In this document: piece by piece, positions 1 through 64,000 of the stretch
Numbering within the stretch: position 1 is the stretch's first letter
Layout of the letters: each line of letters starts with the position of its first letter
Assembly (NCBI RefSeq): GCF_030678915.1
Contig: NZ_JAUUTZ010000001.1
Span: forward strand, 62,001 to 126,000
Reading direction: 5' to 3'
DNA: 64,000 bases
Source of the DNA: Paracoccus wurundjeri
GTDB lineage: Bacteria > Pseudomonadota > Alphaproteobacteria > Rhodobacterales > Rhodobacteraceae
Notes under the pieces: generated by a model
Databases searched by the model: none
Seen by the model: the letters and a program-made list of their open reading frames with translations, nothing else
Told to the model about the DNA's origin: nothing
Position numbers and translations under genes: made by a program

Positions 1-428
1 TGCTGATCACTTTGGGTATCTTTTCCCTGCTTCAGCTCAAATTCGATCTGGCCACGGTGGCGGCGCTGCTGACGATCGTGGGATATTCGATCAACGATAC
101 CGTGGTGGTCTTCGACCGGCTGCGCGAAAACCTTTTGAAATACAAGAAACGGCCACTGCGCGAGGTGATGAACCTGTCGGTGAACGAGACCCTCAGCCGG
201 ACGGTGATGACGTCCGGGACCACGTTGCTGGCATTGATTGCCTTGCTGGTTCTTGGCGGGGATGTGATCCGCAGCTTTGTCTTCGCGATCACTTTCGGGA
301 TCGTGATCGGTACCTATTCCTCGATCTACACGGCCAAGAACATCGTGCTCTGGTTGGGCGTCAAGCGTGACTGGTCCAAAAAATCCCCTGCGGATTCGCC
401 CGACTTCCCGGGGGCCGAGGCTCCCTGA
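1..428 (+). CDS. secF: Protein translocase subunit SecF, C-terminal part
   Basis: The 5' end lies outside the window; about 141 C-terminal residues are present. SecF works with SecD in the inner membrane to drive late steps of Sec-dependent export using the proton gradient. Several membrane segments are visible, and the SecF signature region around YSINDTVVVFDRLRE is present, followed by the NETLSRTVMTS segment typical of SecF. The tail after the last membrane helix is short and polar. The stop overlaps the start of the next gene (TGATG), so translation is probably coupled. The family assignment is secure; only the missing N-terminus limits it. Confidence 0.96.
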   Translation, partial: LITLGIFSLLQLKFDLATVAALLTIVGYSINDTVVVFDRLRENLLKYKKRPLREVMNLSVNETLSRTVMTSGTTLLALIALLVLGGDVIRSFVFAITFGIVIGTYSSIYTAKNIVLWLGVKRDWSKKSPADSPDFPGAEAP

Positions 429-781
429 TGGCAATGAAGCCCACAGATTTCGACGGAGCGCAGCCGGTCGACGGCTACGGCCCCGGCTTCTTTCGGGTGG
501 GCGGAGAGGTGCTGTATGGGCCGGTAATCGTACAGGCGGGTGGTGCGCAGCCCTGGGACGGCTTGGACGATCATGCGCCATTACTGGCGTTGGCGGGCAA
601 GATCGATGTGCTGTTCCTTGGCACGGGCGAAGAGATTGCACGCCCGCCCGCCGATCTCGCGCAGGCCCTGGAAGATGCCGGCGTCATGGTCGAGGCGATG
701 GCGTCCCCGACTGCCGCGCGCATCTATAACGTGACTCTGTCCGAAGGGCGTCGCGTCGCCTGCGCGCTCCTGCCGCTGTGA
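428..781 (+). CDS. Mth938-like (DUF498) domain protein, 117 residues
   Basis: A small soluble protein of the Mth938/DUF498 family (also found in NDUFAF3-like proteins); its molecular function in bacteria is not established. It starts directly on the secF stop and ends overlapping ccmA by 4 bases, so it is part of the same transcription unit. A 117-residue ORF at exactly this place, between secF and ccmA, is known from Paracoccus denitrificans, which supports both the gene call and the host assignment. The family-typical segment around [11 protein letters not shown] is visible in the middle. No signal peptide or membrane segment is seen. Confidence 0.88.
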
Positions 782-1407
782 GCCTGCTTGCCGTCCATGA
801 TCTTGCCGTGGCGCGTGGCGGGCTGCGGGCGGTCGAAGGTGTGTCCTTCACCTTGCAGGAGGGCAAGGCACTGATCCTGCGCGGCCCGAACGGGATCGGC
901 AAGACGACCCTGCTGCGCTGTGTTGCGGGCCTGCAGCCTCCGGTAGCGGGGCGGATCGAGTTGGCCGCTGATGCAGTGGCTTATGCCGCCCATGCCGACG
1001 GTCTGAAATCCGCCCTGACCGTGGCAGAGAATCTGCGCTTCTGGGCACAGGTTTTCGGCGGCGGCGATGAAGCCCGGGCGCTTGAATGGATGGAACTGAC
1101 CGCGCTTGCCGATCGCCCGGCGCTTGCATTATCTGCAGGGCAGAAACGGCGGCTGGGCCTTGCTCGCCTGCTTGTATCCGGCCGTCCCCTCTGGGTGCTG
1201 GATGAGCCGACCGTGTCGCTGGATGCCGCCTCGGTCGGGCGCTTTGCCGACATGATCCGGATGCATTTGTCGGGTGGCGGGGCGGCACTGATGGCGACGC
1301 ATATCGATCTGGGGCTGGACGAAGCGCAGGTGCTGGATCTGACCCCGTATCGCGCCAGACCCGGCCGGGTCGAACGACCCGCAGGCTTCAATGAGGCATT
1401 CGCATGA
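778..1407 (+). CDS. ccmA: Heme exporter ATP-binding protein CcmA
   Basis: ATPase subunit of the CcmABCD complex, which releases heme-loaded CcmE for periplasmic cytochrome c assembly (System I). Walker [10 protein letters not shown] is at residues 36-44, the ABC signature [13 protein letters not shown] near the middle, and Walker B is followed by the DEPTVSLD loop. At 209 residues it is a normal length for CcmA. It starts with GTG, overlapping the previous stop. A gap of about 60 bases separates it from ccmB, so it remains in the ccm operon. The assignment rests on the ABC motifs plus the surrounding ccmBCDG genes. Confidence 0.96.
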
Positions 1408-1465
1408 GCGGGCTGGCCGTCAGCGGTAATGCGGGGCAACGCGGCTTCGCAATGAAGAGGCCCAG

Positions 1466-2122
1466 ATGCTGGCCCTTCTGAAACGCGACCTCACCCTTGC
1501 CACCCGCGCCGGAGGCGGATTCGGTCTGGCGGTTGCGTTTTTCCTGATCCTTTGCGCGCTCGTGCCTTTTGGCGTGGGCCCCGACAGCGAGGCTTTGCGC
1601 CCGATTGCGCCGGGAATCCTGTGGGTAGGCGCACTATTGTCCAGCCTGTTGTCGCTGGACCGGATTTTCGCGCTGGATCACGAGGATGGCAGTCTTGATC
1701 TTCTGGCGACCGCGCCGATTCCTCTTGAGGGCGTCGTCGCGGTCAAGGCGTTCGCGCATTGGATCACCACGGGATTGCCGCTGGTGGTGGCTGCACCGGT
1801 CTTCGGCCTGCTGCTGCATCTGCCCGGCGAGGCGGTTTTCTGGCTGATCCTGTCACTGCTGATCGGGACACCGGCGCTGTCCATGCTGGGCGCGTTCGGA
1901 GCAGGGGTCACCGTCGGGCTGCGGCGCGGAGGGCTACTTTTGTCGCTCTTGGTTCTGCCGCTGTATATCCCCACGCTGATTTTCGGCACCGAGGTCACCC
2001 GCCGGGGCGCCGAAGCAGCGGATCCGTTCACGCCGATGCTGTTCCTCGGGGGTATCACTGCGGGGGTGCTGGCATTAGTGCCGTTTGCCGCTGCCGCCGC
2101 CTTGCGGGTCAATCTGCGGTGA
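1466..2122 (+). CDS. ccmB: Heme exporter permease CcmB
   Basis: Integral membrane partner of CcmA. The 218-residue protein has about six hydrophobic segments and begins with the CcmB-typical MLALLKRDLTLATRAGGG stretch, followed by an acidic DRIFALDHEDGSLDLL segment common to the family. It lies between ccmA and ccmC on the same strand. The ATG at 1466 is preceded by an AGAGG-like ribosome site. No missing parts are visible. Confidence 0.95.
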   Translation: MLALLKRDLTLATRAGGGFGLAVAFFLILCALVPFGVGPDSEALRPIAPGILWVGALLSSLLSLDRIFALDHEDGSLDLLATAPIPLEGVVAVKAFAHWITTGLPLVVAAPVFGLLLHLPGEAVFWLILSLLIGTPALSMLGAFGAGVTVGLRRGGLLLSLLVLPLYIPTLIFGTEVTRRGAEAADPFTPMLFLGGITAGVLALVPFAAAAALRVNLR

Positions 2123-2163
2123 TCGGGCTTGAGGGGCGCAGGCTTCGGGGGTAGGGGAAGCAC

Positions 2164-2889
2164 ATGTCGATCTGGGAATACGCCAATCCTGTCAAATTCA
2201 TGCGCGTCTCCGGCGCGGTTCTGCCGTGGCTGGTAGCGACCGCCGTGATCTGCACGACAGGCGGTGTCGCGTGGGGTTTCCTGACGCCGGAAGATTACCG
2301 GCAGGGCTCGACGGTAAAGATCGTTTTCCTGCATGTGCCGGCGGCGATGATGGCGATCAACATCTGGGTGATGATGCTGGTCGCTTCGTTGATCTGGCTG
2401 ATCCGCCGGCATCATGTCAGTGCCCTTGCCGCCAAGGCCGCCGCCCCTGTCGGTGCGGTGATGACCCTGATCGCTCTGGCAACCGGTGCGATCTGGGGGC
2501 AGCCGATGTGGGGAACGTGGTGGGAATGGGATCCAAGGCTGACCTCGTTCCTGATCCTGCTGCTGTTCTATATCGGATATATCGCCCTGTGGTCGTCAAT
2601 CGAGGATGCGGATAGCGCCGCCGATCTGACGGGCGTGCTGTGTCTGGTCGGTTCGGTTTTCGCCTTGCTCAGCCGCTATGCGGTGATGTTCTGGAATCAG
2701 GGCCTGCATCAGGGCGCATCGCTTTCGGTCGCCGAGGGTGAAAGGATGAGCGCGGTTTACCGCTATCCGCTTTACCTTTCGATGTTGGGTTTCCTTCTGT
2801 TGTTTCTGGCGCTTGTCCTGATCCGCACCCGCACCGAGATCCGAAGGCGGCGTCTCGCCGCATTGCAGGCAAGGGAGATGCGTGGATGA
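2164..2889 (+). CDS. ccmC: Heme exporter/handling protein CcmC
   Basis: CcmC passes heme to the chaperone CcmE in the periplasm. The 241-residue protein has about six membrane helices and the tryptophan-rich heme-handling signature WGTWWEWDPRLTS near residues 116-128. A conserved histidine (residue 59) lies in the FLHVPAAMMA segment; a second expected His lies near WNQGLHQGASL. Spacing from ccmB is about 40 bases. The stop overlaps the ccmD start (ATGA), implying coupled translation. The length matches the family (about 245 in E. coli). Confidence 0.97.
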   Translation: MSIWEYANPVKFMRVSGAVLPWLVATAVICTTGGVAWGFLTPEDYRQGSTVKIVFLHVPAAMMAINIWVMMLVASLIWLIRRHHVSALAAKAAAPVGAVMTLIALATGAIWGQPMWGTWWEWDPRLTSFLILLLFYIGYIALWSSIEDADSAADLTGVLCLVGSVFALLSRYAVMFWNQGLHQGASLSVAEGERMSAVYRYPLYLSMLGFLLLFLALVLIRTRTEIRRRRLAALQAREMRG

Positions 2890-3029
2890 TCGAGCTTGGA
2901 AAATATGCCGGAACGGTGCTGGCGGCCTATGGGGTTTCCATCCTGCTGCTGATCGGGATCGTCTGGCAGACTTTGGCGGCGAATGCCCGCGCCCGCCGCG
3001 AGTTGGAGAAGCACGAGAAACATGGCTAG
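2886..3029 (+). CDS. ccmD: Heme exporter protein CcmD (47 residues)
   Basis: Tiny single-pass membrane protein that stabilises the CcmABC-CcmE complex. The ATG overlaps the ccmC stop (ATGA) and the last 8 bases overlap ccmG. The translation begins MIELGKYAGTVLAAYGVS, has one hydrophobic helix (about residues 12-30) and ends in a charged cytoplasmic tail rich in Arg, Glu and Lys, which is the CcmD pattern. Position between ccmC and ccmG is decisive, since the sequence itself is poorly conserved. Confidence 0.9.
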   Translation: MIELGKYAGTVLAAYGVSILLLIGIVWQTLAANARARRELEKHEKHG

Positions 3030-3564
3030 GATTTCCCCGCTTGTCATTCTGCCTCCGCTGGTCTTTGCCGCGCTTGCAGGATTGTTCCTTTGGGGTATGG
3101 GGCGCGACGATCCGCAATCACTGCCCTCGACCATGATCGGGCGCGAAGCGCCTGCCGTGCCGCAGACCACATTACCCGGCAAGGAGCAGTTGACCGATGA
3201 ATTGCTGCGCCAGCCGGGCGTGAAGCTGGTGAATTTCTGGGCAAGCTGGTGTCCGCCTTGCCGGGCCGAGCATCCGACGCTGATGGAATTGTCGAAAGAC
3301 ATGCCGGTTTACGGAATCGATCTGAAGGACCCCGAGGCCAATGCGATCGAATTTCTGGAAAAGGACGGCGATCCCTATCATGCTCTGGCGACCGATCCCA
3401 AGGGACGCGGGGCGATCGACTGGGGCGTGAGCGCGCCTCCCGAGACGTTTATCATCAATGGCGAGGGTGAGATCCTTTATCGCTTCGCGGGGCCGATGGT
3501 CCGCGAGGATTACACCAACCGTTTCCTGCCGGAACTTGAAAAGGCGCTTGCCGCCGAAGAGTAA
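3022..3564 (+). CDS. ccmG: Thiol:disulfide interchange protein CcmG (DsbE)
   Basis: Membrane-anchored periplasmic thioredoxin-like protein that keeps the apocytochrome c CXXCH cysteines reduced for heme attachment. An N-terminal anchor (about residues 5-24) precedes a thioredoxin fold with WCPPC at residues 76-80 and the cis-Pro region APPETFIING later. An upstream in-frame start at 2983 would lie deep inside ccmD and add a polar N-terminus; the ATG at 3022, just before the hydrophobic anchor, is preferred. It receives electrons from CcdA-type proteins; one is encoded at 9.4 kb. Confidence 0.95.
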   Translation: MARISPLVILPPLVFAALAGLFLWGMGRDDPQSLPSTMIGREAPAVPQTTLPGKEQLTDELLRQPGVKLVNFWASWCPPCRAEHPTLMELSKDMPVYGIDLKDPEANAIEFLEKDGDPYHALATDPKGRGAIDWGVSAPPETFIINGEGEILYRFAGPMVREDYTNRFLPELEKALAAEE

Positions 3565-3636
3565 TCGGGCGTCTTGCGTCCGGCAGGACGGCAGGACAAA
3601 CTGCCCCTTATCGGGATAGGTATGGAGAGGGCAGTC

Positions 3637-5454
3637 ATGACAAGGTTCAGTCTTGTGACGGCGTTGCTATTGGGCAGCGCATGGGCATTTCCGGGGATGG
3701 CGCAGCAGGCGACGGATGCCGTTGCCCCTGAAGCTGCGAGTTCTGAAACCGGCACGGAAGGCGACGCCTTTGCCGATCTTTCCGAAGCGGCGCGGGCCGC
3801 ATTGACCAGCAAGGAATCCGGCGAACCTGTCACTGCGCAGAACTGGATGGTGAGTGCGGCGAATCCCCTGGCGGTCGAAGCGGGCGCTAAGGTCCTGGAA
3901 CACGGCGGATCCGCAGCGGATGCCATGGTGGCGGTGCAAACCGTTTTGGGATTGGTTGAGCCGCAAAGTTCGGGACTTGGCGGTGGGGCGTTTCTTGTCT
4001 GGTATGACGCTGAAAGCGGCGATCTGACGACGCTTGACGGGCGCGAGACTGCGCCGATGGCTGCGACACCGCGCTATTTCCAGGATGAAGAAGGCGAGCC
4101 GCTGGAATTCTATGATGCGGTGGTCGGCGGACGTTCGGTCGGCACACCCGGCACGCCCGCGCTTCTCGAAGAGGCGCATCGCCGCTGGGGCAAGGTGAAT
4201 TGGGGCGGGCTGTTCGATGATGCCATCACGCTGGCCGAGGACGGCTTTGCCGTTTCGCCCCGCCTTGCAGGGCTGGTTGCCGAAGAGGGTGAAAGGCTGC
4301 GCCGCTTCCCCGCGACCGAGGAATATTTCTTTCCCGAGGGTACGGCAATCGCAGCGGGGGATCGCCTGAAGAACCCGGAATATGCGCATGTGCTTAAGCG
4401 GCTGGCGCAAGAGGGTAGCAGCGCCTTTTACAGCGGCGAGATTGCCGAGGGAATCGTCGATACCGTGCGCAATGCCGAGGGCAATCCCGGTTTGCTGGCG
4501 CTGGGTGACTTTGCTGCCTATCGGGTCAAGGAACGGCCGGTCGTCTGTGCGGAATACCGGGATCACGATGTCTGCGGGATGGGGCCGCCTTCCTCGGGGG
4601 CGCTGACCATGGGGCAGATTCTTGGCATGCTGGACGGTTATGATCTGGCCTCGCTGGGGGCAGAAAATCCGGAAAGCTGGCGGTTGATCGCGGATGCCTC
4701 GCGCCTGGCATTCGCCGATCGCGAGCGTTACATGGCCGATAGCGATTTCGTTCCGGTTCCCGTCGAAGGGCTGGTCGCGCCAGAATATCTGGCCGAGCGG
4801 GGAAAGCTGCTGGCTGGCGATGATGCCCTGCCCGAGGTCACTGCCGGCTCTCCCGGCTGGTCGCATGCGATGAACTGGGGGCAGGACAGCGCGCTGGAAC
4901 TTCCCTCGACCTCGCATATCTCGATCGTCGATGCCGAGGGGAACGCCCTCTCGATGACCACGACCATCGAGAACGGCTTTGGGTCGCGCCTGTTCACTCA
5001 GGGATTTCTGTTGAACAACGAATTGACCGATTTCTCATTCGAGACGCATGACGAGGCAGGTTATCCAATTGCCAACCGGCTGGAACCGGGCAAACGGCCG
5101 CGATCCTCGATGACGCCCAGCATCGTGCTGAAGGATGGCAAACCGGTGCTGGTAATCGGCTCTCCGGGTGGCAGCCAGATCATCGGCTATACCGCCAAGG
5201 CGATCATCGGCTATCTGGACTGGGGGCTGGATGTTCAGCAGGCAATCGGCCTGCCGAATATCGTCAACCGCTTCGGGCCGATGGATATCGAGGCCGGGAC
5301 AAGTGCCGCTGAGCTGATGCAACCGCTGCAGGATATCGGTTTCGAAGTCGAAGAGACGGATCTGAACTCCGGTCTTCATGGCATTGCCATTACTCCCGAG
5401 GGGCTTTCGGGCGGGGCCGATCCGCGCCGCGAAGGGATCGCGTTGGGCGGATGA
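3637..5454 (+). CDS. ggt: Gamma-glutamyltransferase (gamma-glutamyltranspeptidase)
   Basis: Periplasmic N-terminal nucleophile hydrolase that cleaves glutathione and other gamma-glutamyl compounds. The 605-residue precursor starts with a signal peptide (MTRFSLVTALLLGSAWAFPG then MAQQ). Self-cleavage should occur just before Thr425 in PSTSHISIVDAEGN, generating the small subunit. The oxyanion GSPGGS motif and the LNNELTDFS segment are present, as in E. coli Ggt. The ATG at 3637 is chosen over 3574 and 3622 because it has a GGAGAGG ribosome site and begins the signal peptide. It follows ccmG by about 70 bases and may be cotranscribed. Confidence 0.95.
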   Translation: MTRFSLVTALLLGSAWAFPGMAQQATDAVAPEAASSETGTEGDAFADLSEAARAALTSKESGEPVTAQNWMVSAANPLAVEAGAKVLEHGGSAADAMVAVQTVLGLVEPQSSGLGGGAFLVWYDAESGDLTTLDGRETAPMAATPRYFQDEEGEPLEFYDAVVGGRSVGTPGTPALLEEAHRRWGKVNWGGLFDDAITLAEDGFAVSPRLAGLVAEEGERLRRFPATEEYFFPEGTAIAAGDRLKNPEYAHVLKRLAQEGSSAFYSGEIAEGIVDTVRNAEGNPGLLALGDFAAYRVKERPVVCAEYRDHDVCGMGPPSSGALTMGQILGMLDGYDLASLGAENPESWRLIADASRLAFADRERYMADSDFVPVPVEGLVAPEYLAERGKLLAGDDALPEVTAGSPGWSHAMNWGQDSALELPSTSHISIVDAEGNALSMTTTIENGFGSRLFTQGFLLNNELTDFSFETHDEAGYPIANRLEPGKRPRSSMTPSIVLKDGKPVLVIGSPGGSQIIGYTAKAIIGYLDWGLDVQQAIGLPNIVNRFGPMDIEAGTSAAELMQPLQDIGFEVEETDLNSGLHGIAITPEGLSGGADPRREGIALGG

Positions 5455-5563
5455 GGCGATTTGCGAAGAAAATCGCAAGGCGGCTGGATGGGCCTTCATG
5501 CCGCCGTCAGTTTCAGGCGTTGTACCTGCGTTGCGCATTTCAGTTCTTGCAAAGAAGACGCCG

Positions 5564-6025
5564 ATGATCCGACGTTTCGGCGCAAGCCCGGAATTCGGGC
5601 GGCAATATCGGCGCAGACCCGGAGCCTATGCCGTCCTGTTGCGTGAGGGGCGGATCTTGCTGACATATCAGGACGGGTCCGAGCCTGAATTCCAGCTTCC
5701 GGGTGGTGGAATAGATCCTGGCGAGGCTCCGATTTTTGCGCTGCATCGCGAGGTTATGGAAGAAACCGGCTGGACGATATCCTCGCCACGGCGGGTCGGG
5801 ACCTATCGCAGGTTTTGTTTCATGCCGGAATATGGGTTTTATGCGGAAAAGCTGTGTTCGGTCTGGATTGCGCGCCCGATCATGCAAATGTCGGCACCGA
5901 CCGAGCCCGGCCATGAAGCGCATTGGTTCCCTGCCGGACAGGCCACAGCCATGCTTGCCGATCCGGGCGCGAGAGAGATGCTGACGATCGCGCTGCGATA
6001 TGGCGGGAGAAGCCGGCGGTCGTGA
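5564..6025 (+). CDS. Nudix hydrolase
   Basis: A 153-residue Nudix family pyrophosphohydrolase. The Nudix box (G-x5-E-x7-REVMEETG) is complete at about residues 48-70, including the metal-binding REVMEE glutamates. The protein opens MIRRFGASPEFGRQYRRRPG, resembling diadenosine polyphosphate or nucleotide-clearing Nudix enzymes, but the substrate cannot be told from sequence. Longer in-frame starts at 5378 or 5498 would overlap ggt or lack a ribosome site; the ATG at 5564 begins the conserved part. It converges on ilvA downstream. Confidence 0.87.
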   Translation: MIRRFGASPEFGRQYRRRPGAYAVLLREGRILLTYQDGSEPEFQLPGGGIDPGEAPIFALHREVMEETGWTISSPRRVGTYRRFCFMPEYGFYAEKLCSVWIARPIMQMSAPTEPGHEAHWFPAGQATAMLADPGAREMLTIALRYGGRSRRS

Positions 6026-6069
6026 TGCCCGCCGGGGTTCCGTGACCTCCGGCAGGGCGAAATTCGTCG

Positions 6070-7317
6070 TTATACGAGCAATTCCGAAAGCAAATCGTCG
6101 CTGGTAATGTCACGATAAGTGAATTCGGAATGGTCAAGACGCTCCATCAAGGCGATCAGATTGGCGGGATCGCTGGTTTCGATCCCGATCAGCACCGAAC
6201 CGAAATTCCGGGCGGATTTCTTGAGATATTCGAAGCGCGATATATCGTCATCCGGGCCCAGAAGCTGAAGGAAATCGCGTAAGGCGCCGGGTCGCTGCGG
6301 CATCCGCAATACGAAATATTTCTTGATGCCCGAGAAGCGCTGCGCGCGCTCCTTGACTTCGGGAAGCCGCTCGAAATCGAAATTTCCGCCGGAACAGACG
6401 CAGACTACCGTCCTGCCGGTCAGGTCGCCGATATCGGACAAGACGTCGATGGCAAGCGCGCCGGATGGTTCAAGCACAATCCCTTCGACATTCAGCATTT
6501 CCAGCATGGTGCGGCAGATGCGGTCCTCGGGCGCGATATGCACATCCTCGGGCAAGAAGCGGGACAGGGTTTCGAATGGCAGGCCGCCGATGCGGGCGAC
6601 GGCCGCGCCATCGACGAATGTATCAATGGCGGGCAGGGCGACGGGCGCGCCGGTTTTCAATGCCGCGTGCAGGCAGGCCCCGCCAAGGGGCTCAGCAAAG
6701 GCGAAGCCGGTTTCGGGCGCGGTTTCGCCCAGATAGCGGACCACGCCCGAGGACATGCCGCCGCCGCCCACGGGCAAAACGACAAGATCGGGCGCACGGC
6801 CCAGTTGTTCCAGAAATTCCAGCCCTAACGTGGCCTGCCCCTCGATCACGTCGGCGGCGTCGAAGGGGCTTAGGAATTGCGCGTCATGCTTGGCTGCGAA
6901 TGACTGCGAGGTCGCCAGGGTCTGGTCGAAATAGTCTCCGGTCAGCACGATCTCGATGGAGTCGCCGCCAAAGGTCTGGGTCTTGTCGATCTTCTGCTTG
7001 GGCGTCGTGACAGGCATGAAGATCGTGCCGCGCGCGCCGAAATGACGGCAGGCATAGGCCACGCCCTGGGCATGATTGCCCGCGCTTGCACAGACGACAT
7101 GCGCATTGCTGCCCGCGCCGCTTTCGATCAGCTTGCGCATGGCGTTATAGGCGCCGCGCAGCTTGTAACTGCGGACCGGGGTCAAATCCTCGCGCTTGAG
7201 CCAGATATCGGCGCCGAATTTCGCCGAAAGATGGTCATTGCGTTGAAGCGGGGTCGGCTCGAACAGGTCGCGCAGCGCGGCCTCGGCCTGACGGACGGAT
7301 TGAGCGAAGTTTTCCAT
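6070..7317 (-). CDS. ilvA: Threonine ammonia-lyase (threonine dehydratase) IlvA
   Basis: PLP enzyme converting threonine to 2-oxobutanoate plus ammonia, the first committed step of isoleucine synthesis. The PLP lysine is in SYKLRGAYN (about Lys52), the phosphate-binding glycine loop is GGGGMSSG, and the last ~85 residues form an ACT-like regulatory domain (FVLRMPQRPGALRDFL). The total is 415 residues, the single-ACT-like form. The ATG at 7317 is preferred because AAGG lies just upstream; in-frame starts at 7329 (ATG) and 7353 (TTG) have poorer sites. Transcribed alone, away from argG. Confidence 0.94.
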   Translation of the reverse strand: MENFAQSVRQAEAALRDLFEPTPLQRNDHLSAKFGADIWLKREDLTPVRSYKLRGAYNAMRKLIESGAGSNAHVVCASAGNHAQGVAYACRHFGARGTIFMPVTTPKQKIDKTQTFGGDSIEIVLTGDYFDQTLATSQSFAAKHDAQFLSPFDAADVIEGQATLGLEFLEQLGRAPDLVVLPVGGGGMSSGVVRYLGETAPETGFAFAEPLGGACLHAALKTGAPVALPAIDTFVDGAAVARIGGLPFETLSRFLPEDVHIAPEDRICRTMLEMLNVEGIVLEPSGALAIDVLSDIGDLTGRTVVCVCSGGNFDFERLPEVKERAQRFSGIKKYFVLRMPQRPGALRDFLQLLGPDDDISRFEYLKKSARNFGSVLIGIETSDPANLIALMERLDHSEFTYRDITSDDLLSELLV

Positions 7318-7524
7318 GGCCTTGCCCATGCCGCGAATGAACGGAATTGGCAAGGGGGCGTGGGATGATAGGGGCAGATCCGATGTAAACCGCCGGAGCC
7401 GGGCGGCAAATATTCCCGTGAAATGGCCATGGCGGCGCGAAACCGGCAGTTAAACCGGCGCCTGCTCTTGTGACAGCCGCGAAAGAGGCATATTCCCCGG
7501 GAAAATTGACAAAAGGTTGAACGC

Positions 7525-8754
7525 ATGTCCGACGCGCCGAAAAAAGTCGTCCTTGCCTATTCGGGCGGGCTCGACACCTCGATCATCCTGAAATGGCTTC
7601 AGACCGAATATGGTTGCGAGGTCATCACATTTACGGCCGATCTGGGGCAGGGCGAGGAACTGGAACCCGCCCGCCAGAAAGCCGAGATGCTGGGCATCAA
7701 GCCCGAGAATATTCATATCGAGGATCTGCGCGAGGAATTCACCCGCGATTTCGTTTTCCCGATGTTCCGTGCCAATGCGGTCTATGAAGGGCAGTATCTT
7801 CTTGGCACCGCGATCGCGCGTCCGCTGATTTCCAAGCGCTTGGTCGAGATCGCGCAGGAACATGGTGCCGATGCGGTTGCGCATGGAGCGACCGGCAAGG
7901 GCAATGATCAGGTGCGTTTCGAGATCGCCGCCTATGCGCTTGATCCGGCGATCAAGGTCATTGCGCCATGGCGCGAATGGGATCTGACGTCGCGCACCAA
8001 GCTGCTGGAATTCGCCGAACAGAACCAGATTCCCATCGCCAAGGATAAACGGGGCGAAGCACCGTTCAGCGTGGATGCGAATCTGCTGCATACCTCGTCC
8101 GAAGGAAAAGTGCTGGAGGATCCGGGTGCGGAAGCGCCAGACTATGTCTATCAGCGGACCGATCATCCGGAAAATGCCCCCGATCAGCCGGAATTCATCG
8201 AAATCGGCTTCGAGAAGGGCGATCCGGTGGCGATCAACGGCGAGGCGATGTCTCCGGCCACGCTTCTGACCGCGTTGAACGAATATGGCCGCAGGCACGG
8301 TATCGGTCGCCTCGATCTGGTCGAGAACCGGTTCGTCGGAATGAAATCGCGCGGCGTCTATGAAACCCCGGGCGGCACCATTCTGCTGGAGGCGCATCGC
8401 GGCATCGAACAGATCACGCTGGATCGCGGTGCCGGGCATCTGAAAGACCAGATCATGCCGCAATATGCGGAACTGATCTACAACGGTTTCTGGTTCAGCC
8501 CGGAACGCGAAATGTTGCAGGCTCTGATCGACAAATCGCAAGAGCATGTGACCGGTACGGTGCGGCTGAAACTTTATAAAGGGCTGGCGCGGACCGTGGC
8601 CCGCTGGTCGGATCATTCGCTTTATTCCGAGGCGCATGTGACCTTCGAGGATGATGCCGGCGCTTATGATCAGAAGGACGCGGCGGGCTTCATTCGCCTG
8701 AATGCCCTGCGGCTGAAACTGATCGGAAATCGCAACGCCCGTTTCAAACCATGA
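7525..8754 (+). CDS. argG: Argininosuccinate synthase
   Basis: ATP-dependent condensation of citrulline and aspartate in arginine synthesis. The 409-residue protein starts [19 protein letters not shown], containing the N-type ATP-pyrophosphatase P-loop AYSGGLDTS, and has [15 protein letters not shown] in the middle, a citrulline/aspartate-binding family hallmark. Full length for the family. A short AAAGG ribosome site precedes the ATG. Its stop overlaps the start of mogA (ATGA), an unusual functional neighbour. Confidence 0.97.
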
Positions 8755-9293
8755 GCGAGCAGCGCCTGACCGCCCGGATCGCGATTGTCACTGTCAGCGA
8801 CCGGGCGTCGCGCGGCGAATATGAGGATAAAGGCGGTCCCGGGGCCGAAAGCTGGTTGCGCGACGTGGTGGTTTCGCCCATCGAGATCGATCGCCATATC
8901 ATCCCGGATGGACGTGAATGCGTTACCGTGAAGCTGCGTGAACTGGCCGATAACGGCGCCGATCTGATCCTTGTGACCGGCGGCACCGGCCCAGCGCCCC
9001 GCGATCAGACCCCCGAGGCGGTCATGGATGTGGCGGACAAGGAACTGCCGGGGTTCGGCGAGGAAATGCGCCGTGCCTCGCTGACCGAGGTGCCGACCGC
9101 GATTCTTTCGCGTCAGACGGCAGTGATCCGCGGGGAAACCCTGATCATCACCATCCCCGGCAAACCCTCTGCGATCGCGACCTGCATGAATGCGGTCTTC
9201 GCGGCGGTGCCCTATTGCCTTGATCTGATCGGTGCCGGCCGGATCGAAACCGACCCGGCGAAGATCAAGGCGTTTCGGCCGAAAGGCGCGTGA
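8751..9293 (+). CDS. mogA: Molybdopterin adenylyltransferase MogA
   Basis: Adenylates molybdopterin before molybdate insertion. The 180-residue protein shows the MoCF/MogA fold markers [14 protein letters not shown] near the N-terminus, the [15 protein letters not shown] loop, and then [12 protein letters not shown] and PTAILSRQ, which match MogA rather than the shorter MoaB. It overlaps argG by 4 bases, so translation is coupled to it. It could be annotated MoaB in some genomes, but the AVPYCLDLI region near the end favours MogA. Confidence 0.88.
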
Positions 9294-9428
9294 TACCGGG
9301 TCGGGCAAAGTGCCCGCAGCGCACGGTGGAAGGCGGATTACAGGGGGCAGGCTGCATCTCGCAAACGTGAGGCCGCCATTGTAACGGCATCTGATGGGCA
9401 TCCGTATCTCCATGCAAAGGAGAACAGG

Positions 9429-10142
9429 ATGACATTGATTTTTGCCTATCTCGCGGGCTTGCTGACGCTTATCAATCCCTGCGTATTGCCGGTTCTGCCC
9501 ATCGTCATCGGTTCGGCACTGGGACAACACCGGCTTGGCCCCGTGGCAATGGCCGCCGGGATGAGCGTTTCCTTCGTCATTCTGGGCCTGTTCGTCGCGG
9601 CTTTCGGCCAGGTGCTTGGCCTGACCGAGGAAAGGCTGAATATGATCGCGGCCATCGGCATGATGCTGTTCGGCGCGGCGTTGTTGTTGCCACAGGCAGG
9701 TGTCGTGTTCCAAACCGCGACCGCAGGGCTTGCCGCCCGCGCGGATGCCCGGATCGACCAGACCCGGAATCATGGCCTGATGGGACAGGTTTTGGGCGGC
9801 GCATTGCTTGGCGCCGCATGGAGCCCCTGTATCGGGCCGACACTTGGCGGGGCGATTGCCCTGGCCAGCAGTGGCGGGGGCCTGTTCCAGGCCGGGGCGA
9901 TCATGCTGGCATTTTCCTTCGGCGTTGCCACGCTGATCCTCGCGCTTGGATATGGCGCCCGCGATCTTCTGATGCGCAACCGCGCAAGGGCGCAGGCTTT
10001 GGCGATAAGGTCGCGGCCGGTCATCGGGATCATCTTCATCCTTGTCGGGATCGCCCTGATATCCGGGCTCGTTCAATATCTCGAATTTCTTGCCGTCCAG
10101 TATCTGCCGGTCTGGCTGCAGGATCTTTCTGTCTCGATCTGA
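9429..10142 (+). CDS. CcdA/DsbD-type transmembrane electron transporter
   Basis: A 237-residue membrane protein of the CcdA family, which moves reducing equivalents from cytoplasmic thioredoxin to periplasmic thioredoxin-like partners. The two redox cysteines are in NPCVLP (Cys18) and SPCIGP (about residue 134), in the first and fourth membrane helices as expected. About six helices are seen. An AAAGGAG ribosome site lies upstream. A periplasmic thioredoxin-like gene follows after 27 bases, so the two probably form a reductant relay. Partners could include CcmG, or a metal- or methionine sulfoxide-linked pathway. Confidence 0.88.
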   Translation: MTLIFAYLAGLLTLINPCVLPVLPIVIGSALGQHRLGPVAMAAGMSVSFVILGLFVAAFGQVLGLTEERLNMIAAIGMMLFGAALLLPQAGVVFQTATAGLAARADARIDQTRNHGLMGQVLGGALLGAAWSPCIGPTLGGAIALASSGGGLFQAGAIMLAFSFGVATLILALGYGARDLLMRNRARAQALAIRSRPVIGIIFILVGIALISGLVQYLEFLAVQYLPVWLQDLSVSI

Positions 10143-10169
10143 TTTTCAACCAAGGAAGGATTACCAATC

Positions 10170-10592
10170 ATGAAACGCCGAAATTTTCTGGCCGTCTGTA
10201 CGGCACTGACATTTGCGCTACCCCATGTCACGCTCGCGAATGAGATGCTTGAAAATGATTTTGTGACCTACAATCCCAAGGTGCTTGAGCAGGCTTTGGC
10301 AAATGGCGAGACTGTCTTCCTTGATTTCAAGGCAAGCTGGTGTACGACCTGTGCGGCGCAGGCAAGAGTGATCTCGGCTCTGCGCGAAGAGGATCCAGCT
10401 TATGACAAGGCCATGACTTTCATGCTGGCCGATTGGGATATGTGGAAAGACAAGCCTATCGTCAGCGAGATGAATATTCCGCGTCGCTCGACCCTTGTCG
10501 TGCTGCGCGGAGAAGAGGAACTGGGGCGCGTCGTGGCGGAAACATCCAAGGAAAAAATCCAGTCCCTGATGGATCTGGGGCTGAAGGGTTAA
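10170..10592 (+). CDS. Periplasmic thioredoxin-fold protein
   Basis: A 140-residue exported thioredoxin-like protein with a signal sequence (MKRRNFLAVCTALTFALPHV) and the active-site motif WCTTC (Cys58, Cys61). The domain resembles the C-terminal domain of DsbD. It sits right behind a CcdA-type transporter lacking its own thioredoxin domain, so the two together look like a split DsbD system. The AAGGAAGGA stretch upstream is a good ribosome site. The client protein is unknown. Confidence 0.83.
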   Translation: MKRRNFLAVCTALTFALPHVTLANEMLENDFVTYNPKVLEQALANGETVFLDFKASWCTTCAAQARVISALREEDPAYDKAMTFMLADWDMWKDKPIVSEMNIPRRSTLVVLRGEEELGRVVAETSKEKIQSLMDLGLKG

Positions 10593-10654
10593 GCCTTTCC
10601 GGGACGGAACCGGTATTCAATCCGACAAACGGGATCGGGATGTCGGACAGGATA

Positions 10655-11323
10655 TCAGAAAACCGAAAGGATCTCGCCAAGTGGCTTCTTGCGCTTGGCG
10701 ATTTCCGGAACAACCGCGTCATCCGCAGGCAGGCCGACAGGCAGGATCATCACCGGCTTTTCATTCACTGGCCGGCCGCATAATTCGTTCAGAAAGCGCA
10801 TCGGATTGGGTGTGTGGGTCAGCGTAACCAGCCCGGCGTGATGAACCGCGGCGATCAGCATTCCACAGGCGATACCCACGCTTTCAGGAACATAGTAATG
10901 TTTGCGCTTCTCTCCGTCGCTGAATCCGTAACGCTGTGCGAAAACCACGATCAACCAGGGCGCGATCGTCAGATGCGGCTTGTCCGGGCCGGTGCCGACC
11001 GGTTCCAGAGCGGCGAGCCACTCATCCCCGCCGCCTCCCGCGTAAAAAGCCTGTTCTTCCTCTTCCGCGGCCTTGCGGATACGGGCTTTCATCGCGGAAT
11101 CGCCGATGGCTACGAAATGCCACGGTTGCTGGTTTGCCCCGGAAGGCGCCGTTCCCGCAACCTCGATGCAGGTCTCGATCACCTCGCGCGAGACGGGCGT
11201 ATCTGCGAAATCCCGGACGCTGTGCCGTCGCCGCATGTAATCCCGGAATTCCCGCAGCTTCGCCAGCGACATATCCGGAGAAAGCTGTACCCGATCGGGC
11301 AAGGGAACGGGTTTGTAGGTCAT
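10655..11323 (-). CDS. Nitroreductase family flavoprotein
   Basis: A 222-residue FMN-dependent nitroreductase-fold protein. The RRRHSVRDFADTPV flavin-binding segment, the APSGANQQPWHFVAI motif and the C-terminal EKPVMILPVGLPA are typical, and resemble the iodotyrosine deiodinase-like branch more than NfsA/NfsB. The substrate is not predictable. A strong AAGGAGG site precedes the ATG at 11323. It lies 18 bases downstream of mbfA on the same strand, so it is probably cotranscribed with that iron-related gene. Confidence 0.85.
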   Translation of the reverse strand: MTYKPVPLPDRVQLSPDMSLAKLREFRDYMRRRHSVRDFADTPVSREVIETCIEVAGTAPSGANQQPWHFVAIGDSAMKARIRKAAEEEEQAFYAGGGGDEWLAALEPVGTGPDKPHLTIAPWLIVVFAQRYGFSDGEKRKHYYVPESVGIACGMLIAAVHHAGLVTLTHTPNPMRFLNELCGRPVNEKPVMILPVGLPADDAVVPEIAKRKKPLGEILSVF

Positions 11324-11341
11324 TTTTTCCTCCTTGCGGCG

Positions 11342-12316
11342 TCAACCTGCGCCAATCAATACTCCGGTTGCGAAGACCAGACCGCCGCCGACAACCACCT
11401 GAAGCGCGGCCCGCCAGAACGGGGTCTGCATCCAGCGATTCTGTATCCACGCGATCGCCCAAAGCTCGATAAAAACCACGATGCAGGCGATGATCGTGGC
11501 GGTCCAGAAATGCGGGATCAGATAGGGCAGGGCATGACCCAGCCCGCCAAGTGCCGTCATCACCCCCGAGGCAATGCCCCGGCGGATCGGTGATCCGCGC
11601 CCCGACACGATTCCGTCGTCCGAGGCGGCTTCGGTGAAGCCCATGCTTATCCCTGCACCCAGGCTGGCGGCCAGACCGACCAGAAATGTCGTCGACGTGT
11701 CCTGCGTGGCGAATGCCGTCGCGAAAATCGGCGCAAGCGTCGAAACGCTGCCATCCATCAATCCCGCCAGCCCCGGCTGAACCCATGTCAGCACGAAATT
11801 CCGATATGCGACCGCGCCTTCGTCTTCGCGTGCCTTGGGCGTCAGATGCTCATCGGCAAGTTCCTCGGCACGCTGTTCATGCCCGCGTTCCGCGGCGGCC
11901 AGATCGCCCAGCAGCTTGCGCGTGGCCGCATCGGTTGTGACCCGTGCTGCCTGAACATAGAATTCCGCCGCATCATGTTCCATCAATGCGGCCTCGCCCC
12001 GGATGGTTTCCAAGGACAGATTCTGCATCATCCATGCCGGACGACGGCTGTAATAGCCCGCCACATGCTCGCGCCGGATCACGGGAAGAGCTTCACCGAA
12101 ACGCTGCCGATAGGCATCGATCAGGATCCTGCGATGCTCATCTTCTTCCTCGCCCATACCGTCGAAAATCGCCGCTGTCGCAGGGTAATCTTCGCGCAGG
12201 AATTCGGCCCAGTTACGGTATATTCGCGCGTCATCCTCTTCGGATGAGATGGCAAGCGCCAGCACTTCGCGTTCGGTCAGGTCGGAAAATCTCTTTCGAT
12301 TGCTCAGCATCCGCAT
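11342..12316 (-). CDS. mbfA: MbfA-type membrane-bound ferritin (ferritin-like plus VIT1 domain)
   Basis: A two-domain protein of 324 residues. The N-terminal ~165 residues are rubrerythrin/ferritin-like with metal-ligand glutamates in [23 protein letters not shown] and [11 protein letters not shown]. The C-terminal half is a VIT1/CCC1-type membrane transporter domain starting around [15 protein letters not shown]. MbfA exports iron in Bradyrhizobium and Agrobacterium, protecting against iron and peroxide stress, and is controlled there by Irr. I could not identify a convincing Irr box upstream. The nitroreductase gene follows closely. Confidence 0.9.
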
Positions 12317-12374
12317 GGTATTCTTCTTTATACAGGGGCCTGTCTATCGCTGTAGAAGGATCAGACTGCAGGGG

Positions 12375-13067
12375 TCATCTGCGCTCTGGCAGCAATTGCT
12401 GCAACGGGCCGGCAAGCAGTAGCCAGATAGAGGTTAGCACAAGTCCCCAGTTCGCCCAGCTTGACGGATGGAAATCGACCCAGGCGGCGCGGGCAGCGAA
12501 GATCACCCAGAGAATCGCGACGGGCAATGAGACCATCCGCCAGCGTTCCGTCCTGACCGGGTGGATGAACTTGATATTGGTGAATGTGGCGATCGTCAGT
12601 GCGATCACGATCAGCATGATCACGGCCCAATGCGGTTTCACCGCGAAAAGGACCAGCACCACCATGTTCCAGCACCCGGGAAATCCCGCGAAAGAATTAT
12701 CATTCGTTTTCATGCGGGTATCAGCAAAATATACGACGCTGCCATAAACGATCACGATGATCGCGACCCATCCTGTCCAGCCCGAAAGCAAGCCGGACCG
12801 AAACAATGCGAAAGCCGGAATGAAGACATAGGTCAGGTAATCGATGATCAGATCCATCAACACGCCGTCATAATTGGCCCAGTTTGTCTTGACGTCGTAT
12901 CTGCGCGCCAGGGGGCCATCGATTCCGTCCACGGCGAAGGCGACGACCAGCCACAGAAACATCAGCGACCATTCGGATTGGGCTGCCGCCAGCATCGCCA
13001 GCATGGACAGCACCGCACCGGTTGCGGTCAGAAGATGTACCAACAAAGCCTTGTGACGTAGCTGCAT
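12375..13067 (-). CDS. pcs: Phosphatidylcholine synthase
   Basis: Membrane CDP-alcohol phosphotransferase that condenses CDP-diacylglycerol with choline, the one-step bacterial route to phosphatidylcholine. The signature DGIDGPLARRY (residues 47-57) with the downstream DLIIDYLTY aspartates forms the active site; the longer spacer between the two halves fits Pcs rather than PgsA or PssA. About eight hydrophobic helices, 230 residues, no truncation. Transcribed alone between mbfA and the SseB-like gene. Confidence 0.9.
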   Translation of the reverse strand: MQLRHKALLVHLLTATGAVLSMLAMLAAAQSEWSLMFLWLVVAFAVDGIDGPLARRYDVKTNWANYDGVLMDLIIDYLTYVFIPAFALFRSGLLSGWTGWVAIIVIVYGSVVYFADTRMKTNDNSFAGFPGCWNMVVLVLFAVKPHWAVIMLIVIALTIATFTNIKFIHPVRTERWRMVSLPVAILWVIFAARAAWVDFHPSSWANWGLVLTSIWLLLAGPLQQLLPERR

Positions 13068-13121
13068 TCGTCGTTTCTGGCAGGTTCGCGGTTGCCGCGC
13101 AACAGGCTTGTTCCGCGGTGA

Positions 13122-13859
13122 TCAGCGTAACCGCGGAGGAGCTTTCGGCTTTTCCGCAGATGGCGTTTCAGCAGGTTCAAGATTGAAGCGCAGGGCTGCT
13201 TGTGGCGGTCTGGTATCCGAGAAGCTGATATCAACCCCGCCGGGCTGCGAAGGCAGGAAGGAAAGCGCCTCTGCAAGCGCCTTGGCGATTGCGGGCTGAT
13301 GTTCGGTTGCGGCTCCGGCGATCAGCAGAATATGGCCGGAGGGGCCATTTTCACCCTCTATCCCGGCGAGTGCCGCTCCTGAAATGAGCCCGCTCATATC
13401 CGCGAACCGCATTGCCAAAGGCTCGGCCAATGCCTCGACGGTGGTCGGGGCGGCGGCGGTCAGACGCAGCCGCGCCTCGTCTGTTTCGGGCGTTGCCGCC
13501 AGGGCATCCGTCAGCCAGTGCAGCATCGCGGCATCAAGCAACATTTCCGAAGGAAAGCCCGGATTGACAAGCAGTCCCGCCTTTTCCTGCTGCAGCAACC
13601 CTGCCAGCACACGCCCCGGCATCGCGGCAAAAGAGACCGGCTTTCCGAAAAAGCCGGCCAACCGGTCTTCACCGTCGCAGGCCAGCGCGACCGGTCCCGA
13701 CTCCAGAGGGAATATCTGCAATTCGAGCCGATCCCCAGCGGGTTCGCGAGCCAACGCAACCGACAATTCGGTATCCGCCAACCGCGACAGTATTCTTGCC
13801 CGCTGCGGAGAGGCGGCGTCATGGAATGGCACCACCGCGAGTTCGTCAAGCGCGGTCAT
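13122..13859 (-). CDS. SseB-family protein
   Basis: A 245-residue soluble protein resembling the SseB N-terminal domain family (LAVVPFHDAASPQRARIL... then GLLVNPGFPSEMLLD), known from many Rhodobacterales; its role is unclear. The C-terminal part is less conserved and ends in a Pro/Lys-rich tail. The ATG at 13859 is chosen because the conserved domain begins there; an in-frame start at 13910 lies inside the bamE gene. It begins 7 bases after bamE ends, so the two are likely cotranscribed. Confidence 0.72.
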   Translation of the reverse strand: MTALDELAVVPFHDAASPQRARILSRLADTELSVALAREPAGDRLELQIFPLESGPVALACDGEDRLAGFFGKPVSFAAMPGRVLAGLLQQEKAGLLVNPGFPSEMLLDAAMLHWLTDALAATPETDEARLRLTAAAPTTVEALAEPLAMRFADMSGLISGAALAGIEGENGPSGHILLIAGAATEHQPAIAKALAEALSFLPSQPGGVDISFSDTRPPQAALRFNLEPAETPSAEKPKAPPRLR

Positions 13860-13866
13860 GCCGTCC

Positions 13867-14316
13867 CTAGTCGATGAAATCGCCGGCCTGGAAATTGCCC
13901 AGGTTGCCAAGGATTTGCCCGATCAGCGAGATTTCGGTCACGCTTGTATCGGTCACGCGACGTGACAATGTGACGACACGACCCTGCTCGAGTCCGAATC
14001 GTTCGACATTGCGGACGACACCTTGCTGATCGAAGGATATCGCCACGACCTCGCGGCTGACTTCCTGCGGTTTCTGGGGGCCGAAATGGCGCCAGCGCGA
14101 GCCGACATAGTACCAGCCCGACCCGGTCAGCAGCCCCTGTGCGGAAGGGCGTCCGATAAGCTGTGGCACCTGATCCATCGTGGTTTGGCCCACAACGACC
14201 TGCGCCAGGTCAATGTCAGGCGGAACAAATCCGTGATTGCGATAGACCGGGGAGCAGGCTGCAAGCCCGAGAATGGCCACTAGGCCCAGAATCAAAATCT
14301 GCCGGATGGCGGCCAT
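13867..14316 (-). CDS. bamE: Outer-membrane assembly lipoprotein BamE (SmpA/OmlA)
   Basis: Part of the BAM complex that inserts beta-barrel proteins in the outer membrane. The 149-residue precursor has a lipoprotein signal (MAAIRQILILGLVAILGL, lipobox LAAC) and a BamE core: YRNHGFVPPDIDLAQVVVGQ, then the TTMDQVPQLIGRPSAQG helix and the GSGWYYVGSRW strand. A farther upstream start at 14388 would place a polar leader before the signal, so the ATG at 14316 is used. Divergent from the DUF177 gene. Confidence 0.9.
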   Translation of the reverse strand: MAAIRQILILGLVAILGLAACSPVYRNHGFVPPDIDLAQVVVGQTTMDQVPQLIGRPSAQGLLTGSGWYYVGSRWRHFGPQKPQEVSREVVAISFDQQGVVRNVERFGLEQGRVVTLSRRVTDTSVTEISLIGQILGNLGNFQAGDFID

Positions 14317-14467
14317 GAATTCGGTTTCCCTTCGCTCGGACTGTTGACGCGGCCCGTCCGCCTTAGCAAACTCGTCACCGACGCTCAAGAATATCCATCA
14401 TCGTCCGACATCGCTGTTTCGTATCCTTGTGGATGCCGATCTGCCTGCCGGCCCCCAGAGGACCATT

Positions 14468-14998
14468 ATGACCGCCCCCGAATCTCATCCGCAACGTCTG
14501 CGCGTCGCGCATTTGAATCCTCGTGCCGCCACGCCTTTCATTCTGCGTCCAGACGAGGAAACCCGGGCCGCCATCGCAGAGGATCTGGGGCTTCTGCGGC
14601 TGACCAGGCTTGAATTTTCCGGGCATGTGCGGGCCGAGGGTGGCGAGGCATGGAGGCTGGAAGGGCAATTGTCGGCGCGGGTGGTTCAGCCATGCGTGAT
14701 CACCCTCAAGCCGGTGAAAACCGATCTTTCGCAGCCGGTGCAGCGCCATTATTCGCTGCATTTCCAATCACCTGAAGGTGAAGAGATCGAAATGCCGGAT
14801 GAGACGCAGGAACCATTGGGTCAGTTCATCGATCTGGCGGAAGTGATGATCGAGGAACTGACGCTGTCCTTGCCGGATTATCCGCGGGCGCCCGATGCGG
14901 AATTGCCGGCAGAGTCGAACGACGCCGAAGAACCCGAAACCCGCAGGCCATTCGCCGGTCTGGACAAACTGCTGAAAGGTGGCGGGAATCAGGAGTGA
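14468..14998 (+). CDS. DUF177 (YceD) family protein
   Basis: A 176-residue protein of the YceD/DUF177 family, typically encoded just before rpmF and linked to large ribosomal subunit or 23S rRNA biogenesis. The conserved cysteine appears in SARVVQPCVITLKPV, and the acidic region DETQEPLGQFIDLAEVMIEE is family-typical. The ATG at 14468 has AGAGGA upstream; an in-frame start at 14429 is less likely. It heads the rpmF-plsX-fabH cluster, a widespread proteobacterial arrangement. Confidence 0.87.
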   Translation: MTAPESHPQRLRVAHLNPRAATPFILRPDEETRAAIAEDLGLLRLTRLEFSGHVRAEGGEAWRLEGQLSARVVQPCVITLKPVKTDLSQPVQRHYSLHFQSPEGEEIEMPDETQEPLGQFIDLAEVMIEELTLSLPDYPRAPDAELPAESNDAEEPETRRPFAGLDKLLKGGGNQE

Positions 14999-15229
14999 CG
15001 GGATCGTCCTATCCGCGCCCTCCGGCGATGAAATCCTCTTGCGAAAGCGTGGGTTTCGCGCCACGATCCGGGCGCACGGCGGCGGATAGAACACATTTCC
15101 CGCTCAAGCACCGCTGCAAGGGCTTGCAGGCGCGCCCGTCATGGCGTATCTGCGCGGTTCATTTGCGAATTCAATACACATGGTGCGCTTGCCGCAAGGG
15201 CAGGGCACCCAGCTAACCGAGGTTGTGAC

Positions 15230-15436
15230 ATGGCTGTCCCTCAGAACCGCGTAACCCGTTCCAAGCGTAACATGCGCCGTGCGCATGATGCTCTGGTCGC
15301 GGGAAACCCGAATGAATGCTCGAATTGCGGCGAGTTGAAACGCCCGCATCATGTTTGCTCGTCTTGCGGTCACTATGGTGATCGCGAAGTGATCGCGCAG
15401 GCTGACGAAATCGATCTCGACGACGACGCGGCCTGA
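15230..15436 (+). CDS. rpmF: 50S ribosomal protein L32
   Basis: 68 residues with the L32 start [20 protein letters not shown] and a four-cysteine zinc knuckle ([17 protein letters not shown]). Position between the DUF177 gene and plsX is the classic arrangement. The 230-base gap before it may hold its own promoter. An acidic tail ([10 protein letters not shown]) is typical of alphaproteobacteria. Confidence 0.97.
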
Positions 15437-15458
15437 TCGGGGTCGGCTTCGCCATTTG

Positions 15459-16568
15459 ATGACTACCGAACCGAACACATCGGCACCATGCGCCTCTGGA
15501 GAAGGGGGAAGCGTGGTGATTTCGGTTGACGCCATGGGGGGTGATCGTGGCCCCTCGGTGGTTGTCGCCGGCATGGCTGAAAGCGCCATGAAGAATCCCG
15601 AGATACGGTTTGTCGTGCATGGCGACGAAAGCCAGCTTGGGCACCTGATCTCCCGGCGCAAGGAATTGGCCGGCCGCTGTGACATCCGTCATGCCGCAGG
15701 CGTGGTGACGATGGATGACAAGCCCAGTCAGATCGTGCGCAAGGGGAGTGACACCTCGATGTGGTCCGCCCTCGAATCGGTTCGCGCCGGAGAGGCGGGG
15801 GCCGCTGTGTCCTGTGGCAATACCGGGGCATTGATGGCGCTGTCGATGTTGCGGCTGCGGAAATTGCCGGGTGTGAACCGCCCGGCGATCGCCTGCCTGT
15901 GGCCGTCGAAGAATCCGGGCGGCTTCAATGTCATGCTGGATGTGGGCGCCGATATCCGTGCCGATGCATCTGATCTTCTGAAATATGCGTTGATGGGCGC
16001 ATCCTATGCCCGCAACGGGCTGGACATCCCCGATCCGCGAATCGGGCTTCTGAATGTCGGCACCGAAGAACATAAGGGTCGGGCTGAACTGAAACATGCC
16101 AACGACCTGATTGCCGCCGCTGCCGAGGCGGGGCATTTCCGCTATGTCGGTTTCGTCGAAGGGGGTGATCTTCCGTCCTCGCGCGTCGATGTTATCGTGA
16201 CCGATGGATTTACGGGCAATATCGCGCTCAAGACCGGTGAAGGCACGGCGAAACTGGTCGGTGAGTTTCTGCGCCAGGCGTTCGCCAATTCGATCCTGTC
16301 CAAATTCGCAGCGTTATTGGCGATGACTTCGCTCAAGCGTCTGCAGAAACGTATCGACCCGCGCCGCGTCAATGGCGGGATATTTCTTGGACTGAACGGC
16401 ACTGTCGTGAAGTCGCATGGCTCGGCCGATGCCACCGGCGTTTCCGCGGCGATCAAGCTGGCCTTTCAGTTGACCAAATCCGGCTTTCAGGACCGCTTGG
16501 CCGCCCGTGTCGCCCAAAGCGCCGCCACTCTGCCCTTGGGCACGGAATCAGGAGGAGCCACATCGTGA
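15459..16568 (+). CDS. plsX: Phosphate acyltransferase PlsX
   Basis: Makes acyl-phosphate from acyl-ACP for phospholipid synthesis. The hallmark VISVDAMGGDRGP lies near the N-terminus, and SCGNTGALMALSM plus VDVIVTDGFTGNIALKT further on confirm PlsX. The start is uncertain: ATG at 15459 gives 369 residues, while GTG codons at 15513/15516, preceded by AAGGGGGAAG, would start right at the conserved core. The stop overlaps the fabH start. Confidence 0.95.
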   Translation: MTTEPNTSAPCASGEGGSVVISVDAMGGDRGPSVVVAGMAESAMKNPEIRFVVHGDESQLGHLISRRKELAGRCDIRHAAGVVTMDDKPSQIVRKGSDTSMWSALESVRAGEAGAAVSCGNTGALMALSMLRLRKLPGVNRPAIACLWPSKNPGGFNVMLDVGADIRADASDLLKYALMGASYARNGLDIPDPRIGLLNVGTEEHKGRAELKHANDLIAAAAEAGHFRYVGFVEGGDLPSSRVDVIVTDGFTGNIALKTGEGTAKLVGEFLRQAFANSILSKFAALLAMTSLKRLQKRIDPRRVNGGIFLGLNGTVVKSHGSADATGVSAAIKLAFQLTKSGFQDRLAARVAQSAATLPLGTESGGATS

Positions 16569-17542
16569 CAACAAGGCGCGCGGTCGTTACCGGAACAGGC
16601 CATTATCTGCCCGAAAGAGTGGTCGAGAACAGCTGGTTCGAAGACAAGCTGGACACGTCCGACGAATGGATCCGCACCCGAACCGGCATCGAGCGGCGGC
16701 ATTTCGCGGCAGAAGGCGAGACCACCGGTGATCTGGGAATTCGTGCCGGCCGCGCGGCACTGGACAAGGCGGGATTGCGGCCGGACGATCTGGACGGGAT
16801 CGTGCTTGCGACCTCGACACCGGATCTCACCTTTCCGGCAGTGGCGACCATCGTGCAATCCGGACTGGGAATGACCCGAGGCTTTGCCTTTGATGTTCAG
16901 GCCGTCTGTGCCGGCTTCGTCTTTGCGCTTGCCAATGCCGACGCCCTGATCCGCTCGGGGCAGGCTGATCGGCTTCTGGTCATCGGCTCGGAAACATTTT
17001 CGCGGATCATGGACTGGAGCGATCGCAGCACCTGCGTGTTGTTCGGCGACGGTGCGGGCGCGGTCGTTCTGGAAGCGCAAGAGGGTAAAGGCGATAACAG
17101 CGATCGTGGCATCCTTGCCTGCGACATGAACAGTGACGGCCAGTATCGCGAATTGCTGTATGTCGATGGCGGCGTCTCGACGACCGGAACTGCCGGACAG
17201 TTGCGGATGCAGGGAAATCTGGTTTTCCGTCATGCGGTCGAAAAGCTGACCAGGACGGCGCATGCCGCTCTGGACAAGGCCAGTCTGGCCCCGGCGGATG
17301 TCGATTGGCTGGTCCCGCATCAGGCCAATCTGCGAATCATTTCGGCCACAGCGCAGAAAATGGGCTTGCCGATGGAAAAGGTTGTCCTGACTGTTGCGGA
17401 TCACGGCAACACCTCGGCCGCTTCGATCCCGCTTGCCCTGTCCGTTGCGAATGACGAGGGCCGGTTCAAACCCGGAGATCTTCTTGTGACCGAAGCCATC
17501 GGCGGCGGATTAAGCTGGGGATCCGCGATCCTTCGCTGGTAG
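16565..17542 (+). CDS. fabH: Beta-ketoacyl-ACP synthase III (FabH)
   Basis: Starts fatty acid synthesis by condensing acetyl-CoA with malonyl-ACP. The catalytic triad is visible: Cys115 in QAVCAGF, His252 in VPHQANLR and Asn282 in HGNTSAAS. 325 residues, full length. GTG start with a GGAGGAG ribosome site and 4-base overlap with plsX. In many Rhodobacteraceae ihfA follows fabH; here the next gene, an RluA-type enzyme, converges from the other strand. Confidence 0.97.
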   Translation: MTTRRAVVTGTGHYLPERVVENSWFEDKLDTSDEWIRTRTGIERRHFAAEGETTGDLGIRAGRAALDKAGLRPDDLDGIVLATSTPDLTFPAVATIVQSGLGMTRGFAFDVQAVCAGFVFALANADALIRSGQADRLLVIGSETFSRIMDWSDRSTCVLFGDGAGAVVLEAQEGKGDNSDRGILACDMNSDGQYRELLYVDGGVSTTGTAGQLRMQGNLVFRHAVEKLTRTAHAALDKASLAPADVDWLVPHQANLRIISATAQKMGLPMEKVVLTVADHGNTSAASIPLALSVANDEGRFKPGDLLVTEAIGGGLSWGSAILRW

Positions 17543-17583
17543 GGAACCCGCCCAGCGAATCGTGGGCCGGGAAACGCGGGGCG

Positions 17584-18231
17584 TCAGAACGGGGCGGGCA
17601 GGCTGAAACTTTGCTGCACGCCGCTATCGGGATGCCTGATGCGCAGGCCCTCGGCATGGAGCATCAGTCTTGAAAAATCCGCAGCTTCCCCCGTCGCGTA
17701 AAGCGGATCGCCAAGGATGGCATGTCCTGTCTCGGCCATATGCACCCGAAGCTGATGGCTGCGCCCGGTCAATGGAAATAACCGCACCCGGCTTTCATCA
17801 TCCGAAGCACGGATGACGCGCCAATCCGTCTGCGCGGGTCGTCCTTCGGCGTGATCGACCTTTTGCCGGGGCCGGTTGGGCCAGTCCACGATCAGCGGCA
17901 GATCGACCCGGCCGGTTTTCGGCTCCAGCCGCCCATATACGCGGGCGATATAGGTTTTCTTGACCTGCCTTTCCTCGAATTGCTTCGACAGGAAGCGCTG
18001 TGCATGCGGAGTCAGGCCAAAGATCATCACGCCGGATGTATCCAGATCCAGCCGGTGCACCAGCAGCACGGTCGGAAAGGCGCCGCGCAGCCGCTCGATC
18101 ATGCAGTCCGCTTTGTCGGGCCCCCGTCCCGGAACCGAAAGCAGGCCCGAGGGCTTTGCCACGACCAGAATTTCATGATCGGCATGGATCACCTCAGGCG
18201 GATCCGGGGGTGGCGCGTAAACCGAGATCAT
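17584..18231 (-). CDS. RluA-family pseudouridine synthase
   Basis: A 215-residue RNA pseudouridine synthase with the catalytic aspartate motif HRLDLDTSGVMIF. It has no S4 domain, resembling RluA, so tRNA or 23S rRNA position 32/746 is a plausible target, but this cannot be confirmed here. The GRSHQLRVHMAETGHAILGDPLY segment is the second family signature. It overlaps the LysE gene by 4 bases, the last gene of a four-gene minus-strand operon. Confidence 0.9.
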   Translation of the reverse strand: MISVYAPPPDPPEVIHADHEILVVAKPSGLLSVPGRGPDKADCMIERLRGAFPTVLLVHRLDLDTSGVMIFGLTPHAQRFLSKQFEERQVKKTYIARVYGRLEPKTGRVDLPLIVDWPNRPRQKVDHAEGRPAQTDWRVIRASDDESRVRLFPLTGRSHQLRVHMAETGHAILGDPLYATGEAADFSRLMLHAEGLRIRHPDSGVQQSFSLPAPF

Positions 18232-18854
18232 TTCGCCACAAGGCGCAGCGCCAGTCCGGCATACATGAATGCCGCGATCCGGTTAACCAGCCCAAGCCGC
18301 TTTCCGATCACCTGACCTGCAAACCCGCCGACGATACCGTAACCCATCGTGACGATGGTCCCCGTCACGATGAAGATTAGCCCAAGCCCCAGTATCTGCT
18401 GCCAGACCGGCCCCCAGGCGGGATTCGTAAACTGAGGCAGGAATGCCAGCAGGAACAGCACAGGCTTGGGATTCATCGCATTGGACAGAAACCCGCGGCG
18501 AATGATGTTCCAGGGTCGCACACTGCCTTTTGCCGAAGGATCTACAGGCCCTGCGGTCCAGCTTTTCCACGCAAGCCACAGAAGATAGGCGGCACCCACA
18601 TATTTGATTGCGGTCAGGATGCCGGGATGTGTGGCGACGATTGCCCCCAGCCCGACCGTCGCCATGGTCAGGTGCATCAATACGCCCAGACCAACCCCCA
18701 GACCGGCCAGTATTCCGGCCTTTGGTCCGCCCTGAATACCGCAGGCGCTGGCAAAGAACACGTCCTGACCCGGCGCGAAATTCAGCACCAGCCCACCCGC
18801 AATGAAGGTCATGAGCTGTGCCAGCGGAATATTGGCCAATGTTTCCCAGATCAT
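18228..18854 (-). CDS. LysE-family translocator
   Basis: A 208-residue membrane protein of the LysE/RhtB superfamily of amino acid exporters. Five to six hydrophobic segments; the N-terminal GGLVLNFAPGQDVFFASAC segment with its Asp and the central FLSNAMNPKPVLFLLAFLPQF motif are family-typical. The substrate (lysine, homoserine, threonine or other) is not predictable. It overlaps the GFA gene start and RluA by 4 bases each, so it is cotranslated in this operon. Confidence 0.9.
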   Translation of the reverse strand: MIWETLANIPLAQLMTFIAGGLVLNFAPGQDVFFASACGIQGGPKAGILAGLGVGLGVLMHLTMATVGLGAIVATHPGILTAIKYVGAAYLLWLAWKSWTAGPVDPSAKGSVRPWNIIRRGFLSNAMNPKPVLFLLAFLPQFTNPAWGPVWQQILGLGLIFIVTGTIVTMGYGIVGGFAGQVIGKRLGLVNRIAAFMYAGLALRLVAK

Positions 18855-19231
18855 GACTGCGCCTCTTGCGGCAGACCATCTGCGATCTCGTAATAGTTCC
18901 CCTTGTCGGTCACGAAAATATGCCCGGTCAGCTGCAAACCCGTGGGTTCATCCACCGCACCCGATGCCACGGCCACCCTGTCCGAGCCGATCTTTCGCCA
19001 GAACAGACTGCTGCCACATTCCGGACAAAAGCCGCGCTCTGCCTCGTCGGAAGAGCGATACCATCTCATCGGCCCCTCGATGGTCAATGCGCGGGCAGCC
19101 GCGCTGGCCCAGAGATGCCCGGACCAACGACGGCACTGCCCGCAATGGCACGCGCTGTATCCGGCCTCATCCCATTGCCCACGAAAGCGCACTTCGCCGC
19201 ACAGGCAATGCCCGGTAAATTCAGAACCCAT
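18851..19231 (-). CDS. GFA/CENP-V domain zinc protein
   Basis: A 126-residue protein of the GFA (glutathione-dependent formaldehyde-activating) fold. Cysteines in GHCLCGEVRF, SACHCGQCRRW and GFCPECGSSLFW bind zinc, matching the family. The biochemical role of most members is unproved. It overlaps the fRMsr gene by 11 bases upstream and the LysE gene by 4 bases downstream, pointing to one operon linked to sulfur or thiol chemistry. Confidence 0.87.
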   Translation of the reverse strand: MGSEFTGHCLCGEVRFRGQWDEAGYSACHCGQCRRWSGHLWASAAARALTIEGPMRWYRSSDEAERGFCPECGSSLFWRKIGSDRVAVASGAVDEPTGLQLTGHIFVTDKGNYYEIADGLPQEAQS

Positions 19232-19673
19232 CGAAGACTTCCTCCAATATCTCTACCAGCCGCGTGGCGTCCTGTTGTCCGAAGGCATCTGCGCGGTTGC
19301 TGTCGATATCCAGCACGCCAATCAACCTTCCGCTCTTGCCGAATACCGGCAATACGATTTCCGAGCGGGTCGTGCTGGAGCAGGCGATATGACCCGGGAA
19401 GGCGTCGACATCAGCGACGATCTGAACCTCGCCGCTGCGTGCTGCCGCGCCGCAAACGCCACGGGAGAACGGGATGACCAGACAGCCATGCCCGCCCTGA
19501 TAGGGGCCGATCTTCAGCAGTTCGGGCGCGACGACGCGATAAAACCCGGTCCAGTCGAATCGCTCGTCCGAGTGGTGGATCTCGCAGGCCAACGTAGCCA
19601 TAAGCGCAACTTCATCGGTTTCGCCTTCCGTCAGGGCGCGGATCCGCGCATGTAATGCGTCATAATCGGTCAT
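19221..19673 (-). CDS. msrC: Free methionine-(R)-sulfoxide reductase (GAF domain)
   Basis: A 150-residue GAF-fold enzyme that reduces free methionine-R-sulfoxide. The three redox cysteines known in E. coli fRMsr are matched: in GGHGCLVIPF, RGVCGAA and GHIACSSTTRSEIVLP. The first gene of the overlapping fRMsr-GFA-LysE-RluA operon. An AAGG-like site precedes the ATG. The assignment is strong because all catalytic cysteines are in place. Confidence 0.9.
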   Translation of the reverse strand: MTDYDALHARIRALTEGETDEVALMATLACEIHHSDERFDWTGFYRVVAPELLKIGPYQGGHGCLVIPFSRGVCGAAARSGEVQIVADVDAFPGHIACSSTTRSEIVLPVFGKSGRLIGVLDIDSNRADAFGQQDATRLVEILEEVFDGF

Positions 19674-19756
19674 GGTCTTCCTTTACGCCAGTCAGAGCGC
19701 GACGAGAAGACCATGTGTGACACCGGCAAGATGACGGGACTGATACCCCGAATGGG

Positions 19757-20692
19757 TCAATCCGGCAGGGGGATGAATTCGTCGCGATCCGCCGGCGGCA
19801 GGTCGAACTGACCCTGACCCCAGCGGGCGTCGCGCCATTCGCGCTTTGCCTCTTCGATCCTTTCGCGCGAGGAGGCGACGAAATTCCACCATATGTAGCG
19901 GGGACCGTTCAGCGTCTCGCCGCCAAGAGCCATCAGCCTTGCGCCGCGATCGCCTGCCGCCACCGTGATCTCGTCGCCGGGACGAAAGACCATCATTTGC
20001 CCGGCCTCGAATTCCTGTCCGGCGATGCGAATCGATCCCTCGGTAATGTAAAGCCCGCGATCTTCGTGATCCTTGGGCAAGGGAAAACGCGCCCGAGCCG
20101 CAAGGGTGACGTCGAGATAAAAACTGTCGGAATACATTTTGGCCGGGGCCGTTTCGCCATAAGCACGACCCAGGATCAGCCGGGCCTCGATGCCTTCATC
20201 GTGAATTTCGGGCAGGGTGCCCTTGCCGTGATGCTCGAATGTGGGGGCAATGTCTTCGTGACTTTCCGGCAGCGCGATCCATGTCTGTATTCCGTACAGG
20301 CTGTTCGGCCCCTGACGTCCGGCGGCGGAAGTGCGCTCGGAATGGGTGACGCCCTTGCCTGCGACCATCCAGTTCAATTCGCCGGGACGGATGACCTGAT
20401 CGGCGCCGGTACTGTCGCGATGATGGAAATCGCCGCGAAAAAGATAGGTCACGGTGCCCAGCCCGATATGCGGGTGCGGGCGTATATCCACGCCTTGCCC
20501 GGTCAGGAATTCGGCGGGTCCGGCCTGATCGAAGAAGATGAACGGCCCGACCATCTGCCGTTTCGGGGCGGGCAGGGCGCGGCGGACCTCGAAATCGCCA
20601 AGGTCGCGGGCGCGGGGAACGATCAGGGTCTCGATGGCGTCCGGTCCGATCTCGTCCGGACAGCCGGGGGTCAATGCGGGGTTCCAACTCAT
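19757..20692 (-). CDS. Pirin family protein
   Basis: A 311-residue bicupin of the pirin family; bacterial members can act as metal-dependent quercetin dioxygenases or redox sensors, so the role is not fixed. The metal-binding cupin motif HPHIGLGTVTYLFRGDFHHRDS, shown here only in part (RPHPHIGLGTVTYLFRG), is complete, with a later GELNWMVAGKGVTHSER segment. The start is at 20692 because of a strong AAGGAGG site 6 bases upstream; a farther start at 20755 lacks one. It diverges from the glyoxalase-hydrolase fusion gene across 158 bases. Confidence 0.9.
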   Translation of the reverse strand: MSWNPALTPGCPDEIGPDAIETLIVPRARDLGDFEVRRALPAPKRQMVGPFIFFDQAGPAEFLTGQGVDIRPHPHIGLGTVTYLFRGDFHHRDSTGADQVIRPGELNWMVAGKGVTHSERTSAAGRQGPNSLYGIQTWIALPESHEDIAPTFEHHGKGTLPEIHDEGIEARLILGRAYGETAPAKMYSDSFYLDVTLAARARFPLPKDHEDRGLYITEGSIRIAGQEFEAGQMMVFRPGDEITVAAGDRGARLMALGGETLNGPRYIWWNFVASSRERIEEAKREWRDARWGQGQFDLPPADRDEFIPLPD

Positions 20693-20850
20693 AGGTGCCT
20701 CCTTGTGATATTGATCAGAATGGGCCGATTTTCGCGAACGGCCAAGAGGAAACACGTTCTGGATTCGCGAACGCCGGGTAGGCTGTTACGCCGCTGGCAG
20801 CGGGCCGGCAGATAGAGCATCTTACACGCAAGCAGAAAGGAGTCCGGGGC

Positions 20851-22362
20851 ATGACCAGCGGTATTCATCATGTGACGGCGATCACCCGCGATGTTCAGGC
20901 GAATGTCGATTTCTGGATGGGATTCCTGGGGCTTTCGCTGGTCAAGCAAAGCGCGGGTTTCGAGGATGCCGAGCAGTTGCATCTGTTTTACGGCAATGCG
21001 GCAGGTGATCCGGGAAGCCTGGTCAGTTTTCTGATCTGGCAGGATGGAGCCGCCGGACGTGTAGGGCATGGACAGGTGGCCGAGATCGCCCTTTCCATTC
21101 CGCGTGCGCGTATCGGAGACTGGCTGACCCGCGCCATGCAGCACCGGCTGCCTGTCGAGGGACCTGCCCGTGAATTCGGCGAGCCGGTTCTGCGGCTGAA
21201 AGATCCGGACGGGATCATCGTCAAGCTGGTCGGGACGGATGTGCCGGATCAGGGATGGCCTGCCGCACCGCAGCGGTTGCGCTCGGTCACGTTATGGTCG
21301 GAACTGCCCGAGCAGACGGCAGCTTTCCTTGGCCGTTTCGGCTATCGGCCGGGGCCGGTGGAAGCGGGTGTCGTAAGGCTGATTTCAGACAGCGATGCCG
21401 TGGATATCCGCGATGCTTCGAGCTTTGTCCCAAGCATTCCTGGCAGCGGCGTGATTGATCATGTCGCTTTTCGGATGGCCGACATCGACGCGATCGAGGC
21501 GCATCATGCCGAATTGTCACGCCTGAACGGTGGCGAGGTCACGCTGCATGATCGAAAATATTTCACCTCGCTTTATGTCCGCGAACCCGCCGGTATCCTG
21601 ATCGAACTGGCAACCGACGGTCCCGGCATGGGCGTGGATGAGGCCCGGCTGGGTGAGACCCTGATGATCCCTCCGCATTTTGCGGGCCGCGCGGATGATC
21701 TGCGCGTGTCACTTCCTCAATTCGCCCGCCCGGGCGAGGAAAGGATTCCGATGAGAGAGCTTCCCTTTATCCACCGCATCTATCAGCCCGACACAACGGA
21801 TGGTTCTGCCCTGATCCTGCTGCCTGGCTCGGGCAGGGATGAGGCCGATCTGATGCCGCTTGCGCATCGAATCGCGCCCACGGCGCGTTTGCTGGGGGTG
21901 CGCGGACGCTCGAATGAAGAGGGGATGCCACGTTTCTTCCGCCGCATTACCATGACCAGTTTCGATCAGGACGATATCCGTGCCGAGGCGGCCGCTTTTG
22001 AGGCGTTCTGGCATGGCGCGATTGCAGCCTATGATCTGGATCCGGCGCGCACGACCGTATTGGGATATTCCAATGGCGCGAATTTCGCGGCGGCGGTGAT
22101 GGCGCTGTATCCGGGGCTGCTGCGCCGGGCCGTTCTGTTGCGCGCGATGGCCGCGCTTGAGGATTTGCCGGTAAGCAGCCTAAGCGGAACTCAGGTCTTG
22201 ACGGTGACCGGTGCACGGGATCCTTATGGGCCCTATGCTGCGCGTCTGAATGATTGGCTGAAAGCGAGCGGCGCCGATCTTGACGCGCGCTCGGTTTCCG
22301 CGGGCCATGAAATCACGCAGGATGATGTGGCGATTGTGCAGGATTGGCTGAAAGGAGAATGA
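20851..22362 (+). CDS. Fusion of a VOC ring-cleaving dioxygenase (MhqO-like) and an alpha/beta-hydrolase (MhqD-like)
   Basis: 503 residues in two parts. Residues 1 to about 290 hold two VOC (glyoxalase/extradiol dioxygenase) repeats starting ITSGIHHVTAITRDVQAN-like, similar to MhqO/LinE-type ring-cleaving enzymes. Residues about 305-503 are a carboxylesterase/phospholipase-like hydrolase with Ser407 in GYSNGAN, Asp457 in GARDPYG and His486 in AGHE. In Bacillus, mhqO and mhqD are separate genes of quinone detoxification, so this is a plausible natural fusion. AAAGGAG ribosome site. An acetyltransferase gene follows after one base; a divergent pirin gene fits a quinone-stress theme. Confidence 0.85.
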   Translation: MTSGIHHVTAITRDVQANVDFWMGFLGLSLVKQSAGFEDAEQLHLFYGNAAGDPGSLVSFLIWQDGAAGRVGHGQVAEIALSIPRARIGDWLTRAMQHRLPVEGPAREFGEPVLRLKDPDGIIVKLVGTDVPDQGWPAAPQRLRSVTLWSELPEQTAAFLGRFGYRPGPVEAGVVRLISDSDAVDIRDASSFVPSIPGSGVIDHVAFRMADIDAIEAHHAELSRLNGGEVTLHDRKYFTSLYVREPAGILIELATDGPGMGVDEARLGETLMIPPHFAGRADDLRVSLPQFARPGEERIPMRELPFIHRIYQPDTTDGSALILLPGSGRDEADLMPLAHRIAPTARLLGVRGRSNEEGMPRFFRRITMTSFDQDDIRAEAAAFEAFWHGAIAAYDLDPARTTVLGYSNGANFAAAVMALYPGLLRRAVLLRAMAALEDLPVSSLSGTQVLTVTGARDPYGPYAARLNDWLKASGADLDARSVSAGHEITQDDVAIVQDWLKGE

Positions 22363-22363
22363 G

Positions 22364-22693
22364 ATGGCGGATATTACCATCACCAAAGAGGAAATCGACA
22401 ACCGGCATGGTCGCTATGTAGCGCATGTGGCGGGAATCGATGCAGAGGCGGAACTGACCTTTACGCGCCGGGGTGAGGGGCGGATCAGTGCCGATCACAC
22501 CGGTGCACCCGAAGAACTGCGGGGCACGGGCGCCGCGGGGGCGTTGGTCCGTCACATGGTCGAGGATGCGCGGGCGAATGGCTTGACCATCATTCCGCTA
22601 TGCTCCTATGTGCAGGCGCAATATGCCAAGCATCCCGAATGGGCCGATCTGTTCACGACTGCGCCGGGTGAAAAGCCGAAAATACCGCAGTAA
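22364..22693 (+). CDS. GNAT-family N-acetyltransferase (short, YjdJ-like)
   Basis: A 109-residue single GNAT domain of the short YjdJ/DUF type. It shows ADITITKEEIDNRHGRYVAHV at the front, the acetyl-CoA binding stretch PEELRGTGAAGALVRHMVEDAR and the C-terminal PLCSYVQAQYAKHPEW motif typical of the family. It starts 1 base after the fusion gene, so they are cotranscribed. Substrate unknown. Confidence 0.86.
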   Translation: MADITITKEEIDNRHGRYVAHVAGIDAEAELTFTRRGEGRISADHTGAPEELRGTGAAGALVRHMVEDARANGLTIIPLCSYVQAQYAKHPEWADLFTTAPGEKPKIPQ

Positions 22694-22760
22694 TAGGCGC
22701 GGCTTGCCATCCCGTTCCACTGCATGTCAGATATCGGTCGGATTGGCGGTAGAAAACGGC

Positions 22761-23123
22761 ATGACAGACGCTATGGAACAGATTGCGGTCGGAGATGGGG
22801 CTGCGGACGTTGCGATGTTGATGGGCGTGCTGGAAGCGCATGGCTTCGACCCGGTCGCGACCGACAGGCATTCCGGGCTGACGCTATCGAATCTGTCGCA
22901 GGCGATCGGCGGCGTGAGAGTCTTTGTTCGCGTCGGGCAGGCTGGCGAGGCGGGCGAACTGCTGACCGCTCTGGGCATGCCGGTCTGGAGCCGTCCGTCC
23001 TGGCGTACGATGCTGTTTTTCGCATTTGCATGGTGGTTTGCGCATGTGCCGCCGCCCGGCCTTGGCAGCGCGCTTGTCCTGCGCCCCGGAACTGGCGATG
23101 AGACGCAGCTTGCCGATCCCTGA
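22761..23123 (+). CDS. DUF2007-like protein
   Basis: A 120-residue protein resembling the DUF2007 (putative signal-transducing) family: N-terminal MTDAMEQIAVGDGAADVAML with a small alpha/beta domain, then a hydrophobic stretch TMLFFAFAWWFAHVPPPG that may be a membrane segment. Function unknown. The ATG at 22761 is chosen as the family start; a longer in-frame start would overlap the acetyltransferase gene. It precedes polA by 78 bases. Confidence 0.62.
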   Translation: MTDAMEQIAVGDGAADVAMLMGVLEAHGFDPVATDRHSGLTLSNLSQAIGGVRVFVRVGQAGEAGELLTALGMPVWSRPSWRTMLFFAFAWWFAHVPPPGLGSALVLRPGTGDETQLADP

Positions 23124-23201
23124 ACCGCAAGGGGAGCAACGCCCCCTTTGCCCCGCCGTCACTTCGTGCCAAAACCGGATAACAGCGCGAAAGGATGACC
23201 C

Positions 23202-26003
23202 ATGACTTCGACCGGCTTCGGCAAAGGCTGCCATCTTCACCTGATCGACGGATCGGCATTCATTTTTCGCGCCTATCACGCGCTTCCACCGCTGACCCGG
23301 AAATCCGACGGGCTGCCGATCGGGGCGGTGGCGGGTTTCTGCAATATGCTGTGGAAATATATCAGCGGTCAGAACGGCAGTAACGCGCCAACTCATGTCG
23401 CGGTGATCTTCGATCATTCCTCGAAAACCTTTCGCAATGATATTTATCCGGAATACAAGGCCAATCGCCCCGAACTGCCCGAGGATCTGCGCCCGCAATT
23501 CCCCCTGACCCGCGAGGCGACGCGCGCCTTCAATGTCGCCTGCATCGAGACGGAAGGGTTCGAGGCCGATGATATTATCGCGACGCTGGCCTGTCAGGCC
23601 CGCGATGCGGGTGGGGCGGTCACGATTGTCAGCAGTGACAAGGATCTGATGCAGCTTGTCGGGCAGGGCGTGAACATGCTTGACCCGATCAAGAACAAGG
23701 CCATCGGTCCGGATGAGGTGGTCGAGAAATTTGGCGTTGGCCCCGACCGCGTGGTGGATGTGCAGGCGTTGGCCGGGGATTCGGTCGATAACGTGCCCGG
23801 CGCACCGGGAATCGGGGTGAAAACCGCCGCTTTGCTGATCAATGAATACGGAGATCTTGAAGCCCTGCTGGAACGGGCCGGAGAGATCAGGCAACCCAAG
23901 CGCCGCCAGACCCTGATCGATTTTGCCGAACAGATTCGCATCTCGAAAAAGCTGGTGCAACTGGATTGCCAGACGCCGCTGGATTTCTCATTGGGAAGCC
24001 TGGAGGTGCGCGATCCTGAATCCGAAGCGCTGCTGGACTTTCTGAGCCGGATGGAATTCCGGACACTGACCGCCCGCGTGGCCGAGACACTTGGGGTCGA
24101 GGCCCCTGCGGTGGTCTCTGCCCCGGCAAGCATCGCCCCTGCCGCGCCGGATATGCCGGCGATGGGCGCGAATGGCTACCAGACCCTGTCCGACCTTGCC
24201 GCCCTTGAGGCATGGATCGATGACATCCGCGAGACCGGGCATGTCGCCATCGACACCGAAACTACCGGGCTTGACGAAATGCAGGCCGGGCTTGTCGGCA
24301 TCTCGCTTGCCGTTCGCCCGGGCGATGCCTGTTATATCCCGCTGGCCCATGTCGAGGGCGAGGGGGACCTGTTCGGCAGCGGCGACCGGTTGCCGGGACA
24401 ACTTGAGACCGCCGAGGTGCTGGAGGCGTTAAAGCCCGTTCTGGAGGATCCGGCGATCCTGAAGATTGGCCAGAACGTCAAATATGACTGGAAGATCCTC
24501 GCTCGTCACGGAATCAGCATGGCGCCGGTCACGGATACGATGCTGATGTCCTATGCATTGAATGCGGGGACCCATAACCACGGTATGGATGAGTTGGCCG
24601 AACGTTATCTTGGCCATAAATGCATCCCCATCAAGGAATTGATCGGTTCGGGAAAGGCCCAGATCGGCTTTGCTCAGGTCGCCATCGACAAGGCCGCCCC
24701 CTATGCTGCCGAGGATGCCGAGGTAACGCTGCGTCTGTGGCAGCATTTCGCGCCGCTATTGTCCAGCGAGCGGGTGACGACCGCTTACGAAACGCTGGAG
24801 CGTCCGATGATCCCGGTTCTGGCCGGTATGGAAATGGCCGGAGTGAAGGTCAATGGCGATACGCTGAAGCGCATGTCGAATGCCTTTGCACAGAAGATGG
24901 CGCAGCTCGAGGAAGAGATTCATCAGCTTGCGGGCGAAAAGTTCAATGTCGGCAGCCCCAAGCAACTGGGAGAGATTCTGTTCGACAAGATGAGTCTGTC
25001 GGGTGGCAAGCAGGGCAAGACCGGGGCTTATTCCACCAGTGCCGATGTGCTGGAAGATTTGGCGGCGGAAGGTCATGACTTGCCTGCGCGGATCCTGGAC
25101 TGGCGGCAGGTCGCCAAGCTGAAATCGACCTATACCGATGCGCTTCAATCCCATGTGAACCCGGATACAGGCCGGGTCCATACCAGCTATTCCATCGCCG
25201 GGGCGCAGACCGGGCGGCTGGCCTCGACCGACCCCAACCTGCAGAATATTCCGGTGCGCAGCGATGAAGGCCGCCGTATCCGCGAGGCTTTCGTAGCGAC
25301 GCCGGGGCATCGTCTGGTCAGTCTGGATTACAGCCAGATCGAATTGAGGATACTCGCCAATGTCGCGGATATTCCGGCGCTGAAACAGGCATTCAGGGAC
25401 GGGATAGACATTCACGCCATGACCGCCAGCCAGATGTTCCATGTGCCGGTCGAGGGAATGGATCCGATGGTGCGCCGTCAGGCCAAGGCGATCAATTTCG
25501 GCGTGATTTACGGCATTTCCGGCTATGGCCTGTCGCGCAATCTGCGGATCCCCCGGGCCGAAGCGCAGGCCTTCATCAATACCTATTTCGAACGCTTCCC
25601 CGAGATTCGCGTCTATATGGACAAGACCGTGGCGGACGCGAAAGAACATGGTTTCGTTCGCACTCTGTTCGGGCGGCGGATCAACACACCCGGAATCAAT
25701 GCCTCTGGTCCGGCTGCGGGAGGCGCGCGGCGCGCGGCGATCAATGCGCCGATTCAGGGTGCGGCGGCGGATATCATTCGCAGGGCAATGATCCGGATGC
25801 ATGCGGCGATCCGTCATCTGCCCGCGAAGATGCTGTTGCAGGTTCATGACGAACTGGTTTTCGAGGTCGAGGAAAGCGCAGCGGAAGATCTCATAGCTGC
25901 CGCGCGTCAGGTCATGGAAGCTGCTGCTGAACCTGCCGTCAAACTTTCGGTGCCGCTGGTTGTGGATGCGGGTATCGGGGAAAACTGGGCCGAAGCGCAT
26001 TGA
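23202..26003 (+). CDS. polA: DNA polymerase I
   Basis: 933 residues in the classical three-domain layout. The 5'-3' exonuclease lies at about 1-290 (HLIDGSAFIFRAYHA, SSDKDLMQLV). The proofreading 3'-5' exonuclease is intact: AIDTETTGLDEMQ, GQNVKYDWKIL and YAAEDAEVTL carry the acidic residues, so this is not one of the exo-deficient PolIs. The polymerase domain follows with SLDYSQIELRILA, RRQAKAINFGVIYG and VHDELVFEV. Starts with ATG at 23202. The CDF gene follows after about 10 bases. Confidence 0.97.
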   Translation: MTSTGFGKGCHLHLIDGSAFIFRAYHALPPLTRKSDGLPIGAVAGFCNMLWKYISGQNGSNAPTHVAVIFDHSSKTFRNDIYPEYKANRPELPEDLRPQFPLTREATRAFNVACIETEGFEADDIIATLACQARDAGGAVTIVSSDKDLMQLVGQGVNMLDPIKNKAIGPDEVVEKFGVGPDRVVDVQALAGDSVDNVPGAPGIGVKTAALLINEYGDLEALLERAGEIRQPKRRQTLIDFAEQIRISKKLVQLDCQTPLDFSLGSLEVRDPESEALLDFLSRMEFRTLTARVAETLGVEAPAVVSAPASIAPAAPDMPAMGANGYQTLSDLAALEAWIDDIRETGHVAIDTETTGLDEMQAGLVGISLAVRPGDACYIPLAHVEGEGDLFGSGDRLPGQLETAEVLEALKPVLEDPAILKIGQNVKYDWKILARHGISMAPVTDTMLMSYALNAGTHNHGMDELAERYLGHKCIPIKELIGSGKAQIGFAQVAIDKAAPYAAEDAEVTLRLWQHFAPLLSSERVTTAYETLERPMIPVLAGMEMAGVKVNGDTLKRMSNAFAQKMAQLEEEIHQLAGEKFNVGSPKQLGEILFDKMSLSGGKQGKTGAYSTSADVLEDLAAEGHDLPARILDWRQVAKLKSTYTDALQSHVNPDTGRVHTSYSIAGAQTGRLASTDPNLQNIPVRSDEGRRIREAFVATPGHRLVSLDYSQIELRILANVADIPALKQAFRDGIDIHAMTASQMFHVPVEGMDPMVRRQAKAINFGVIYGISGYGLSRNLRIPRAEAQAFINTYFERFPEIRVYMDKTVADAKEHGFVRTLFGRRINTPGINASGPAAGGARRAAINAPIQGAAADIIRRAMIRMHAAIRHLPAKMLLQVHDELVFEVEESAAEDLIAAARQVMEAAAEPAVKLSVPLVVDAGIGENWAEAH

Positions 26004-26015
26004 CGGGATTGGGTG

Positions 26016-26951
26016 ATGGGACATTCCCACGGGCACGGATATTCGCACGATCATGCGCATGGGCATCACCATCATCACGGTGACCATGCGATCGGCTGGG
26101 CTGTGGTCGTCAATCTGCTTCTGACGGCGGCGCAGATCATCGGCGGATTGCTGGCCGGATCCACGGCGCTGATCGCGGACGGGGTGCATAACCTTTCCGA
26201 CGCATTGGCGCTGGTGCTTGCCTTTGGCGCGCGGCGATTGGCGCGGCGCGATGCTTCGCCCGACATGAGCTTTGGCTGGGGCCGGGCAGAGGTGGTGGCG
26301 GCTTTTGTCAATTACCTTGCACTGATCGCCATCTCGGTATGGCTGGCCATCGAGGCAATCGGGCGTCTTTTCAATCCACCCGAGGTCGCAGGTGGGGTGG
26401 TCATGGGATTGGCGGCATTTGCCTTGATCATCGATCTGGGGACAGCGGCGCTGGTGTACCGGCTGTCCAAGGACAGTGTGAATATCCGGGCGGCATTCAT
26501 GCATAATCTGGCCGATGCCGCGGTATCGGTGGCGGTGATTATCGGCGGGCTGCTGATCTGGGCCTTTGGCTGGAATCTGGCCGATCCGATCCTGACGCTG
26601 GCGATCTCGGGTGCGATCCTGTGGCATATCCTGCCGGATCTTGGACCCGTGCTCCGTATGCTGATGCTGGGCGCTCCGCCGGGAAGCGATCCGGAAGCCG
26701 CGATCGAGGCATTGCGGAATCTGCCCGGGGTGCGCGACGCTCATCACCTGCATTTGTGGCAGATCGATGAGCGGAGGAATGCGGTCTCGGTGCATCTGGT
26801 GGTTGAATCCGACGACTATTCCAGGGCGATTCACGCTGCGAAAGACATGCTGCACCGGGATTTCGGCATAGCCCATGCAACGATCGAGGTCGAGCCGCCC
26901 GGCGCCTGCGCGGATGAGGTTGCGGCACCCGCGAAGAGTTCTTTGCGATAA
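26016..26951 (+). CDS. Cation diffusion facilitator (CzcD/ZitB-like metal exporter)
   Basis: Inner-membrane metal/proton antiporter exporting Zn, Co or Fe/Mn ions. A His-rich N-terminus (GHSHGHGYSHDHAHGHHHHH) precedes six hydrophobic segments; the HNLSDALALVLAF and FMHNLADAAVSVAV motifs carry the metal-binding HxxxD pairs in helices II and V. 311 residues, with a cytoplasmic C-terminal domain. GTG at 26013 or ATG at 26016 are both possible starts. It lies almost on the polA stop, so it may share its transcript. Confidence 0.93.
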   Translation: MGHSHGHGYSHDHAHGHHHHHGDHAIGWAVVVNLLLTAAQIIGGLLAGSTALIADGVHNLSDALALVLAFGARRLARRDASPDMSFGWGRAEVVAAFVNYLALIAISVWLAIEAIGRLFNPPEVAGGVVMGLAAFALIIDLGTAALVYRLSKDSVNIRAAFMHNLADAAVSVAVIIGGLLIWAFGWNLADPILTLAISGAILWHILPDLGPVLRMLMLGAPPGSDPEAAIEALRNLPGVRDAHHLHLWQIDERRNAVSVHLVVESDDYSRAIHAAKDMLHRDFGIAHATIEVEPPGACADEVAAPAKSSLR

Positions 26952-27057
26952 ACCGCTGGCATCGGGAACCATTAATCACGATCCGGCGTTAACCTGCGTT
27001 ATCTTACTCACGCCGCCGTGAGCGGCAGGCATCAATCTTGGATGAATCGAGGGGACT

Positions 27058-27474
27058 ATGGGCATTTTCGATAAAATCAAAGGCGCAATCTGGGGCGAAG
27101 CCGAAGCGGCAGAAGCCGATCCTGCGACCCGGCCCGCCACCGAACCCGCTGCCAAGGCTCCGGCAGGCGCTCCGGCAGACAAGGCACCCGAAGCCGCGAA
27201 AGCGCCACAATCATCCGGTGCTGCGGTCGATGTTGCGGCAGTGCTTGACGGAGCGGTGCAAAAATCCGGGCAGACGCTGAACTGGCGGAGTTCGATCGTC
27301 GATCTGATGAAAGCACTCGGTCTGGACAGCAGCCTTGATCACCGCAAGGAGTTGGCGCAGGAACTGGGGTATACCGGCGAACTGAACGGTTCGGCAGAGA
27401 TGAATACCTGGCTGCACAAGCAGGTGATCCAGAAGCTGAAAGAGAATGGCGGCAAAGTGCCTGCCGATCTCTGA
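27058..27474 (+). CDS. DUF3597 family protein
   Basis: A 138-residue protein of unknown function. It starts MGIFDKIKGAIWGEAEAAEA, followed by an Ala/Pro-rich linker (about residues 18-60) and a conserved C-terminal domain with LNWRSSIVDLMKALGLDSSL and the HRKELAQELGYTGELNGSAE segment. This is the DUF3597 architecture (LysM-like small domains in some). A rho-independent terminator follows immediately, so it is probably a single-gene unit. Confidence 0.82.
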   Translation: MGIFDKIKGAIWGEAEAAEADPATRPATEPAAKAPAGAPADKAPEAAKAPQSSGAAVDVAAVLDGAVQKSGQTLNWRSSIVDLMKALGLDSSLDHRKELAQELGYTGELNGSAEMNTWLHKQVIQKLKENGGKVPADL

Positions 27475-27497
27475 ATCCGGACGCATCCGGGTTACAG

Positions 27498-27525
27498 GGC
27501 CGCATCTTCGGGTGCGGCCTTTTTT
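27498..27525 (+). terminator. Rho-independent terminator after DUF3597 gene
   Basis: Seven-base stem GGCCGCA/TGCGGCC around an eight-base TCTTCGGG loop, followed by six T residues. It lies 23 bases after the DUF3597 stop and before the convergent miaB gene. Confidence 0.88.
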
Positions 27526-27551
27526 AATGCGATGTTTGATTGTCCGCTGCT

Positions 27552-28904
27552 TCAGGCCGCCAGTTCGCCGCGCAAGGAGTTGGTTGCACTCTCGACGATC
27601 CGGACCTGCGCAAGATCGCCGATCTGCACATCGCCCGTATCCACGAAGACCGAATGCAGATAATCGGATTTTCCGATCATCTGACCGGGGATGCGCCCCG
27701 GTTTCTCGAACAGGACACCAAGCGTCCGGCCGACCATATCCTGTTGCGCGGCCTTTTGTTGCCGGGTCAGAAGCGCCTGCAATTCCTGCAAACGGGCGTC
27801 CGCGACTTTGCTGTCGATCTCTTCGCGCTCATAGGCAGGGGTGCCGGGGCGAGGCGAGTATTTGAAGCTGAAAGCGGTGCCGAAACCGACGTCTTCGATC
27901 AGGCGCATTGTATCGGCATGATCCTGGTCGGTTTCGCCGGGGAAGCCGACGATGAAATCGCTGGTCAGCATGATGTCGGGGCGGGCTTCGCGGATCCGCT
28001 CGATCAGGCGCAGATATTCCGCAGCGGTGTGTTTGCGGTTCATCGCCTTGAGGATGCGGTCGCTGCCCGATTGGACCGGCAGATGCAGATAGGGCATCAA
28101 TTGCGGCACGTCGCGATGCGCCTCGATCAGGTCATCGGCCATGTCATTGGGATGGCTGGTGGTATAGCGGATACGGTCCAGCCCGTCGATCTCACCCAAT
28201 GCCCGGATCAGACGGCCAAAGCCCCATTCGCGGCCATCCTCGCCCTTGCCGTGCCAGCCATTCACATTCTGCCCCAAAAGCGTGATTTCACGCACGCCCC
28301 GTGACACCAGATCCCGCGCCTCGCTCAGGATACGCTGAACGGGGCGACTGACCTCGGCGCCGCGCGTATAGGGGACCACGCAGAAGGCGCAGAACTTGTC
28401 GCAGCCTTCCTGCACGGTCAGAAAAGCGGCAGGGGCGCGGCGGGTGGCACGGTTTTTCGGCAGATGATCGAATTTATCCTCTTCCGGGAAATCGGTAAGG
28501 ATCCGGGGCGCTTCACCGCGCAGCATCTGCGGCAGGCGGTGATAGGTCTGCGGCCCGACGACCAGATCGACAATGGGCATGCGGCGCACGATTTCTTCGC
28601 CCTCGGCCTGCGCGACGCAGCCCGCCACGCCGATCTTCAGGTCCGGCTTTTCGGCCTTGAAGGGTTTCAGCCGTCCCAGATCGGAATAAAGCTTCTCTGC
28701 CGCCTTTTCCCGGATATGGCAGGTATTCAGCAGAACCATGTCGGCTTCGGCCTGATCCTCGGTCAGGACATAGCCTTCGCTGCCCATGGCCTCGGCCATG
28801 CGTTGGCTGTCGTAAACGTTCATCTGGCAGCCATAGGTCTTGATGAAGAGCTTTTTGGCCGCAGTTACGGTTTCCGGGGCGGTTTTGCTGGCGTTATCAC
28901 TCAT
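27552..28904 (-). CDS. miaB: tRNA-2-methylthio-N6-dimethylallyladenosine synthase MiaB
   Basis: Radical SAM methylthiotransferase acting on A37 of tRNAs. N-terminal UPF0004 domain ([19 protein letters not shown] with its cluster cysteines), the radical SAM cluster motif [15 protein letters not shown], and a C-terminal TRAM domain form the 450-residue protein. Full length. Ends just after the convergent DUF3597 terminator. Regulation not visible. Confidence 0.96.
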
Positions 28905-28964
28905 GCCGTGCTGTCCTTGAGGTTCCGGGGCTGATACAGGAAATCATAAGTTTTGGAAAGACGG

Positions 28965-29294
28965 ATGACGGGCGATCTGACCAATATTCCCAATATCGGC
29001 CCTGCCACCGCGCGGGCCCTGATCGCCGCCGGGGTGCCGGATGAGGCGTATCTGCGTGAAATAGGCGCGGATGCGGCCTATCGCGCCTTGCTGCTGAACG
29101 GAGAACGGCCGCATTTCATCGGCTATTACGTGCTGCATATGGGGTTGCAGGGGCGACCGTGGAACGATTGCCGGGGCGATGAGAAGATCGCGCTGCGCGA
29201 ACGATTTGACGCTTTGGTTGCGGAAATACGGGGCGCAGCCCTGTCGGGCATCGAAGCCGAGCTTGACGCGATCGGATTGCCGCGCGGCAAATGA
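28965..29294 (+). CDS. TfoX C-terminal domain-like protein
   Basis: A 109-residue protein with a helix-hairpin-helix start, LTNIPNIGPATARALIAAGV, matching the TfoX/Sxy C-terminal domain, with a helical second half (LSGIEAELDAIGLPRG). It lacks the N-terminal TfoX domain, as do many alphaproteobacterial members; a role in competence is unproven. The ATG at 28965 has GGAAAG upstream. A strong terminator follows. Confidence 0.78.
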   Translation: MTGDLTNIPNIGPATARALIAAGVPDEAYLREIGADAAYRALLLNGERPHFIGYYVLHMGLQGRPWNDCRGDEKIALRERFDALVAEIRGAALSGIEAELDAIGLPRGK

Positions 29295-29295
29295 C

Positions 29296-29322
29296 CCGGG
29301 GGCAGGGCGCCCCCGGCTTTTT
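29296..29322 (+). terminator. Rho-independent terminator
   Basis: Eight-base perfect stem CCGGGGGC/GCCCCCGG with a five-base loop and a following T-run. It overlaps the end of the TfoX-like gene and the intergenic space before the convergent permease, so it can act for both. Confidence 0.88.
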
Positions 29323-29333
29323 CGTACGCGTGC

Positions 29334-30635
29334 TCAGCCTTCGGGGAAGAAGGCAAAGCGGATCACGAACAATGCCGCCACCAGCCATGTCGCCGGATGC
29401 ACCTGATGCGCCTTGCCCGTCAGCAGCTTCAGCACCGCATAGCTGATAAAGCCGAAGGCCAGACCATTGGCGATCGAATAGGTGAAGGGCATTGCGATGG
29501 CGGTCAAAACGGCGGGCGCGGCTTCGGTCACATCGTCGAAATCGACCTCGCGCAGTTCCCTCACCATCAGCGTTGCCACATAAAGCAGGGCAGGCGCCGT
29601 CGCATAGGCGGGCACCGATCCGGCCAGCGGCGCGAAGAACATCGCCAGCAGGAACAGGACCGCGACGACGAGGGCCGTCAATCCGGTCCGCCCCCCTGCC
29701 TGTACGCCCGAGGCGCTTTCGACATAGGCCGTGGTCGAGGATGTCCCCAGCACGGAACCGGCCAGGATTGCCGATGAATCCGCCATCAGGGCGCGGCCAA
29801 GGTTCTTGTTCTCATGCGCGGGCTCGTCTTTCATCAACCCGGCGCGTTTTGCCACGCCGATCAACGTGCCGGTTGCGTCGAAAACCTCGACAAGGATCAT
29901 GACAAGGATGACATGGAAGATGCCGAAGCTGAGCGCCCCCATCAGATCCAGCTGAAAGAAGGTCGGGGCAATGGACGGCGGCATGGACATGATGCCCCCG
30001 AATTCGCTGACGCCCAGCAGGATTGCGGCAAGCGTCACGACCAGGATCCCGATCAGGATCGAGCCGGGCACTTTCAGTGCATCAAGCGCGGCGATGATGA
30101 AGAAACCGATGATGGCAAGAAGCGTCCCGGTCTCGGTCATATTGCCCAGCGCGACGAAGGTCGCGTCATTCGCGACAATGATCCCCGAGGATTTCATGGC
30201 GATGATGGCCAGAAACAGCCCGATGCCCGCCGCGATACCGCTGCGCATCGAGATCGGAATTCCCGAAATCAGCCAGCTTCGGATTCCCGTAACGGTCAGG
30301 ATCAGAAAGATCACGCCGCTGATGAAGACCGCGCCAAGCGCCTCTTGCCATGTGAACCCCATCGCGCCCACGACGGTAAAGGCGAAGAATGCGTTCAACC
30401 CCATCCCGGGCGCCATGCCGATCGGCCAGTTCGCCAGCAATCCCATGATCGCCGAGCCAAGCGCGGCGGCAAGGCAGGTGGCGACGAAGACCGCATTCCT
30501 GTCCATGCCGGTCGAGGACAGGATGTCGGGGTTGACGAAGATGATATAGGCCATCGTCAGGAATGTGGTCAGACCGGCGATCACCTCGGTCCTGACATTG
30601 CTGCCATGTTCTGACAGCTTGAAGTAGCGTTCCAT
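29334..30635 (-). CDS. NCS2-family purine permease (PbuG/GhxP-like)
   Basis: A 433-residue membrane transporter of the AzgA-like NCS2 branch, importing guanine/hypoxanthine or adenine. It starts MERYFKLSEHGSNVRTEVIA and shows the family motifs NPDILSSTGMDRNAVFVATC, GMAPGMGLNAFFAF and ESASGVQAGGRTGLTALV. About 12 hydrophobic segments. A GGAGGGAG site precedes the ATG. It diverges from the PuuE fusion gene across 220 bases, so the permease and purine breakdown genes may be regulated together. Confidence 0.92.
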   Translation of the reverse strand: MERYFKLSEHGSNVRTEVIAGLTTFLTMAYIIFVNPDILSSTGMDRNAVFVATCLAAALGSAIMGLLANWPIGMAPGMGLNAFFAFTVVGAMGFTWQEALGAVFISGVIFLILTVTGIRSWLISGIPISMRSGIAAGIGLFLAIIAMKSSGIIVANDATFVALGNMTETGTLLAIIGFFIIAALDALKVPGSILIGILVVTLAAILLGVSEFGGIMSMPPSIAPTFFQLDLMGALSFGIFHVILVMILVEVFDATGTLIGVAKRAGLMKDEPAHENKNLGRALMADSSAILAGSVLGTSSTTAYVESASGVQAGGRTGLTALVVAVLFLLAMFFAPLAGSVPAYATAPALLYVATLMVRELREVDFDDVTEAAPAVLTAIAMPFTYSIANGLAFGFISYAVLKLLTGKAHQVHPATWLVAALFVIRFAFFPEG

Positions 30636-30855
30636 GAATTCTCCCTCCGCGCGGCGTTTCTGCCGCCATGCCTTTGCTTAAGGGCATGGCGCTTGCCGTT
30701 ACAATCTGCCGGAAAGCGGAAGTCTTTCAACGATGAATTGAAACCACCTGCGATCTTTGTCGATTCATTGATACAGAATTCTGGCTTTGCCCGCTTGTCC
30801 GGCAGCGGCCGAAGCTGTTTGCTGGGGCCGGAGCAGCAACCGAAGGACAGGCAAG

Positions 30856-32259
30856 ATGCGCTACAGCCGCGACATGCGAGGATATGGCGAAAAAACTCCG
30901 GATCCGCAATGGCCCGGCGGCGCGAAGATCGCCGTTCAGATCGTAGTGAATTACGAGGAGGGCGGCGAGAACAGCATCGAGCATGGCGATGCCGCCTCGG
31001 AAGGATTCCTGTCCGAGATCGTGGGCGCGCAGCCTTGGCCCGGCCAGCGTCACTGGAATATGGAAACGATCTATGATTACGGCGCACGCGCGGGATTCTG
31101 GCGGTTGCACCGTATTCTGCGCGACATTCCTGTCACCGTTTACGGCGTGGCGACGGCGCTTCAGCGTAGTCCGGAACAGGCCCGTGCGATGATGGATGCC
31201 GGATGGGAAATGGCGACCCATGGCTATAAATGGATCGAATACAAGGATGTGCCCCGCGAAACTGAGGAACAGCATATCGCCGAAGCGATCCGTATTCATA
31301 CCGAAGTGACGGGCAGCCGTCCGTTGGGATTCTATCAGGGACGCGCATCGGTCAACACGGTGCCGCTTGGCTGCGAAGAGGGCGGCTTTGAATATCTGGC
31401 GGATACCTATGCCGATGAACTGCCCTTCTGGCATATTCATAATGACCGCCCGCAATTGATGGTGCCCTATACGCTGGATGCCAATGACATGCGCTTTGCC
31501 AATGGCGGTTTCACCAATGGCGAGGAATTCTTTCTTTATCTGCGCGACGCTTTCGACAATCTTTACCGCGAAGGATGTGAAGGTGCGCCGAAGATGCTGT
31601 CCATCGGGCTGCATTGCCGTCTGGCTGGCCGCCCGGCCCGGGCCGAGGCCGTGCGCCGTTTCATCGAACATGCCCGCGCACATGAGGGTGTGTGGTTCGC
31701 CACCCGTCTGGATATCGCGCGGCATTGGAAAGAGGTGCATCCCTACACAAAGATTTTGCGGCCCTCGCGGATGGAACGTGAGGATTTCATCAAGACATTC
31801 GGTGGCATTTACGAACATTCGCCCTTCATCGCGGAACGGGTCTGGGATGGTGAGATGGGCGCGGTCCATGATTGCACAGAAGGGCTTGCCGCAAGGATGG
31901 CGCAGATCTTCCGCTCTGCCTCGGACTCAGAGCGGTTGGGTGTTCTGACCGCTCACCCGGATCTGGCGGGCAAACTGGCTGCTGCCAAACGGCTGACCGC
32001 CGAAAGCACAGCCGAGCAGGCAAGCGCCGGGCTGGACGCACTGACCGATGCCGAGCATTCCGAGTTCACCCGCTTGAACGAGCTATATACCGGAAAGCAT
32101 GGCTTCCCGTTCATCATCGCCGTGCGCGATCACGACAAGGCGGGCATTCTTGCCGCCATGAAATCGCGGGTTGAAAACGATACCCCGAATGAGCGTGTTG
32201 AGGCCGAACGGCAGGTCATGCGCATCGCTGAATTACGGCTGAAGGAAGTTCTGAAATGA
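30856..32259 (+). CDS. puuE: Fused allantoinase (PuuE) and OHCU decarboxylase
   Basis: A 467-residue natural fusion. Residues 1 to about 305 are the polysaccharide deacetylase-like allantoinase PuuE (MRYSRDMRGYGEKTPDPQW, VNYEEGGENSIEHGD, GFYQGRASVNTV), opening allantoin. Residues ~310-467 are 2-oxo-4-hydroxy-4-carboxy-5-ureidoimidazoline (OHCU) decarboxylase, recognised by ERVWDGEMGAVHD and FIIAVRDHDKAGILAAM. Both are purine catabolic steps, one on either side of allantoin. The ATG at 30856 with an AGGACAGG site is used instead of an upstream start. ATGA overlap with the next gene. Confidence 0.92.
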   Translation: MRYSRDMRGYGEKTPDPQWPGGAKIAVQIVVNYEEGGENSIEHGDAASEGFLSEIVGAQPWPGQRHWNMETIYDYGARAGFWRLHRILRDIPVTVYGVATALQRSPEQARAMMDAGWEMATHGYKWIEYKDVPRETEEQHIAEAIRIHTEVTGSRPLGFYQGRASVNTVPLGCEEGGFEYLADTYADELPFWHIHNDRPQLMVPYTLDANDMRFANGGFTNGEEFFLYLRDAFDNLYREGCEGAPKMLSIGLHCRLAGRPARAEAVRRFIEHARAHEGVWFATRLDIARHWKEVHPYTKILRPSRMEREDFIKTFGGIYEHSPFIAERVWDGEMGAVHDCTEGLAARMAQIFRSASDSERLGVLTAHPDLAGKLAAAKRLTAESTAEQASAGLDALTDAEHSEFTRLNELYTGKHGFPFIIAVRDHDKAGILAAMKSRVENDTPNERVEAERQVMRIAELRLKEVLK

Positions 32260-33146
32260 CCGATCTGCCCCTCGAAGGAGCCCCCTCTGGCAACCCGGCG
32301 AAACCGCCACAAGAGCAACTGGCGGGCCCCTATGCCGGACCGGTTGCCGGCCTGCCGCCGCAGAGCGGTCTGACCACCGACACGGCAGTTTTCACCGATG
32401 CCTATGCAATCGTCCCGCGCTCCGTGATGCGCGATATCGTCACCAGCTATCTGCCCGGCTGGACAGGGATGCGCATGTGGGTTCTGGCCCGCCCGCTTTC
32501 GGGGTTCGCCGAGACCTTCAGCCAGTATATCGTGGAACTGGCCGAAGGCGGTGGCAGCGATCAGCCCGATGACGATCCCGAGGTGCAGCACGCGCTGTTC
32601 GTCACCGGCGGAGAAATCTGCGTGACGATCGACGGCACCGATCACCTGCTGACGCCCGGCGGCTTCGCCTATATCCCTCCGGGCATGCCATGGCAGGTGC
32701 ATAACCGCGCGTCCGGCAATGCCGGCTTTCACTGGTGGCGCAAACGCTGGCAGCCCTGCAATGGCGTCGACCGGCCCGATCCCATCGTCACGCAAGAGCA
32801 GGACATCCCGCCCTCGCCCATGCCCGATACGGCTGGCGCATGGGCCACGACGCGGTTCATGGATCCGACCGATCTGCGCCATGACATGCATATCACCATC
32901 GTCACGCTGCAGCCCGGCGGCTCGATCCCCTTTGCCGAGACCCATGTGATGGAACATGGCCTGTTCGTGCTGGAGGGCAAGGCCGTCTATCGCCTGAACC
33001 GCGACTGGGCCGAGGTCGGCCCGGGTGATTTCATGTGGCTGCGCGCCTTCTGCCCGCAGGCCTGTTATGCCGGCGGCCCGGGTCGGTTCCGCTATCTTCT
33101 ATACAAGGACGTCAACCGCCACGCCGCCCTCTGGCAGAACCGATGA
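32256..33146 (+). CDS. (S)-ureidoglycine aminohydrolase (bicupin)
   Basis: A 296-residue bicupin of the ureidoglycine aminohydrolase family (UGlyAH; often named YlbA or AllE). It contains TDTAVFTDAYAIVPRSVMRD, then the C-terminal cupin motif with Mn ligands in ETHVMEHGLFVLEGKAVYR and PGDFMWLRAFCPQACYAGG. It overlaps the PuuE-OHCU stop by 4 bases. Context is purine/ureide catabolism: permease, allantoinase, OHCU decarboxylase and this enzyme together. Confidence 0.9.
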   Translation: MTDLPLEGAPSGNPAKPPQEQLAGPYAGPVAGLPPQSGLTTDTAVFTDAYAIVPRSVMRDIVTSYLPGWTGMRMWVLARPLSGFAETFSQYIVELAEGGGSDQPDDDPEVQHALFVTGGEICVTIDGTDHLLTPGGFAYIPPGMPWQVHNRASGNAGFHWWRKRWQPCNGVDRPDPIVTQEQDIPPSPMPDTAGAWATTRFMDPTDLRHDMHITIVTLQPGGSIPFAETHVMEHGLFVLEGKAVYRLNRDWAEVGPGDFMWLRAFCPQACYAGGPGRFRYLLYKDVNRHAALWQNR

Positions 33147-33155
33147 AAGACGCGT

Positions 33156-33653
33156 TCAGGTGAAAATCTGCCGGGTTTCCTCGGCATCGGTTTGCCTGAA
33201 CGTGTTGGCAACCCGTTTCGAAACGCGGAAATAGGGAATCCAGATGAATAATCCGATTACCGCGCCGGACAGGCTGTAAATCATGGTCGAAGCCTCTGAC
33301 GGCGTGATGGCGCGGGTTGCAAGATATTCCACCACGGCAACCACCACTCCGAACAGGTAATAGCCGATCATCCAGTTGGGTGTCCGTGAAGAGCGGGTCA
33401 GCATGAGATAAAGGCAAAATAATGCCAGCGCGAATGCCAGGAGCCCGATCGCAAGCGAAGCGATCACGGGCAGGCGTAAATACAAGAGCGAGGGCTCGTT
33501 ACCCTGGATGATCGCGCCGATACTGTCCCATTGCATGAATGCCTGAACCAGATTGAAGCCAGTCGACGCCGCTGCCGCAATAAGACCCAACAGCGGCAAT
33601 ATCAGCCATCCTCCGATACCCGAGGGGCCATTCGGATCGTATGTCGGGGGCAT
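33156..33653 (-). CDS. DUF2569 membrane protein
   Basis: A 165-residue protein with four hydrophobic segments, starting MPPTYDPNGPSGIGGWLILP and continuing LLGLIAAAAS, the typical front of DUF2569 proteins. The middle has PNWMIGYYLFG and the end has GLFIWIPYFRVSKRVANTF. Function unknown. It converges on the UGlyAH gene. Confidence 0.78.
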   Translation of the reverse strand: MPPTYDPNGPSGIGGWLILPLLGLIAAAASTGFNLVQAFMQWDSIGAIIQGNEPSLLYLRLPVIASLAIGLLAFALALFCLYLMLTRSSRTPNWMIGYYLFGVVVAVVEYLATRAITPSEASTMIYSLSGAVIGLFIWIPYFRVSKRVANTFRQTDAEETRQIFT

Positions 33654-33756
33654 GGGATAACCTCGCGCTCGTGATCTTTATCGGGAATATTCCAGATTAT
33701 TTTACGAATGGTAAATATCTTTACGATCCTGATCCGAAAATCCGGCAGGATCGGCG

Positions 33757-34665
33757 TTATCCTTTGGTCGCGTTGACCGGAGGTGTCTTCGTTCTTGCGC
33801 GGATCCGGGCCTCGCGCCAGGTGATATAGGAGATGGCGCCGATCATCAGCCCGCCGCCCAGAATGACCCATTCGTCCAGCGGTTCATGGAAGATGAACAC
33901 ACCGACCATGCTTGCCCAGATCAGTTGCAGGAAGGTCACCGGCTGCGTCACGGTCATCGGTGCGGCGGCGAACGCGCGGGTCATGGCGTAATGCCCGCAT
34001 GTGCCGAACAGGGCGACCAGTCCCAGCCAGCCAAGCTGGCCGAGGGTCGGGGGCACCCAGACGATGATCGTCAGCGGGATAAGCCCGATCATGCAAGTCA
34101 GCGACAACATCGCCACAACCGCCGCCGGAGAGATCATGGCCGTCAGGCGTTTGGCCAGCAGATAAGAGCCGCCGAACATCACGGCGGCGCCCAGTTGCGA
34201 CAGATGCCCGGGATCCAGCTCGCGAATTCCCGGACGCAGCACGATAACCGCGCCCAGCAAGGCAACGCCGATGGCGGCAATGCGACGGGCCGCGAGTTTT
34301 TCGCCCAGAAAAAGCGCCGCGCCGACAGTCACCATGATCGGGTTGAGAAAGCCGATTGCGGTTACTTCTGCGACGGTTATCCGTGCCATGGCATAAAACC
34401 ATGCGATGACCGCCAGGACATGCAATAGACCTCGCAAGGCAAAAAGCCGCCAGAGACTGGCGGAAAAGCCCTGCCTCAGAGCGGGTAACAGCGCAGGAAG
34501 CAGGAAAGCCGTACCATAGACGAAACGGATGAATGCCGCCTGAGGCGCCGGCAGCGCGCCCTCCAGACCACGCACGATGGCATTGACGGCCACGAAACAA
34601 AAACCGGTCAACAGCATCCAGCCAATGCCGATCGCATCCCGGCGTGTTTCAAGGTCGATTTGCAT
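33757..34665 (-). CDS. EamA/DMT-family transporter
   Basis: A 302-residue drug/metabolite transporter with ten hydrophobic segments in two EamA repeats (GWMLLTGFCFVAVNAIVRGL start; second repeat around LGTCG-like GLVALFGTCGHYAMTRA). Probably an exporter of metabolites; substrate unknown. The ATG at 34665 is preferred to an in-frame TTG at 34674. Confidence 0.88.
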   Translation of the reverse strand: MQIDLETRRDAIGIGWMLLTGFCFVAVNAIVRGLEGALPAPQAAFIRFVYGTAFLLPALLPALRQGFSASLWRLFALRGLLHVLAVIAWFYAMARITVAEVTAIGFLNPIMVTVGAALFLGEKLAARRIAAIGVALLGAVIVLRPGIRELDPGHLSQLGAAVMFGGSYLLAKRLTAMISPAAVVAMLSLTCMIGLIPLTIIVWVPPTLGQLGWLGLVALFGTCGHYAMTRAFAAAPMTVTQPVTFLQLIWASMVGVFIFHEPLDEWVILGGGLMIGAISYITWREARIRARTKTPPVNATKG

Positions 34666-34843
34666 GATCTGCAACTCTGCGTTTTCGACAGGAATTGCAA
34701 GGTAAATCTATGCGCTCTTCTGCTATGTCGCGATGTCGGGGCGCATGTTGTGGCGGATATGCCGAAGCCCTTATTTGGTGCTGTGCGTTCTGTTTTGTCG
34801 CTCAGGCACTGACATTCGCCACGCGAGGACATAGATTTCCGGC

Positions 34844-35977
34844 ATGAGCACATCTTTCACCCTGACCACCCATGCCGCCATCGCCGAAATCCCGGCTGAA
34901 ACCTGGGACCGGCTGGGCGGAAGCAACCCTTTCACGACGCATCGTTTCCTTGACGCTCTTGAGCGCTCGGGCTCTGTCGGCCCCGGCACCGGCTGGCAGC
35001 CTTTGCATCTGACCGTCGAATGCGCGGGTGAGATTGTCGGGGCTGCGCCTCTTTACGCGAAGTCGCATAGTCAGGGCGAATATATCTTCGACCACGCATG
35101 GGCACAGGCCTATATGCGCGCCGGCGGGCGATACTATCCCAAGCTGCAATGCGCCACCCCCTTTACCCCGGTCAGCGGGCCGCGCCTGCTGGCCTCTGAT
35201 TCCGAGGTGAAGCGGGCGCTTCTGGCGGGCATGATGCAGATCGCGGAGCGGGCCGGGTGTTCCGGCGTGCACGTAACCTTCTGCGACGAGGATGAGGTGA
35301 CCTTGGGGGAGACCGCAGGCTATCTGCCGCGCGTCACCCAGCAGTTTCACTGGTTCAATCGCGGCTATGCCAGTTTCGACGCGTTTCTGACGGAATTGTC
35401 ATCGCGGAAGCGAAAGGCGATCCGCAAGGAACGCGCACGGGCGCAGGCATTCGGCGGCGATATCGTCCAACTGACCGGGGATCGGCTGGAACCGCGGCAC
35501 TGGGATGCTTTCTGGAACTTCTATCAGGACACGGGTAGCCGCAAATGGGGGCAGCCCTATCTGACCCGCGCCTTTTTCGACCATATTCAGGACAGCATGC
35601 GGGACGATGTGCTGCTTGTTCTTGCCGAGCGGGACGGAGAACCCATTGCCGGGGCACTGAACTTCATCGGCCCTGACGCGATTTACGGCCGCTACTGGGG
35701 CTGTGTCGAGGATCACGCCTTCCTGCATTTCGAACTATGCTATCATCAGGCCATCGACTACGCGATCCTGCACGGTCTCACCCGCGTCGAGGCAGGGGCG
35801 CAGGGTGAGCATAAGCTGGCACGGGGCTATCTTCCCGCCGAAATCCATTCATTGCACTGGCTGCGCGACGAAGGCTTTCTGCGCGCGGTGGCCAGCTATC
35901 TCGATCAGGAGCGCGAAGCGATGGGGGAAGAGATAGAATTGCTGACGGATTGGGGGCCATTCCGGAAGAACGGCTAG
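34844..35977 (+). CDS. FemAB/GNAT-like protein (DUF482 / peptidoglycan-type acyltransferase fold)
   Basis: A 377-residue protein of the DUF482 family, with a FemAB/GNAT-like fold. The segments GAAPLYAKSHSQGEYIFDHAWAQ (partly) and the basic ELSSRKRKAIRKERARAQAF stretch match the family, as does RVEAGAQGEHKLARGYLP near the end. Members are predicted acyltransferases; the actual reaction is unproven. It is a single-gene unit with no obvious partner. Confidence 0.82.
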   Translation: MSTSFTLTTHAAIAEIPAETWDRLGGSNPFTTHRFLDALERSGSVGPGTGWQPLHLTVECAGEIVGAAPLYAKSHSQGEYIFDHAWAQAYMRAGGRYYPKLQCATPFTPVSGPRLLASDSEVKRALLAGMMQIAERAGCSGVHVTFCDEDEVTLGETAGYLPRVTQQFHWFNRGYASFDAFLTELSSRKRKAIRKERARAQAFGGDIVQLTGDRLEPRHWDAFWNFYQDTGSRKWGQPYLTRAFFDHIQDSMRDDVLLVLAERDGEPIAGALNFIGPDAIYGRYWGCVEDHAFLHFELCYHQAIDYAILHGLTRVEAGAQGEHKLARGYLPAEIHSLHWLRDEGFLRAVASYLDQEREAMGEEIELLTDWGPFRKNG

Positions 35978-36129
35978 CGGGTTCTGTTCTGACCGAAAGT
36001 ATCGCCGAATGATCCTGATCCCGTGGCTATCGGGCTCTTCCTTCCGGCGGTCAGCCATATTGCGCCTTTTCTTCGTCACCCACATATCCGCGGGCTCCGG
36101 GGGCAGCGGCCGGCTTTACCCGATTGGAT

Positions 36130-38013
36130 TCATACCCATTCCCAGGGCCGTGTATGTTCTCCAAGACGGCGTGCCACCTCGGCCTCATCCACGGTATCGC
36201 CGCGCGTCAGGCGCGCGACGAGGCCACGCTTCTTGTCGTCGATCACTTCGGCAACGCTGGCCCCGGTGCCGTCCAGAACTTCGTTGTAAATCCGAATGAT
36301 CGCAAGCTTTCGCAGATCGGGCTTGAAGATCTTCCCGACCGCCGTTTTGGGGAGTTCGGGCAGGATTTCGATATATTTCGGAATCGCCGCACGTTCGTGG
36401 ATATGTGCGCGTGCATGTTCCATCAACTCCTCGACCGTTACCGCGCTGCCGGAAACCAGTTCGACATAGGCGCAAGGCAGTTCGCCCGCGAAACTGTCGG
36501 GCTGGCCGATCGCGCCGGCAAAGGCAACGTCGGGATGGCTCAGCAATCCGTCCTCCAACTCGGCCGGGTCGATGTTATGGCCGCCGCGAATGATCAGATC
36601 CTTGGCCCGTCCGGTGATCCACAGATAACCATCCGGATCGATCCGCCCCAGATCGCCGGTGCGCAGATAGACATCCTCGGTGAACAGCCCGTGGTTCTTG
36701 TCGGCCTCGGTATAGGTCGAGCCGGGGATGACGCCGGGATTGGCGATGCAGATCTCGCCCACCTCATCGGTGGCGCATTCATGCACATTGCCCGCATCGT
36801 CATGGTTCAGAATGCGGACATGGGTATAGGGCAGGGGAATCCCGACAGAGCCGACCTTCTTCAGCCCGTCCACGGGATTGCAACTGACCAGACAGGTCGC
36901 CTCGGTCAGCCCGTAACCTTCGGCGATCTCGACCCCGGTGGCCTGCCGGAAGCGGTTATAAAGCTCTAGCGGCAACGGTGCCGAGCCGGAAATCGCGGTT
37001 TTCAGCGAAGAAACATCGGCATCGACTTTGCGCTGCATCAGAGCCGAAATGGCCGTTGGCACGGTGATCAGGAAGGTACAGCGCCAGCGTTCGATCAGTT
37101 TCCAGAAATTGTCGAATACGCCCTCGCCGCGATAGCCGGCCGGAGTCGGCATGATGACATGCGCCCCCGAGGCGATACAGGACATCAGGATCGGATAAGC
37201 GGCGAAGACATGAAACATCGGCAGCGGGCACATCAGCACATCGGTTTCATCAAAGAGCAGAGTGCCGCCCAGCCAGCCGTTATAGATCATGCCGGAATAT
37301 TTATGCTGCGCCAGCTTGGGCATACCGGTGGTGCCGCCGGTATGAAAATAGGCGGCGACCCGGTCCTGCTGAACATCCTCGAAGCGCAGGGCGGTGCCGT
37401 CCTGCTTGTCGGCCGCGTCATTGAAATCCAGAATCTGCGCCTTGTGGACGGTTGTGACCTTTGGCCGGATCAAGGGAACGATGAAGCGCTTCAGCCCGGT
37501 CAGATGCCGGTTCAGATCCACCTCGAGGACATGAGTGATATTCGGCGCTTGCGCAACCGCCTGGGCGGTTTTCTGGGCGATGTCGGTCTTGGGGAACGCT
37601 TTTAGCGTAACCAGCACCTTGGCGTTGGTTTCCCGCAGGATACCGGCAATCTGCTCGGGATCGAGAAGCGGATTGATCGGATTGACGATCCCCGCCGTCG
37701 CCCCGGCCACCAGAATCACCGGTGTCTCGATACTGTTTGGCAGAAGATAGGCGACCGTGTCACCCGGCCCGACGCCCAGGCTGCGGAACAGATTGGCGGT
37801 CTGGGTGACGCGGGCGAGAAATTCGCGCCAGCTCAGCGTCGTGGCATGATCGTTCGCGCCCGAAAGAAGCTGAAAGCTGAGGGCGGGACGGGATGGGAAA
37901 CGATGTGCGGTGTCTTTCAGAAACCCGTATAATGTTACAGGCAGATCCCGTCTGTCGAACGGCATTTCGGCTTCGACACGGTCGCGGTCTTCATAGCTGC
38001 TGAATCGGCCCAT
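36130..38013 (-). CDS. AMP-dependent acyl-CoA synthetase
   Basis: A 627-residue ANL-superfamily enzyme that adenylates a carboxylic acid and loads it on CoA. Motifs: the P-loop-like AYFHTGGTTGMPKLAQHK, EGYGLTEATCLVSC, YLRTGDLGRIDPDGYLW and KDLIIRGGHNIDPAELE. The acid chain length is not predictable. The ATG at 38013 has a strong AAGGAGGGG site; the alternative at 38055 adds a short leader. Transcribed alone. Confidence 0.9.
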   Translation of the reverse strand: MGRFSSYEDRDRVEAEMPFDRRDLPVTLYGFLKDTAHRFPSRPALSFQLLSGANDHATTLSWREFLARVTQTANLFRSLGVGPGDTVAYLLPNSIETPVILVAGATAGIVNPINPLLDPEQIAGILRETNAKVLVTLKAFPKTDIAQKTAQAVAQAPNITHVLEVDLNRHLTGLKRFIVPLIRPKVTTVHKAQILDFNDAADKQDGTALRFEDVQQDRVAAYFHTGGTTGMPKLAQHKYSGMIYNGWLGGTLLFDETDVLMCPLPMFHVFAAYPILMSCIASGAHVIMPTPAGYRGEGVFDNFWKLIERWRCTFLITVPTAISALMQRKVDADVSSLKTAISGSAPLPLELYNRFRQATGVEIAEGYGLTEATCLVSCNPVDGLKKVGSVGIPLPYTHVRILNHDDAGNVHECATDEVGEICIANPGVIPGSTYTEADKNHGLFTEDVYLRTGDLGRIDPDGYLWITGRAKDLIIRGGHNIDPAELEDGLLSHPDVAFAGAIGQPDSFAGELPCAYVELVSGSAVTVEELMEHARAHIHERAAIPKYIEILPELPKTAVGKIFKPDLRKLAIIRIYNEVLDGTGASVAEVIDDKKRGLVARLTRGDTVDEAEVARRLGEHTRPWEWV

Positions 38014-38280
38014 CGTTTCCCCCTCCTTCAAAGCCCATAGGGGGGCTTTGCTCATTGATTGCCAGAATGGGATAAACCAATGATCATCGGCAAGGGTTTA
38101 CTCGGGTAACCGCATTGGAACGCCACGTCAAATCCCGGGAAACAGGTCATCTGCTCTGCCTTTGGATCATTTCCTGTGATGCGGGAGGGGGCAGCGCGCC
38201 GGTTTGCGCAGCCGGGCGTTTTATGAGATTGCCGCTGCAGGAAGGCAATTGCCCTTGATCGCCGGAGCCGGAGAGTACCC

Positions 38281-39093
38281 ATGTTCGAACCTTATCTGGG
38301 TCATTGGGACCTTGTTCGCGACGGAAAGCCAGTCGTTACCCCGTCCGCTGCTTTGCTTCCGGTGCTGTGGCGCGACAAGCCAGCCATGCTTAAACTGACC
38401 TCCAACGAGGACGTTCGGCGAGGTGCCGCGCTGTTGGAGTGGTGGCGCGGGGAAGGCGCGGCCAAGGTTTTTGCAAGAGATCAGGCGGCCCTGCTTATGG
38501 AGCGGGCCGAAGCTTCGCGATCCTTGGCGGATATGGCTCGCGGTGGATATGACGATGAGGCCTGCCGTATTCTATGCGCGACCGCTGCAGACCTACATAC
38601 CACACGTTCCGGGATTCTGCCGGATCTGGCACCTTTGGAATACTGGTTCCGCGACCTTGAACCTGCCGCCGTGAAATATGGCGGGATCCTTATGCGCTGT
38701 GCGGAAACTGCCCGATCGCTGCTTGCCGAGCCGCGCGAATGCGGGGTTCTTCATGGAGACCTGCACCATGATAATGTGCTTGATTTCGGGGCGCGTGGCT
38801 GGCTTGTCATTGATCCCCACGCTCTGTTTGGCGAGCGTGGTTTCGATTTCGCCAATATCTTCACCAATCCTGACCTGAGTGATCCAAGCCGCCCCGTCGC
38901 GCGTGAACCGGGCTGCTTCGCCCGCCGCCTGAACGTGGTCGCCGAAGCGGCAAAGCTGGATCGGCTGCGCCTGTTGCAATGGATCCTTGCATGGACTGGA
39001 TTGTCGGCCGCCTGGTACCTGAATGACGATGATCCTATGGCAAAGATCGATCTGGATGTTGCGGAATTGGCGGCAGCAGAGCTTGATCGATGA
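38281..39093 (+). CDS. Aminoglycoside/hydroxyurea phosphotransferase, APH(6)/hur-like
   Basis: A 270-residue kinase-like protein of the PF04655 family (StrB-like APH(6) and hydroxyurea kinase). The catalytic VLHGDLHHDNVLDFG loop and the DPHALFGERGFDFANIFTNP segment are intact. Chromosomal members are often housekeeping rather than acquired resistance genes; sequence alone does not say. Start ATG at 38281. A large hairpin follows. Confidence 0.86.
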   Translation: MFEPYLGHWDLVRDGKPVVTPSAALLPVLWRDKPAMLKLTSNEDVRRGAALLEWWRGEGAAKVFARDQAALLMERAEASRSLADMARGGYDDEACRILCATAADLHTTRSGILPDLAPLEYWFRDLEPAAVKYGGILMRCAETARSLLAEPRECGVLHGDLHHDNVLDFGARGWLVIDPHALFGERGFDFANIFTNPDLSDPSRPVAREPGCFARRLNVVAEAAKLDRLRLLQWILAWTGLSAAWYLNDDDPMAKIDLDVAELAAAELDR

Positions 39094-39212
39094 TTTGCAA
39101 AGGGGGGTGCGGATGCCGACGAAGACAGCGGGCGGTAACGGGTTTTTCGCGTCGATCACGGCAAGAGATGTCAGCTTCCAGAGATTATTGACTCACGGGC
39201 CGAGGATTTTCT

Positions 39213-39240
39213 GTGCCTGACGGCCAGGACCGTCAGGCAC
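39213..39240. repeat. Perfect 11-base-pair inverted repeat (hairpin)
   Basis: GTGCCTGACGG and its reverse complement CCGTCAGGCAC flank a six-base loop. It lies between the APH-like gene and the convergent lipoprotein gene, possibly a shared terminator, though there is no clear T-run. Confidence 0.7.
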
Positions 39241-39303
39241 TTCCACCCCAATCGTCAAGCAACGCTGACTCACTGTGCCTGTGATGCGGGACAGAGTTGA
39301 CAT

Positions 39304-39729
39304 TCAGCCTGTGAACGCGATGAAGAGATTGCGCTGCGGATCGAACAGCGCAACATTTCCGCCGTGATCAAATGAGTTCATCGGGCTCGCCGCCTCAAGG
39401 TATTCCCAAAGGCTATGAGAGCCGGTCACCTTGCGGATTTTATTGTTCCAGCATTCGTCCGCATTGCCAAGCACGCGTATCTCAATCGCCATCTCATGGA
39501 CACGCTCAGTCAGAGGATTGATGCTCCAAGGCTCGAAGTTTTGTGCTAATTCAGGAGGTCCAGCGGCAGGGGTAGCGCGATAGATCGCCACCACGCACGT
39601 AAAGACCTGTGATTCACTCGCGACAACGGTGAGGCTTTCTACGCTTCCATCAGCTACAAAATGATCAGCGATGTTCTCATCCAAGCAGGCAGATAGCAGG
39701 AAGATCGCAATTAGTGGCCAAAACTTCAT
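39304..39729 (-). CDS. Putative lipoprotein of unknown function
   Basis: A 141-residue predicted lipoprotein: signal MKFWPLIAIFLLSAC with a lipobox LLSAC at about residues 11-15. The rest (VADGSVESLTVVASE and onward, with two further cysteines) matches no family I recognise. A GGGAG ribosome site sits upstream of the ATG at 39729. It converges on the APH-like gene. Confidence 0.65.
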   Translation of the reverse strand: MKFWPLIAIFLLSACLDENIADHFVADGSVESLTVVASESQVFTCVVAIYRATPAAGPPELAQNFEPWSINPLTERVHEMAIEIRVLGNADECWNNKIRKVTGSHSLWEYLEAASPMNSFDHGGNVALFDPQRNLFIAFTG

Positions 39730-39887
39730 GCCAACTCCCAAGCTCAGTCAACTGGCATCCTATCTGTAAAGACTAACGGCGGCAAAGGACTCTTCGCACC
39801 GATGACCTGACCCCGGTTCAGGTGCCCTTTGGGTCAGAAATCTGACGGAAAGCCAGAAATATCTGACAGACGATAAAAGAGGCTAAA

Positions 39888-39964
39888 TGGCGGACCCGGG
39901 ACGATTCGAACGCCCGACCCCCAGATTCGTAGTCTGGTGCTCTATCCAGCTGAGCTACGGGTCC
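39888..39964 (-). tRNA. tRNA-Arg (anticodon ACG)
   Basis: 77 nucleotides, cloverleaf readable: seven-base acceptor stem GGACCCG/CGGGTCC, discriminator G, encoded CCA; anticodon arm CCAGA-CTACGAA-TCTGG gives anticodon ACG; the T-loop TTCGAATC is present. Reads CGN arginine codons with inosine-34. Confidence 0.95.
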
Positions 39965-40037
39965 GCTGTAGGGGGGTGATCTAACGATGTGGCCTTGGAT
40001 GCGCAAGGGGGAATGGTAAGAAAAATTCGGTAAATGA

Positions 40038-41471
40038 TCAGCGCGCAGTGTCCGGGCGCGACTCAGGGCGCGATAGGAGCGGAGCATTCACCTCGCGGGG
40101 GATGCGTATCATGAATTCGCTGCCTTCCGCGTCGCTGCGCAGGAGTTCCAGCCGCCCACCGTGACTGCGCACCAGATCCGCCGCGATCGCCATGCCGAGG
40201 CCGGTTCCGCCCTTGCGTACGCTGCTGGTGAATGGCTGGAACAGATATTCCCGCGCCTTGTCGGGCAGACCGGGGCCATCGTCGCCAATGCGAATCCACC
40301 ATTCGCTGTCACTTTCACCCGCGCCGATCTCGATCAGGCCGGGTTGCCCGGTTCCCTCAAGCGCCTGCCGGGCATTTCTCGTCAGATTGCTGAGCACCCG
40401 GTACAGTTGATCGCGATCTGCCCGAATCATCAGGCTTGCCGGGATATCCGTCAGATACTCGACCAGCCCCGGCTCCGGAGCGGCCAGGGTTTCCGCTTCG
40501 ATGACCTCGGCGGCGAGCTGGGCCAGATTGAACCGCGACAGGGATGGCGCAGGCTCTTCCGCCTTGCCGAAGGCGAGGGTGGTTTCGCACAGGGTCACGG
40601 CGCGGGAAATCGAGTTGAGCAGCTTCGGCGCCGCCCGCCTGACCTTGGGATCGGCACTGTCTTCCAGCCGGTCGGCAAAAATCTGTGCGGTGGTCAGAAT
40701 ATTGCGCAGGTCATGGCTGATTTTGGCAACCGCCTGTCCAAGCTGCGCCAGACGCTCCTTTTGCTTCAGCGAAGAAGTGACGGTCTTCTGCATCGCCTCA
40801 AGCGCGATTTCGGCATTGCGCAATTCGACAAGCCGCGCGTCCGGGGTAATGATATGGCGCGGATCGTCCGGCGCTTCGGCATAGGCCGAAAGGTTGCTGA
40901 TGACGCGGCGGATGGGAACCAGAATCAGGCGCTGCGCGGCAAGGTTCAGCAGGATGGCCGTCAGAATGGAGAAGGCGGCGGATGTCACCAGAATGCGCAG
41001 GCCGAAATCTATCATTCCGCTTCGCAGCGGAGCGGTCTGCATGGTGATCTCGATCAACTGCCCGGCCTGATTGACCGGTGCGCCGATCACGCGAATCACC
41101 TGATCCCTGCTTTCGGCCAGCGTTCCCATTGCGTCTGTGATAGATTGCCAGGGACGGGTCTCACGCAGATCATAGGTTTCGATAACAGGCCCCGGTATCG
41201 GTGACGAAAGCACAAGCTGCCGGATGTCGTCACGCCGCAGGACCACGTTGAATACTCCGGCATTCTGCAAAAGCTCGGATTCCAGGTCACTGGCCAGAGC
41301 GTCATCAGTCGCCAGCAGCGCGAGGCTGGCGATCTGGGCGCGTTCCAGTCGCGATTCAAGATAGTCCAGGCGATAATTCGACAATGCTGGCAAAAGAATG
41401 AATATTTCTGCCAGTATGACGAAGATGATCGTCAATGCAGCGAATCGGCCAGAGATGGTATTCAGTTTCAT
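40038..41471 (-). CDS. Sensor histidine kinase
   Basis: A 477-residue membrane sensor kinase. An N-terminal membrane segment, a periplasmic sensing region (about residues 35-150), a second membrane segment and HAMP-like linker are followed by the phosphorylated histidine His253 in KISHDLRNIL and a HATPase domain (NLTRNARQAL, DDGPGLPD, GTGLGMAI). No response regulator gene lies next to it here. SD-like GAGAG precedes the ATG at 41471. Signal unknown. Confidence 0.9.
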   Translation of the reverse strand: MKLNTISGRFAALTIIFVILAEIFILLPALSNYRLDYLESRLERAQIASLALLATDDALASDLESELLQNAGVFNVVLRRDDIRQLVLSSPIPGPVIETYDLRETRPWQSITDAMGTLAESRDQVIRVIGAPVNQAGQLIEITMQTAPLRSGMIDFGLRILVTSAAFSILTAILLNLAAQRLILVPIRRVISNLSAYAEAPDDPRHIITPDARLVELRNAEIALEAMQKTVTSSLKQKERLAQLGQAVAKISHDLRNILTTAQIFADRLEDSADPKVRRAAPKLLNSISRAVTLCETTLAFGKAEEPAPSLSRFNLAQLAAEVIEAETLAAPEPGLVEYLTDIPASLMIRADRDQLYRVLSNLTRNARQALEGTGQPGLIEIGAGESDSEWWIRIGDDGPGLPDKAREYLFQPFTSSVRKGGTGLGMAIAADLVRSHGGRLELLRSDAEGSEFMIRIPREVNAPLLSRPESRPDTAR

Positions 41472-41727
41472 CTTCTCTCGGTTCTGTGCGCTTCGGCTGC
41501 TATGTAATCACGCGAACGCGATTTTTACATATCGAACGAAACAGGCAGGCTCAGAGTTCCCGGATCTTGTTGCGTCAAGCTGCCGCAGGCATTTCAACGG
41601 TTGACGCAGTAACCGGCTTGCACTATCCAGCGGGCTTCAGACAACCGGCGGTTATCGTGCGGGGCGGTGCTTTCAGGCTGCCTTGTCGTCTGCCGCCAAC
41701 CGCAAGCTACGACCCGGAGACAGGAAT

Positions 41728-41862
41728 ATGAAGCGCACTTTTCAACCGTCGAACCTTGTTCGTGCGCGCCGTCACGGCTTTCGCGCCCGTATGGCCACCA
41801 AAGGTGGCCGCCGCGTGCTGAATGCCCGCCGTGCCAAAGGCCGCAAGCGTCTTTCGGCCTGA
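41728..41862 (+). CDS. rpmH: 50S ribosomal protein L34
   Basis: 44 residues: [20 protein letters not shown] then [20 protein letters not shown], the L34 sequence. It heads the rpmH-rnpA-yidD cluster. An AGGA site precedes the ATG. Confidence 0.97.
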
Positions 41863-41905
41863 TTCATTCCGGAGGGCTTTTGCCCTGCCGGTAAAAGGCC
41901 CGAAC

Positions 41906-42328
41906 ATGCCGCCCTTGCCCCATCCTTGTACCAATACTCGGTCCCCGGATGATGGCATGGCGGCTTTTCGCATGGATAACAATCCGCATCAGTGCAAGAT
42001 GCCTGTGATCATCCGGAAACGTGCTGATTTTCTGGCCGCAGCGCGTGCACGCCGTCAGCCGATGCCGGGTTTTCTTCTACAGGCGCGGGATCGCGGTGAT
42101 GACGGGCCGGCGCGGGTCGGTTTTACCTGCTCGAAGAAGATCGGCAATGCCGTTACGCGAAACCGGGCCAAGCGCCGGCTGCGCGAGGTTGCGCGGCACA
42201 TCCTGGCCAGCACTGCCCGGCGAGGTTGGGATTATGTCCTGATTGGTCGCCCCGAAACCACGGTCAGCCGCGAATTTGCCTCGCTTTGCGACGATTTGAC
42301 CCGGGCATTGCGCAAGGTGCATAAATGA
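41906..42328 (+). CDS. rnpA: Ribonuclease P protein component
   Basis: A 140-residue basic protein: [20 protein letters not shown] and the RNase P signature with [16 protein letters not shown] around the conserved basic helix. The start is uncertain: ATG at 41906 has AAAAGG upstream; ATGs at 41957, 41972 and 41999 also fit, the last starting near the family's usual N-terminus. It overlaps yidD by 4 bases. Confidence 0.93.
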
Positions 42329-42585
42329 GCCCGCTTGCTCATCTTTTTGCTCTGCCGGTCCGGGCTTATCGACTGATCGGGTCACCTTGGGTGGGGCATG
42401 GCTGCCGCTTCCAGCCCACTTGCTCTGCCTATGCGCTTGAGGCGCTTCAGCGTCACGGCGCGTTTCGAGGCGGCTGGCTGACCCTGCGGCGCATTGCGCG
42501 GTGTCATCCCTGGGGAGGGCAGGGCTTCGATCCCGTTCCGCAATGCGGTTCGGATTGCAATGACCAAGAAGAGCATCGCGATTAA
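42325..42585 (+). CDS. yidD: Membrane protein insertion efficiency factor YidD
   Basis: An 86-residue YidD protein: [20 protein letters not shown] followed by [20 protein letters not shown] and [17 protein letters not shown]. The cysteine pattern is conserved. It overlaps rnpA (ATGA). yidC does not follow; a convergent LacI-type gene lies next instead. Confidence 0.94.
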
Positions 42586-42651
42586 CTGCATGCGATATTC
42601 TACCGGGCCGGAATGGCCGATACCGTGGGATCAGGATCATGGGAACAGCCC

Positions 42652-43665
42652 TTAACGGATGGTGTCCCCGGGCATGAATGTTGGGGCCAGCTGAATGACG
42701 CGCCCTTCCGGCGGCGCTTCCTTCCCTGCAACAAGTCGCGCGGCACGCCGTCCGATTTCCACCCGTCGTGCGTCGGTCGTCGCCAGGCGCATCGGCAGGC
42801 CGTCCAGCAAATCCACCCCATTGAAGCCTGCAAGCCCCAATTGGTTGGGAATGTTATAGCCTTTGTCCAGACAGTGCAGTAAACCCCCTGCGCCTATCAT
42901 GTCGTTGGAGTAATAAAGAAAATCCAGATCAGGCGCGCGGGTCAGGATTCGTTCGGTCAGTTCCCGGCCTTTCAGAAGCGATGAGCCGCCCTGATAATAT
43001 TCCCGCCCCGCAAGCTGCACGCCGGCGGCGGCCAGTCCCTGCTCGAATCCTTCCATGCGTTTACGGGCGCGGTGATCTTCGGGCATATGGGTGCCGACAA
43101 AACCGATCCGGCGATAGCCTGCCGCAAGCAACCGTTCGGCCATCTCGCGTCCGGCCCGGATATGCGAAATTCCGACGATCGTATCGACTGCTTCGCCGTC
43201 CGTATCCATGATTTCGATAACCGGGATGCCGGAATTGGCAAGCATCGCTCGCGAGGCCTTGCTATGTTCCAGCCCTGCAAGAATGACGCCCGAGGGCCGC
43301 CATGACAGCATGTCGTAAAGGACCATCTCTTCCCGTGCCGGAGAGTAATTCGTTACCCCGACCACGGGCTGCAACCCGGTATCGTCCAACTCGGCCGAGA
43401 CCCCGCCCAGAACATCGGGAAATACGAGATTCGACAATGAAGGAATGACCACCGCAATCAGATTGACCCTTTGGCTTGCCAGCCCTCCGGCAATCTTGTT
43501 CGGCACATAGCCCAATGTTTTCGCGGCGGTCAGGACCTTTTCCCGCGTTGCCGCCGAAACATCCCCCCGATTTCGCAGAACACGGCTGACCGTCATCTCG
43601 GACACCCCGGACGCTTCGGAAACATCACGCAAGGTCAACGAGCGGCGAGAGCGGGGATTGTTCAT
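42652..43665 (-). CDS. LacI-family transcriptional regulator
   Basis: 337 residues: an N-terminal LacI HTH (LRDVSEASGVSEMTVSRVLR) with hinge, then a periplasmic-binding-protein-like effector domain; it resembles the GntR/gluconate regulator branch. No sugar genes lie nearby, so the target is unknown. The ATG at 43665 starts just before the HTH; an in-frame ATG at 43692 adds only nine residues. It diverges from the tRNA-Arg(CCT) gene. Confidence 0.88.
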   Translation of the reverse strand: MNNPRSRRSLTLRDVSEASGVSEMTVSRVLRNRGDVSAATREKVLTAAKTLGYVPNKIAGGLASQRVNLIAVVIPSLSNLVFPDVLGGVSAELDDTGLQPVVGVTNYSPAREEMVLYDMLSWRPSGVILAGLEHSKASRAMLANSGIPVIEIMDTDGEAVDTIVGISHIRAGREMAERLLAAGYRRIGFVGTHMPEDHRARKRMEGFEQGLAAAGVQLAGREYYQGGSSLLKGRELTERILTRAPDLDFLYYSNDMIGAGGLLHCLDKGYNIPNQLGLAGFNGVDLLDGLPMRLATTDARRVEIGRRAARLVAGKEAPPEGRVIQLAPTFMPGDTIR

Positions 43666-43766
43666 TTCTGTCCAATGAAAATTTGCTATCATTTATATGT
43701 TAGCGGACATCAACTGACAGGACAACCTTGCCATTGGGATACTGGCCGGCCTAAACACCAGCATAA

Positions 43767-43843
43767 GGCCCCGTGGCTCAACTGGATAGAGCAGCCCCCT
43801 CCTAAGGGGCAGGTTACAGGTTCGAATCCTGTCGGGGTCACCA
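43767..43843 (+). tRNA. tRNA-Arg (anticodon CCT)
   Basis: 77 nucleotides with acceptor GGCCCCG/CGGGGTC, discriminator A and encoded CCA; anticodon stem GCCCC/GGGGC around the loop CTCCTAA gives anticodon CCT (AGG codons). The 3' part of the gene is the integration site of the island that follows; the gene remains whole on the left side. Confidence 0.96.
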
Positions 43844-43844
43844 T
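43797..43844 (+). repeat. attL, left att repeat in tRNA-Arg(CCT)
   Basis: 48 bases, identical to the block at 52882-52929. It spans the anticodon arm to the CCA end of the tRNA, a common tyrosine-recombinase target. Confidence 0.93.
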
Positions 43845-44042
43845 CTAAGTAACTCTGAATTATAAGAAATTTATCTGCCACACCAAATCTGACATCAGCT
43901 CTGATGTGGCAGAACGAGGCAAGAACATGTATCATGTTGTGGCACAGAATTGGCACAGTGATTCTGGTTCCGTTCTTGTCCGAATCGTGCCGGTAGTTTG
44001 AATCCGGTTGCCGCGGGCGAGGAGGCGCGCCATTACCGCCCC

Positions 44043-44234
44043 ATGAAAGCGACACATGACGACAAGACATTTATCCTGACCGGACGGTACTGGTCCGGAA
44101 TATTTCCGGTCGAAGAACTGCCGAAGCAACTGGCCTTTTACCGCGGTCAGCGAGCGAAGTTCCCCAAGGCTAAGGGCACCTATGACGCAACGATCGAGGC
44201 GCTGGAGAAGCCGGCGAATGAGATCGGCCTATGA
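44043..44234 (+). CDS. Small unknown island protein
   Basis: 63 residues: MKATHDDKTFILTGRYWSGI followed by FPVEELPKQLAFYRGQR, ending at 44234. No family recognised. The start is uncertain: no clear Shine-Dalgarno before this ATG, though GAGGAGG lies farther upstream. A GC hairpin directly follows the stop. Confidence 0.5.
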   Translation: MKATHDDKTFILTGRYWSGIFPVEELPKQLAFYRGQRAKFPKAKGTYDATIEALEKPANEIGL

Positions 44235-44241
44235 AAAGCCC

Positions 44242-44259
44242 GCGCCGGAAGACCGGCGC
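44242..44259. repeat. GC hairpin (member of island hairpin series)
   Basis: GCGCCGG-AAGA-CCGGCGC, preceded by an AAAA tract. One of several similar hairpins in this island. Confidence 0.65.
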
Positions 44260-44515
44260 AGACAATCTCGGCCTCTGCTCAAAAGGCCATCCTGTGACAG
44301 GGAGACACAGGGGGCGGAGGGTTCAGGACTGCTCTGCGCCCACTATAACAACATCGGACCGCCGGAAATGTTCCTGATGGGTAACTGCGCATAAAAGGTC
44401 CGCGCTTGGGAGGCGATCCATCTACTCCGGAATAATCTTTTGAGCGATACCCGCGTGTTGCGCGATCACTGATCAGAGCCTGATGTAAACCGCCCTCAAT
44501 GTCCCCATGTGTAAG

Positions 44516-44552
44516 GTATCCGCACAGTAATCCTGCGCGGTGTTATGGAGGG
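44516..44552 (+). repeat. Conserved 37-base leader (copy 1)
   Basis: Identical, on the opposite strand, to 47163-47199. It runs from GTATCCGCACAG to TTATGGAGGG and so includes the ribosome site of the small gene starting at 44559. Confidence 0.9.
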
Positions 44553-44558
44553 CCTCTC

Positions 44559-44690
44559 ATGAGCACCCCGGAAAAAAACCACCCCGATCAGAAAACCGAG
44601 CCGCAACAAAATCAGGCGGAGCCGGTAAAAGACCCCAAACAGCAAGGCGATAACGATAAGAAGCCTTCCGGGAGTCGGCTTCCCGGTTGA
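44559..44690 (+). CDS. Small P/K/Q-rich protein, inverted-module copy 1
   Basis: 43 residues (MSTPEKNHPDQKTEPQQNQA and on), rich in Pro, Lys, Gln and Asp, with no membrane segment or known domain. The leader carries a GGAGGG ribosome site at a good distance. A matching 44-residue copy with the same leader lies inverted at 47021-47155, which supports this as a real unit. Confidence 0.55.
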   Translation: MSTPEKNHPDQKTEPQQNQAEPVKDPKQQGDNDKKPSGSRLPG

Positions 44691-44712
44691 TCGAAAAGAT
44701 CATGCGGTGCGG

Positions 44713-44781
44713 CGCTGGGAGGATGAGGGAGGCCTTATACCTTCTAGCTTGATCGCAGTCGCGGCGTTAATGCCAAGTTAA
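44713..44781 (+). other. Conserved 22-codon coding segment (module copy 1)
   Basis: Read in the frame ending at the TAA at 44779-44781, it gives RWEDEGGLIPSSLIAVAALM and more. The inverted module has RWENEGGLLPSSLIAALAIA in the same position with mostly third-position changes, so this frame appears translated. No clear start codon is visible, so the product's N-terminus is unknown. Confidence 0.55.
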
Positions 44782-44784
44782 ATT

Positions 44785-44804
44785 CGGCGGGGTAAAACCC
44801 GCCG
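44785..44804 (+). terminator. Hairpin ending module copy 1
   Basis: CGGCGGG-GTAAAA-CCCGCCG followed by TTT; identical (reverse complement) to 46908-46927. It closes the module. Confidence 0.7.
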
Positions 44805-44819
44805 TTTATGCATGGAAAA

Positions 44820-44843
44820 GCCCGCGCTAATGGGAGCGCGGGC
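44820..44843. repeat. GC hairpin
   Basis: Nine-base stem GCCCGCGCT/AGCGCGGGC with an AATGGG loop, preceded by AAAA. One of the island's hairpin series. Confidence 0.65.
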
Positions 44844-45018
44844 CATTAGGTGATGAGAAAAGCATGTTTGGAAACAGCACTTATATGAGGAATACTAATG
44901 ACAGGGGTATGACAGCGCGTGGTAAATCTGCCTGTATAGGACCGTCCTTCATCGGTTTTCGTGCCTGATCTGGCTGCTACAATCGCGCAGTAATCTGTCG
45001 CGTTTACGGAGAGAGTAC

Positions 45019-45363
45019 ATGAGGAAACTGGTTTTTGCTTTGGCACTTGCTATGGCGAGTGGCACGGCCCAGGCTGACAAGCGTTCGCTCGTTACCGATT
45101 GGGGAGGCGAAATCTCTAAGGCCATACTCGAGGCAATCAGCCAGCCTCCTGTTGATATATACTGGCACGACGGCTCAGAATACTACCTGTACATCACAGT
45201 TAAACGTGACGGGACGGTCGTTGATATTAGGAGTTCGGCGCCTAGAGACGATCAGATTGTGATAGAGTTCAAGCGCAGGATAATGAAGGCATCTCCCCTT
45301 CCTCCTGCGCCGAAGCTACTGTCTTATGACACCTATTCGTTTGCAGTCCCTGTAGGTATGTAG
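45019..45363 (+). CDS. Exported TonB C-terminal-like protein
   Basis: 114 residues: a signal peptide (MRKLVFALALAMASGTAQAD) followed by a domain resembling TonB/TolA C-terminal domains, VDIYWHDGSEYYLYITVKRD then GTVVDIRSSAPRDDQIVIEF, ending with YSFAVPVGM. Such domains contact outer-membrane proteins; its role in this island is unclear. A GGAGAGAG site precedes the ATG. Confidence 0.68.
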   Translation: MRKLVFALALAMASGTAQADKRSLVTDWGGEISKAILEAISQPPVDIYWHDGSEYYLYITVKRDGTVVDIRSSAPRDDQIVIEFKRRIMKASPLPPAPKLLSYDTYSFAVPVGM

Positions 45364-45382
45364 GGCTGTGCGCATGAAAAAG

Positions 45383-45406
45383 CCCGCGCCAGAGAGCCAG
45401 CGCGGG
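45383..45406. repeat. GC hairpin
   Basis: CCCGCGC/GCGCGGG with a ten-base loop, preceded by AAAAAG. Same series as 44242, 44820 and 45515. Confidence 0.6.
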
Positions 45407-45514
45407 TTAAGCTTGGACACACGGGCTGCCAAAGCCCACGCACCGGTGACGTACCTTGGACGTCCAGTTGCACGCTATCCGTAAGATTACCTACGCAGAA
45501 TTACGCATAAAAAT

Positions 45515-45542
45515 CCCGCGCTAGATGGGGGTCCAGCGCGGG
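45515..45542. repeat. GC hairpin
   Basis: CCCGCGCT/AGCGCGGG, preceded by AAAAAT. Same series. Confidence 0.6.
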
Positions 45543-45816
45543 TTAGTCTGAACCAACGGGGTTATGAAGCCCGTTGCGGACAGCATATATCCAACGCTGT
45601 ACCGATGGGCAACGAGTGGAAATGTCCATGAAAAGCCCCGCTCGATGGCGGGAAGGATATCGAAGGCATGTCCCGCTGCCTCGTGCGGCTCACCGCTCCA
45701 ATCCTCCCGCATTCCGGACAATGGCATCTCGCGAACAACTGATCCCGGTGGACGAACCCCGACAGCGTGATGATCGAATGATGATCGCAGGAGCAATATA
45801 TGTGGGCGGTGTTCAG

Positions 45817-46044
45817 TCACTCGTCCAGCGTTCTGCCCGCCAGCCTCTCAAGTATCCGCTCCGCTCCGTAGTCGCCTTGCCTGTGCTTCTCGTCAGCGGC
45901 CTTCAGCAGCCAGTTCATCATCTCATTTTTGCTGGCGATCGATCCGCGATGCTCGCATGCCATCACAAGCAAGCGGTAAAGCTGCTCAATGGCGCTTTCG
46001 TACTGATCGGGCGTTTCTTCGTGGTGTTCGGTGATCTCGGTCAT
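45817..46044 (-). CDS. Small acidic island protein
   Basis: 75 residues: MTEITEHHEETPDQYESAIE then QLYRLLVMACEHRGSIAS and a helical, charged C-terminus. No family recognised; it looks cytoplasmic. A GAGGAAG ribosome site precedes the ATG at 46044. Confidence 0.6.
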   Translation of the reverse strand: MTEITEHHEETPDQYESAIEQLYRLLVMACEHRGSIASKNEMMNWLLKAADEKHRQGDYGAERILERLAGRTLDE

Positions 46045-46113
46045 TATTCTTCCTCAATCAACTATGGCCCATCAACGATAGCCGAAGTCTGGCCCGTGCC
46101 CCATTGGGATGCC

Positions 46114-46212
46114 TCAGTCAAACCACCAGTCCAACAAGATGATGACAAGGACTGCGGCACCCAAAAGATAAAGGATGGCGTGGGCGCTTCGTCCTCGGAT
46201 GAATTTCCTCAT
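46114..46212 (-). CDS. Tiny membrane protein
   Basis: 32 residues: a basic N-terminus (MRKFIRGRSAHA) followed by one hydrophobic helix (ILYLLGAAVLVIILLDWWF). A CGGAG ribosome site lies upstream. It could be a holin-like, toxin-like or regulatory small membrane protein, but nothing identifies it. Confidence 0.4.
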   Translation of the reverse strand: MRKFIRGRSAHAILYLLGAAVLVIILLDWWFD

Positions 46213-46365
46213 AGGCACTCCGGCTATCAATCTTTCTCTATTTACTCCGGTTCATCATCCTTGATCCTGAACGTTGCCACCAAGTGATACTGTAACTGGA
46301 CGTCAAGAACATCTGAGTTAATATCGGGGATTGACAGTGTTTCGGGTGGTGGTGAGCAAGGCTGT

Positions 46366-46593
46366 ATGAAGTGGATTGAGGTGAAATGCGAGATTTGCAA
46401 CTGTCATGGGCGCTATCGCAAAGAACGGTTCCATGAGATTTCCGGGACGGATCATCCGCCGAGTGCGCTAACCAAGTTCGCGGCGGAGATGGGATGCGCG
46501 AAAGCGATCGAACAGGGGTGGCAGTTCGTTCGCTATGATAATCTGATCATGCACGATCGATGCGGAATCCAATATTACAGACGGGATGGGTGA
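46366..46593 (+). CDS. Cys-rich small protein
   Basis: 75 residues: MKWIEVKCEICNCHGRYRKE at the start suggests a zinc-binding knuckle (CxxCxC plus a later Cys). The rest (HDRCGIQYYRRDG near the end) gives no family. Ribosome site weak. Confidence 0.5.
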   Translation: MKWIEVKCEICNCHGRYRKERFHEISGTDHPPSALTKFAAEMGCAKAIEQGWQFVRYDNLIMHDRCGIQYYRRDG

Positions 46594-46631
46594 TTGCGGT
46601 TGATGCTAAAGCTGAATGAGCCCGGCGTAAA

Positions 46632-46859
46632 TTAGGGTTTCTTTCGACTTTTGGGGGTAGGTTGAACGGGAGTCGACAACGTTGCTTCCGCAGCCTCTTT
46701 TTCAATGCGAGCAGCTTTAAGCTTAACGTTCAGATCACGTTGGCGCCGCTGCTGTTCCTCTACAATTTTCTTGGCAACCGTCGTGGTTCGATCAAGCATT
46801 GTCTCTTTCGCTGTGTATGCTTGTCCATATGGCGAACTCGGGCTTTTCTTTCGCGACAT
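46632..46859 (-). CDS. Basic small protein with a helical region
   Basis: 75 residues: MSRKKSPSSPYGQAYTAKET and a helical centre VAKKIVEEQQRRQRDLNVKL, ending in a Lys/Pro-rich tail. No family recognised. GGAGAA ribosome site upstream. Confidence 0.58.
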   Translation of the reverse strand: MSRKKSPSSPYGQAYTAKETMLDRTTTVAKKIVEEQQRRQRDLNVKLKAARIEKEAAEATLSTPVQPTPKSRKKP

Positions 46860-46907
46860 ATTTTCTCCGTAAGTTATTCTGACCTGACGAGTGCTTGATA
46901 TAGAGAT

Positions 46908-46927
46908 CGGCGGGTTTTACCCCGCCG
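46908..46927 (-). terminator. Hairpin ending module copy 2
   Basis: Reverse complement, base for base, of the 44785-44804 hairpin; it closes the inverted module. Confidence 0.7.
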
Positions 46928-46928
46928 G

Positions 46929-46997
46929 CTAATTGGATGCTATTGCCAGAGCTGCAATAAGGCTGGAAGGCAGAAGCCCACCCTCATTCTCCCAGCG
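46929..46997 (-). other. Conserved 22-codon coding segment (module copy 2)
   Basis: Translated on the minus strand to a TAG at 46929-46931, it gives RWENEGGLLPSSLIAALAIA and more, the counterpart of 44713-44781, same codon count to the stop. No start codon is evident in frame. Confidence 0.5.
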
Positions 46998-47020
46998 TTC
47001 TATCGAGACATTTTTTGTAT

Positions 47021-47155
47021 TCAGCTGGCGTTTTGATCTGTCGAGGCGGGCTCTTTGTTCTTCTCCCCGTCCTGCTTCGGGGTCTTCACCTGCTCCGACT
47101 GGTCACTTGGTTGAATGTCTTTCTGTTCGGGCTTCGGTTTATACGGGGCGCTCAT
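47021..47155 (-). CDS. Small P/K/Q-rich protein, inverted-module copy 2
   Basis: 44 residues: MSAPYKPKPEQKDIQPSDQS then EQVKTPKQDGEKNKEP and on. Same composition and position as the protein at 44559-44690, with the leader and ribosome site (GGAGGG) identical. The two copies point at each other. Confidence 0.55.
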   Translation of the reverse strand: MSAPYKPKPEQKDIQPSDQSEQVKTPKQDGEKNKEPASTDQNAS

Positions 47156-47162
47156 CGGCATT

Positions 47163-47199
47163 CCCTCCATAACACCGCGCAGGATTACTGTGCGGATAC
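47163..47199 (-). repeat. Conserved 37-base leader (copy 2)
   Basis: Exact reverse complement of 44516-44552; carries the ribosome site for the small gene ending at 47021. Confidence 0.9.
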
Positions 47200-47323
47200 A
47201 GTAGACGTGGGGTCTTGGCAGCCGATATACATCAGGTCCAGGTCAATAATCGCACAAGGCATGGAGATCATTCCTAAGATTGACCAGCGCCAGCGGTAAA
47301 CTCTGCAGCGTGCGACCGCGATT

Positions 47324-47437
47324 TCACAGCGAGCCGGCGCTTTTCAGTGCCTCTGCCCGCCGATCTCGCCCAGTGATCGCATCCAGTCGTTCTTGTAGCT
47401 TTGCGCGGGCCATCTGTTCCAGCTGCTCCTGAGACAG
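47324..47437 (-). pseudogene. C-terminal fragment of a holin-like gene
   Basis: In frame to a TGA it gives the last ~36 residues (SQEQLEQMARAKLQERLDAI and on), matching the C-terminus of the protein at 49665-50069. I count about 84% identity over 111 bases between the two DNA segments. The rest of the gene is absent here. Confidence 0.8.
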
Positions 47438-47535
47438 GCAGGGATTATAGCTTGGAATTTTCCGAACCTATTGACTCTCCGTCCGCGACGCCGCCTGATT
47501 GCTTCTGGTGAAAACATTGATCCTTCGAGGCGGAA

Positions 47536-48288
47536 ATGGTCGAGGATGCGGACATGGATGACCCGTGGCAAGTACCGGCTGGGGGTTTCTCGCCGAACGC
47601 CGAAGACGGCGATCCTATCTGTATTGAAACCATAGAGAATGTTGAGCCACTGGACCGACAATTTGGGATCAGTCCCAAGAAGACCGTTCCGGACGTGCTG
47701 CGGGAGGTCATTTTCGGTCAGCCCGAGCCGACCCAACCCGAAATTGAAATAGCAGGCGGAGATCCAGCTAATGTGCCATCGATGCAGACCTATGCTATCC
47801 TGGATGCAGCGAAGGTCACAAACCTGCCCGAGCTATTAGGAGCAAGCGGGTTAGAGCATCGTTGCCTGTTCAAAGGTAATGCCTATGATGATCTGAAGGA
47901 TGTGGCGCCGTGGCTTGTCCGGTTGGAAGAGGGAAACGACTTCACTCGCCGTTTGTTCACCGGTCCTGACGGCATCAACGGGCTATGGGACAAAGAGCCG
48001 GGGATCTACGTGCGGTCACGCGGAATTCTGGATGAAATATTTCGACATTTTAGAAAATTCACTCGCTTGCGAGACAAAAAAGACCAGTGGAGATACTTCC
48101 GGTTTTGGGATCCTGAATTTTTTACAATTGCCTCAATGTTCGCAAAAGCAAAAAGATGTGATGTCTCAATAATTATGGGACGAACAATAACTCTATCTTC
48201 TGTCGGAAATTATGTAATTGATCCAGCGGAAGGTAGACATGCCAGTAGTCGTGATCGTGAAGAGCGAGAAATAGAGATATTTAATTAA
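47536..48288 (+). CDS. DUF4123 protein (T6SS effector chaperone type)
   Basis: 250 residues. From about residue 82 it matches DUF4123 (Tap/TEC adaptor) proteins, which load type VI secretion effectors onto VgrG or PAAR: MQTYAILDAAKVTNLPELL, then SGLEHRCLFKGNAYDDL, VAPWLVRLEEGNDFTRRLF and EPGIYVRSRGILDEIFRHFR. The first ~80 residues are a less conserved leader; similar leaders occur in relatives. It opens a four-gene cassette. The C-terminal stretch is atypical and AT-richer. Confidence 0.82.
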   Translation: MVEDADMDDPWQVPAGGFSPNAEDGDPICIETIENVEPLDRQFGISPKKTVPDVLREVIFGQPEPTQPEIEIAGGDPANVPSMQTYAILDAAKVTNLPELLGASGLEHRCLFKGNAYDDLKDVAPWLVRLEEGNDFTRRLFTGPDGINGLWDKEPGIYVRSRGILDEIFRHFRKFTRLRDKKDQWRYFRFWDPEFFTIASMFAKAKRCDVSIIMGRTITLSSVGNYVIDPAEGRHASSRDREEREIEIFN

Positions 48289-48303
48289 TCTGCAAAGTAT
48301 ATC

Positions 48304-48627
48304 TTGATAAATAAGAAAATTAAGAGTCATGAAAAGGAATTCAAAAAAAGTATGAAGGCGTCATTTGTGATGAGATCTTACGTGACCATGTTCGGAAATC
48401 CCGCGATAAAGGGGACTGGGCATGTTGGAATAGGGATTGTTTGTGATATTGTTTACGCTTCGCACTATTTTTTTGATGAAAACTTTGATGTTGTGAAACA
48501 CATGTGGGCGTCGTGTAAGGTTAATGATGAGTGGCGATTTGATAAAATAGTTAGATTGAGAAACACAATGATTTTTTGCCTAAGGACTGGAATTAATCCC
48601 GTGAAAATAGATAATATTTGGAGCTAA
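48304..48627 (+). CDS. Low-GC protein of unknown function in the T6SS cassette
   Basis: 107 residues as drawn, in AT-rich DNA (much lower GC than the chromosome). Begins at TTG or possibly at the ATG at 48352 (MKASFVMRSYVTMFGNPAIK). It has several aromatic residues and cysteines but matches nothing I know. Located between the DUF4123 gene and the putative effector, so it could be an accessory or immunity-related protein. Start uncertain. Confidence 0.5.
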   Translation: MINKKIKSHEKEFKKSMKASFVMRSYVTMFGNPAIKGTGHVGIGIVCDIVYASHYFFDENFDVVKHMWASCKVNDEWRFDKIVRLRNTMIFCLRTGINPVKIDNIWS

Positions 48628-48631
48628 TGTT

Positions 48632-49252
48632 ATGGGGAGTTCTGGAACGTCGAACACCGATGGCGACGAAGCAGGAATCGAAGAGGATGTTCAAACGGCC
48701 GCGGCTGGGGCGGATGACGAAAGTGACGCCGAAGCGTCATGCCCATGCCCTAAGTGGAAGTATGAAATCGGTGCCAACCATATCGGCGGGGCTTTGGGCA
48801 GGGAGTATTATCATCTTTTTGTACGGGTAACTGATTTGATGAACTTGTCGAGCCCGACATATAGAGCGGGGCCGAGTGCCGATGGGCAGCCGGCTATCAG
48901 CGGTGTCATCATGGGGACGATGACACCCGATTCAGTGGTGACGCCCAACGAGGATTATGAAAGTTCCGATGATGAGCTAAGCTTAGGGTACATTTTGCCT
49001 ACGATATTCAATAATTTTCCGGGGTCACTCGAAGATACAGGAGTTGCGATATTCGGAGAGGCAGTAATTCTCGACAAGGATCATAACCTTGGTTTGACAC
49101 AGCACTCCCAAGAAATTGCCGACAAAAAAATAAAATACGTTCCAACAGGACCTAACAGTAACTCATACGCCACTACAATTGTAAACGAAGAGGGCATCGG
49201 TGCAGAGCCGCCAGATTGCTGGGCTCCAGGAGCGGGTGTTAGCTTACTATGA
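48632..49252 (+). CDS. Putative T6SS effector (papain-like/GPNSN motif)
   Basis: 206 residues. An acidic leader is followed by CPCPKWKYEIGANHIGG, YYHLFVRVTDLMN with its His and the C-terminal TGPNSNSYATTIVNEEG and PDCWAPG segments. Together these resemble a family of predicted papain-like or NlpC-like effector domains in Rhs/T6SS proteins (inference). No PAAR or VgrG domain is seen. GGAG ribosome site; its stop overlaps the next gene (ATGA), as effector-immunity pairs often do. Confidence 0.6.
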   Translation: MGSSGTSNTDGDEAGIEEDVQTAAAGADDESDAEASCPCPKWKYEIGANHIGGALGREYYHLFVRVTDLMNLSSPTYRAGPSADGQPAISGVIMGTMTPDSVVTPNEDYESSDDELSLGYILPTIFNNFPGSLEDTGVAIFGEAVILDKDHNLGLTQHSQEIADKKIKYVPTGPNSNSYATTIVNEEGIGAEPPDCWAPGAGVSLL

Positions 49253-49602
49253 GAATTATCATTGCATTCTTAATGTTATTCTCAACCTCTGCAATGGGAG
49301 ATGCTGATATGAACTGCATAATGATAAATTATGACATGTCGCCTGAACAAGCTCAAAACCTGGTTGAAAAAAGTATCAGGCAAGTTCCCGTTGAGGACGT
49401 CCCCGGCCTTTTTTGTCAGGATCATCTCTTTTACCCTCCAAATGTGACCTTCTCCGACGATGGTACGTTTTATGTCGGGCTTTCCATCCAAGAAACCAGG
49501 GGGGGCTTGCCTAGGCTTCATAGGTTCATATTTCACTGGAGCGTTAGAGAAGGAGCAACGGACAAGTTGCTAGATGTAAATTATGGAACCTTATCTCCAT
49601 GA
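49249..49602 (+). CDS. Putative exported immunity protein
   Basis: 117 residues with a signal peptide (MRIIIAFLMLFSTSAMGDAD) and a small domain containing three cysteines or so (MNCIMINYDMSPEQAQNLV, GLFCQDHLFY). Starts on the effector's stop codon. Position and export fit a periplasmic immunity protein for a cell-wall-acting toxin, but this is inference. Confidence 0.55.
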   Translation: MRIIIAFLMLFSTSAMGDADMNCIMINYDMSPEQAQNLVEKSIRQVPVEDVPGLFCQDHLFYPPNVTFSDDGTFYVGLSIQETRGGLPRLHRFIFHWSVREGATDKLLDVNYGTLSP

Positions 49603-49664
49603 AACTACATGTATATATTGATCAGGGCTTTGATCTTTGCTGCGTCCTCCGCTACCTATCGCCT

Positions 49665-50069
49665 TCACAGCGCGCCGGCGCCTTTCAACGCCTCAGCTAG
49701 CCGGTCCCGCCCGGTGATCGTGTCCAACCGTTCCTGTAGCTTTGCCCGTGCCATCTGTTCCAGTTGCTCCTGAGACGGGCCGAGCTTGCGTATCGCGCCG
49801 GGAACGGATTGCCTCACATAGCTGACGATTTCACCCGCCGTGCGATCCGGCACCGCGATGGAGGGATGGCGCTGCAAGGTATCAATGGCCAGACCCACAC
49901 CGGTATTCAGGGCCGAGTGGAGCGCAGCGCGATGCCGGGCCTCGATGTCGATCCGCCACCGCTCTGGCAGGCGGCGGAAGAACCACGCCAGCGCAGCCAG
50001 AATCAGCCAGACGGCATAATCCACGATGATTGGTTGCAGAATGTTCTGCATGCTGTCGATGATGTTCAT
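49665..50069 (-). CDS. Holin-like phage protein
   Basis: 134 residues with one N-terminal hydrophobic helix (QPIIVDYAVWLILAALAWFF) and a charged, helical rest ending in SQEQLEQMARAKLQERLDTI and on. It starts 3 bases after the lysozyme gene, as holins often pair with endolysins. It could be another lysis accessory protein. A copy of its end is at 47324-47437. Confidence 0.6.
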   Translation of the reverse strand: MNIIDSMQNILQPIIVDYAVWLILAALAWFFRRLPERWRIDIEARHRAALHSALNTGVGLAIDTLQRHPSIAVPDRTAGEIVSYVRQSVPGAIRKLGPSQEQLEQMARAKLQERLDTITGRDRLAEALKGAGAL

Positions 50070-50072
50070 GAC

Positions 50073-50609
50073 TTAACCTCCAATGGCTGCGAGACAGATG
50101 CGCTGTTCCGCAGCGCGGCGGTTCACGAGGCCTTGGACGGTTTTTCCGCCAGCCTTGTTCCAGCGTGGCAGCTCGTTGCAGGCATCGCGCCATCGGCCCG
50201 CATTGGCGCGCTTCGCCAGCGTCGAGCTGCAAGCGGCACCGGTGCCGACGTTGTAGGACCAAGAGATCAAGGCGACCTGCACATCGAGAGGCTGATCGGG
50301 CAGGGCAGGGATGCACCGGTTCAGCGGTTCGCGGAACTCGGCCAGAGCATCCATCAGCATCTTGCCGCACTCGGCCGAGGTGTAGCGGTCACCCTGCTTG
50401 ACGCCTCGCGTTTCGCCGTAACAGACCGTCCAGACTGGCGGGCTGGCGACGCGATCGAGATAGGCTTCGGTGCGTTCGCCTTCCCACGGACCAACGAATG
50501 CGGCAGCGGCAGCGAGAACGGCAGCAGCGCCAGTTGTGGTCGCCGCTTTGCGCTTGGACGAAAACAGTGAGGCAATCCACGCCCAGAGCGCGGACAGGAA
50601 TTGGTTCAT
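50073..50609 (-). CDS. Phage lysozyme (GH24 endolysin), possibly SAR-anchored
   Basis: 178 residues from the ATG at 50609 (GGAG site upstream; an upstream in-frame start adds 9 residues). A hydrophobic, Ala-rich region near residues 24-42 could be a SAR signal-anchor. The active site follows the T4-lysozyme pattern: Glu in GPWEGERTEAYLD with Asp nine residues later and then TVCYGET. Hydrolyses peptidoglycan for host lysis. Confidence 0.85.
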   Translation of the reverse strand: MNQFLSALWAWIASLFSSKRKAATTTGAAAVLAAAAAFVGPWEGERTEAYLDRVASPPVWTVCYGETRGVKQGDRYTSAECGKMLMDALAEFREPLNRCIPALPDQPLDVQVALISWSYNVGTGAACSSTLAKRANAGRWRDACNELPRWNKAGGKTVQGLVNRRAAEQRICLAAIGG

Positions 50610-50662
50610 AACATTCTCCATGAAGAAGCCGCCCAAAAGGCGGCGCAGCTAGGGCGGTATTT

Positions 50663-50678
50663 GTGTATTTATTTACAC
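50663..50678. promoter_or_regulatory. Operator-like inverted repeat 1 upstream of hicA
   Basis: GTGTA-TTTATT-TACAC. Same half-sites as 50706-50721; likely a HicB binding site. Confidence 0.7.
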
Positions 50679-50685
50679 GTAGCGC

Positions 50686-50714
50686 TTGACGCGTCGGCTG
50701 ACCTTGTGTATATA
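50686..50714 (+). promoter_or_regulatory. Predicted hicAB promoter
   Basis: -35 TTGACG (50686-50691) and -10 TATATA (50709-50714) with a 17-base spacer. The -10 box lies within operator 2. Confidence 0.75.
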
Positions 50715-50721
50715 TTTACAC
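50706..50721. promoter_or_regulatory. Operator-like inverted repeat 2 upstream of hicA
   Basis: GTGTA-TATATT-TACAC, overlapping the -10 box; binding here would block transcription. Confidence 0.75.
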
Positions 50722-50735
50722 AGAAAGGAGGCGCG

Positions 50736-50918
50736 ATGGAGCGAAATTCGAAAAAGCTCCTGAAGATGCTCAAAGCGGAAGGCTTCGAGGAAGTGTCAAA
50801 AAAAGGCTCTCACCTGAAGCTTCGGAAAGGCGAAAGGACCGTAATCCTTCCACATCCGAAGAAAGACCTGCCGCTAGGGACAGTCAGAAGCATATACGAA
50901 CAGGCAGGGCTGCTTTAG
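50736..50918 (+). CDS. hicA: HicA mRNA interferase toxin
   Basis: 60 residues: MERNSKKLLKMLKAEGFEEV then SKKGSHLKLRKGERTVILP, with the catalytic histidine in GSHLKL (dsRBD fold). AAAGGAGG ribosome site. Followed by hicB on the same strand. Toxin-antitoxin pairs are common in mobile elements. Confidence 0.93.
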   Translation: MERNSKKLLKMLKAEGFEEVSKKGSHLKLRKGERTVILPHPKKDLPLGTVRSIYEQAGLL

Positions 50919-50968
50919 GCCCTGCTTCCTTCGCGCTCCCGGAAACAGCAAGTCGCAAGAGGAAAAAC

Positions 50969-51364
50969 ATGCGTTACTTTACAGCTATCGTTCACAAAGA
51001 CGAGGATAGCGCCTATGGGTTGACCTTCCCCGATCTTCCCGGCTGCTTTGCCGCGGCAGATACCTGGGATGGAATTCCCGCAGTTGCGGCGGAAGCCCTC
51101 GATCTGTGGTTTGAGGATATGCCGGATGTTGTTCCGGCATCCCTCGATGATATTCGCCAGCGGAAAGACGTGGCGGAAGCCCTTGCCGCTGGCGCAGTTC
51201 TGATGCCGGTTCCCTATATCCCGGCTGATACAGCACTGGCCCGGGTGAATATTTCGATGGAACGCGGGCTATTGCGGGCTATCGATGAAACCGCGAAAGC
51301 TCGTGGAATGACACGGTCATCGTTCATAGCGTCATCAGCTCGCAGGGAGCTTGTCGGCGCTTAG
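50969..51364 (+). CDS. hicB: HicB antitoxin
   Basis: 131 residues: an N-terminal HicB domain (MRYFTAIVHKDEDSAYGLTF then PDLPGCFAAADTWDGI) and a C-terminal ribbon-helix-helix part (VNISMERGLLRAIDETAKAR) for DNA binding. It is 50 bases downstream of hicA; the operators above would be its targets. Confidence 0.93.
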   Translation: MRYFTAIVHKDEDSAYGLTFPDLPGCFAAADTWDGIPAVAAEALDLWFEDMPDVVPASLDDIRQRKDVAEALAAGAVLMPVPYIPADTALARVNISMERGLLRAIDETAKARGMTRSSFIASSARRELVGA

Positions 51365-51365
51365 A

Positions 51366-51632
51366 TTACGGCCCCCTGTCGATCTTCGCCTCGATCTTGC
51401 GCAGGCTGTCGAGGATGAGGATCAGCCGTTCATCCTGTCGGGCTGTCGTGTATTCGACAGATCGAATGCGGGCCTCGTTGGAGGAAATGGCCTTAGCTTG
51501 CTCTGCCGCCTTCTCTGACAGGCTCTCGGTCGTAGAGACCAGTTGCTGCCATCCGAACAAGATCCCTGCGATCGTCCCGGCACCCACCAGCAGGTTACCG
51601 GTGCTAATTCGTTTGTCGATCTCCCAAGCCAT
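51366..51632 (-). CDS. Small phage membrane protein
   Basis: 88 residues: MAWEIDKRISTGNLLVGAGT then IAGILFGWQQLV forms one membrane segment; the rest is a charged helix (ISSNEARIRSVEYTTARQDE). Resembles small phage lysis- or tail-associated membrane proteins. A strong AAAGGAGG ribosome site at 51632. A farther in-frame start at 51707 lacks one. Confidence 0.58.
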   Translation of the reverse strand: MAWEIDKRISTGNLLVGAGTIAGILFGWQQLVSTTESLSEKAAEQAKAISSNEARIRSVEYTTARQDERLILILDSLRKIEAKIDRGP

Positions 51633-51783
51633 ATGGCCTCCTTTCGGGCATAGAAAAAGCCCTGCGCGAGGCGGGGCTGACGAAACGTCGAAGTGTCGCG
51701 GACACAAAGAACTAGCCGAAATGCGCTTGCATAACGTGCAGTGATGGGCGAGTTATCGCCTATGGCTAGGATCGGCATGACCC

Positions 51784-52029
51784 ATGGATGAATTCAAAGA
51801 CGCGCTTGAAAAGCTGGCGAATAAGCGCGCTTTGCGCGAGGCGCGGGAAAGGCGGAAGATCCAGAAGGATCTGGCGAAGGGCCTCATGGATGATCATGCA
51901 GATGATGAGTCCGAGGCTAAATCGCCGCCGAGTTCGAAACGGACCATGGTCCGGGCCCGTCTGAGAATACAGCTCGCACCATTCCGATATGGCGCCCTGG
52001 CGGCGGCGCGGAAACCCTGTGCTGCGTAG
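51784..52029 (+). CDS. Questionable small charged ORF
   Basis: 81 residues: MDEFKDALEKLANKRALREA then RERRKIQKDLAKGLMDD look like a charged helical protein; the C-terminal half runs through the antisense of the tail gene and is probably not native. Could be a truncated gene. No ribosome site. Confidence 0.3.
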   Translation: MDEFKDALEKLANKRALREARERRKIQKDLAKGLMDDHADDESEAKSPPSSKRTMVRARLRIQLAPFRYGALAAARKPCAA

Positions 52030-52663
52030 CTGACACCGCTTCGACGGCCGGAATGACCAGGCTGTCAAACTCGACAATTGCGACTTCATACGACACGGCA
52101 CCTGCTACGGGCGTCCATGACAGAAGCAGGTCACTGCCCGAGGCGCTCCATTCCGTGATTACTGGAGCCGACCGCTGATTAAGAACGGTGGTTTCCTGCA
52201 AAATTCCGGTCGCGATCACCTCGTGCCCCAGATTGGTCGGATGGATGTTGTCGTCTGATATGACATCCTGACCCACAGTTATGTTCGAAAACTGAACTTG
52301 CCCGTCAGTATTTGCACCGTCAACCGTGAGCATAAGGTCATAGAACTCCGCTCCTTCCGGAGACGTCCCTTCATTGGTGAATATTTGAACAGACGTGTCC
52401 GAAAGCGTGATGTAATCGCCGCTGGTCGTGGAAATTACGGTGTCGGGATTCTCTGAGCTTAACCAGCGGATTTGAATTCGGGCGCGACCGGTGGTTCCGC
52501 CGAGACGACGAATATCGGCTGAAATCCACAACTCGCCCTCCGGAACGGGGGATACATTACCCCCCTGATTGTTAGAAACCGTTGTGAGCGTGCCAACATA
52601 GGTCGCTGAACATGCAAGCGAGCGAACATCGAGTATCGTTCGCCGCATTCTGCTGGGCGCCAT
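51917..52663 (-). CDS. Truncated phage tail/SGNH-like protein with FN3 domain
   Basis: Roughly 229 confident residues after a doubtful start. A beta-rich (carbohydrate-binding-like) part contains DDNIHPTNLGHEVIA, a GDSL/SGNH hydrolase Asp-His motif; the C-terminal part is fibronectin-III-like (APVITEWSASGSDLLLSWTP). Such proteins occur at phage tail tips. The first residues of the reading (to about 52605) lie antisense to an integrase fragment and are probably junction noise, so the true N-terminus is lost. Confidence 0.55.
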   Translation of the reverse strand: MAPSRMRRTILDVRSLACSATYVGTLTTVSNNQGGNVSPVPEGELWISADIRRLGGTTGRARIQIRWLSSENPDTVISTTSGDYITLSDTSVQIFTNEGTSPEGAEFYDLMLTVDGANTDGQVQFSNITVGQDVISDDNIHPTNLGHEVIATGILQETTVLNQRSAPVITEWSASGSDLLLSWTPVAGAVSYEVAIVEFDSLVIPAVEAVSATQHRVSAPPPGRHIGMVRAVFSDGPGPWSVSNSAAI

Positions 52664-52879
52664 TCTTTCGCGACCAATGCCATGCGTCTTGGAGTCGGAA
52701 TCAAGGATGCGATGGACGCCGGAGGATGGAAGTCAGCCGCATTGTTCATGGAAACATATGTCCACAGCGATGATCCGGGGCGACGTGTCGTCTCTGCCTT
52801 AGAAGGCACAAAATTGGCACAGGTTTCGGCCGGAAAGAGAAAACAGAAGAAAAAACAATTACCTAAAAAGGGCGGTTAA
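52610..52879 (+). pseudogene. Integrase (tyrosine recombinase) C-terminal fragment
   Basis: About 90 codons, open from just after an in-frame TGA at 52607. It contains PHSAGRHSFATNAM, IKDAMDAGGWKSAALFME then TYVHS with the nucleophile Tyr, matching the catalytic end of phage integrases. The N-terminal domains and the first catalytic Arg are absent, so it is inactive. It ends 2 bases before attR. Confidence 0.85.
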
Positions 52880-52881
52880 TT

Positions 52882-52929
52882 CCCTCCTAAGGGGCAGGTT
52901 ACAGGTTCGAATCCTGTCGGGGTCACCAT
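52882..52929 (+). repeat. attR, right att repeat
   Basis: 48 bases identical to attL (43797-43844), reproducing the 3' end of tRNA-Arg(CCT) without the 5' part. Confidence 0.93.
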
Positions 52930-53123
52930 TAAAGAAAATAAAGTGAATTATTCGAAACGGCGGGTTTGTGACGAATGTCATGACCAGAACGCGGCAAGAA
53001 TATGTATCGAGCTGTGGCACAATCCCGGCAGAACGATTCTCGACCGGATCGCGCAGAAGAGAGACGGGCGATCCCATGACGGCAGGTCACAGCGCCGAAT
53101 AATAGCCGAAAGCCTGACTCGCG
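52930..53123. other. Relic next to attR
   Basis: No gene supported. Bases 52986-53040 align without gaps to 43911-43965 inside the island's left end (42 of 55 identical by my count), suggesting the remains of another element that used the same site. Confidence 0.5.
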
Positions 53124-53615
53124 TCAGACCGTTTCCACATCGATCGGCAAGGCGGTGGTCGTCCGGACGGTTTCCATCGCGAATTTAGATGTCACGTTCC
53201 GGCATGGCAACGCGCGTGTCAGTTCCAGATAGAACTGGTCAAAGGCAGAGGTGTCGGCCACAACGACCTTCAGCAGGTAATCGATATCACCTGCCATTCG
53301 ATAAACCTCTACGATTTCATCGAATTGCGGGATGATCTTTCGAAACTGCGCTCGCCATTCCGGGCTGTGATCCGCAGCCTCGATTTCGATGAATACCATC
53401 AATCCAAGGCCAATCGTATCGGGATCAACCAGGGCAACCCGGCCGGTGATGATCCTGGCAGCTTCGAGCTTTTGCACCCTTTTCCAGCAGGGCGTCTGAG
53501 ACAATCCGACACGCTCTGCCAATTGTGCCACGGGCAGGGTCGCGTCTCGCATCAGTTCATGAAGGATTTTTCGGTCAATCCTGTCGAGTGCGGGCGTGTT
53601 TACTGGAGCGTTCAT
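53124..53615 (-). CDS. Lrp/AsnC-family transcriptional regulator
   Basis: 163 residues: N-terminal HTH (LDRIDRKILHELMRDATLPV then AQLAERVGLSQTPCWKRVQKL) and a C-terminal RAM/AsnC sensing domain (GDIDYLLKVVVADTSAFDQF). Amino acid-responsive regulators; the target here is unknown. It overlaps the upstream unknown gene by 4 bases on the same strand. Confidence 0.92.
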   Translation of the reverse strand: MNAPVNTPALDRIDRKILHELMRDATLPVAQLAERVGLSQTPCWKRVQKLEAARIITGRVALVDPDTIGLGLMVFIEIEAADHSPEWRAQFRKIIPQFDEIVEVYRMAGDIDYLLKVVVADTSAFDQFYLELTRALPCRNVTSKFAMETVRTTTALPIDVETV

Positions 53616-53989
53616 TTATATGGTCCTGCCATCAAGTTGGTCCACGGTGGCGCAAGCCGGGCGAAGAATTCGCTTTCGGCTTGCGCGAGGAGCCATGCAT
53701 TCGGCTCTTCTCTTCTCAGCCCGAAATCATACAGGCTCTGGTGCAGCAGGGCCTGCCAGATCGGATCGAACCGGCCTCGCCGGGGCCTGGGCATCACGAT
53801 CACGCGCAGCTGGCGTTGCGCTTCGGGGTAACTGCGCCAGACGCAAACCCATTTCGGCGCTGCGGTGCGAATTTCCCATCCATCCCCGATCTCGCTCGGA
53901 GCTGGCCCCGCCACCCGCAACTTCGCCGTCGTGAACCACAGCGCGGCACGAAGCCGGAAATGCGGGCCGGATTGGGGCAGGGGTTGCAT
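53612..53989 (-). CDS. Conserved-looking protein of unknown function
   Basis: 125 residues: MQPLPQSGPHFRLRAALWFT with many aromatic and Pro residues (APKWVCVWRSYPEAQRQL; LLHQSLYDFGLRREEPNAWL). No family recognised. It lies between cysA and the lrp gene in the same orientation, 15 bases after cysA, and overlaps lrp by 4 bases, so it may belong to the sulfate operon. Confidence 0.5.
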   Translation of the reverse strand: MQPLPQSGPHFRLRAALWFTTAKLRVAGPAPSEIGDGWEIRTAAPKWVCVWRSYPEAQRQLRVIVMPRPRRGRFDPIWQALLHQSLYDFGLRREEPNAWLLAQAESEFFARLAPPWTNLMAGPYK

Positions 53990-54004
53990 CGCACCCGCCC
54001 ATTC

Positions 54005-54724
54005 CTAGGCCGTGGTGAAGGCGCGAACGAATTCACTGGCCGGACGCGCTCTGATATCGCCGGGTCTGCCGACCTGTTCGATCCGTCCCATCGACATGAC
54101 CACCACCAGATCCGCCAGTTCCATGGCTTCTTCCTGATCATGCGTCACGAAGACGGTTGTCAGACCGGTCGTATCGTGAATCTCGCGCAGGCCCTGACGC
54201 AGCTCTTTTCTGACCTTGGCGTCAAGCGCGCCGAAAGGTTCATCTAGCAGCAGCATGCGCGGCTCGATGGCCAGGGCGCGGGCAAGGGCGACACGCTGAC
54301 GCTGTCCACCCGAAAGCTGGCTGGGATAGCGCGGCCCGATATCGGGCAACTGAATGAGATCCAGCAGACGATTGACGCGCCGCCCTATCTCGGCCTCGGT
54401 CGGGCGTTCCTTGCGTTTTCTGGCGCGCAGACCATAGGCCACGTTTTCGAAAACGGTCATATGCCGGAACAGGGCGTAATGCTGGAACACGAAACCGGCG
54501 CGGCGTTGCTGCACAGTCATCCCGGTTGCATCCTCTCCGTTAAAGAGCACGCGGCCGGAGGTTGGGAACTCAAGCCCCGCGAGGATCCGTAAAAGCGTTG
54601 TCTTGCCGGAACCCGACGGGCCCAGAAGTGCGATCAACGCGCCCGAGGGAATGGAAAGCGACACGGGATGAAGCGCGCGCTCGGCACCGAATTCTTTTGC
54701 GATTTCTTCGATTTCAACAAACAT
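54005..54724 (-). CDS. cysA: Sulfate ABC transporter ATP-binding protein CysA (short form)
   Basis: ATPase driving sulfate/thiosulfate import. Walker [10 protein letters not shown] at residues 35-43, the Q-loop [14 protein letters not shown], signature [15 protein letters not shown] and Walker [12 protein letters not shown]. At 239 residues it stops soon after the ABC domain, lacking the C-terminal TOBE-type domain of the typical ~350-residue CysA. It follows cysW on the minus strand. Confidence 0.93.
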
Positions 54725-54736
54725 GACTGGACCTTT

Positions 54737-55603
54737 CTAATGGCGGCGGGTGGCAGAAAGCAGATCCGCGTAACGCCATTCGAGCAGGGATTTCAGGAGG
54801 AGGGTGACCAGCGCCAGCATGGCCAGCGCTGCGGCCAGAGAGAATGCCGCGACCGAGAGATATTCGTTATAAAGCATTTCGATCATGATTGGCATGGTGG
54901 TCGTCTCACCCCGGATTTTGCCGGAGATGACCGCAACCGCACCGAATTCGCCCATGGCCCGCGCATTGCAAAGAAGCACACCATAAAGCAGCGCCCAGCG
55001 GATATTCGGCAGCGTCACGGTAAAGAATGTACGCCAACCCGAAGCGCCAAGGGTCAGAGCGGCCTCTTCCTCGGCCCGGCCCTGTTCCATCATTACCGGG
55101 ATCAATTCGCGCGCTACGAAGGGGAAGGTCACGAACATCGTGGCGAGCAGGATACCGGGGAGAGCGAAGACGATTTTCATGTCATGCGCGATGAACCAGG
55201 CACCAAGGGCCGAATTCGAACCGAACAGCAGGACCAGCGCCAGACCGGCAACCACCGGTGAGACCGAGAAGGGCAGATCGATCAGCGTGATCAGGAAAGC
55301 CTTGCCGCGAAAATCGAACTTCGTGATTGCCCAGGCCGCTGCGATGCCGAACACGGCATTGAGAGGGACGACAACCGCCGCAACCAGCAGCGTCAGCCGG
55401 ATCGCAGAGCGGGCATCCGGCTCTGAAAGTGAGGAAATCGCGGCAGACCATCCCTCGCGCAGAGCCTCGGCAAAGACCGCGATGAGTGGTGCGAATAACA
55501 GGATGGCGATCAGGACGACAACCGTGCCGATCAGGATATACCGGGCAAGGCGCGGTTCTGTGGTAACGGGGTTTGCCCGTACAGGATACGCAATATCAGA
55601 CAT
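54737..55603 (-). CDS. cysW: Sulfate ABC transporter permease CysW
   Basis: 288-residue membrane permease. The permease (EAA) signature region runs through EEEAALTLGASGWRTFFTVT then LPNIRWALLYGVLLCNARAM, and NEYLSVAAFSLAAAL follows. About six membrane helices. It is 12 bases before cysA and 107 bases after cysT, within the operon. Confidence 0.93.
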   Translation of the reverse strand: MSDIAYPVRANPVTTEPRLARYILIGTVVVLIAILLFAPLIAVFAEALREGWSAAISSLSEPDARSAIRLTLLVAAVVVPLNAVFGIAAAWAITKFDFRGKAFLITLIDLPFSVSPVVAGLALVLLFGSNSALGAWFIAHDMKIVFALPGILLATMFVTFPFVARELIPVMMEQGRAEEEAALTLGASGWRTFFTVTLPNIRWALLYGVLLCNARAMGEFGAVAVISGKIRGETTTMPIMIEMLYNEYLSVAAFSLAAALAMLALVTLLLKSLLEWRYADLLSATRRH

Positions 55604-55709
55604 TCACAAATCCCCCGCGGTTTCGATAATCATTCGGAAACCGGTATTTCCGCTTTCAGAGGACAGGCGCATGCCTGCTCTATGTGGGGGCTGCCGCATT
55701 CGGTTGCTG

Positions 55710-56549
55710 CTAGACATCGCCCATCCTCCGTCTGCTCCAGATCTGGATCGCATTGATCGCCAGCAGCATCGCGAAAGAGATCAGCAGCATGGCAAGTCCG
55801 ATCGCGGTGGCGGCGTCGTAATTATATTCCTCGAGCCGGATCACGATCAGCAGGGGCGCGATCTCGGTTTGAAGCGGAAGGTTGCCCGCGATGAAAATGA
55901 CCGAGCCGTATTCACCGACCGATCGGGCAAGCGCGAGAGCGAAACCGGTCAGGAGCGCGGGCGTCAGCGTGGGCAGGATGACCCGATACAGGGTATAGAT
56001 GCGTCGTGCGCCGAGCGTGGCGCTTGCTTCTTCGATCTCGCGGTCGAGTTCCTCGATCACGGGCTGAACCGTGCGCACCACGAAGGGCAAACCGATGAAG
56101 ATGAGCGCCAGCCAGATGCCGATCTCGGTATAGGCGATCTTGATGTTGAATGGTGCCAGCAACTGTCCGAATACGCCATTGGGTGCGTATAAAGCCGTCA
56201 ATGCAATACCGGCGACTGCTGTCGGCAAGGCGAAGGGCAGATCGATCGCCGCATCGATCAGACGCCGCCCCCAGAACCTGTAGCGAACCAGAACCCAGGC
56301 CAGCACCAGCCCGAATACCAGATTGAACAGCGACGCGATCAGTGCCGCCCGAAAAGAAAGGAGCAGGGCGCTGCGGATGCGCTGTGAATTGACCATTTCC
56401 CACAGATCGGCAGGGCCAATGGTCAATCCCCGACCCAGAAGGGCGGCGATCGGTAAAAGCACGACGATGGAAAGCACCGTCATCATGATCCCGAAACTTA
56501 GCCCAAAGCCCGGAAGGGGCGAGGCCGAGCGGAGAATACCCGTTCTCAT
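55710..56549 (-). CDS. cysT: Sulfate ABC transporter permease CysT (CysU)
   Basis: 279-residue membrane permease: LPFALPTAVAGIALTALYAP and the EAA region EEASATLGARRIYTLYRVIL then PTLTPALLTGFALALARSVG. Second permease of the complex, 3 bases after the substrate-binding gene. Confidence 0.93.
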   Translation of the reverse strand: MRTGILRSASPLPGFGLSFGIMMTVLSIVVLLPIAALLGRGLTIGPADLWEMVNSQRIRSALLLSFRAALIASLFNLVFGLVLAWVLVRYRFWGRRLIDAAIDLPFALPTAVAGIALTALYAPNGVFGQLLAPFNIKIAYTEIGIWLALIFIGLPFVVRTVQPVIEELDREIEEASATLGARRIYTLYRVILPTLTPALLTGFALALARSVGEYGSVIFIAGNLPLQTEIAPLLIVIRLEEYNYDAATAIGLAMLLISFAMLLAINAIQIWSRRRMGDV

Positions 56550-56552
56550 GCC

Positions 56553-57743
56553 TTATTGCCCTTCATAGATCTGGTCGAAAATGCCGCCATCGGCAAAGAA
56601 GGTCGGTTGCACCTCGGCCCAACCGCCGAAATCCTCGATCGAGAGAAGCTCGACTTCGGGGAAGCGGGCGATGTCTTCTTCTGATGCGGCCGAGGTATCC
56701 CAGGCGCGATAGAAATTCTTAAGGGCAAGGGCCTGCGCCTCGGGGCTGTAAAGATGCTCCAGATAGGCTTCGGCGGCTTCGCGCTGTGCGTCTGACTTGA
56801 TGTTTCCGTCGATCAGGGCGACGGGCGGTTCGGCCAGTATCGAGATCGACGGGACCACGATATCGAACGCATCCTCGCCCTGTTCTTCGAGCGCAAGAAA
56901 TGCTTCGTTTTCCCAGGCCAGCAGCACGTCACCCATACCACGCTGAACGAAGGTGTTCGTCGATCCGCGCGCCCCGGTGTCGAGGACCGGAACATTTCCG
57001 TAAAGCGCGGCCACATAGTCCTGCGCCTTTTTCTCGTCGCCGCCGAACTCCTTAAGCGCCCAGCCCCAACCGGCCAGGAAGTTCCAACGGGCACCGCCCG
57101 AGGTCTTGGGGTTCGGTGTGATGACCTGCACATCTTCTGCGACCAGATCATCCCAATCCTCGATGCCTTTCGGATTACCGTCCCGGACAAGGAATACGAT
57201 CGTCGATGTATAAGGCGAGGAATTGTGCGGAAGACGCGACTGCCAGTCGTCGGGTATCTTACCGGTATTTTCCGCGATGACATCGATATCCGCGGAAAGC
57301 GCCAATGTGGCCACCTGTGCTTCCAGCCCGTCAATCACCGACCGGGCCTGTCCGCCGGACCCGCCATGCGACTGGCGCAATGTCACCGGCTCATTGCCTT
57401 GTTCAGTCCACCATTCGTTGAAAAGCTCGTTATATGCCCGGTAAAGTTCCCGGGTGGGATCATAGGAAACGTTCAGGATTTCCACCGATTCCTGTGCATG
57501 CGCAGCAGGTACGCCGCTGACGGCAAGACCGATGGCGGCGATGGTCGAAAGCAACCCTGCGCGCAAATGCCTAGCGGAGAACGCTGCTCTGACAGGCGAG
57601 ACGCGCGTATCTTTTCGTGATGCGACCGGCTTTCCGGACAGTCTGCGACCGCCCGTATCGATCTCGATATGACCACCGACAAGATCCCGGACGAAGGTGC
57701 CCTGCGCGAGTAACTGCGAACTGATGGCGATTGTGCGGATCAT
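56553..57743 (-). CDS. sbp: Sulfate-binding protein with unusual N-terminal extension
   Basis: Periplasmic sulfate-binding protein: EILNVSYDPTRELYRAYNEL, RQSHGGSGGQARSVIDGLEA, LPHNSSPYTSTIVFLVRDGN, NPKTSGGARWNFLAGWGWAL and TGARGSTNTFVQRGMGD are family signatures. The signal-like sequence ends at AHA near residue 83, so ~50 residues (MIRTIAISSQLLAQGTFVRD and on) precede it. The ATG at 57743 has a strong AAAGGAAG site, so the extension is probably translated; a shorter start at a TTG near residue 60 is possible. First gene of the sulfate operon. Confidence 0.9.
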   Translation of the reverse strand: MIRTIAISSQLLAQGTFVRDLVGGHIEIDTGGRRLSGKPVASRKDTRVSPVRAAFSARHLRAGLLSTIAAIGLAVSGVPAAHAQESVEILNVSYDPTRELYRAYNELFNEWWTEQGNEPVTLRQSHGGSGGQARSVIDGLEAQVATLALSADIDVIAENTGKIPDDWQSRLPHNSSPYTSTIVFLVRDGNPKGIEDWDDLVAEDVQVITPNPKTSGGARWNFLAGWGWALKEFGGDEKKAQDYVAALYGNVPVLDTGARGSTNTFVQRGMGDVLLAWENEAFLALEEQGEDAFDIVVPSISILAEPPVALIDGNIKSDAQREAAEAYLEHLYSPEAQALALKNFYRAWDTSAASEEDIARFPEVELLSIEDFGGWAEVQPTFFADGGIFDQIYEGQ

Positions 57744-57860
57744 AGTGACTTCCTTTGCTGAACCGGGTCATCGTTTGCTGTCTGACTGCGCAGCGCTCAC
57801 GCGGCCGGATCATGCGATCAGAACCGCCGTGAGTCGCAGACACCGCCTGACCTCTAAATT

Positions 57861-57877
57861 ACGACAGAGATAGTCGT
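57861..57877. promoter_or_regulatory. Inverted repeat between sbp and the Rrf2 gene
   Basis: ACGAC-AGAGATA-GTCGT, about 118 bases upstream of the sbp start, in the right place to be the operator of the neighbouring Rrf2 regulator. Confidence 0.45.
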
Positions 57878-57925
57878 GTTTTGCAAAGGAAAAATTACGT
57901 CTATTTTGATCGATATTTTGGAAAA

Positions 57926-58393
57926 TTATTCTCCTGCGGCGGCTTCCGACAGGGAAAATCGTTCAAGAGGCTGCGAATCTTCCATCAGGTCTGCCAGTGT
58001 CAGCGACTCGATCATCAGAATATAAGCCGAGTAGAAACCACCAAAGACTGCCCGCACCCGGCAGGTTTCCTCGTCCTTGCAATCCTCGCATCGCTGATAG
58101 GCTTTTCGCGACAGGCAGGGCAAAGGCGCCATCGGCCCGTCGATCAGCCGCAGGATCATGGCGATCGAGATCCGTCTGGGATTCTTGATGAGTTCGTAAC
58201 CGCCCTTGCGTCCGCGTCGGCTGCCGATAAAACCCGCACGCTTCAGATCCAGAAGGATATGTTCCAGAAACCGCTTCGGAGCCCCGGATCGCTCGGCAAT
58301 CTCTTCGATGCGTAGGGCTGTTCCATCCCGTGCCATTTCATCGGCCATCACCATAAGAGACTTGAGAGCGTATTTCGTTTTCTGAGTGATCAT
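57926..58393 (-). CDS. Rrf2-family regulator with four clustered cysteines
   Basis: 155 residues: winged helix (MITQKTKYALKSLMVMADEM then GTALRIEEIAERSGAPKRFL) and Cys93, Cys102, Cys105 and Cys111 in PLPCLSRKAYQRCEDCKDEE plus TC. Iron-sulfur cluster or redox sensing is plausible. It lies 182 bases upstream of the sulfate operon on the same strand, suggesting it controls sulfur uptake, as some Rrf2 proteins do (CymR). Confidence 0.88.
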   Translation of the reverse strand: MITQKTKYALKSLMVMADEMARDGTALRIEEIAERSGAPKRFLEHILLDLKRAGFIGSRRGRKGGYELIKNPRRISIAMILRLIDGPMAPLPCLSRKAYQRCEDCKDEETCRVRAVFGGFYSAYILMIESLTLADLMEDSQPLERFSLSEAAAGE

Positions 58394-58851
58394 TTATTTC
58401 CGGCGGGTTAGAAAAGCTTGATTATCATGGTCGATTTTAACAAGAGCGCAGTAAAAAGCGACCCCAATCTGCGCTTTACGACGCATTTGCGGGGTGTTGT
58501 TCCCTGATCGCCTCATTCACAGCATATCACGAGAAGATAGGGTTCTGACGATCCTTGGGAAGAGCGCGGGCGGCAGTCATGACTTGATCGTGTTCACACC
58601 GTTTGAACGAAAATGAGGAACTGACAATCATTGCAGCCTGATGTGGGCGGTATCATGGCTGGCGCAAAAGCCGGGCATCCGGCTTTGACCGAAAGATGCC
58701 GACGTGAATATGTCTGCATCCTCATGACTGCCGGCATGCGGCTTCCTGATTGACGTATTCGCGGGAATGTCAGGCGGATATTCGTGCGGCTTGCTTAGGC
58801 ATTCTTGCGGAAGTTCGGTGAAGTATAAGCCCTGCGCGCAGGAACCTGCAT
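58394..58851. other. Gene-free region upstream of the Rrf2 gene
   Basis: About 458 bases. Readings here lack ribosome sites or family matches; I see no RNA gene. It would hold the Rrf2 promoter. Confidence 0.4.
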
Positions 58852-59025
58852 TCAAAGCATGCTGTCATTCATGCTGACTCTTTGGCAGGCAAATGCGTTG
58901 CCTTGCTTGCACAAGGCGCGCAATTCACCGATCGCAGGGCCGCCGGCAGGTTTCGGCACCACGCGTTTCGATGAACAGGATGCCGTCAGGGCAATTGCCA
59001 GCATAAGAAGCAGATATCTCAGCAT
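58852..59025 (-). CDS. Small lipoprotein
   Basis: 57 residues: signal MLRYLLLMLAIALTASC (lipobox LTASC), then a basic, Pro-rich stretch (SSKRVVPKPAGGPAIGELRA) and three more cysteines. No family recognised. GAGTG site upstream of the ATG. Proposed from reading the minus strand; it is short, so uncertain. Confidence 0.5.
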   Translation of the reverse strand: MLRYLLLMLAIALTASCSSKRVVPKPAGGPAIGELRALCKQGNAFACQRVSMNDSML

Positions 59026-59414
59026 AATTCACTCATTACAGGGGCGATGACATGGAAAGGGGCCGGAAATCCGGCAACCGGGCTGGCGGCGGGTCTCACG
59101 CGAATAAAACCGCCAATTCCGCCCGCATATACGCGGCGCAGGCCTGACCTGCAGCAGAGCGCGATCTGAATGGCTGTATGTCTGGTCCGGTAATGAACCA
59201 TGCGCGAATCCTTCCATTGCCCGATTACTGCAATTTATCCTCTGATCGTCAATGCGGTTGAAGTTGATGGCGGACTGGTTGTCCTTCACATCCTGGTTTA
59301 TCTGCCGATCTTGTGGATAACTTGCTAATCCTGTCTATATATGGGGTTTTGGTTGACTTGTAGCGGTCTCGAGGCAACAATCCCCAACAGCTTTGATTCT
59401 GGAAAGGTTCGCCT
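59026..59414. other. Intergenic region before smc
   Basis: Nothing supported as a gene. A TTGACTTG box near 59353 may belong to the smc promoter. Confidence 0.4.
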
Positions 59415-62400
59415 TTGCGATTCGACCGTCTTCGCCTCAACGGCTTCAAAAGCTTCGTGGATCCGACCGATCTGGTCATTCGCGAAGGGCTGACGGGTGT
59501 GGTCGGGCCGAATGGGTGCGGAAAATCCAATCTGCTTGAGGCGCTTCGCTGGGTCATGGGTGAAAATCGCCCGACCGCGATGCGGGGCGATGGCATGGAA
59601 GACGTGATCTTCGCTGGAACGACGCGGCGTTCGGCCCGTGGGCATGCCGAGGTTTCATTGAAGATCGACAATCGCGACCGCCTTGCGCCTGCCGGCTTTA
59701 ATGATGAGGATCATTTCGACATTGTGCGCCGCATCACCCGCGATGCGGGCTCTGCCTACAAGATCGCGGGCAAGGATGTGCGGGCGCGGGATGTGCAGAT
59801 GCTGTTTGCCGACGCCTCGACAGGCGCGCATTCTCCGGCGCTTGTCCGGCAGGGGCAGATCAGCGAACTGATCAACGCCAAACCCAAAAGTCGCCGCCGG
59901 ATTCTGGAAGAGGCGGCGGGGATTTCCGGCCTGTATCAGCGTCGGCACGAGGCTGAACTGAAGCTGAACGGGGCGGAAAGCAACCTAACGCGGGTGGACG
60001 ATACGCTGGAACAACTGTCCACGCAGGCCGCCTCTTTGGCGCGGCAGGCGCGTGCGGCGGCGAAGTATCGCGAGATCGGGGCGGCGCTGCGACTGGCCGA
60101 GGGGTTGTTACTTTATCGCCGCTGGTCCGAGGCGGAAGCGTCGCGGATTGCGACTGCGGAAGCCCTGGCCACCGCCGTGAAGGCTGCGGCTGCGGCAGAG
60201 GTGGCATCGCGCGAGGCGGCGGCGCGGCGCGAGGCGGCGGATGAGGCGCTGCCTCCGCTGCGCGAAGAAGAACAGGTGGCGGCGGCGATCCTGTCGCGGC
60301 TGGTGGTCGAGCGGGAGGCTTTGGACGAGGCCGAGGCGCGGGCGGCGGAAACGGTACGGGCCCTGGTCGCGCGGATTGCGCAGCTTGACCGGGATATCGA
60401 GCGCGAAGAGGCGCTGAATCGCGACGCGGGCGAGGTGGTCGAACGACTGGCATGGGAAAAGGCCGAGCTTGAGAAATCGGGCGAAGGGCATGAAGCCAGA
60501 CTGGACATCGCGGCAAATGCTGCCGATGAGGCCGCCGAGGCACTGCGTGAGGTCGAGGGACGTCTGGCGGAGCTGACCGATGAAGCTGCAAGGCTGGCTG
60601 CGCGCCACCAATCCGCAGAGCGTCTGGCATCCGATCTGCGGGACATGCTGGATCGCGCCGAACGTGCGGCGGCTGAGGCGGATGAGAATGCCAAACGCGC
60701 CAGCGCTACGGGTATCGCCGCCGAAGAGGCATTGCGCATGGCCGAAGAGGCGCAGGAGGCTGCCCGCAACCGGGCTGAGGCTGCCGAAGATGCCTTGGCC
60801 GGCGCAGAAATCGCCCGGGCCGAGGCGGAGGCAGCAGAGGCGACCGCCCGCGCAGCGCGGTCGGAAGCCGAGGGTGAATCCGGAGCGCTGGCGGCCGAGA
60901 TGGCGGCACTTAAGCGGCTGGTCGAACGTGGGCAGTCCGACGGCCGCGCTATTCTGGACCGCGTTCAGGTTGCCAAGGGCTATGAAATCGCCTTTGGCGC
61001 TGCGCTTGGTGACGATCTGCGGGCCGGACTGGCCGAGGATGGCGAAAGCGGCTGGCATGAATTGCCGGGCTGGGATTCGCCGCAACCCATGCCCGAGGGT
61101 GCGACAGCGATATCGCAGCATGTCACCGGCCCGGAGGCACTGACGCGGCGCCTGACTCAGGTGGGGCTGGTCGCCGATGCGGGCAGAGGTGCTGCGATGC
61201 AGGCGAGGTTGCGTCCCGGTCAGCGTTTGGTGACGGCAGAGGGAGATCTTTTCCGCTGGGACGGGATGCGGGTGATGGCGGGCGAAGCTTCGTCATCGGC
61301 GGCGCTTCATCTTCAAAAGGTGAACCAGCTCAATGAATTGTCCGGGCAAGTTGAAGAAGCGCAGGAACGTGCCGCGATCGCCGTCGAGGCGCATGACGAG
61401 GCCAGAGCGCGCCTTGCCGATGCGGGGGCGCAAGAGAAATCGGCGCGCGACGCACGACGCGAGGCCGAGCGGCAGTTGTCGGATTCGGCGCGCGCAGCGA
61501 CACGGGCCGAGTCGGATCTGGCCATGGCGAACAGCCGGGTGGACTCGGCGCGTGTTGAGGTCAAGCGACACCGGGAAGATGCTGCCGATGCCCGTAGCCG
61601 GCTGACCCAGGCAGAGCGGGCATTGGCCGAATTGCCGGATCGCGGCGATGCTTCGCGGGCGGTCGAGAATGCCCGGACCGGAGTTGAGGCTGCGCGCATC
61701 GCGACGATGACGCGGCGGACGGCCCTGGATGAATTGCGGCGGGAAGGAAATGCCCGCATCAAACGGCTGCAAGAAATAGCAAAGGAAGAATCGGGCTGGA
61801 AACTGCGGCTTCAGCAGGCCGGCACCCGTTCTTCCGAACTTGCGTCGCGGCGCGACGCGACGGCAGAGGAACTGGAGCAGGCCGAGGCGCAGCCCGCTAT
61901 TCTGGCGGAGAAGCGCGAAAACCTGACCGAACGCGAGGTCGAAGCTCAAGAACGGCTTGATCGGGCGCGCGAAGCCTTATCGATCGCCGATGACGCGGTC
62001 CGCTCGGCCGGCCATGCCGAACGGGATGCAGAGCGTCTTGCGTCCGAGGCTCGTGAAAATCGCGCGGCACTGTCGGCACGGGCCGAGGCAGCGCGGGATG
62101 CAGAGACTACCGCGCGGGCGCGTATTGTCGAGGAAACCGAGGATACGCCCGACGCCTTGCGCGACAAGCTGGCCGACGAGGATACGGATACACCTTCCGC
62201 CATGCTCGAAGATCGGATCGCGAAGCTTCGAACCCAGCGCGATGCGCTTGGTGCCGTCAACCTGCGAGCCGATGAAGATAAGCGCGAAATCGAGGCAGAG
62301 CGCGATCAGCTGGCCGCCGAAAAGGCGGAACTCGAAGAGGCGATCCGTAAATTGCGTCTTGGGATCAACAGCCTGAATCGGGAAGGGCGCGAACGACTGC

Positions 62401-62867
62401 TGAATGCGTTCGATACAGTGAACGGGAATTTCTCGACACTGTTTCAAACCTTGTTCGGCGGAGGGGAGGCACGGCTGGTTCTGGTGGAATCAGATGATCC
62501 GCTTGAAGCCGGGCTGGAGATCATGTGCCAGCCGCCGGGGAAGAAACTGTCCACGCTCAGCCTGCTTTCGGGCGGAGAGCAGACGCTGACGGCGCTTGCC
62601 CTGATCTTTGCCGTGTTTCTTGCCAATCCCGCTCCAATCTGTGTTCTGGACGAAGTGGATGCGCCGCTGGATGACGCCAATGTCAGCCGTTTCTGCGACA
62701 TGCTGGACGAGATGACGCAGCGCACCGAAACGCGGTTTCTGATCATCACGCACCATGCGGTCACCATGGCACGGATGGATCGTCTGTTCGGGGTGACCAT
62801 GGTCGAGCAGGGGGTTAGTCAGTTGGTCAGCGTGGATCTGAAACGGGCCGAGGCGCTGGTCGCGTAA
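59415..62867 (+). CDS. smc: Chromosome partition protein Smc
   Basis: 1150-residue structural maintenance of chromosomes ATPase. Walker A GPNGCGKSN (about residues 31-39) in MRFDRLRLNGFKSFVDPTDL; two long Ala-rich coiled coils (about 170-500 and 650-1000) around a hinge (GYEIAFGAALGDDLRAGL); signature LSLLSGGEQTLTALALIF and Walker B PICVLDEVDAPLDD near the end. Starts with TTG after a GGAAAGG site. Full length. Confidence 0.96.
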   Translation: MRFDRLRLNGFKSFVDPTDLVIREGLTGVVGPNGCGKSNLLEALRWVMGENRPTAMRGDGMEDVIFAGTTRRSARGHAEVSLKIDNRDRLAPAGFNDEDHFDIVRRITRDAGSAYKIAGKDVRARDVQMLFADASTGAHSPALVRQGQISELINAKPKSRRRILEEAAGISGLYQRRHEAELKLNGAESNLTRVDDTLEQLSTQAASLARQARAAAKYREIGAALRLAEGLLLYRRWSEAEASRIATAEALATAVKAAAAAEVASREAAARREAADEALPPLREEEQVAAAILSRLVVEREALDEAEARAAETVRALVARIAQLDRDIEREEALNRDAGEVVERLAWEKAELEKSGEGHEARLDIAANAADEAAEALREVEGRLAELTDEAARLAARHQSAERLASDLRDMLDRAERAAAEADENAKRASATGIAAEEALRMAEEAQEAARNRAEAAEDALAGAEIARAEAEAAEATARAARSEAEGESGALAAEMAALKRLVERGQSDGRAILDRVQVAKGYEIAFGAALGDDLRAGLAEDGESGWHELPGWDSPQPMPEGATAISQHVTGPEALTRRLTQVGLVADAGRGAAMQARLRPGQRLVTAEGDLFRWDGMRVMAGEASSSAALHLQKVNQLNELSGQVEEAQERAAIAVEAHDEARARLADAGAQEKSARDARREAERQLSDSARAATRAESDLAMANSRVDSARVEVKRHREDAADARSRLTQAERALAELPDRGDASRAVENARTGVEAARIATMTRRTALDELRREGNARIKRLQEIAKEESGWKLRLQQAGTRSSELASRRDATAEELEQAEAQPAILAEKRENLTEREVEAQERLDRAREALSIADDAVRSAGHAERDAERLASEARENRAALSARAEAARDAETTARARIVEETEDTPDALRDKLADEDTDTPSAMLEDRIAKLRTQRDALGAVNLRADEDKREIEAERDQLAAEKAELEEAIRKLRLGINSLNREGRERLLNAFDTVNGNFSTLFQTLFGGGEARLVLVESDDPLEAGLEIMCQPPGKKLSTLSLLSGGEQTLTALALIFAVFLANPAPICVLDEVDAPLDDANVSRFCDMLDEMTQRTETRFLIITHHAVTMARMDRLFGVTMVEQGVSQLVSVDLKRAEALVA

Positions 62868-63074
62868 CTCCGATACGATGTCGTCATGCCTCTTTGCGCC
62901 CGGGAATCGCGTTTCGAGGCTGTTATTTTTGCATGGCTGTGTTGCAATCGTTGTTTTCCCAGCATTTGCGCGAGATTCGCGGTTGACTTCATGCTTACCG
63001 CGACTAAAAAGCGGGCTTCAACGGATTCTAGGGGTTTGCGTCAAGCGGCTTGCCCCGAAGCAGGAGCTAAGACC

Positions 63075-63242
63075 ATGGCGAAGCCGACGACCATCAAAAT
63101 CCGGCTCAATTCCAGTGCCGGGACCGGTCATTTCTACGTGACCAAGAAGAATGCCCGCACCATGACGGAAAAGATGACCGTCCGGAAATATGATCCGGTT
63201 GTGCGTCAGCATGTCGAATACAAAGAAGGCAAGATCAAGTAA
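63075..63242 (+). CDS. rpmG: 50S ribosomal protein L33
   Basis: 55 residues: [20 protein letters not shown] then [26 protein letters not shown] ribosome site. A terminator follows. Own promoter likely upstream. Confidence 0.97.
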
Positions 63243-63270
63243 GATCTTCGCCTCGATTGTTTCGTTGAAA

Positions 63271-63298
63271 GGCCGCGCCCTTTGGGCGACGGCCTTTT
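63271..63298 (+). terminator. Rho-independent terminator after rpmG
   Basis: GGCCG-C-GCCC-TTT-GGGC-GA-CGGCC with a TTTT tail. Confidence 0.85.
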
Positions 63299-63357
63299 CA
63301 TTGATGCTGACGATCATATATGGTTGCTGACTGGCACACGGGATGCAGGAAAGCGGC

Positions 63358-64000
63358 ATGGACACTGGCAACGATATTTTCAACACTTCGCCGGACCCGT
63401 TTGCCGGCCTGATCTCGCGGCCGGATGGAAGTTTGGCGCTGCTTCTGCGCTCGGAAGGGGGCTTTCCCCGCCGCCCTGGCGCGGCGATGGCATTATGGCC
63501 TGACGGGACCCGGATCGGGCGTCTGGGCGCGGGATGCATCGACGCGGATATCGCGGGACATCTTGGTGCGGTCGAGCCGGTGACACGGCTGATCTATGGG
63601 AAAGGCGGCCCGATCGATCTTCCCTTGCCCTGTGGCGGCAGTGTCGAGATTGCCTTGATTCAGCGGCCGGATCCCGAATGGCTGCGACAAATCGCCCATG
63701 CCCGAAAAATTCGGCAGGCCGCTTATTGGAGGATCGGTCTTGCTGAAGGCGAGGTTCAGATGACCGAAGCCGCGGAGACGGGCTTGCATGGCGATGAATT
63801 TGTCCTCAAACTGTATCCCGGCTGTGCCTTGCATATTCATGGCGAGGGCGATGAGGCGACGGCTTTGGCCGCCATGGCACGTGCGATCGGGTTGGACTGC
63901 CATTTGGGTGCAAATTCCGTTACGGCGGATGCACAAACCGCCGTTGTGGCCCTGTTTCATGATCATGACCGGGAATTGACGATCCTGCGCGACGCGCTTG
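63358..64000 (+). CDS. XdhC/CoxI-family protein (cut by window end)
   Basis: At least 214 residues, running past the window end. N-terminal XdhC domain (SEGGFPRRPGAAMALWPDGT, GAGCIDADIAGHLGA, LPLPCGGSVEIALIQ) and the start of a Rossmann-like part. XdhC proteins insert or protect molybdenum cofactor for xanthine dehydrogenase and related enzymes. CAGGAAAG site upstream. Confidence 0.85.
   Translation, partial: MDTGNDIFNTSPDPFAGLISRPDGSLALLLRSEGGFPRRPGAAMALWPDGTRIGRLGAGCIDADIAGHLGAVEPVTRLIYGKGGPIDLPLPCGGSVEIALIQRPDPEWLRQIAHARKIRQAAYWRIGLAEGEVQMTEAAETGLHGDEFVLKLYPGCALHIHGEGDEATALAAMARAIGLDCHLGANSVTADAQTAVVALFHDHDRELTILRDAL

Follow-up and report, generated by a model that had tools for sequence, protein, structure and literature searches.

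Proteins exported by the Sec pathway are made with a signal peptide whose N-terminus stays inside the cell, and cleavage of this peptide frees the cargo. The substrate-binding proteins (SBPs) of sulfate ABC transporters, Sbp and CysP, are described by the models NF008022 and TIGR00971. Two further systems bear on the gene described here. For autotransporter signal peptides, long N-terminal extensions are thought to tune the targeting, speed or folding of the precursor. For Rhodobacter capsulatus, the accessible part of one account (PMC9973294) describes CutF, a separate exported protein that controls translation of cutO via an mRNA stem-loop.

The sulfate SBP gene examined here lies within a 64,000-nucleotide stretch of the Paracoccus wurundjeri genome, which we call the window and whose positions are used throughout. 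Its product matches nearly the whole sulfate SBP model, and cysT, cysW and cysA follow the gene; unlike the known Sbp/CysP proteins, it adds a conserved 41-residue unit and a linker before the signal peptide. As in the autotransporters, insofar as the accessible part of PMC2805444 describes them, an N-terminal extension sits ahead of a Sec signal peptide, but here the cargo is a periplasmic sulfate SBP rather than a type V secreted protein, and the extension is predicted to fold and has relatives that stand alone. CutF, as described in the accessible part of PMC9973294, is comparable as a small unit positioned upstream in a related bacterium's homeostasis operon. Unlike CutF, the unit in the window is fused to the protein and lies ahead of its signal, although at 7 of 75 Paracoccus sulfate loci it forms an ORF of its own.

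A conserved leader precedes the signal peptide of a sulfate-binding protein

The SBP is encoded on the reverse strand by an open frame of 396 codons (57743..56553, 396 aa) whose ATG start lies 59 residues ahead of a signal-peptide-like stretch. The preliminary description had noted an extra segment, with a ribosome site, ahead of the export signal, and this segment is real: it comprises 59 residues, and the sequence has a Shine-Dalgarno-like AAAGGAA (57750..57756, reverse strand) six bases 5′ of the ATG. The precursor appears to be built from four stretches, all on the reverse strand. Residues 1-41 (57621..57743) form a conserved mini-domain, hereafter the module, which was delimited by family alignments, a profile of stand-alone relatives and AlphaFold2, and which is predicted to be a four-stranded beta barrel. 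Residues 42-59 (57567..57620) are a linker of low model confidence that differs among relatives. Residues ~60-83 (57495..57566) are a putative internal Sec-type signal peptide, recognised by sequence pattern and hydropathy, with cleavage expected after AHA83 (AHA|Q at 83/84). The mature sulfate-binding domain occupies residues 84-396 (56553..57494, including the stop). Indeed, the sulfate SBP models match only from residue 81 (NF008022, E 1.3e-131, 438.9 bits vs a cut-off of 288) or 85 (TIGR00971, E 5.2e-127, 423.4 vs 155.5), and residues 81-393 cover nearly the whole model.

Between the ATG and the hydrophobic core, TTG60 and TTG64 are the sole ATG, GTG or TTG codons in the window, neither with a clear ribosome site, and one fused homologue (L121) has no such codon from the module start to the mature domain. 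A purine-rich site precedes the module ATG in 19 of the 19 fused starts read. In all 37 fused N-termini examined the hydrophobic core lies 19-25 residues ahead of the mature motif and is preceded by net positive charge. In the PLSDB table, which is taken from RefSeq, the start of the Ponticoccus homologue is M69, a residue within the signal peptide and 204 bases past the module ATG; a Thioclava plasmid record has an annotated protein that retains the leader. The annotated start of WP_251374303.1 (L144 2501-2705) lies inside the signal peptide, and the module is cut off.

The gene order SBP-cysT-cysW-cysA is continued on the same strand by the CysT permease (55710..56549; TIGR02139, E 2.4e-115), the CysW permease (54737..55603; TIGR02140, E 3.6e-116) and a short-form CysA ATPase of 239 aa (54005..54724; TIGR00968, E 2.2e-104), an operon that is consistent with sulfate binding by the window SBP. 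An Rrf2-family regulator lies upstream, also on the reverse strand (57926..58393; PF02082, E 4.7e-33; TIGR00738). An Rfam search of 53000-59500 gave zero matches at E 1, and a known RNA element in this region was rejected on that basis.

Sequence comparison places the module in a family of stand-alone small proteins

The 59 leader residues have no match in Pfam or NCBIfam. When searched against 61 related genomes they gave matches at E up to 1 in 44, a threshold at which many weak rows are chance, and the better matches covered residues 1-45. In an alignment of 27 copies (A1), the window among its rows, T4, Q14, G15, G24, G31 and G37 are invariant. The A1 HMM matched 97 of 101 Paracoccus genomes at E 0.01 and, in the bacterial family to which Paracoccus belongs, 174 of 246 at E 0.001. 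At the level of the order 141 of 196 genomes matched, which adds little because every match listed belongs to the same bacterial family; in the class, 4 of 289 genomes matched, all four in that family. The A1 profile recovers the window leader at E 3.3e-18, a value that is partly circular since the window is itself an A1 row. A profile of 24 stand-alone relatives only (A2), from which the window was excluded, picks out the leader at E 2.2e-8 when run against the window genome, a score above chance that places it in the family. Aligned with 72 stand-alone members, the window leader keeps the invariant M1, T4, Q14, G15, G24, G37 and P39. At the level of sequence, these comparisons show that residues 1-41, which share the reading frame of the SBP, constitute a conserved protein unit found also in a stand-alone small-protein family.

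Most copies among the family-level matches listed are short frames away from sulfate genes. A single peptide pattern derived from A2 matched 419 stretches in the genome collection, 413 of them confirmed, and the best 80 of these 413 places were examined as the stand-alone set. Their record titles are mostly Rhodobacteraceae or its genera, with a few vague ones; the titles Exiguobacterium and Bauldia among the best 80, both belonging to MAGs, are probably mislabelled. The stand-alone ORFs of this set are 40-52 aa long, and the majority are preceded by a GGGGA- or GGAGG-like site. In 72 of the best 80 (L152-L231, mostly at 4001-4140) the gene is preceded by mutT, in the same orientation, and followed by a convergent infB, a count that describes the mutT-linked type since the best 80 were chosen by a motif of that type; of the others, four have mutT only, two infB only and two neither, in some cases for lack of sequence. 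A GSCVSVQG-like motif marks the mutT-linked type; its cysteine is absent from fused copies, and the window instead has SSQLLAQG (AQG type). A second module type is extended at both its N- and its C-terminus and occurs close to a mipZ/ParA-like gene (L053, L054, L060, L069 and L070; gene names read off the sequences). The window genome has mutT, and a mutT-linked module copy was absent from it at E 10.

Searches of Pfam, NCBIfam and PHROGs with 56 members of alignment A4 gave scattered matches only, none of which was taken as a family (best values 0.00083 in Pfam, for 2 of the 56, 0.016 in NCBIfam and 0.043 in PHROGs). A search of PDB sequences with profile A4 returned CpcN at 0.005, through an 11-residue stretch that recurs, and GAS2 at 0.75; we regard these two hits as chance. 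The module family is unnamed in Pfam, NCBIfam, PHROGs and PDB sequences, and no earlier report of it or of the fusion was found in the literature searched, which omits most subscription papers.

The module is constrained as a protein and predicted to fold as a small barrel

In-frame pN/pS was 0.135 for non-fused modules (160 sequences, 303 pairs) and 0.243 for fused modules (23 sequences, 17 pairs), as compared to shifted-frame values of 2.05 and 3.35 (non-fused) and 1.67 and 2.23 (fused), the pairs not being independent since sequences are common to several of them. Judged by these ratios, the module is conserved on its amino acids, that is, it evolves as a protein, with a weaker constraint on the fused module than on the stand-alone one.

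AlphaFold2 models the stand-alone protein of P. solventivorans with a pLDDT of 95.5 and strands at residues 2-6, 12-20, 26-30 and 33-39; for the window leader the block means are 91, 96, 96 and 95 over residues 1-40, then 56 and 52. The predicted module is thus a compact beta barrel with four strands in 40 residues. Foldseek found zero matches to solved structures at E 0.001. The best VIA match, obtained for the stand-alone member only, was weak (Z 4.5, 41 aligned, rmsd 1.9), and the weak structural matches were of the SH3, Tudor, BirA C-terminal and Hfq kinds. The module resembles SH3-like and Sm/Hfq-like small barrels in its predicted four strands within 40 residues, but it has no significant structural or sequence match to them, and an SH3/Sm-type arrangement is too short and common to claim the module's family. 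The Foldseek and VIA results, of which the latter cover the families on the VIA list, therefore say only that the module has the look of a minimal barrel, and we assign it to no fold family. The analysis turned up no partner, ligand or catalytic motif for the module.

The module is fused, separate or not found at Paracoccus sulfate loci

We counted 75 Paracoccus sulfate loci of the closer SBP type, the window included (76 were read, one a duplicate); two further loci of this type were unreadable and stand outside the 75, and SBP paralogues of 42-49% identity were left out. The module is fused in frame at 25 loci, in one of which (G121) the SBP is split over two frames; it is a separate upstream ORF at 7; and it was not found within 700 bases at 43. 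One of these 43 (L041, genome G086) may be a hidden positive, since the locus is cut by a contig end and a module copy ends another contig of the same genome. The preliminary description had considered that relatives might start at the signal peptide and show no conserved leader, which holds for up to 43 of the 75 loci and fails for the 32 that carry the conserved unit. It had also suggested looking in related sulfate operons for a separate small ORF, which is indeed present at the 7 loci above. Its proposal of a separate small protein fused in frame is borne out by these ORFs and by the stand-alone gene in relatives.

Among the matches listed from outside Paracoccus, all 10 copies with frames over 370 aa are sulfate-SBP fusions, and module-SBP fusions are plasmid-borne in Ponticoccus alexandrii and Thioclava. 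A tree built from 86 SBP segments places the window among fused forms of several genera, in a group where 9 of 10 rows are fused. This tree implies 13 changes of module state; 49 of its 83 inner branches are open, and gain is indistinguishable from loss.

Among the operons read as far as the stop, 25 have a CysA of 239 aa, whether a module is present or not, and one more (L121) has a CysA of 235 aa. Because its length is alike in both groups there is no module-CysA link, and the module as a substitute for the missing regulatory domain of a short CysA was rejected. The ten module-less operons read contain the same CysT, CysW and CysA, and so sulfate transport as such seems not to need the module. 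An Rrf2 gene lies within 1.7 kb in 14 of the 22 operons with a fused module, in all 5 with a separate one (L298, counted here, is a frameshifted fusion) and in 3 of the 10 that lack a module. Overall, Rrf2 is upstream at 19 of 27 module operons vs 3 of 10 without a module, an association that is suggestive only, since related operons are not independent.

Two smaller features of these loci were seen. In L044 and L050 a similar GC-rich, hairpin-like stretch, noticed by eye, separates the small ORF from the SBP gene and is possibly a terminator or a repeat element. In the linkers of most members of one fused-SBP clade (L246-L272), a cysteine occurs in an RC(L/F)-like motif, with L258 and L063 lacking it.

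A companion gene ends shortly after its signal peptide

The sole other clear module copy of the window genome, C16 (L051 5397-5696), encodes the module, a linker and a signal peptide, followed by 13 residues and a stop; the SBP is gone, and an apparent hairpin with a T run lies behind the gene. The same SBP-less gene is intact in a sister species (G106, L299 from 2621, contig C5). Across the full frame the two genes are separated by 8 changes over 77 synonymous sites and 3 over 223 nonsynonymous sites. In G018 (L052, contig C1) a related module gene is broken by a transposase-like stretch, with an SBP piece ~3.4 kb further on. As a gene encoding little beyond a cleaved remnant, C16 is the best hint that this remnant matters, a hint that comes from two close species and small counts. 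By the same token, with an intact form in only two known close species and few changes between them, the SBP-less gene could be a young remnant.

A proposed role for the module and its alternatives

In the reading that we prefer, the precursor would consist of a folded mini-domain in the cytosol (residues 1-41), a flexible linker, a cleavable internal Sec signal peptide (~60-83) and the SBP. On insertion the signal peptide would keep its N-terminus in the cytosol; cleavage at AHA by signal peptidase I would release the SBP to the periplasm, and the module would stay tethered at the cytosolic face of the inner membrane. The task that its stand-alone relatives carry out in the cytosol might then be performed by the tethered module at the transporter or membrane, perhaps through binding of CysA, the translocon or an RNA. 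For the architecture and the tethered module jointly we would give a compromise figure of about 0.5. The four-stretch architecture taken by itself is very probable, whereas the tethered remnant as the working form, drawn from general knowledge of Sec export, falls somewhat short of even odds. More tentative still is the proposal that one gene yields two working products, a periplasmic SBP and a membrane-tethered mini-domain acting by itself, of which C16 would make the tethered part alone. Signal peptide remnants are usually degraded, so the persistence that the tethered module demands counts against it. So do the weaker constraint on the fused module, the like CysA length with and without a module, the weak fold matches and the majority of Paracoccus loci, where the module seems dispensable.

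The module might instead act only in cis before cleavage, where it would tune the targeting, speed or folding of the SBP precursor. Its position ahead of the signal peptide in the fusions agrees with such a role, and the accessible parts of two reports (PMC2805444, PMC2447879) deal with long signal sequences that bear an additional N-domain. However, the unit is also a stand-alone gene in relatives; at the 7 of 75 loci with a separate ORF it cannot act in cis on export, and C16 has just 13 residues behind its signal peptide to export. We therefore regard an exclusively cis role as unlikely, if still the foremost of the alternatives.

The preliminary description also raised a regulatory leader peptide. 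Under a regulatory reading, operon expression would be governed by the act of translating the unit upstream or by RNA structure inside it. The window has no separate ORF to couple, conservation acts on the amino acids of a unit that is predicted to fold, most copies among the matches listed lie away from sulfate genes, and Rfam gives nothing at 53000-59500. These points make such a leader improbable, even though a separate short ORF precedes the SBP at 7 of the 75 loci, two of them (L044, L050) with the hairpin-like stretch seen by eye, and Rrf2 is more often upstream of module operons (19 of 27 vs 3 of 10). CutF of R. capsulatus lends this idea a precedent: an exported peptide can, while still nascent, control the gene downstream of it, as the accessible part of PMC9973294 describes.

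A neighbouring small gene fused to the SBP by chance and carried along as a neutral passenger would explain the patchy presence of the module (13 state changes on a poorly resolved tree; up to 43 of 75 loci without it), but is hard to reconcile with a fused-module pN/pS of 0.24 over 17 pairs and with retention of the fusion across genera and on plasmids, and we consider it very improbable. A misplaced start, the remaining option of the preliminary description, by which translation would begin closer to the signal peptide and the leader go untranslated, has the PLSDB start of the Ponticoccus homologue at M69 in its favour but is effectively ruled out by the lack of a good start before the core in the window (TTG60 and TTG64 only) or of any in L121, and by conservation of the leader at the amino-acid level.

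If the tethered reading is correct, the module is a tethered form of a widespread, unnamed family of 40-residue proteins. The comparison exposes a family of ~40 residues with 413 confirmed places by one peptide pattern and no model in the libraries searched. It also provides a possible instance of a signal peptide bearing a folded domain that has a job of its own, in which case annotation that trims the leader discards a conserved protein. Since three natural states (fused, separate, not found) occur within one genus, the question is directly testable.

Further copies of the module

In the plasmid collection 14 of 15 matching records have no annotated gene under the match, in a gene table that is incomplete. 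Sulfitobacter and Paracoccus plasmids (L146-L151) carry module copies without an annotated gene at the place, and several of these adjoin polysaccharide-type genes (mannose-1-phosphate guanylyltransferase, epimerase, VanZ, YjbH). A stand-alone copy in L134 (2948-3067) is positioned downstream of a gene read as polynucleotide phosphorylase; the copies in L184 and L220, with no mutT or infB within their stretches, are similar to it. In Marivivens donghaensis (L204) the stand-alone gene is present in two tandem copies, at 4001-4132 and 4268-4396.
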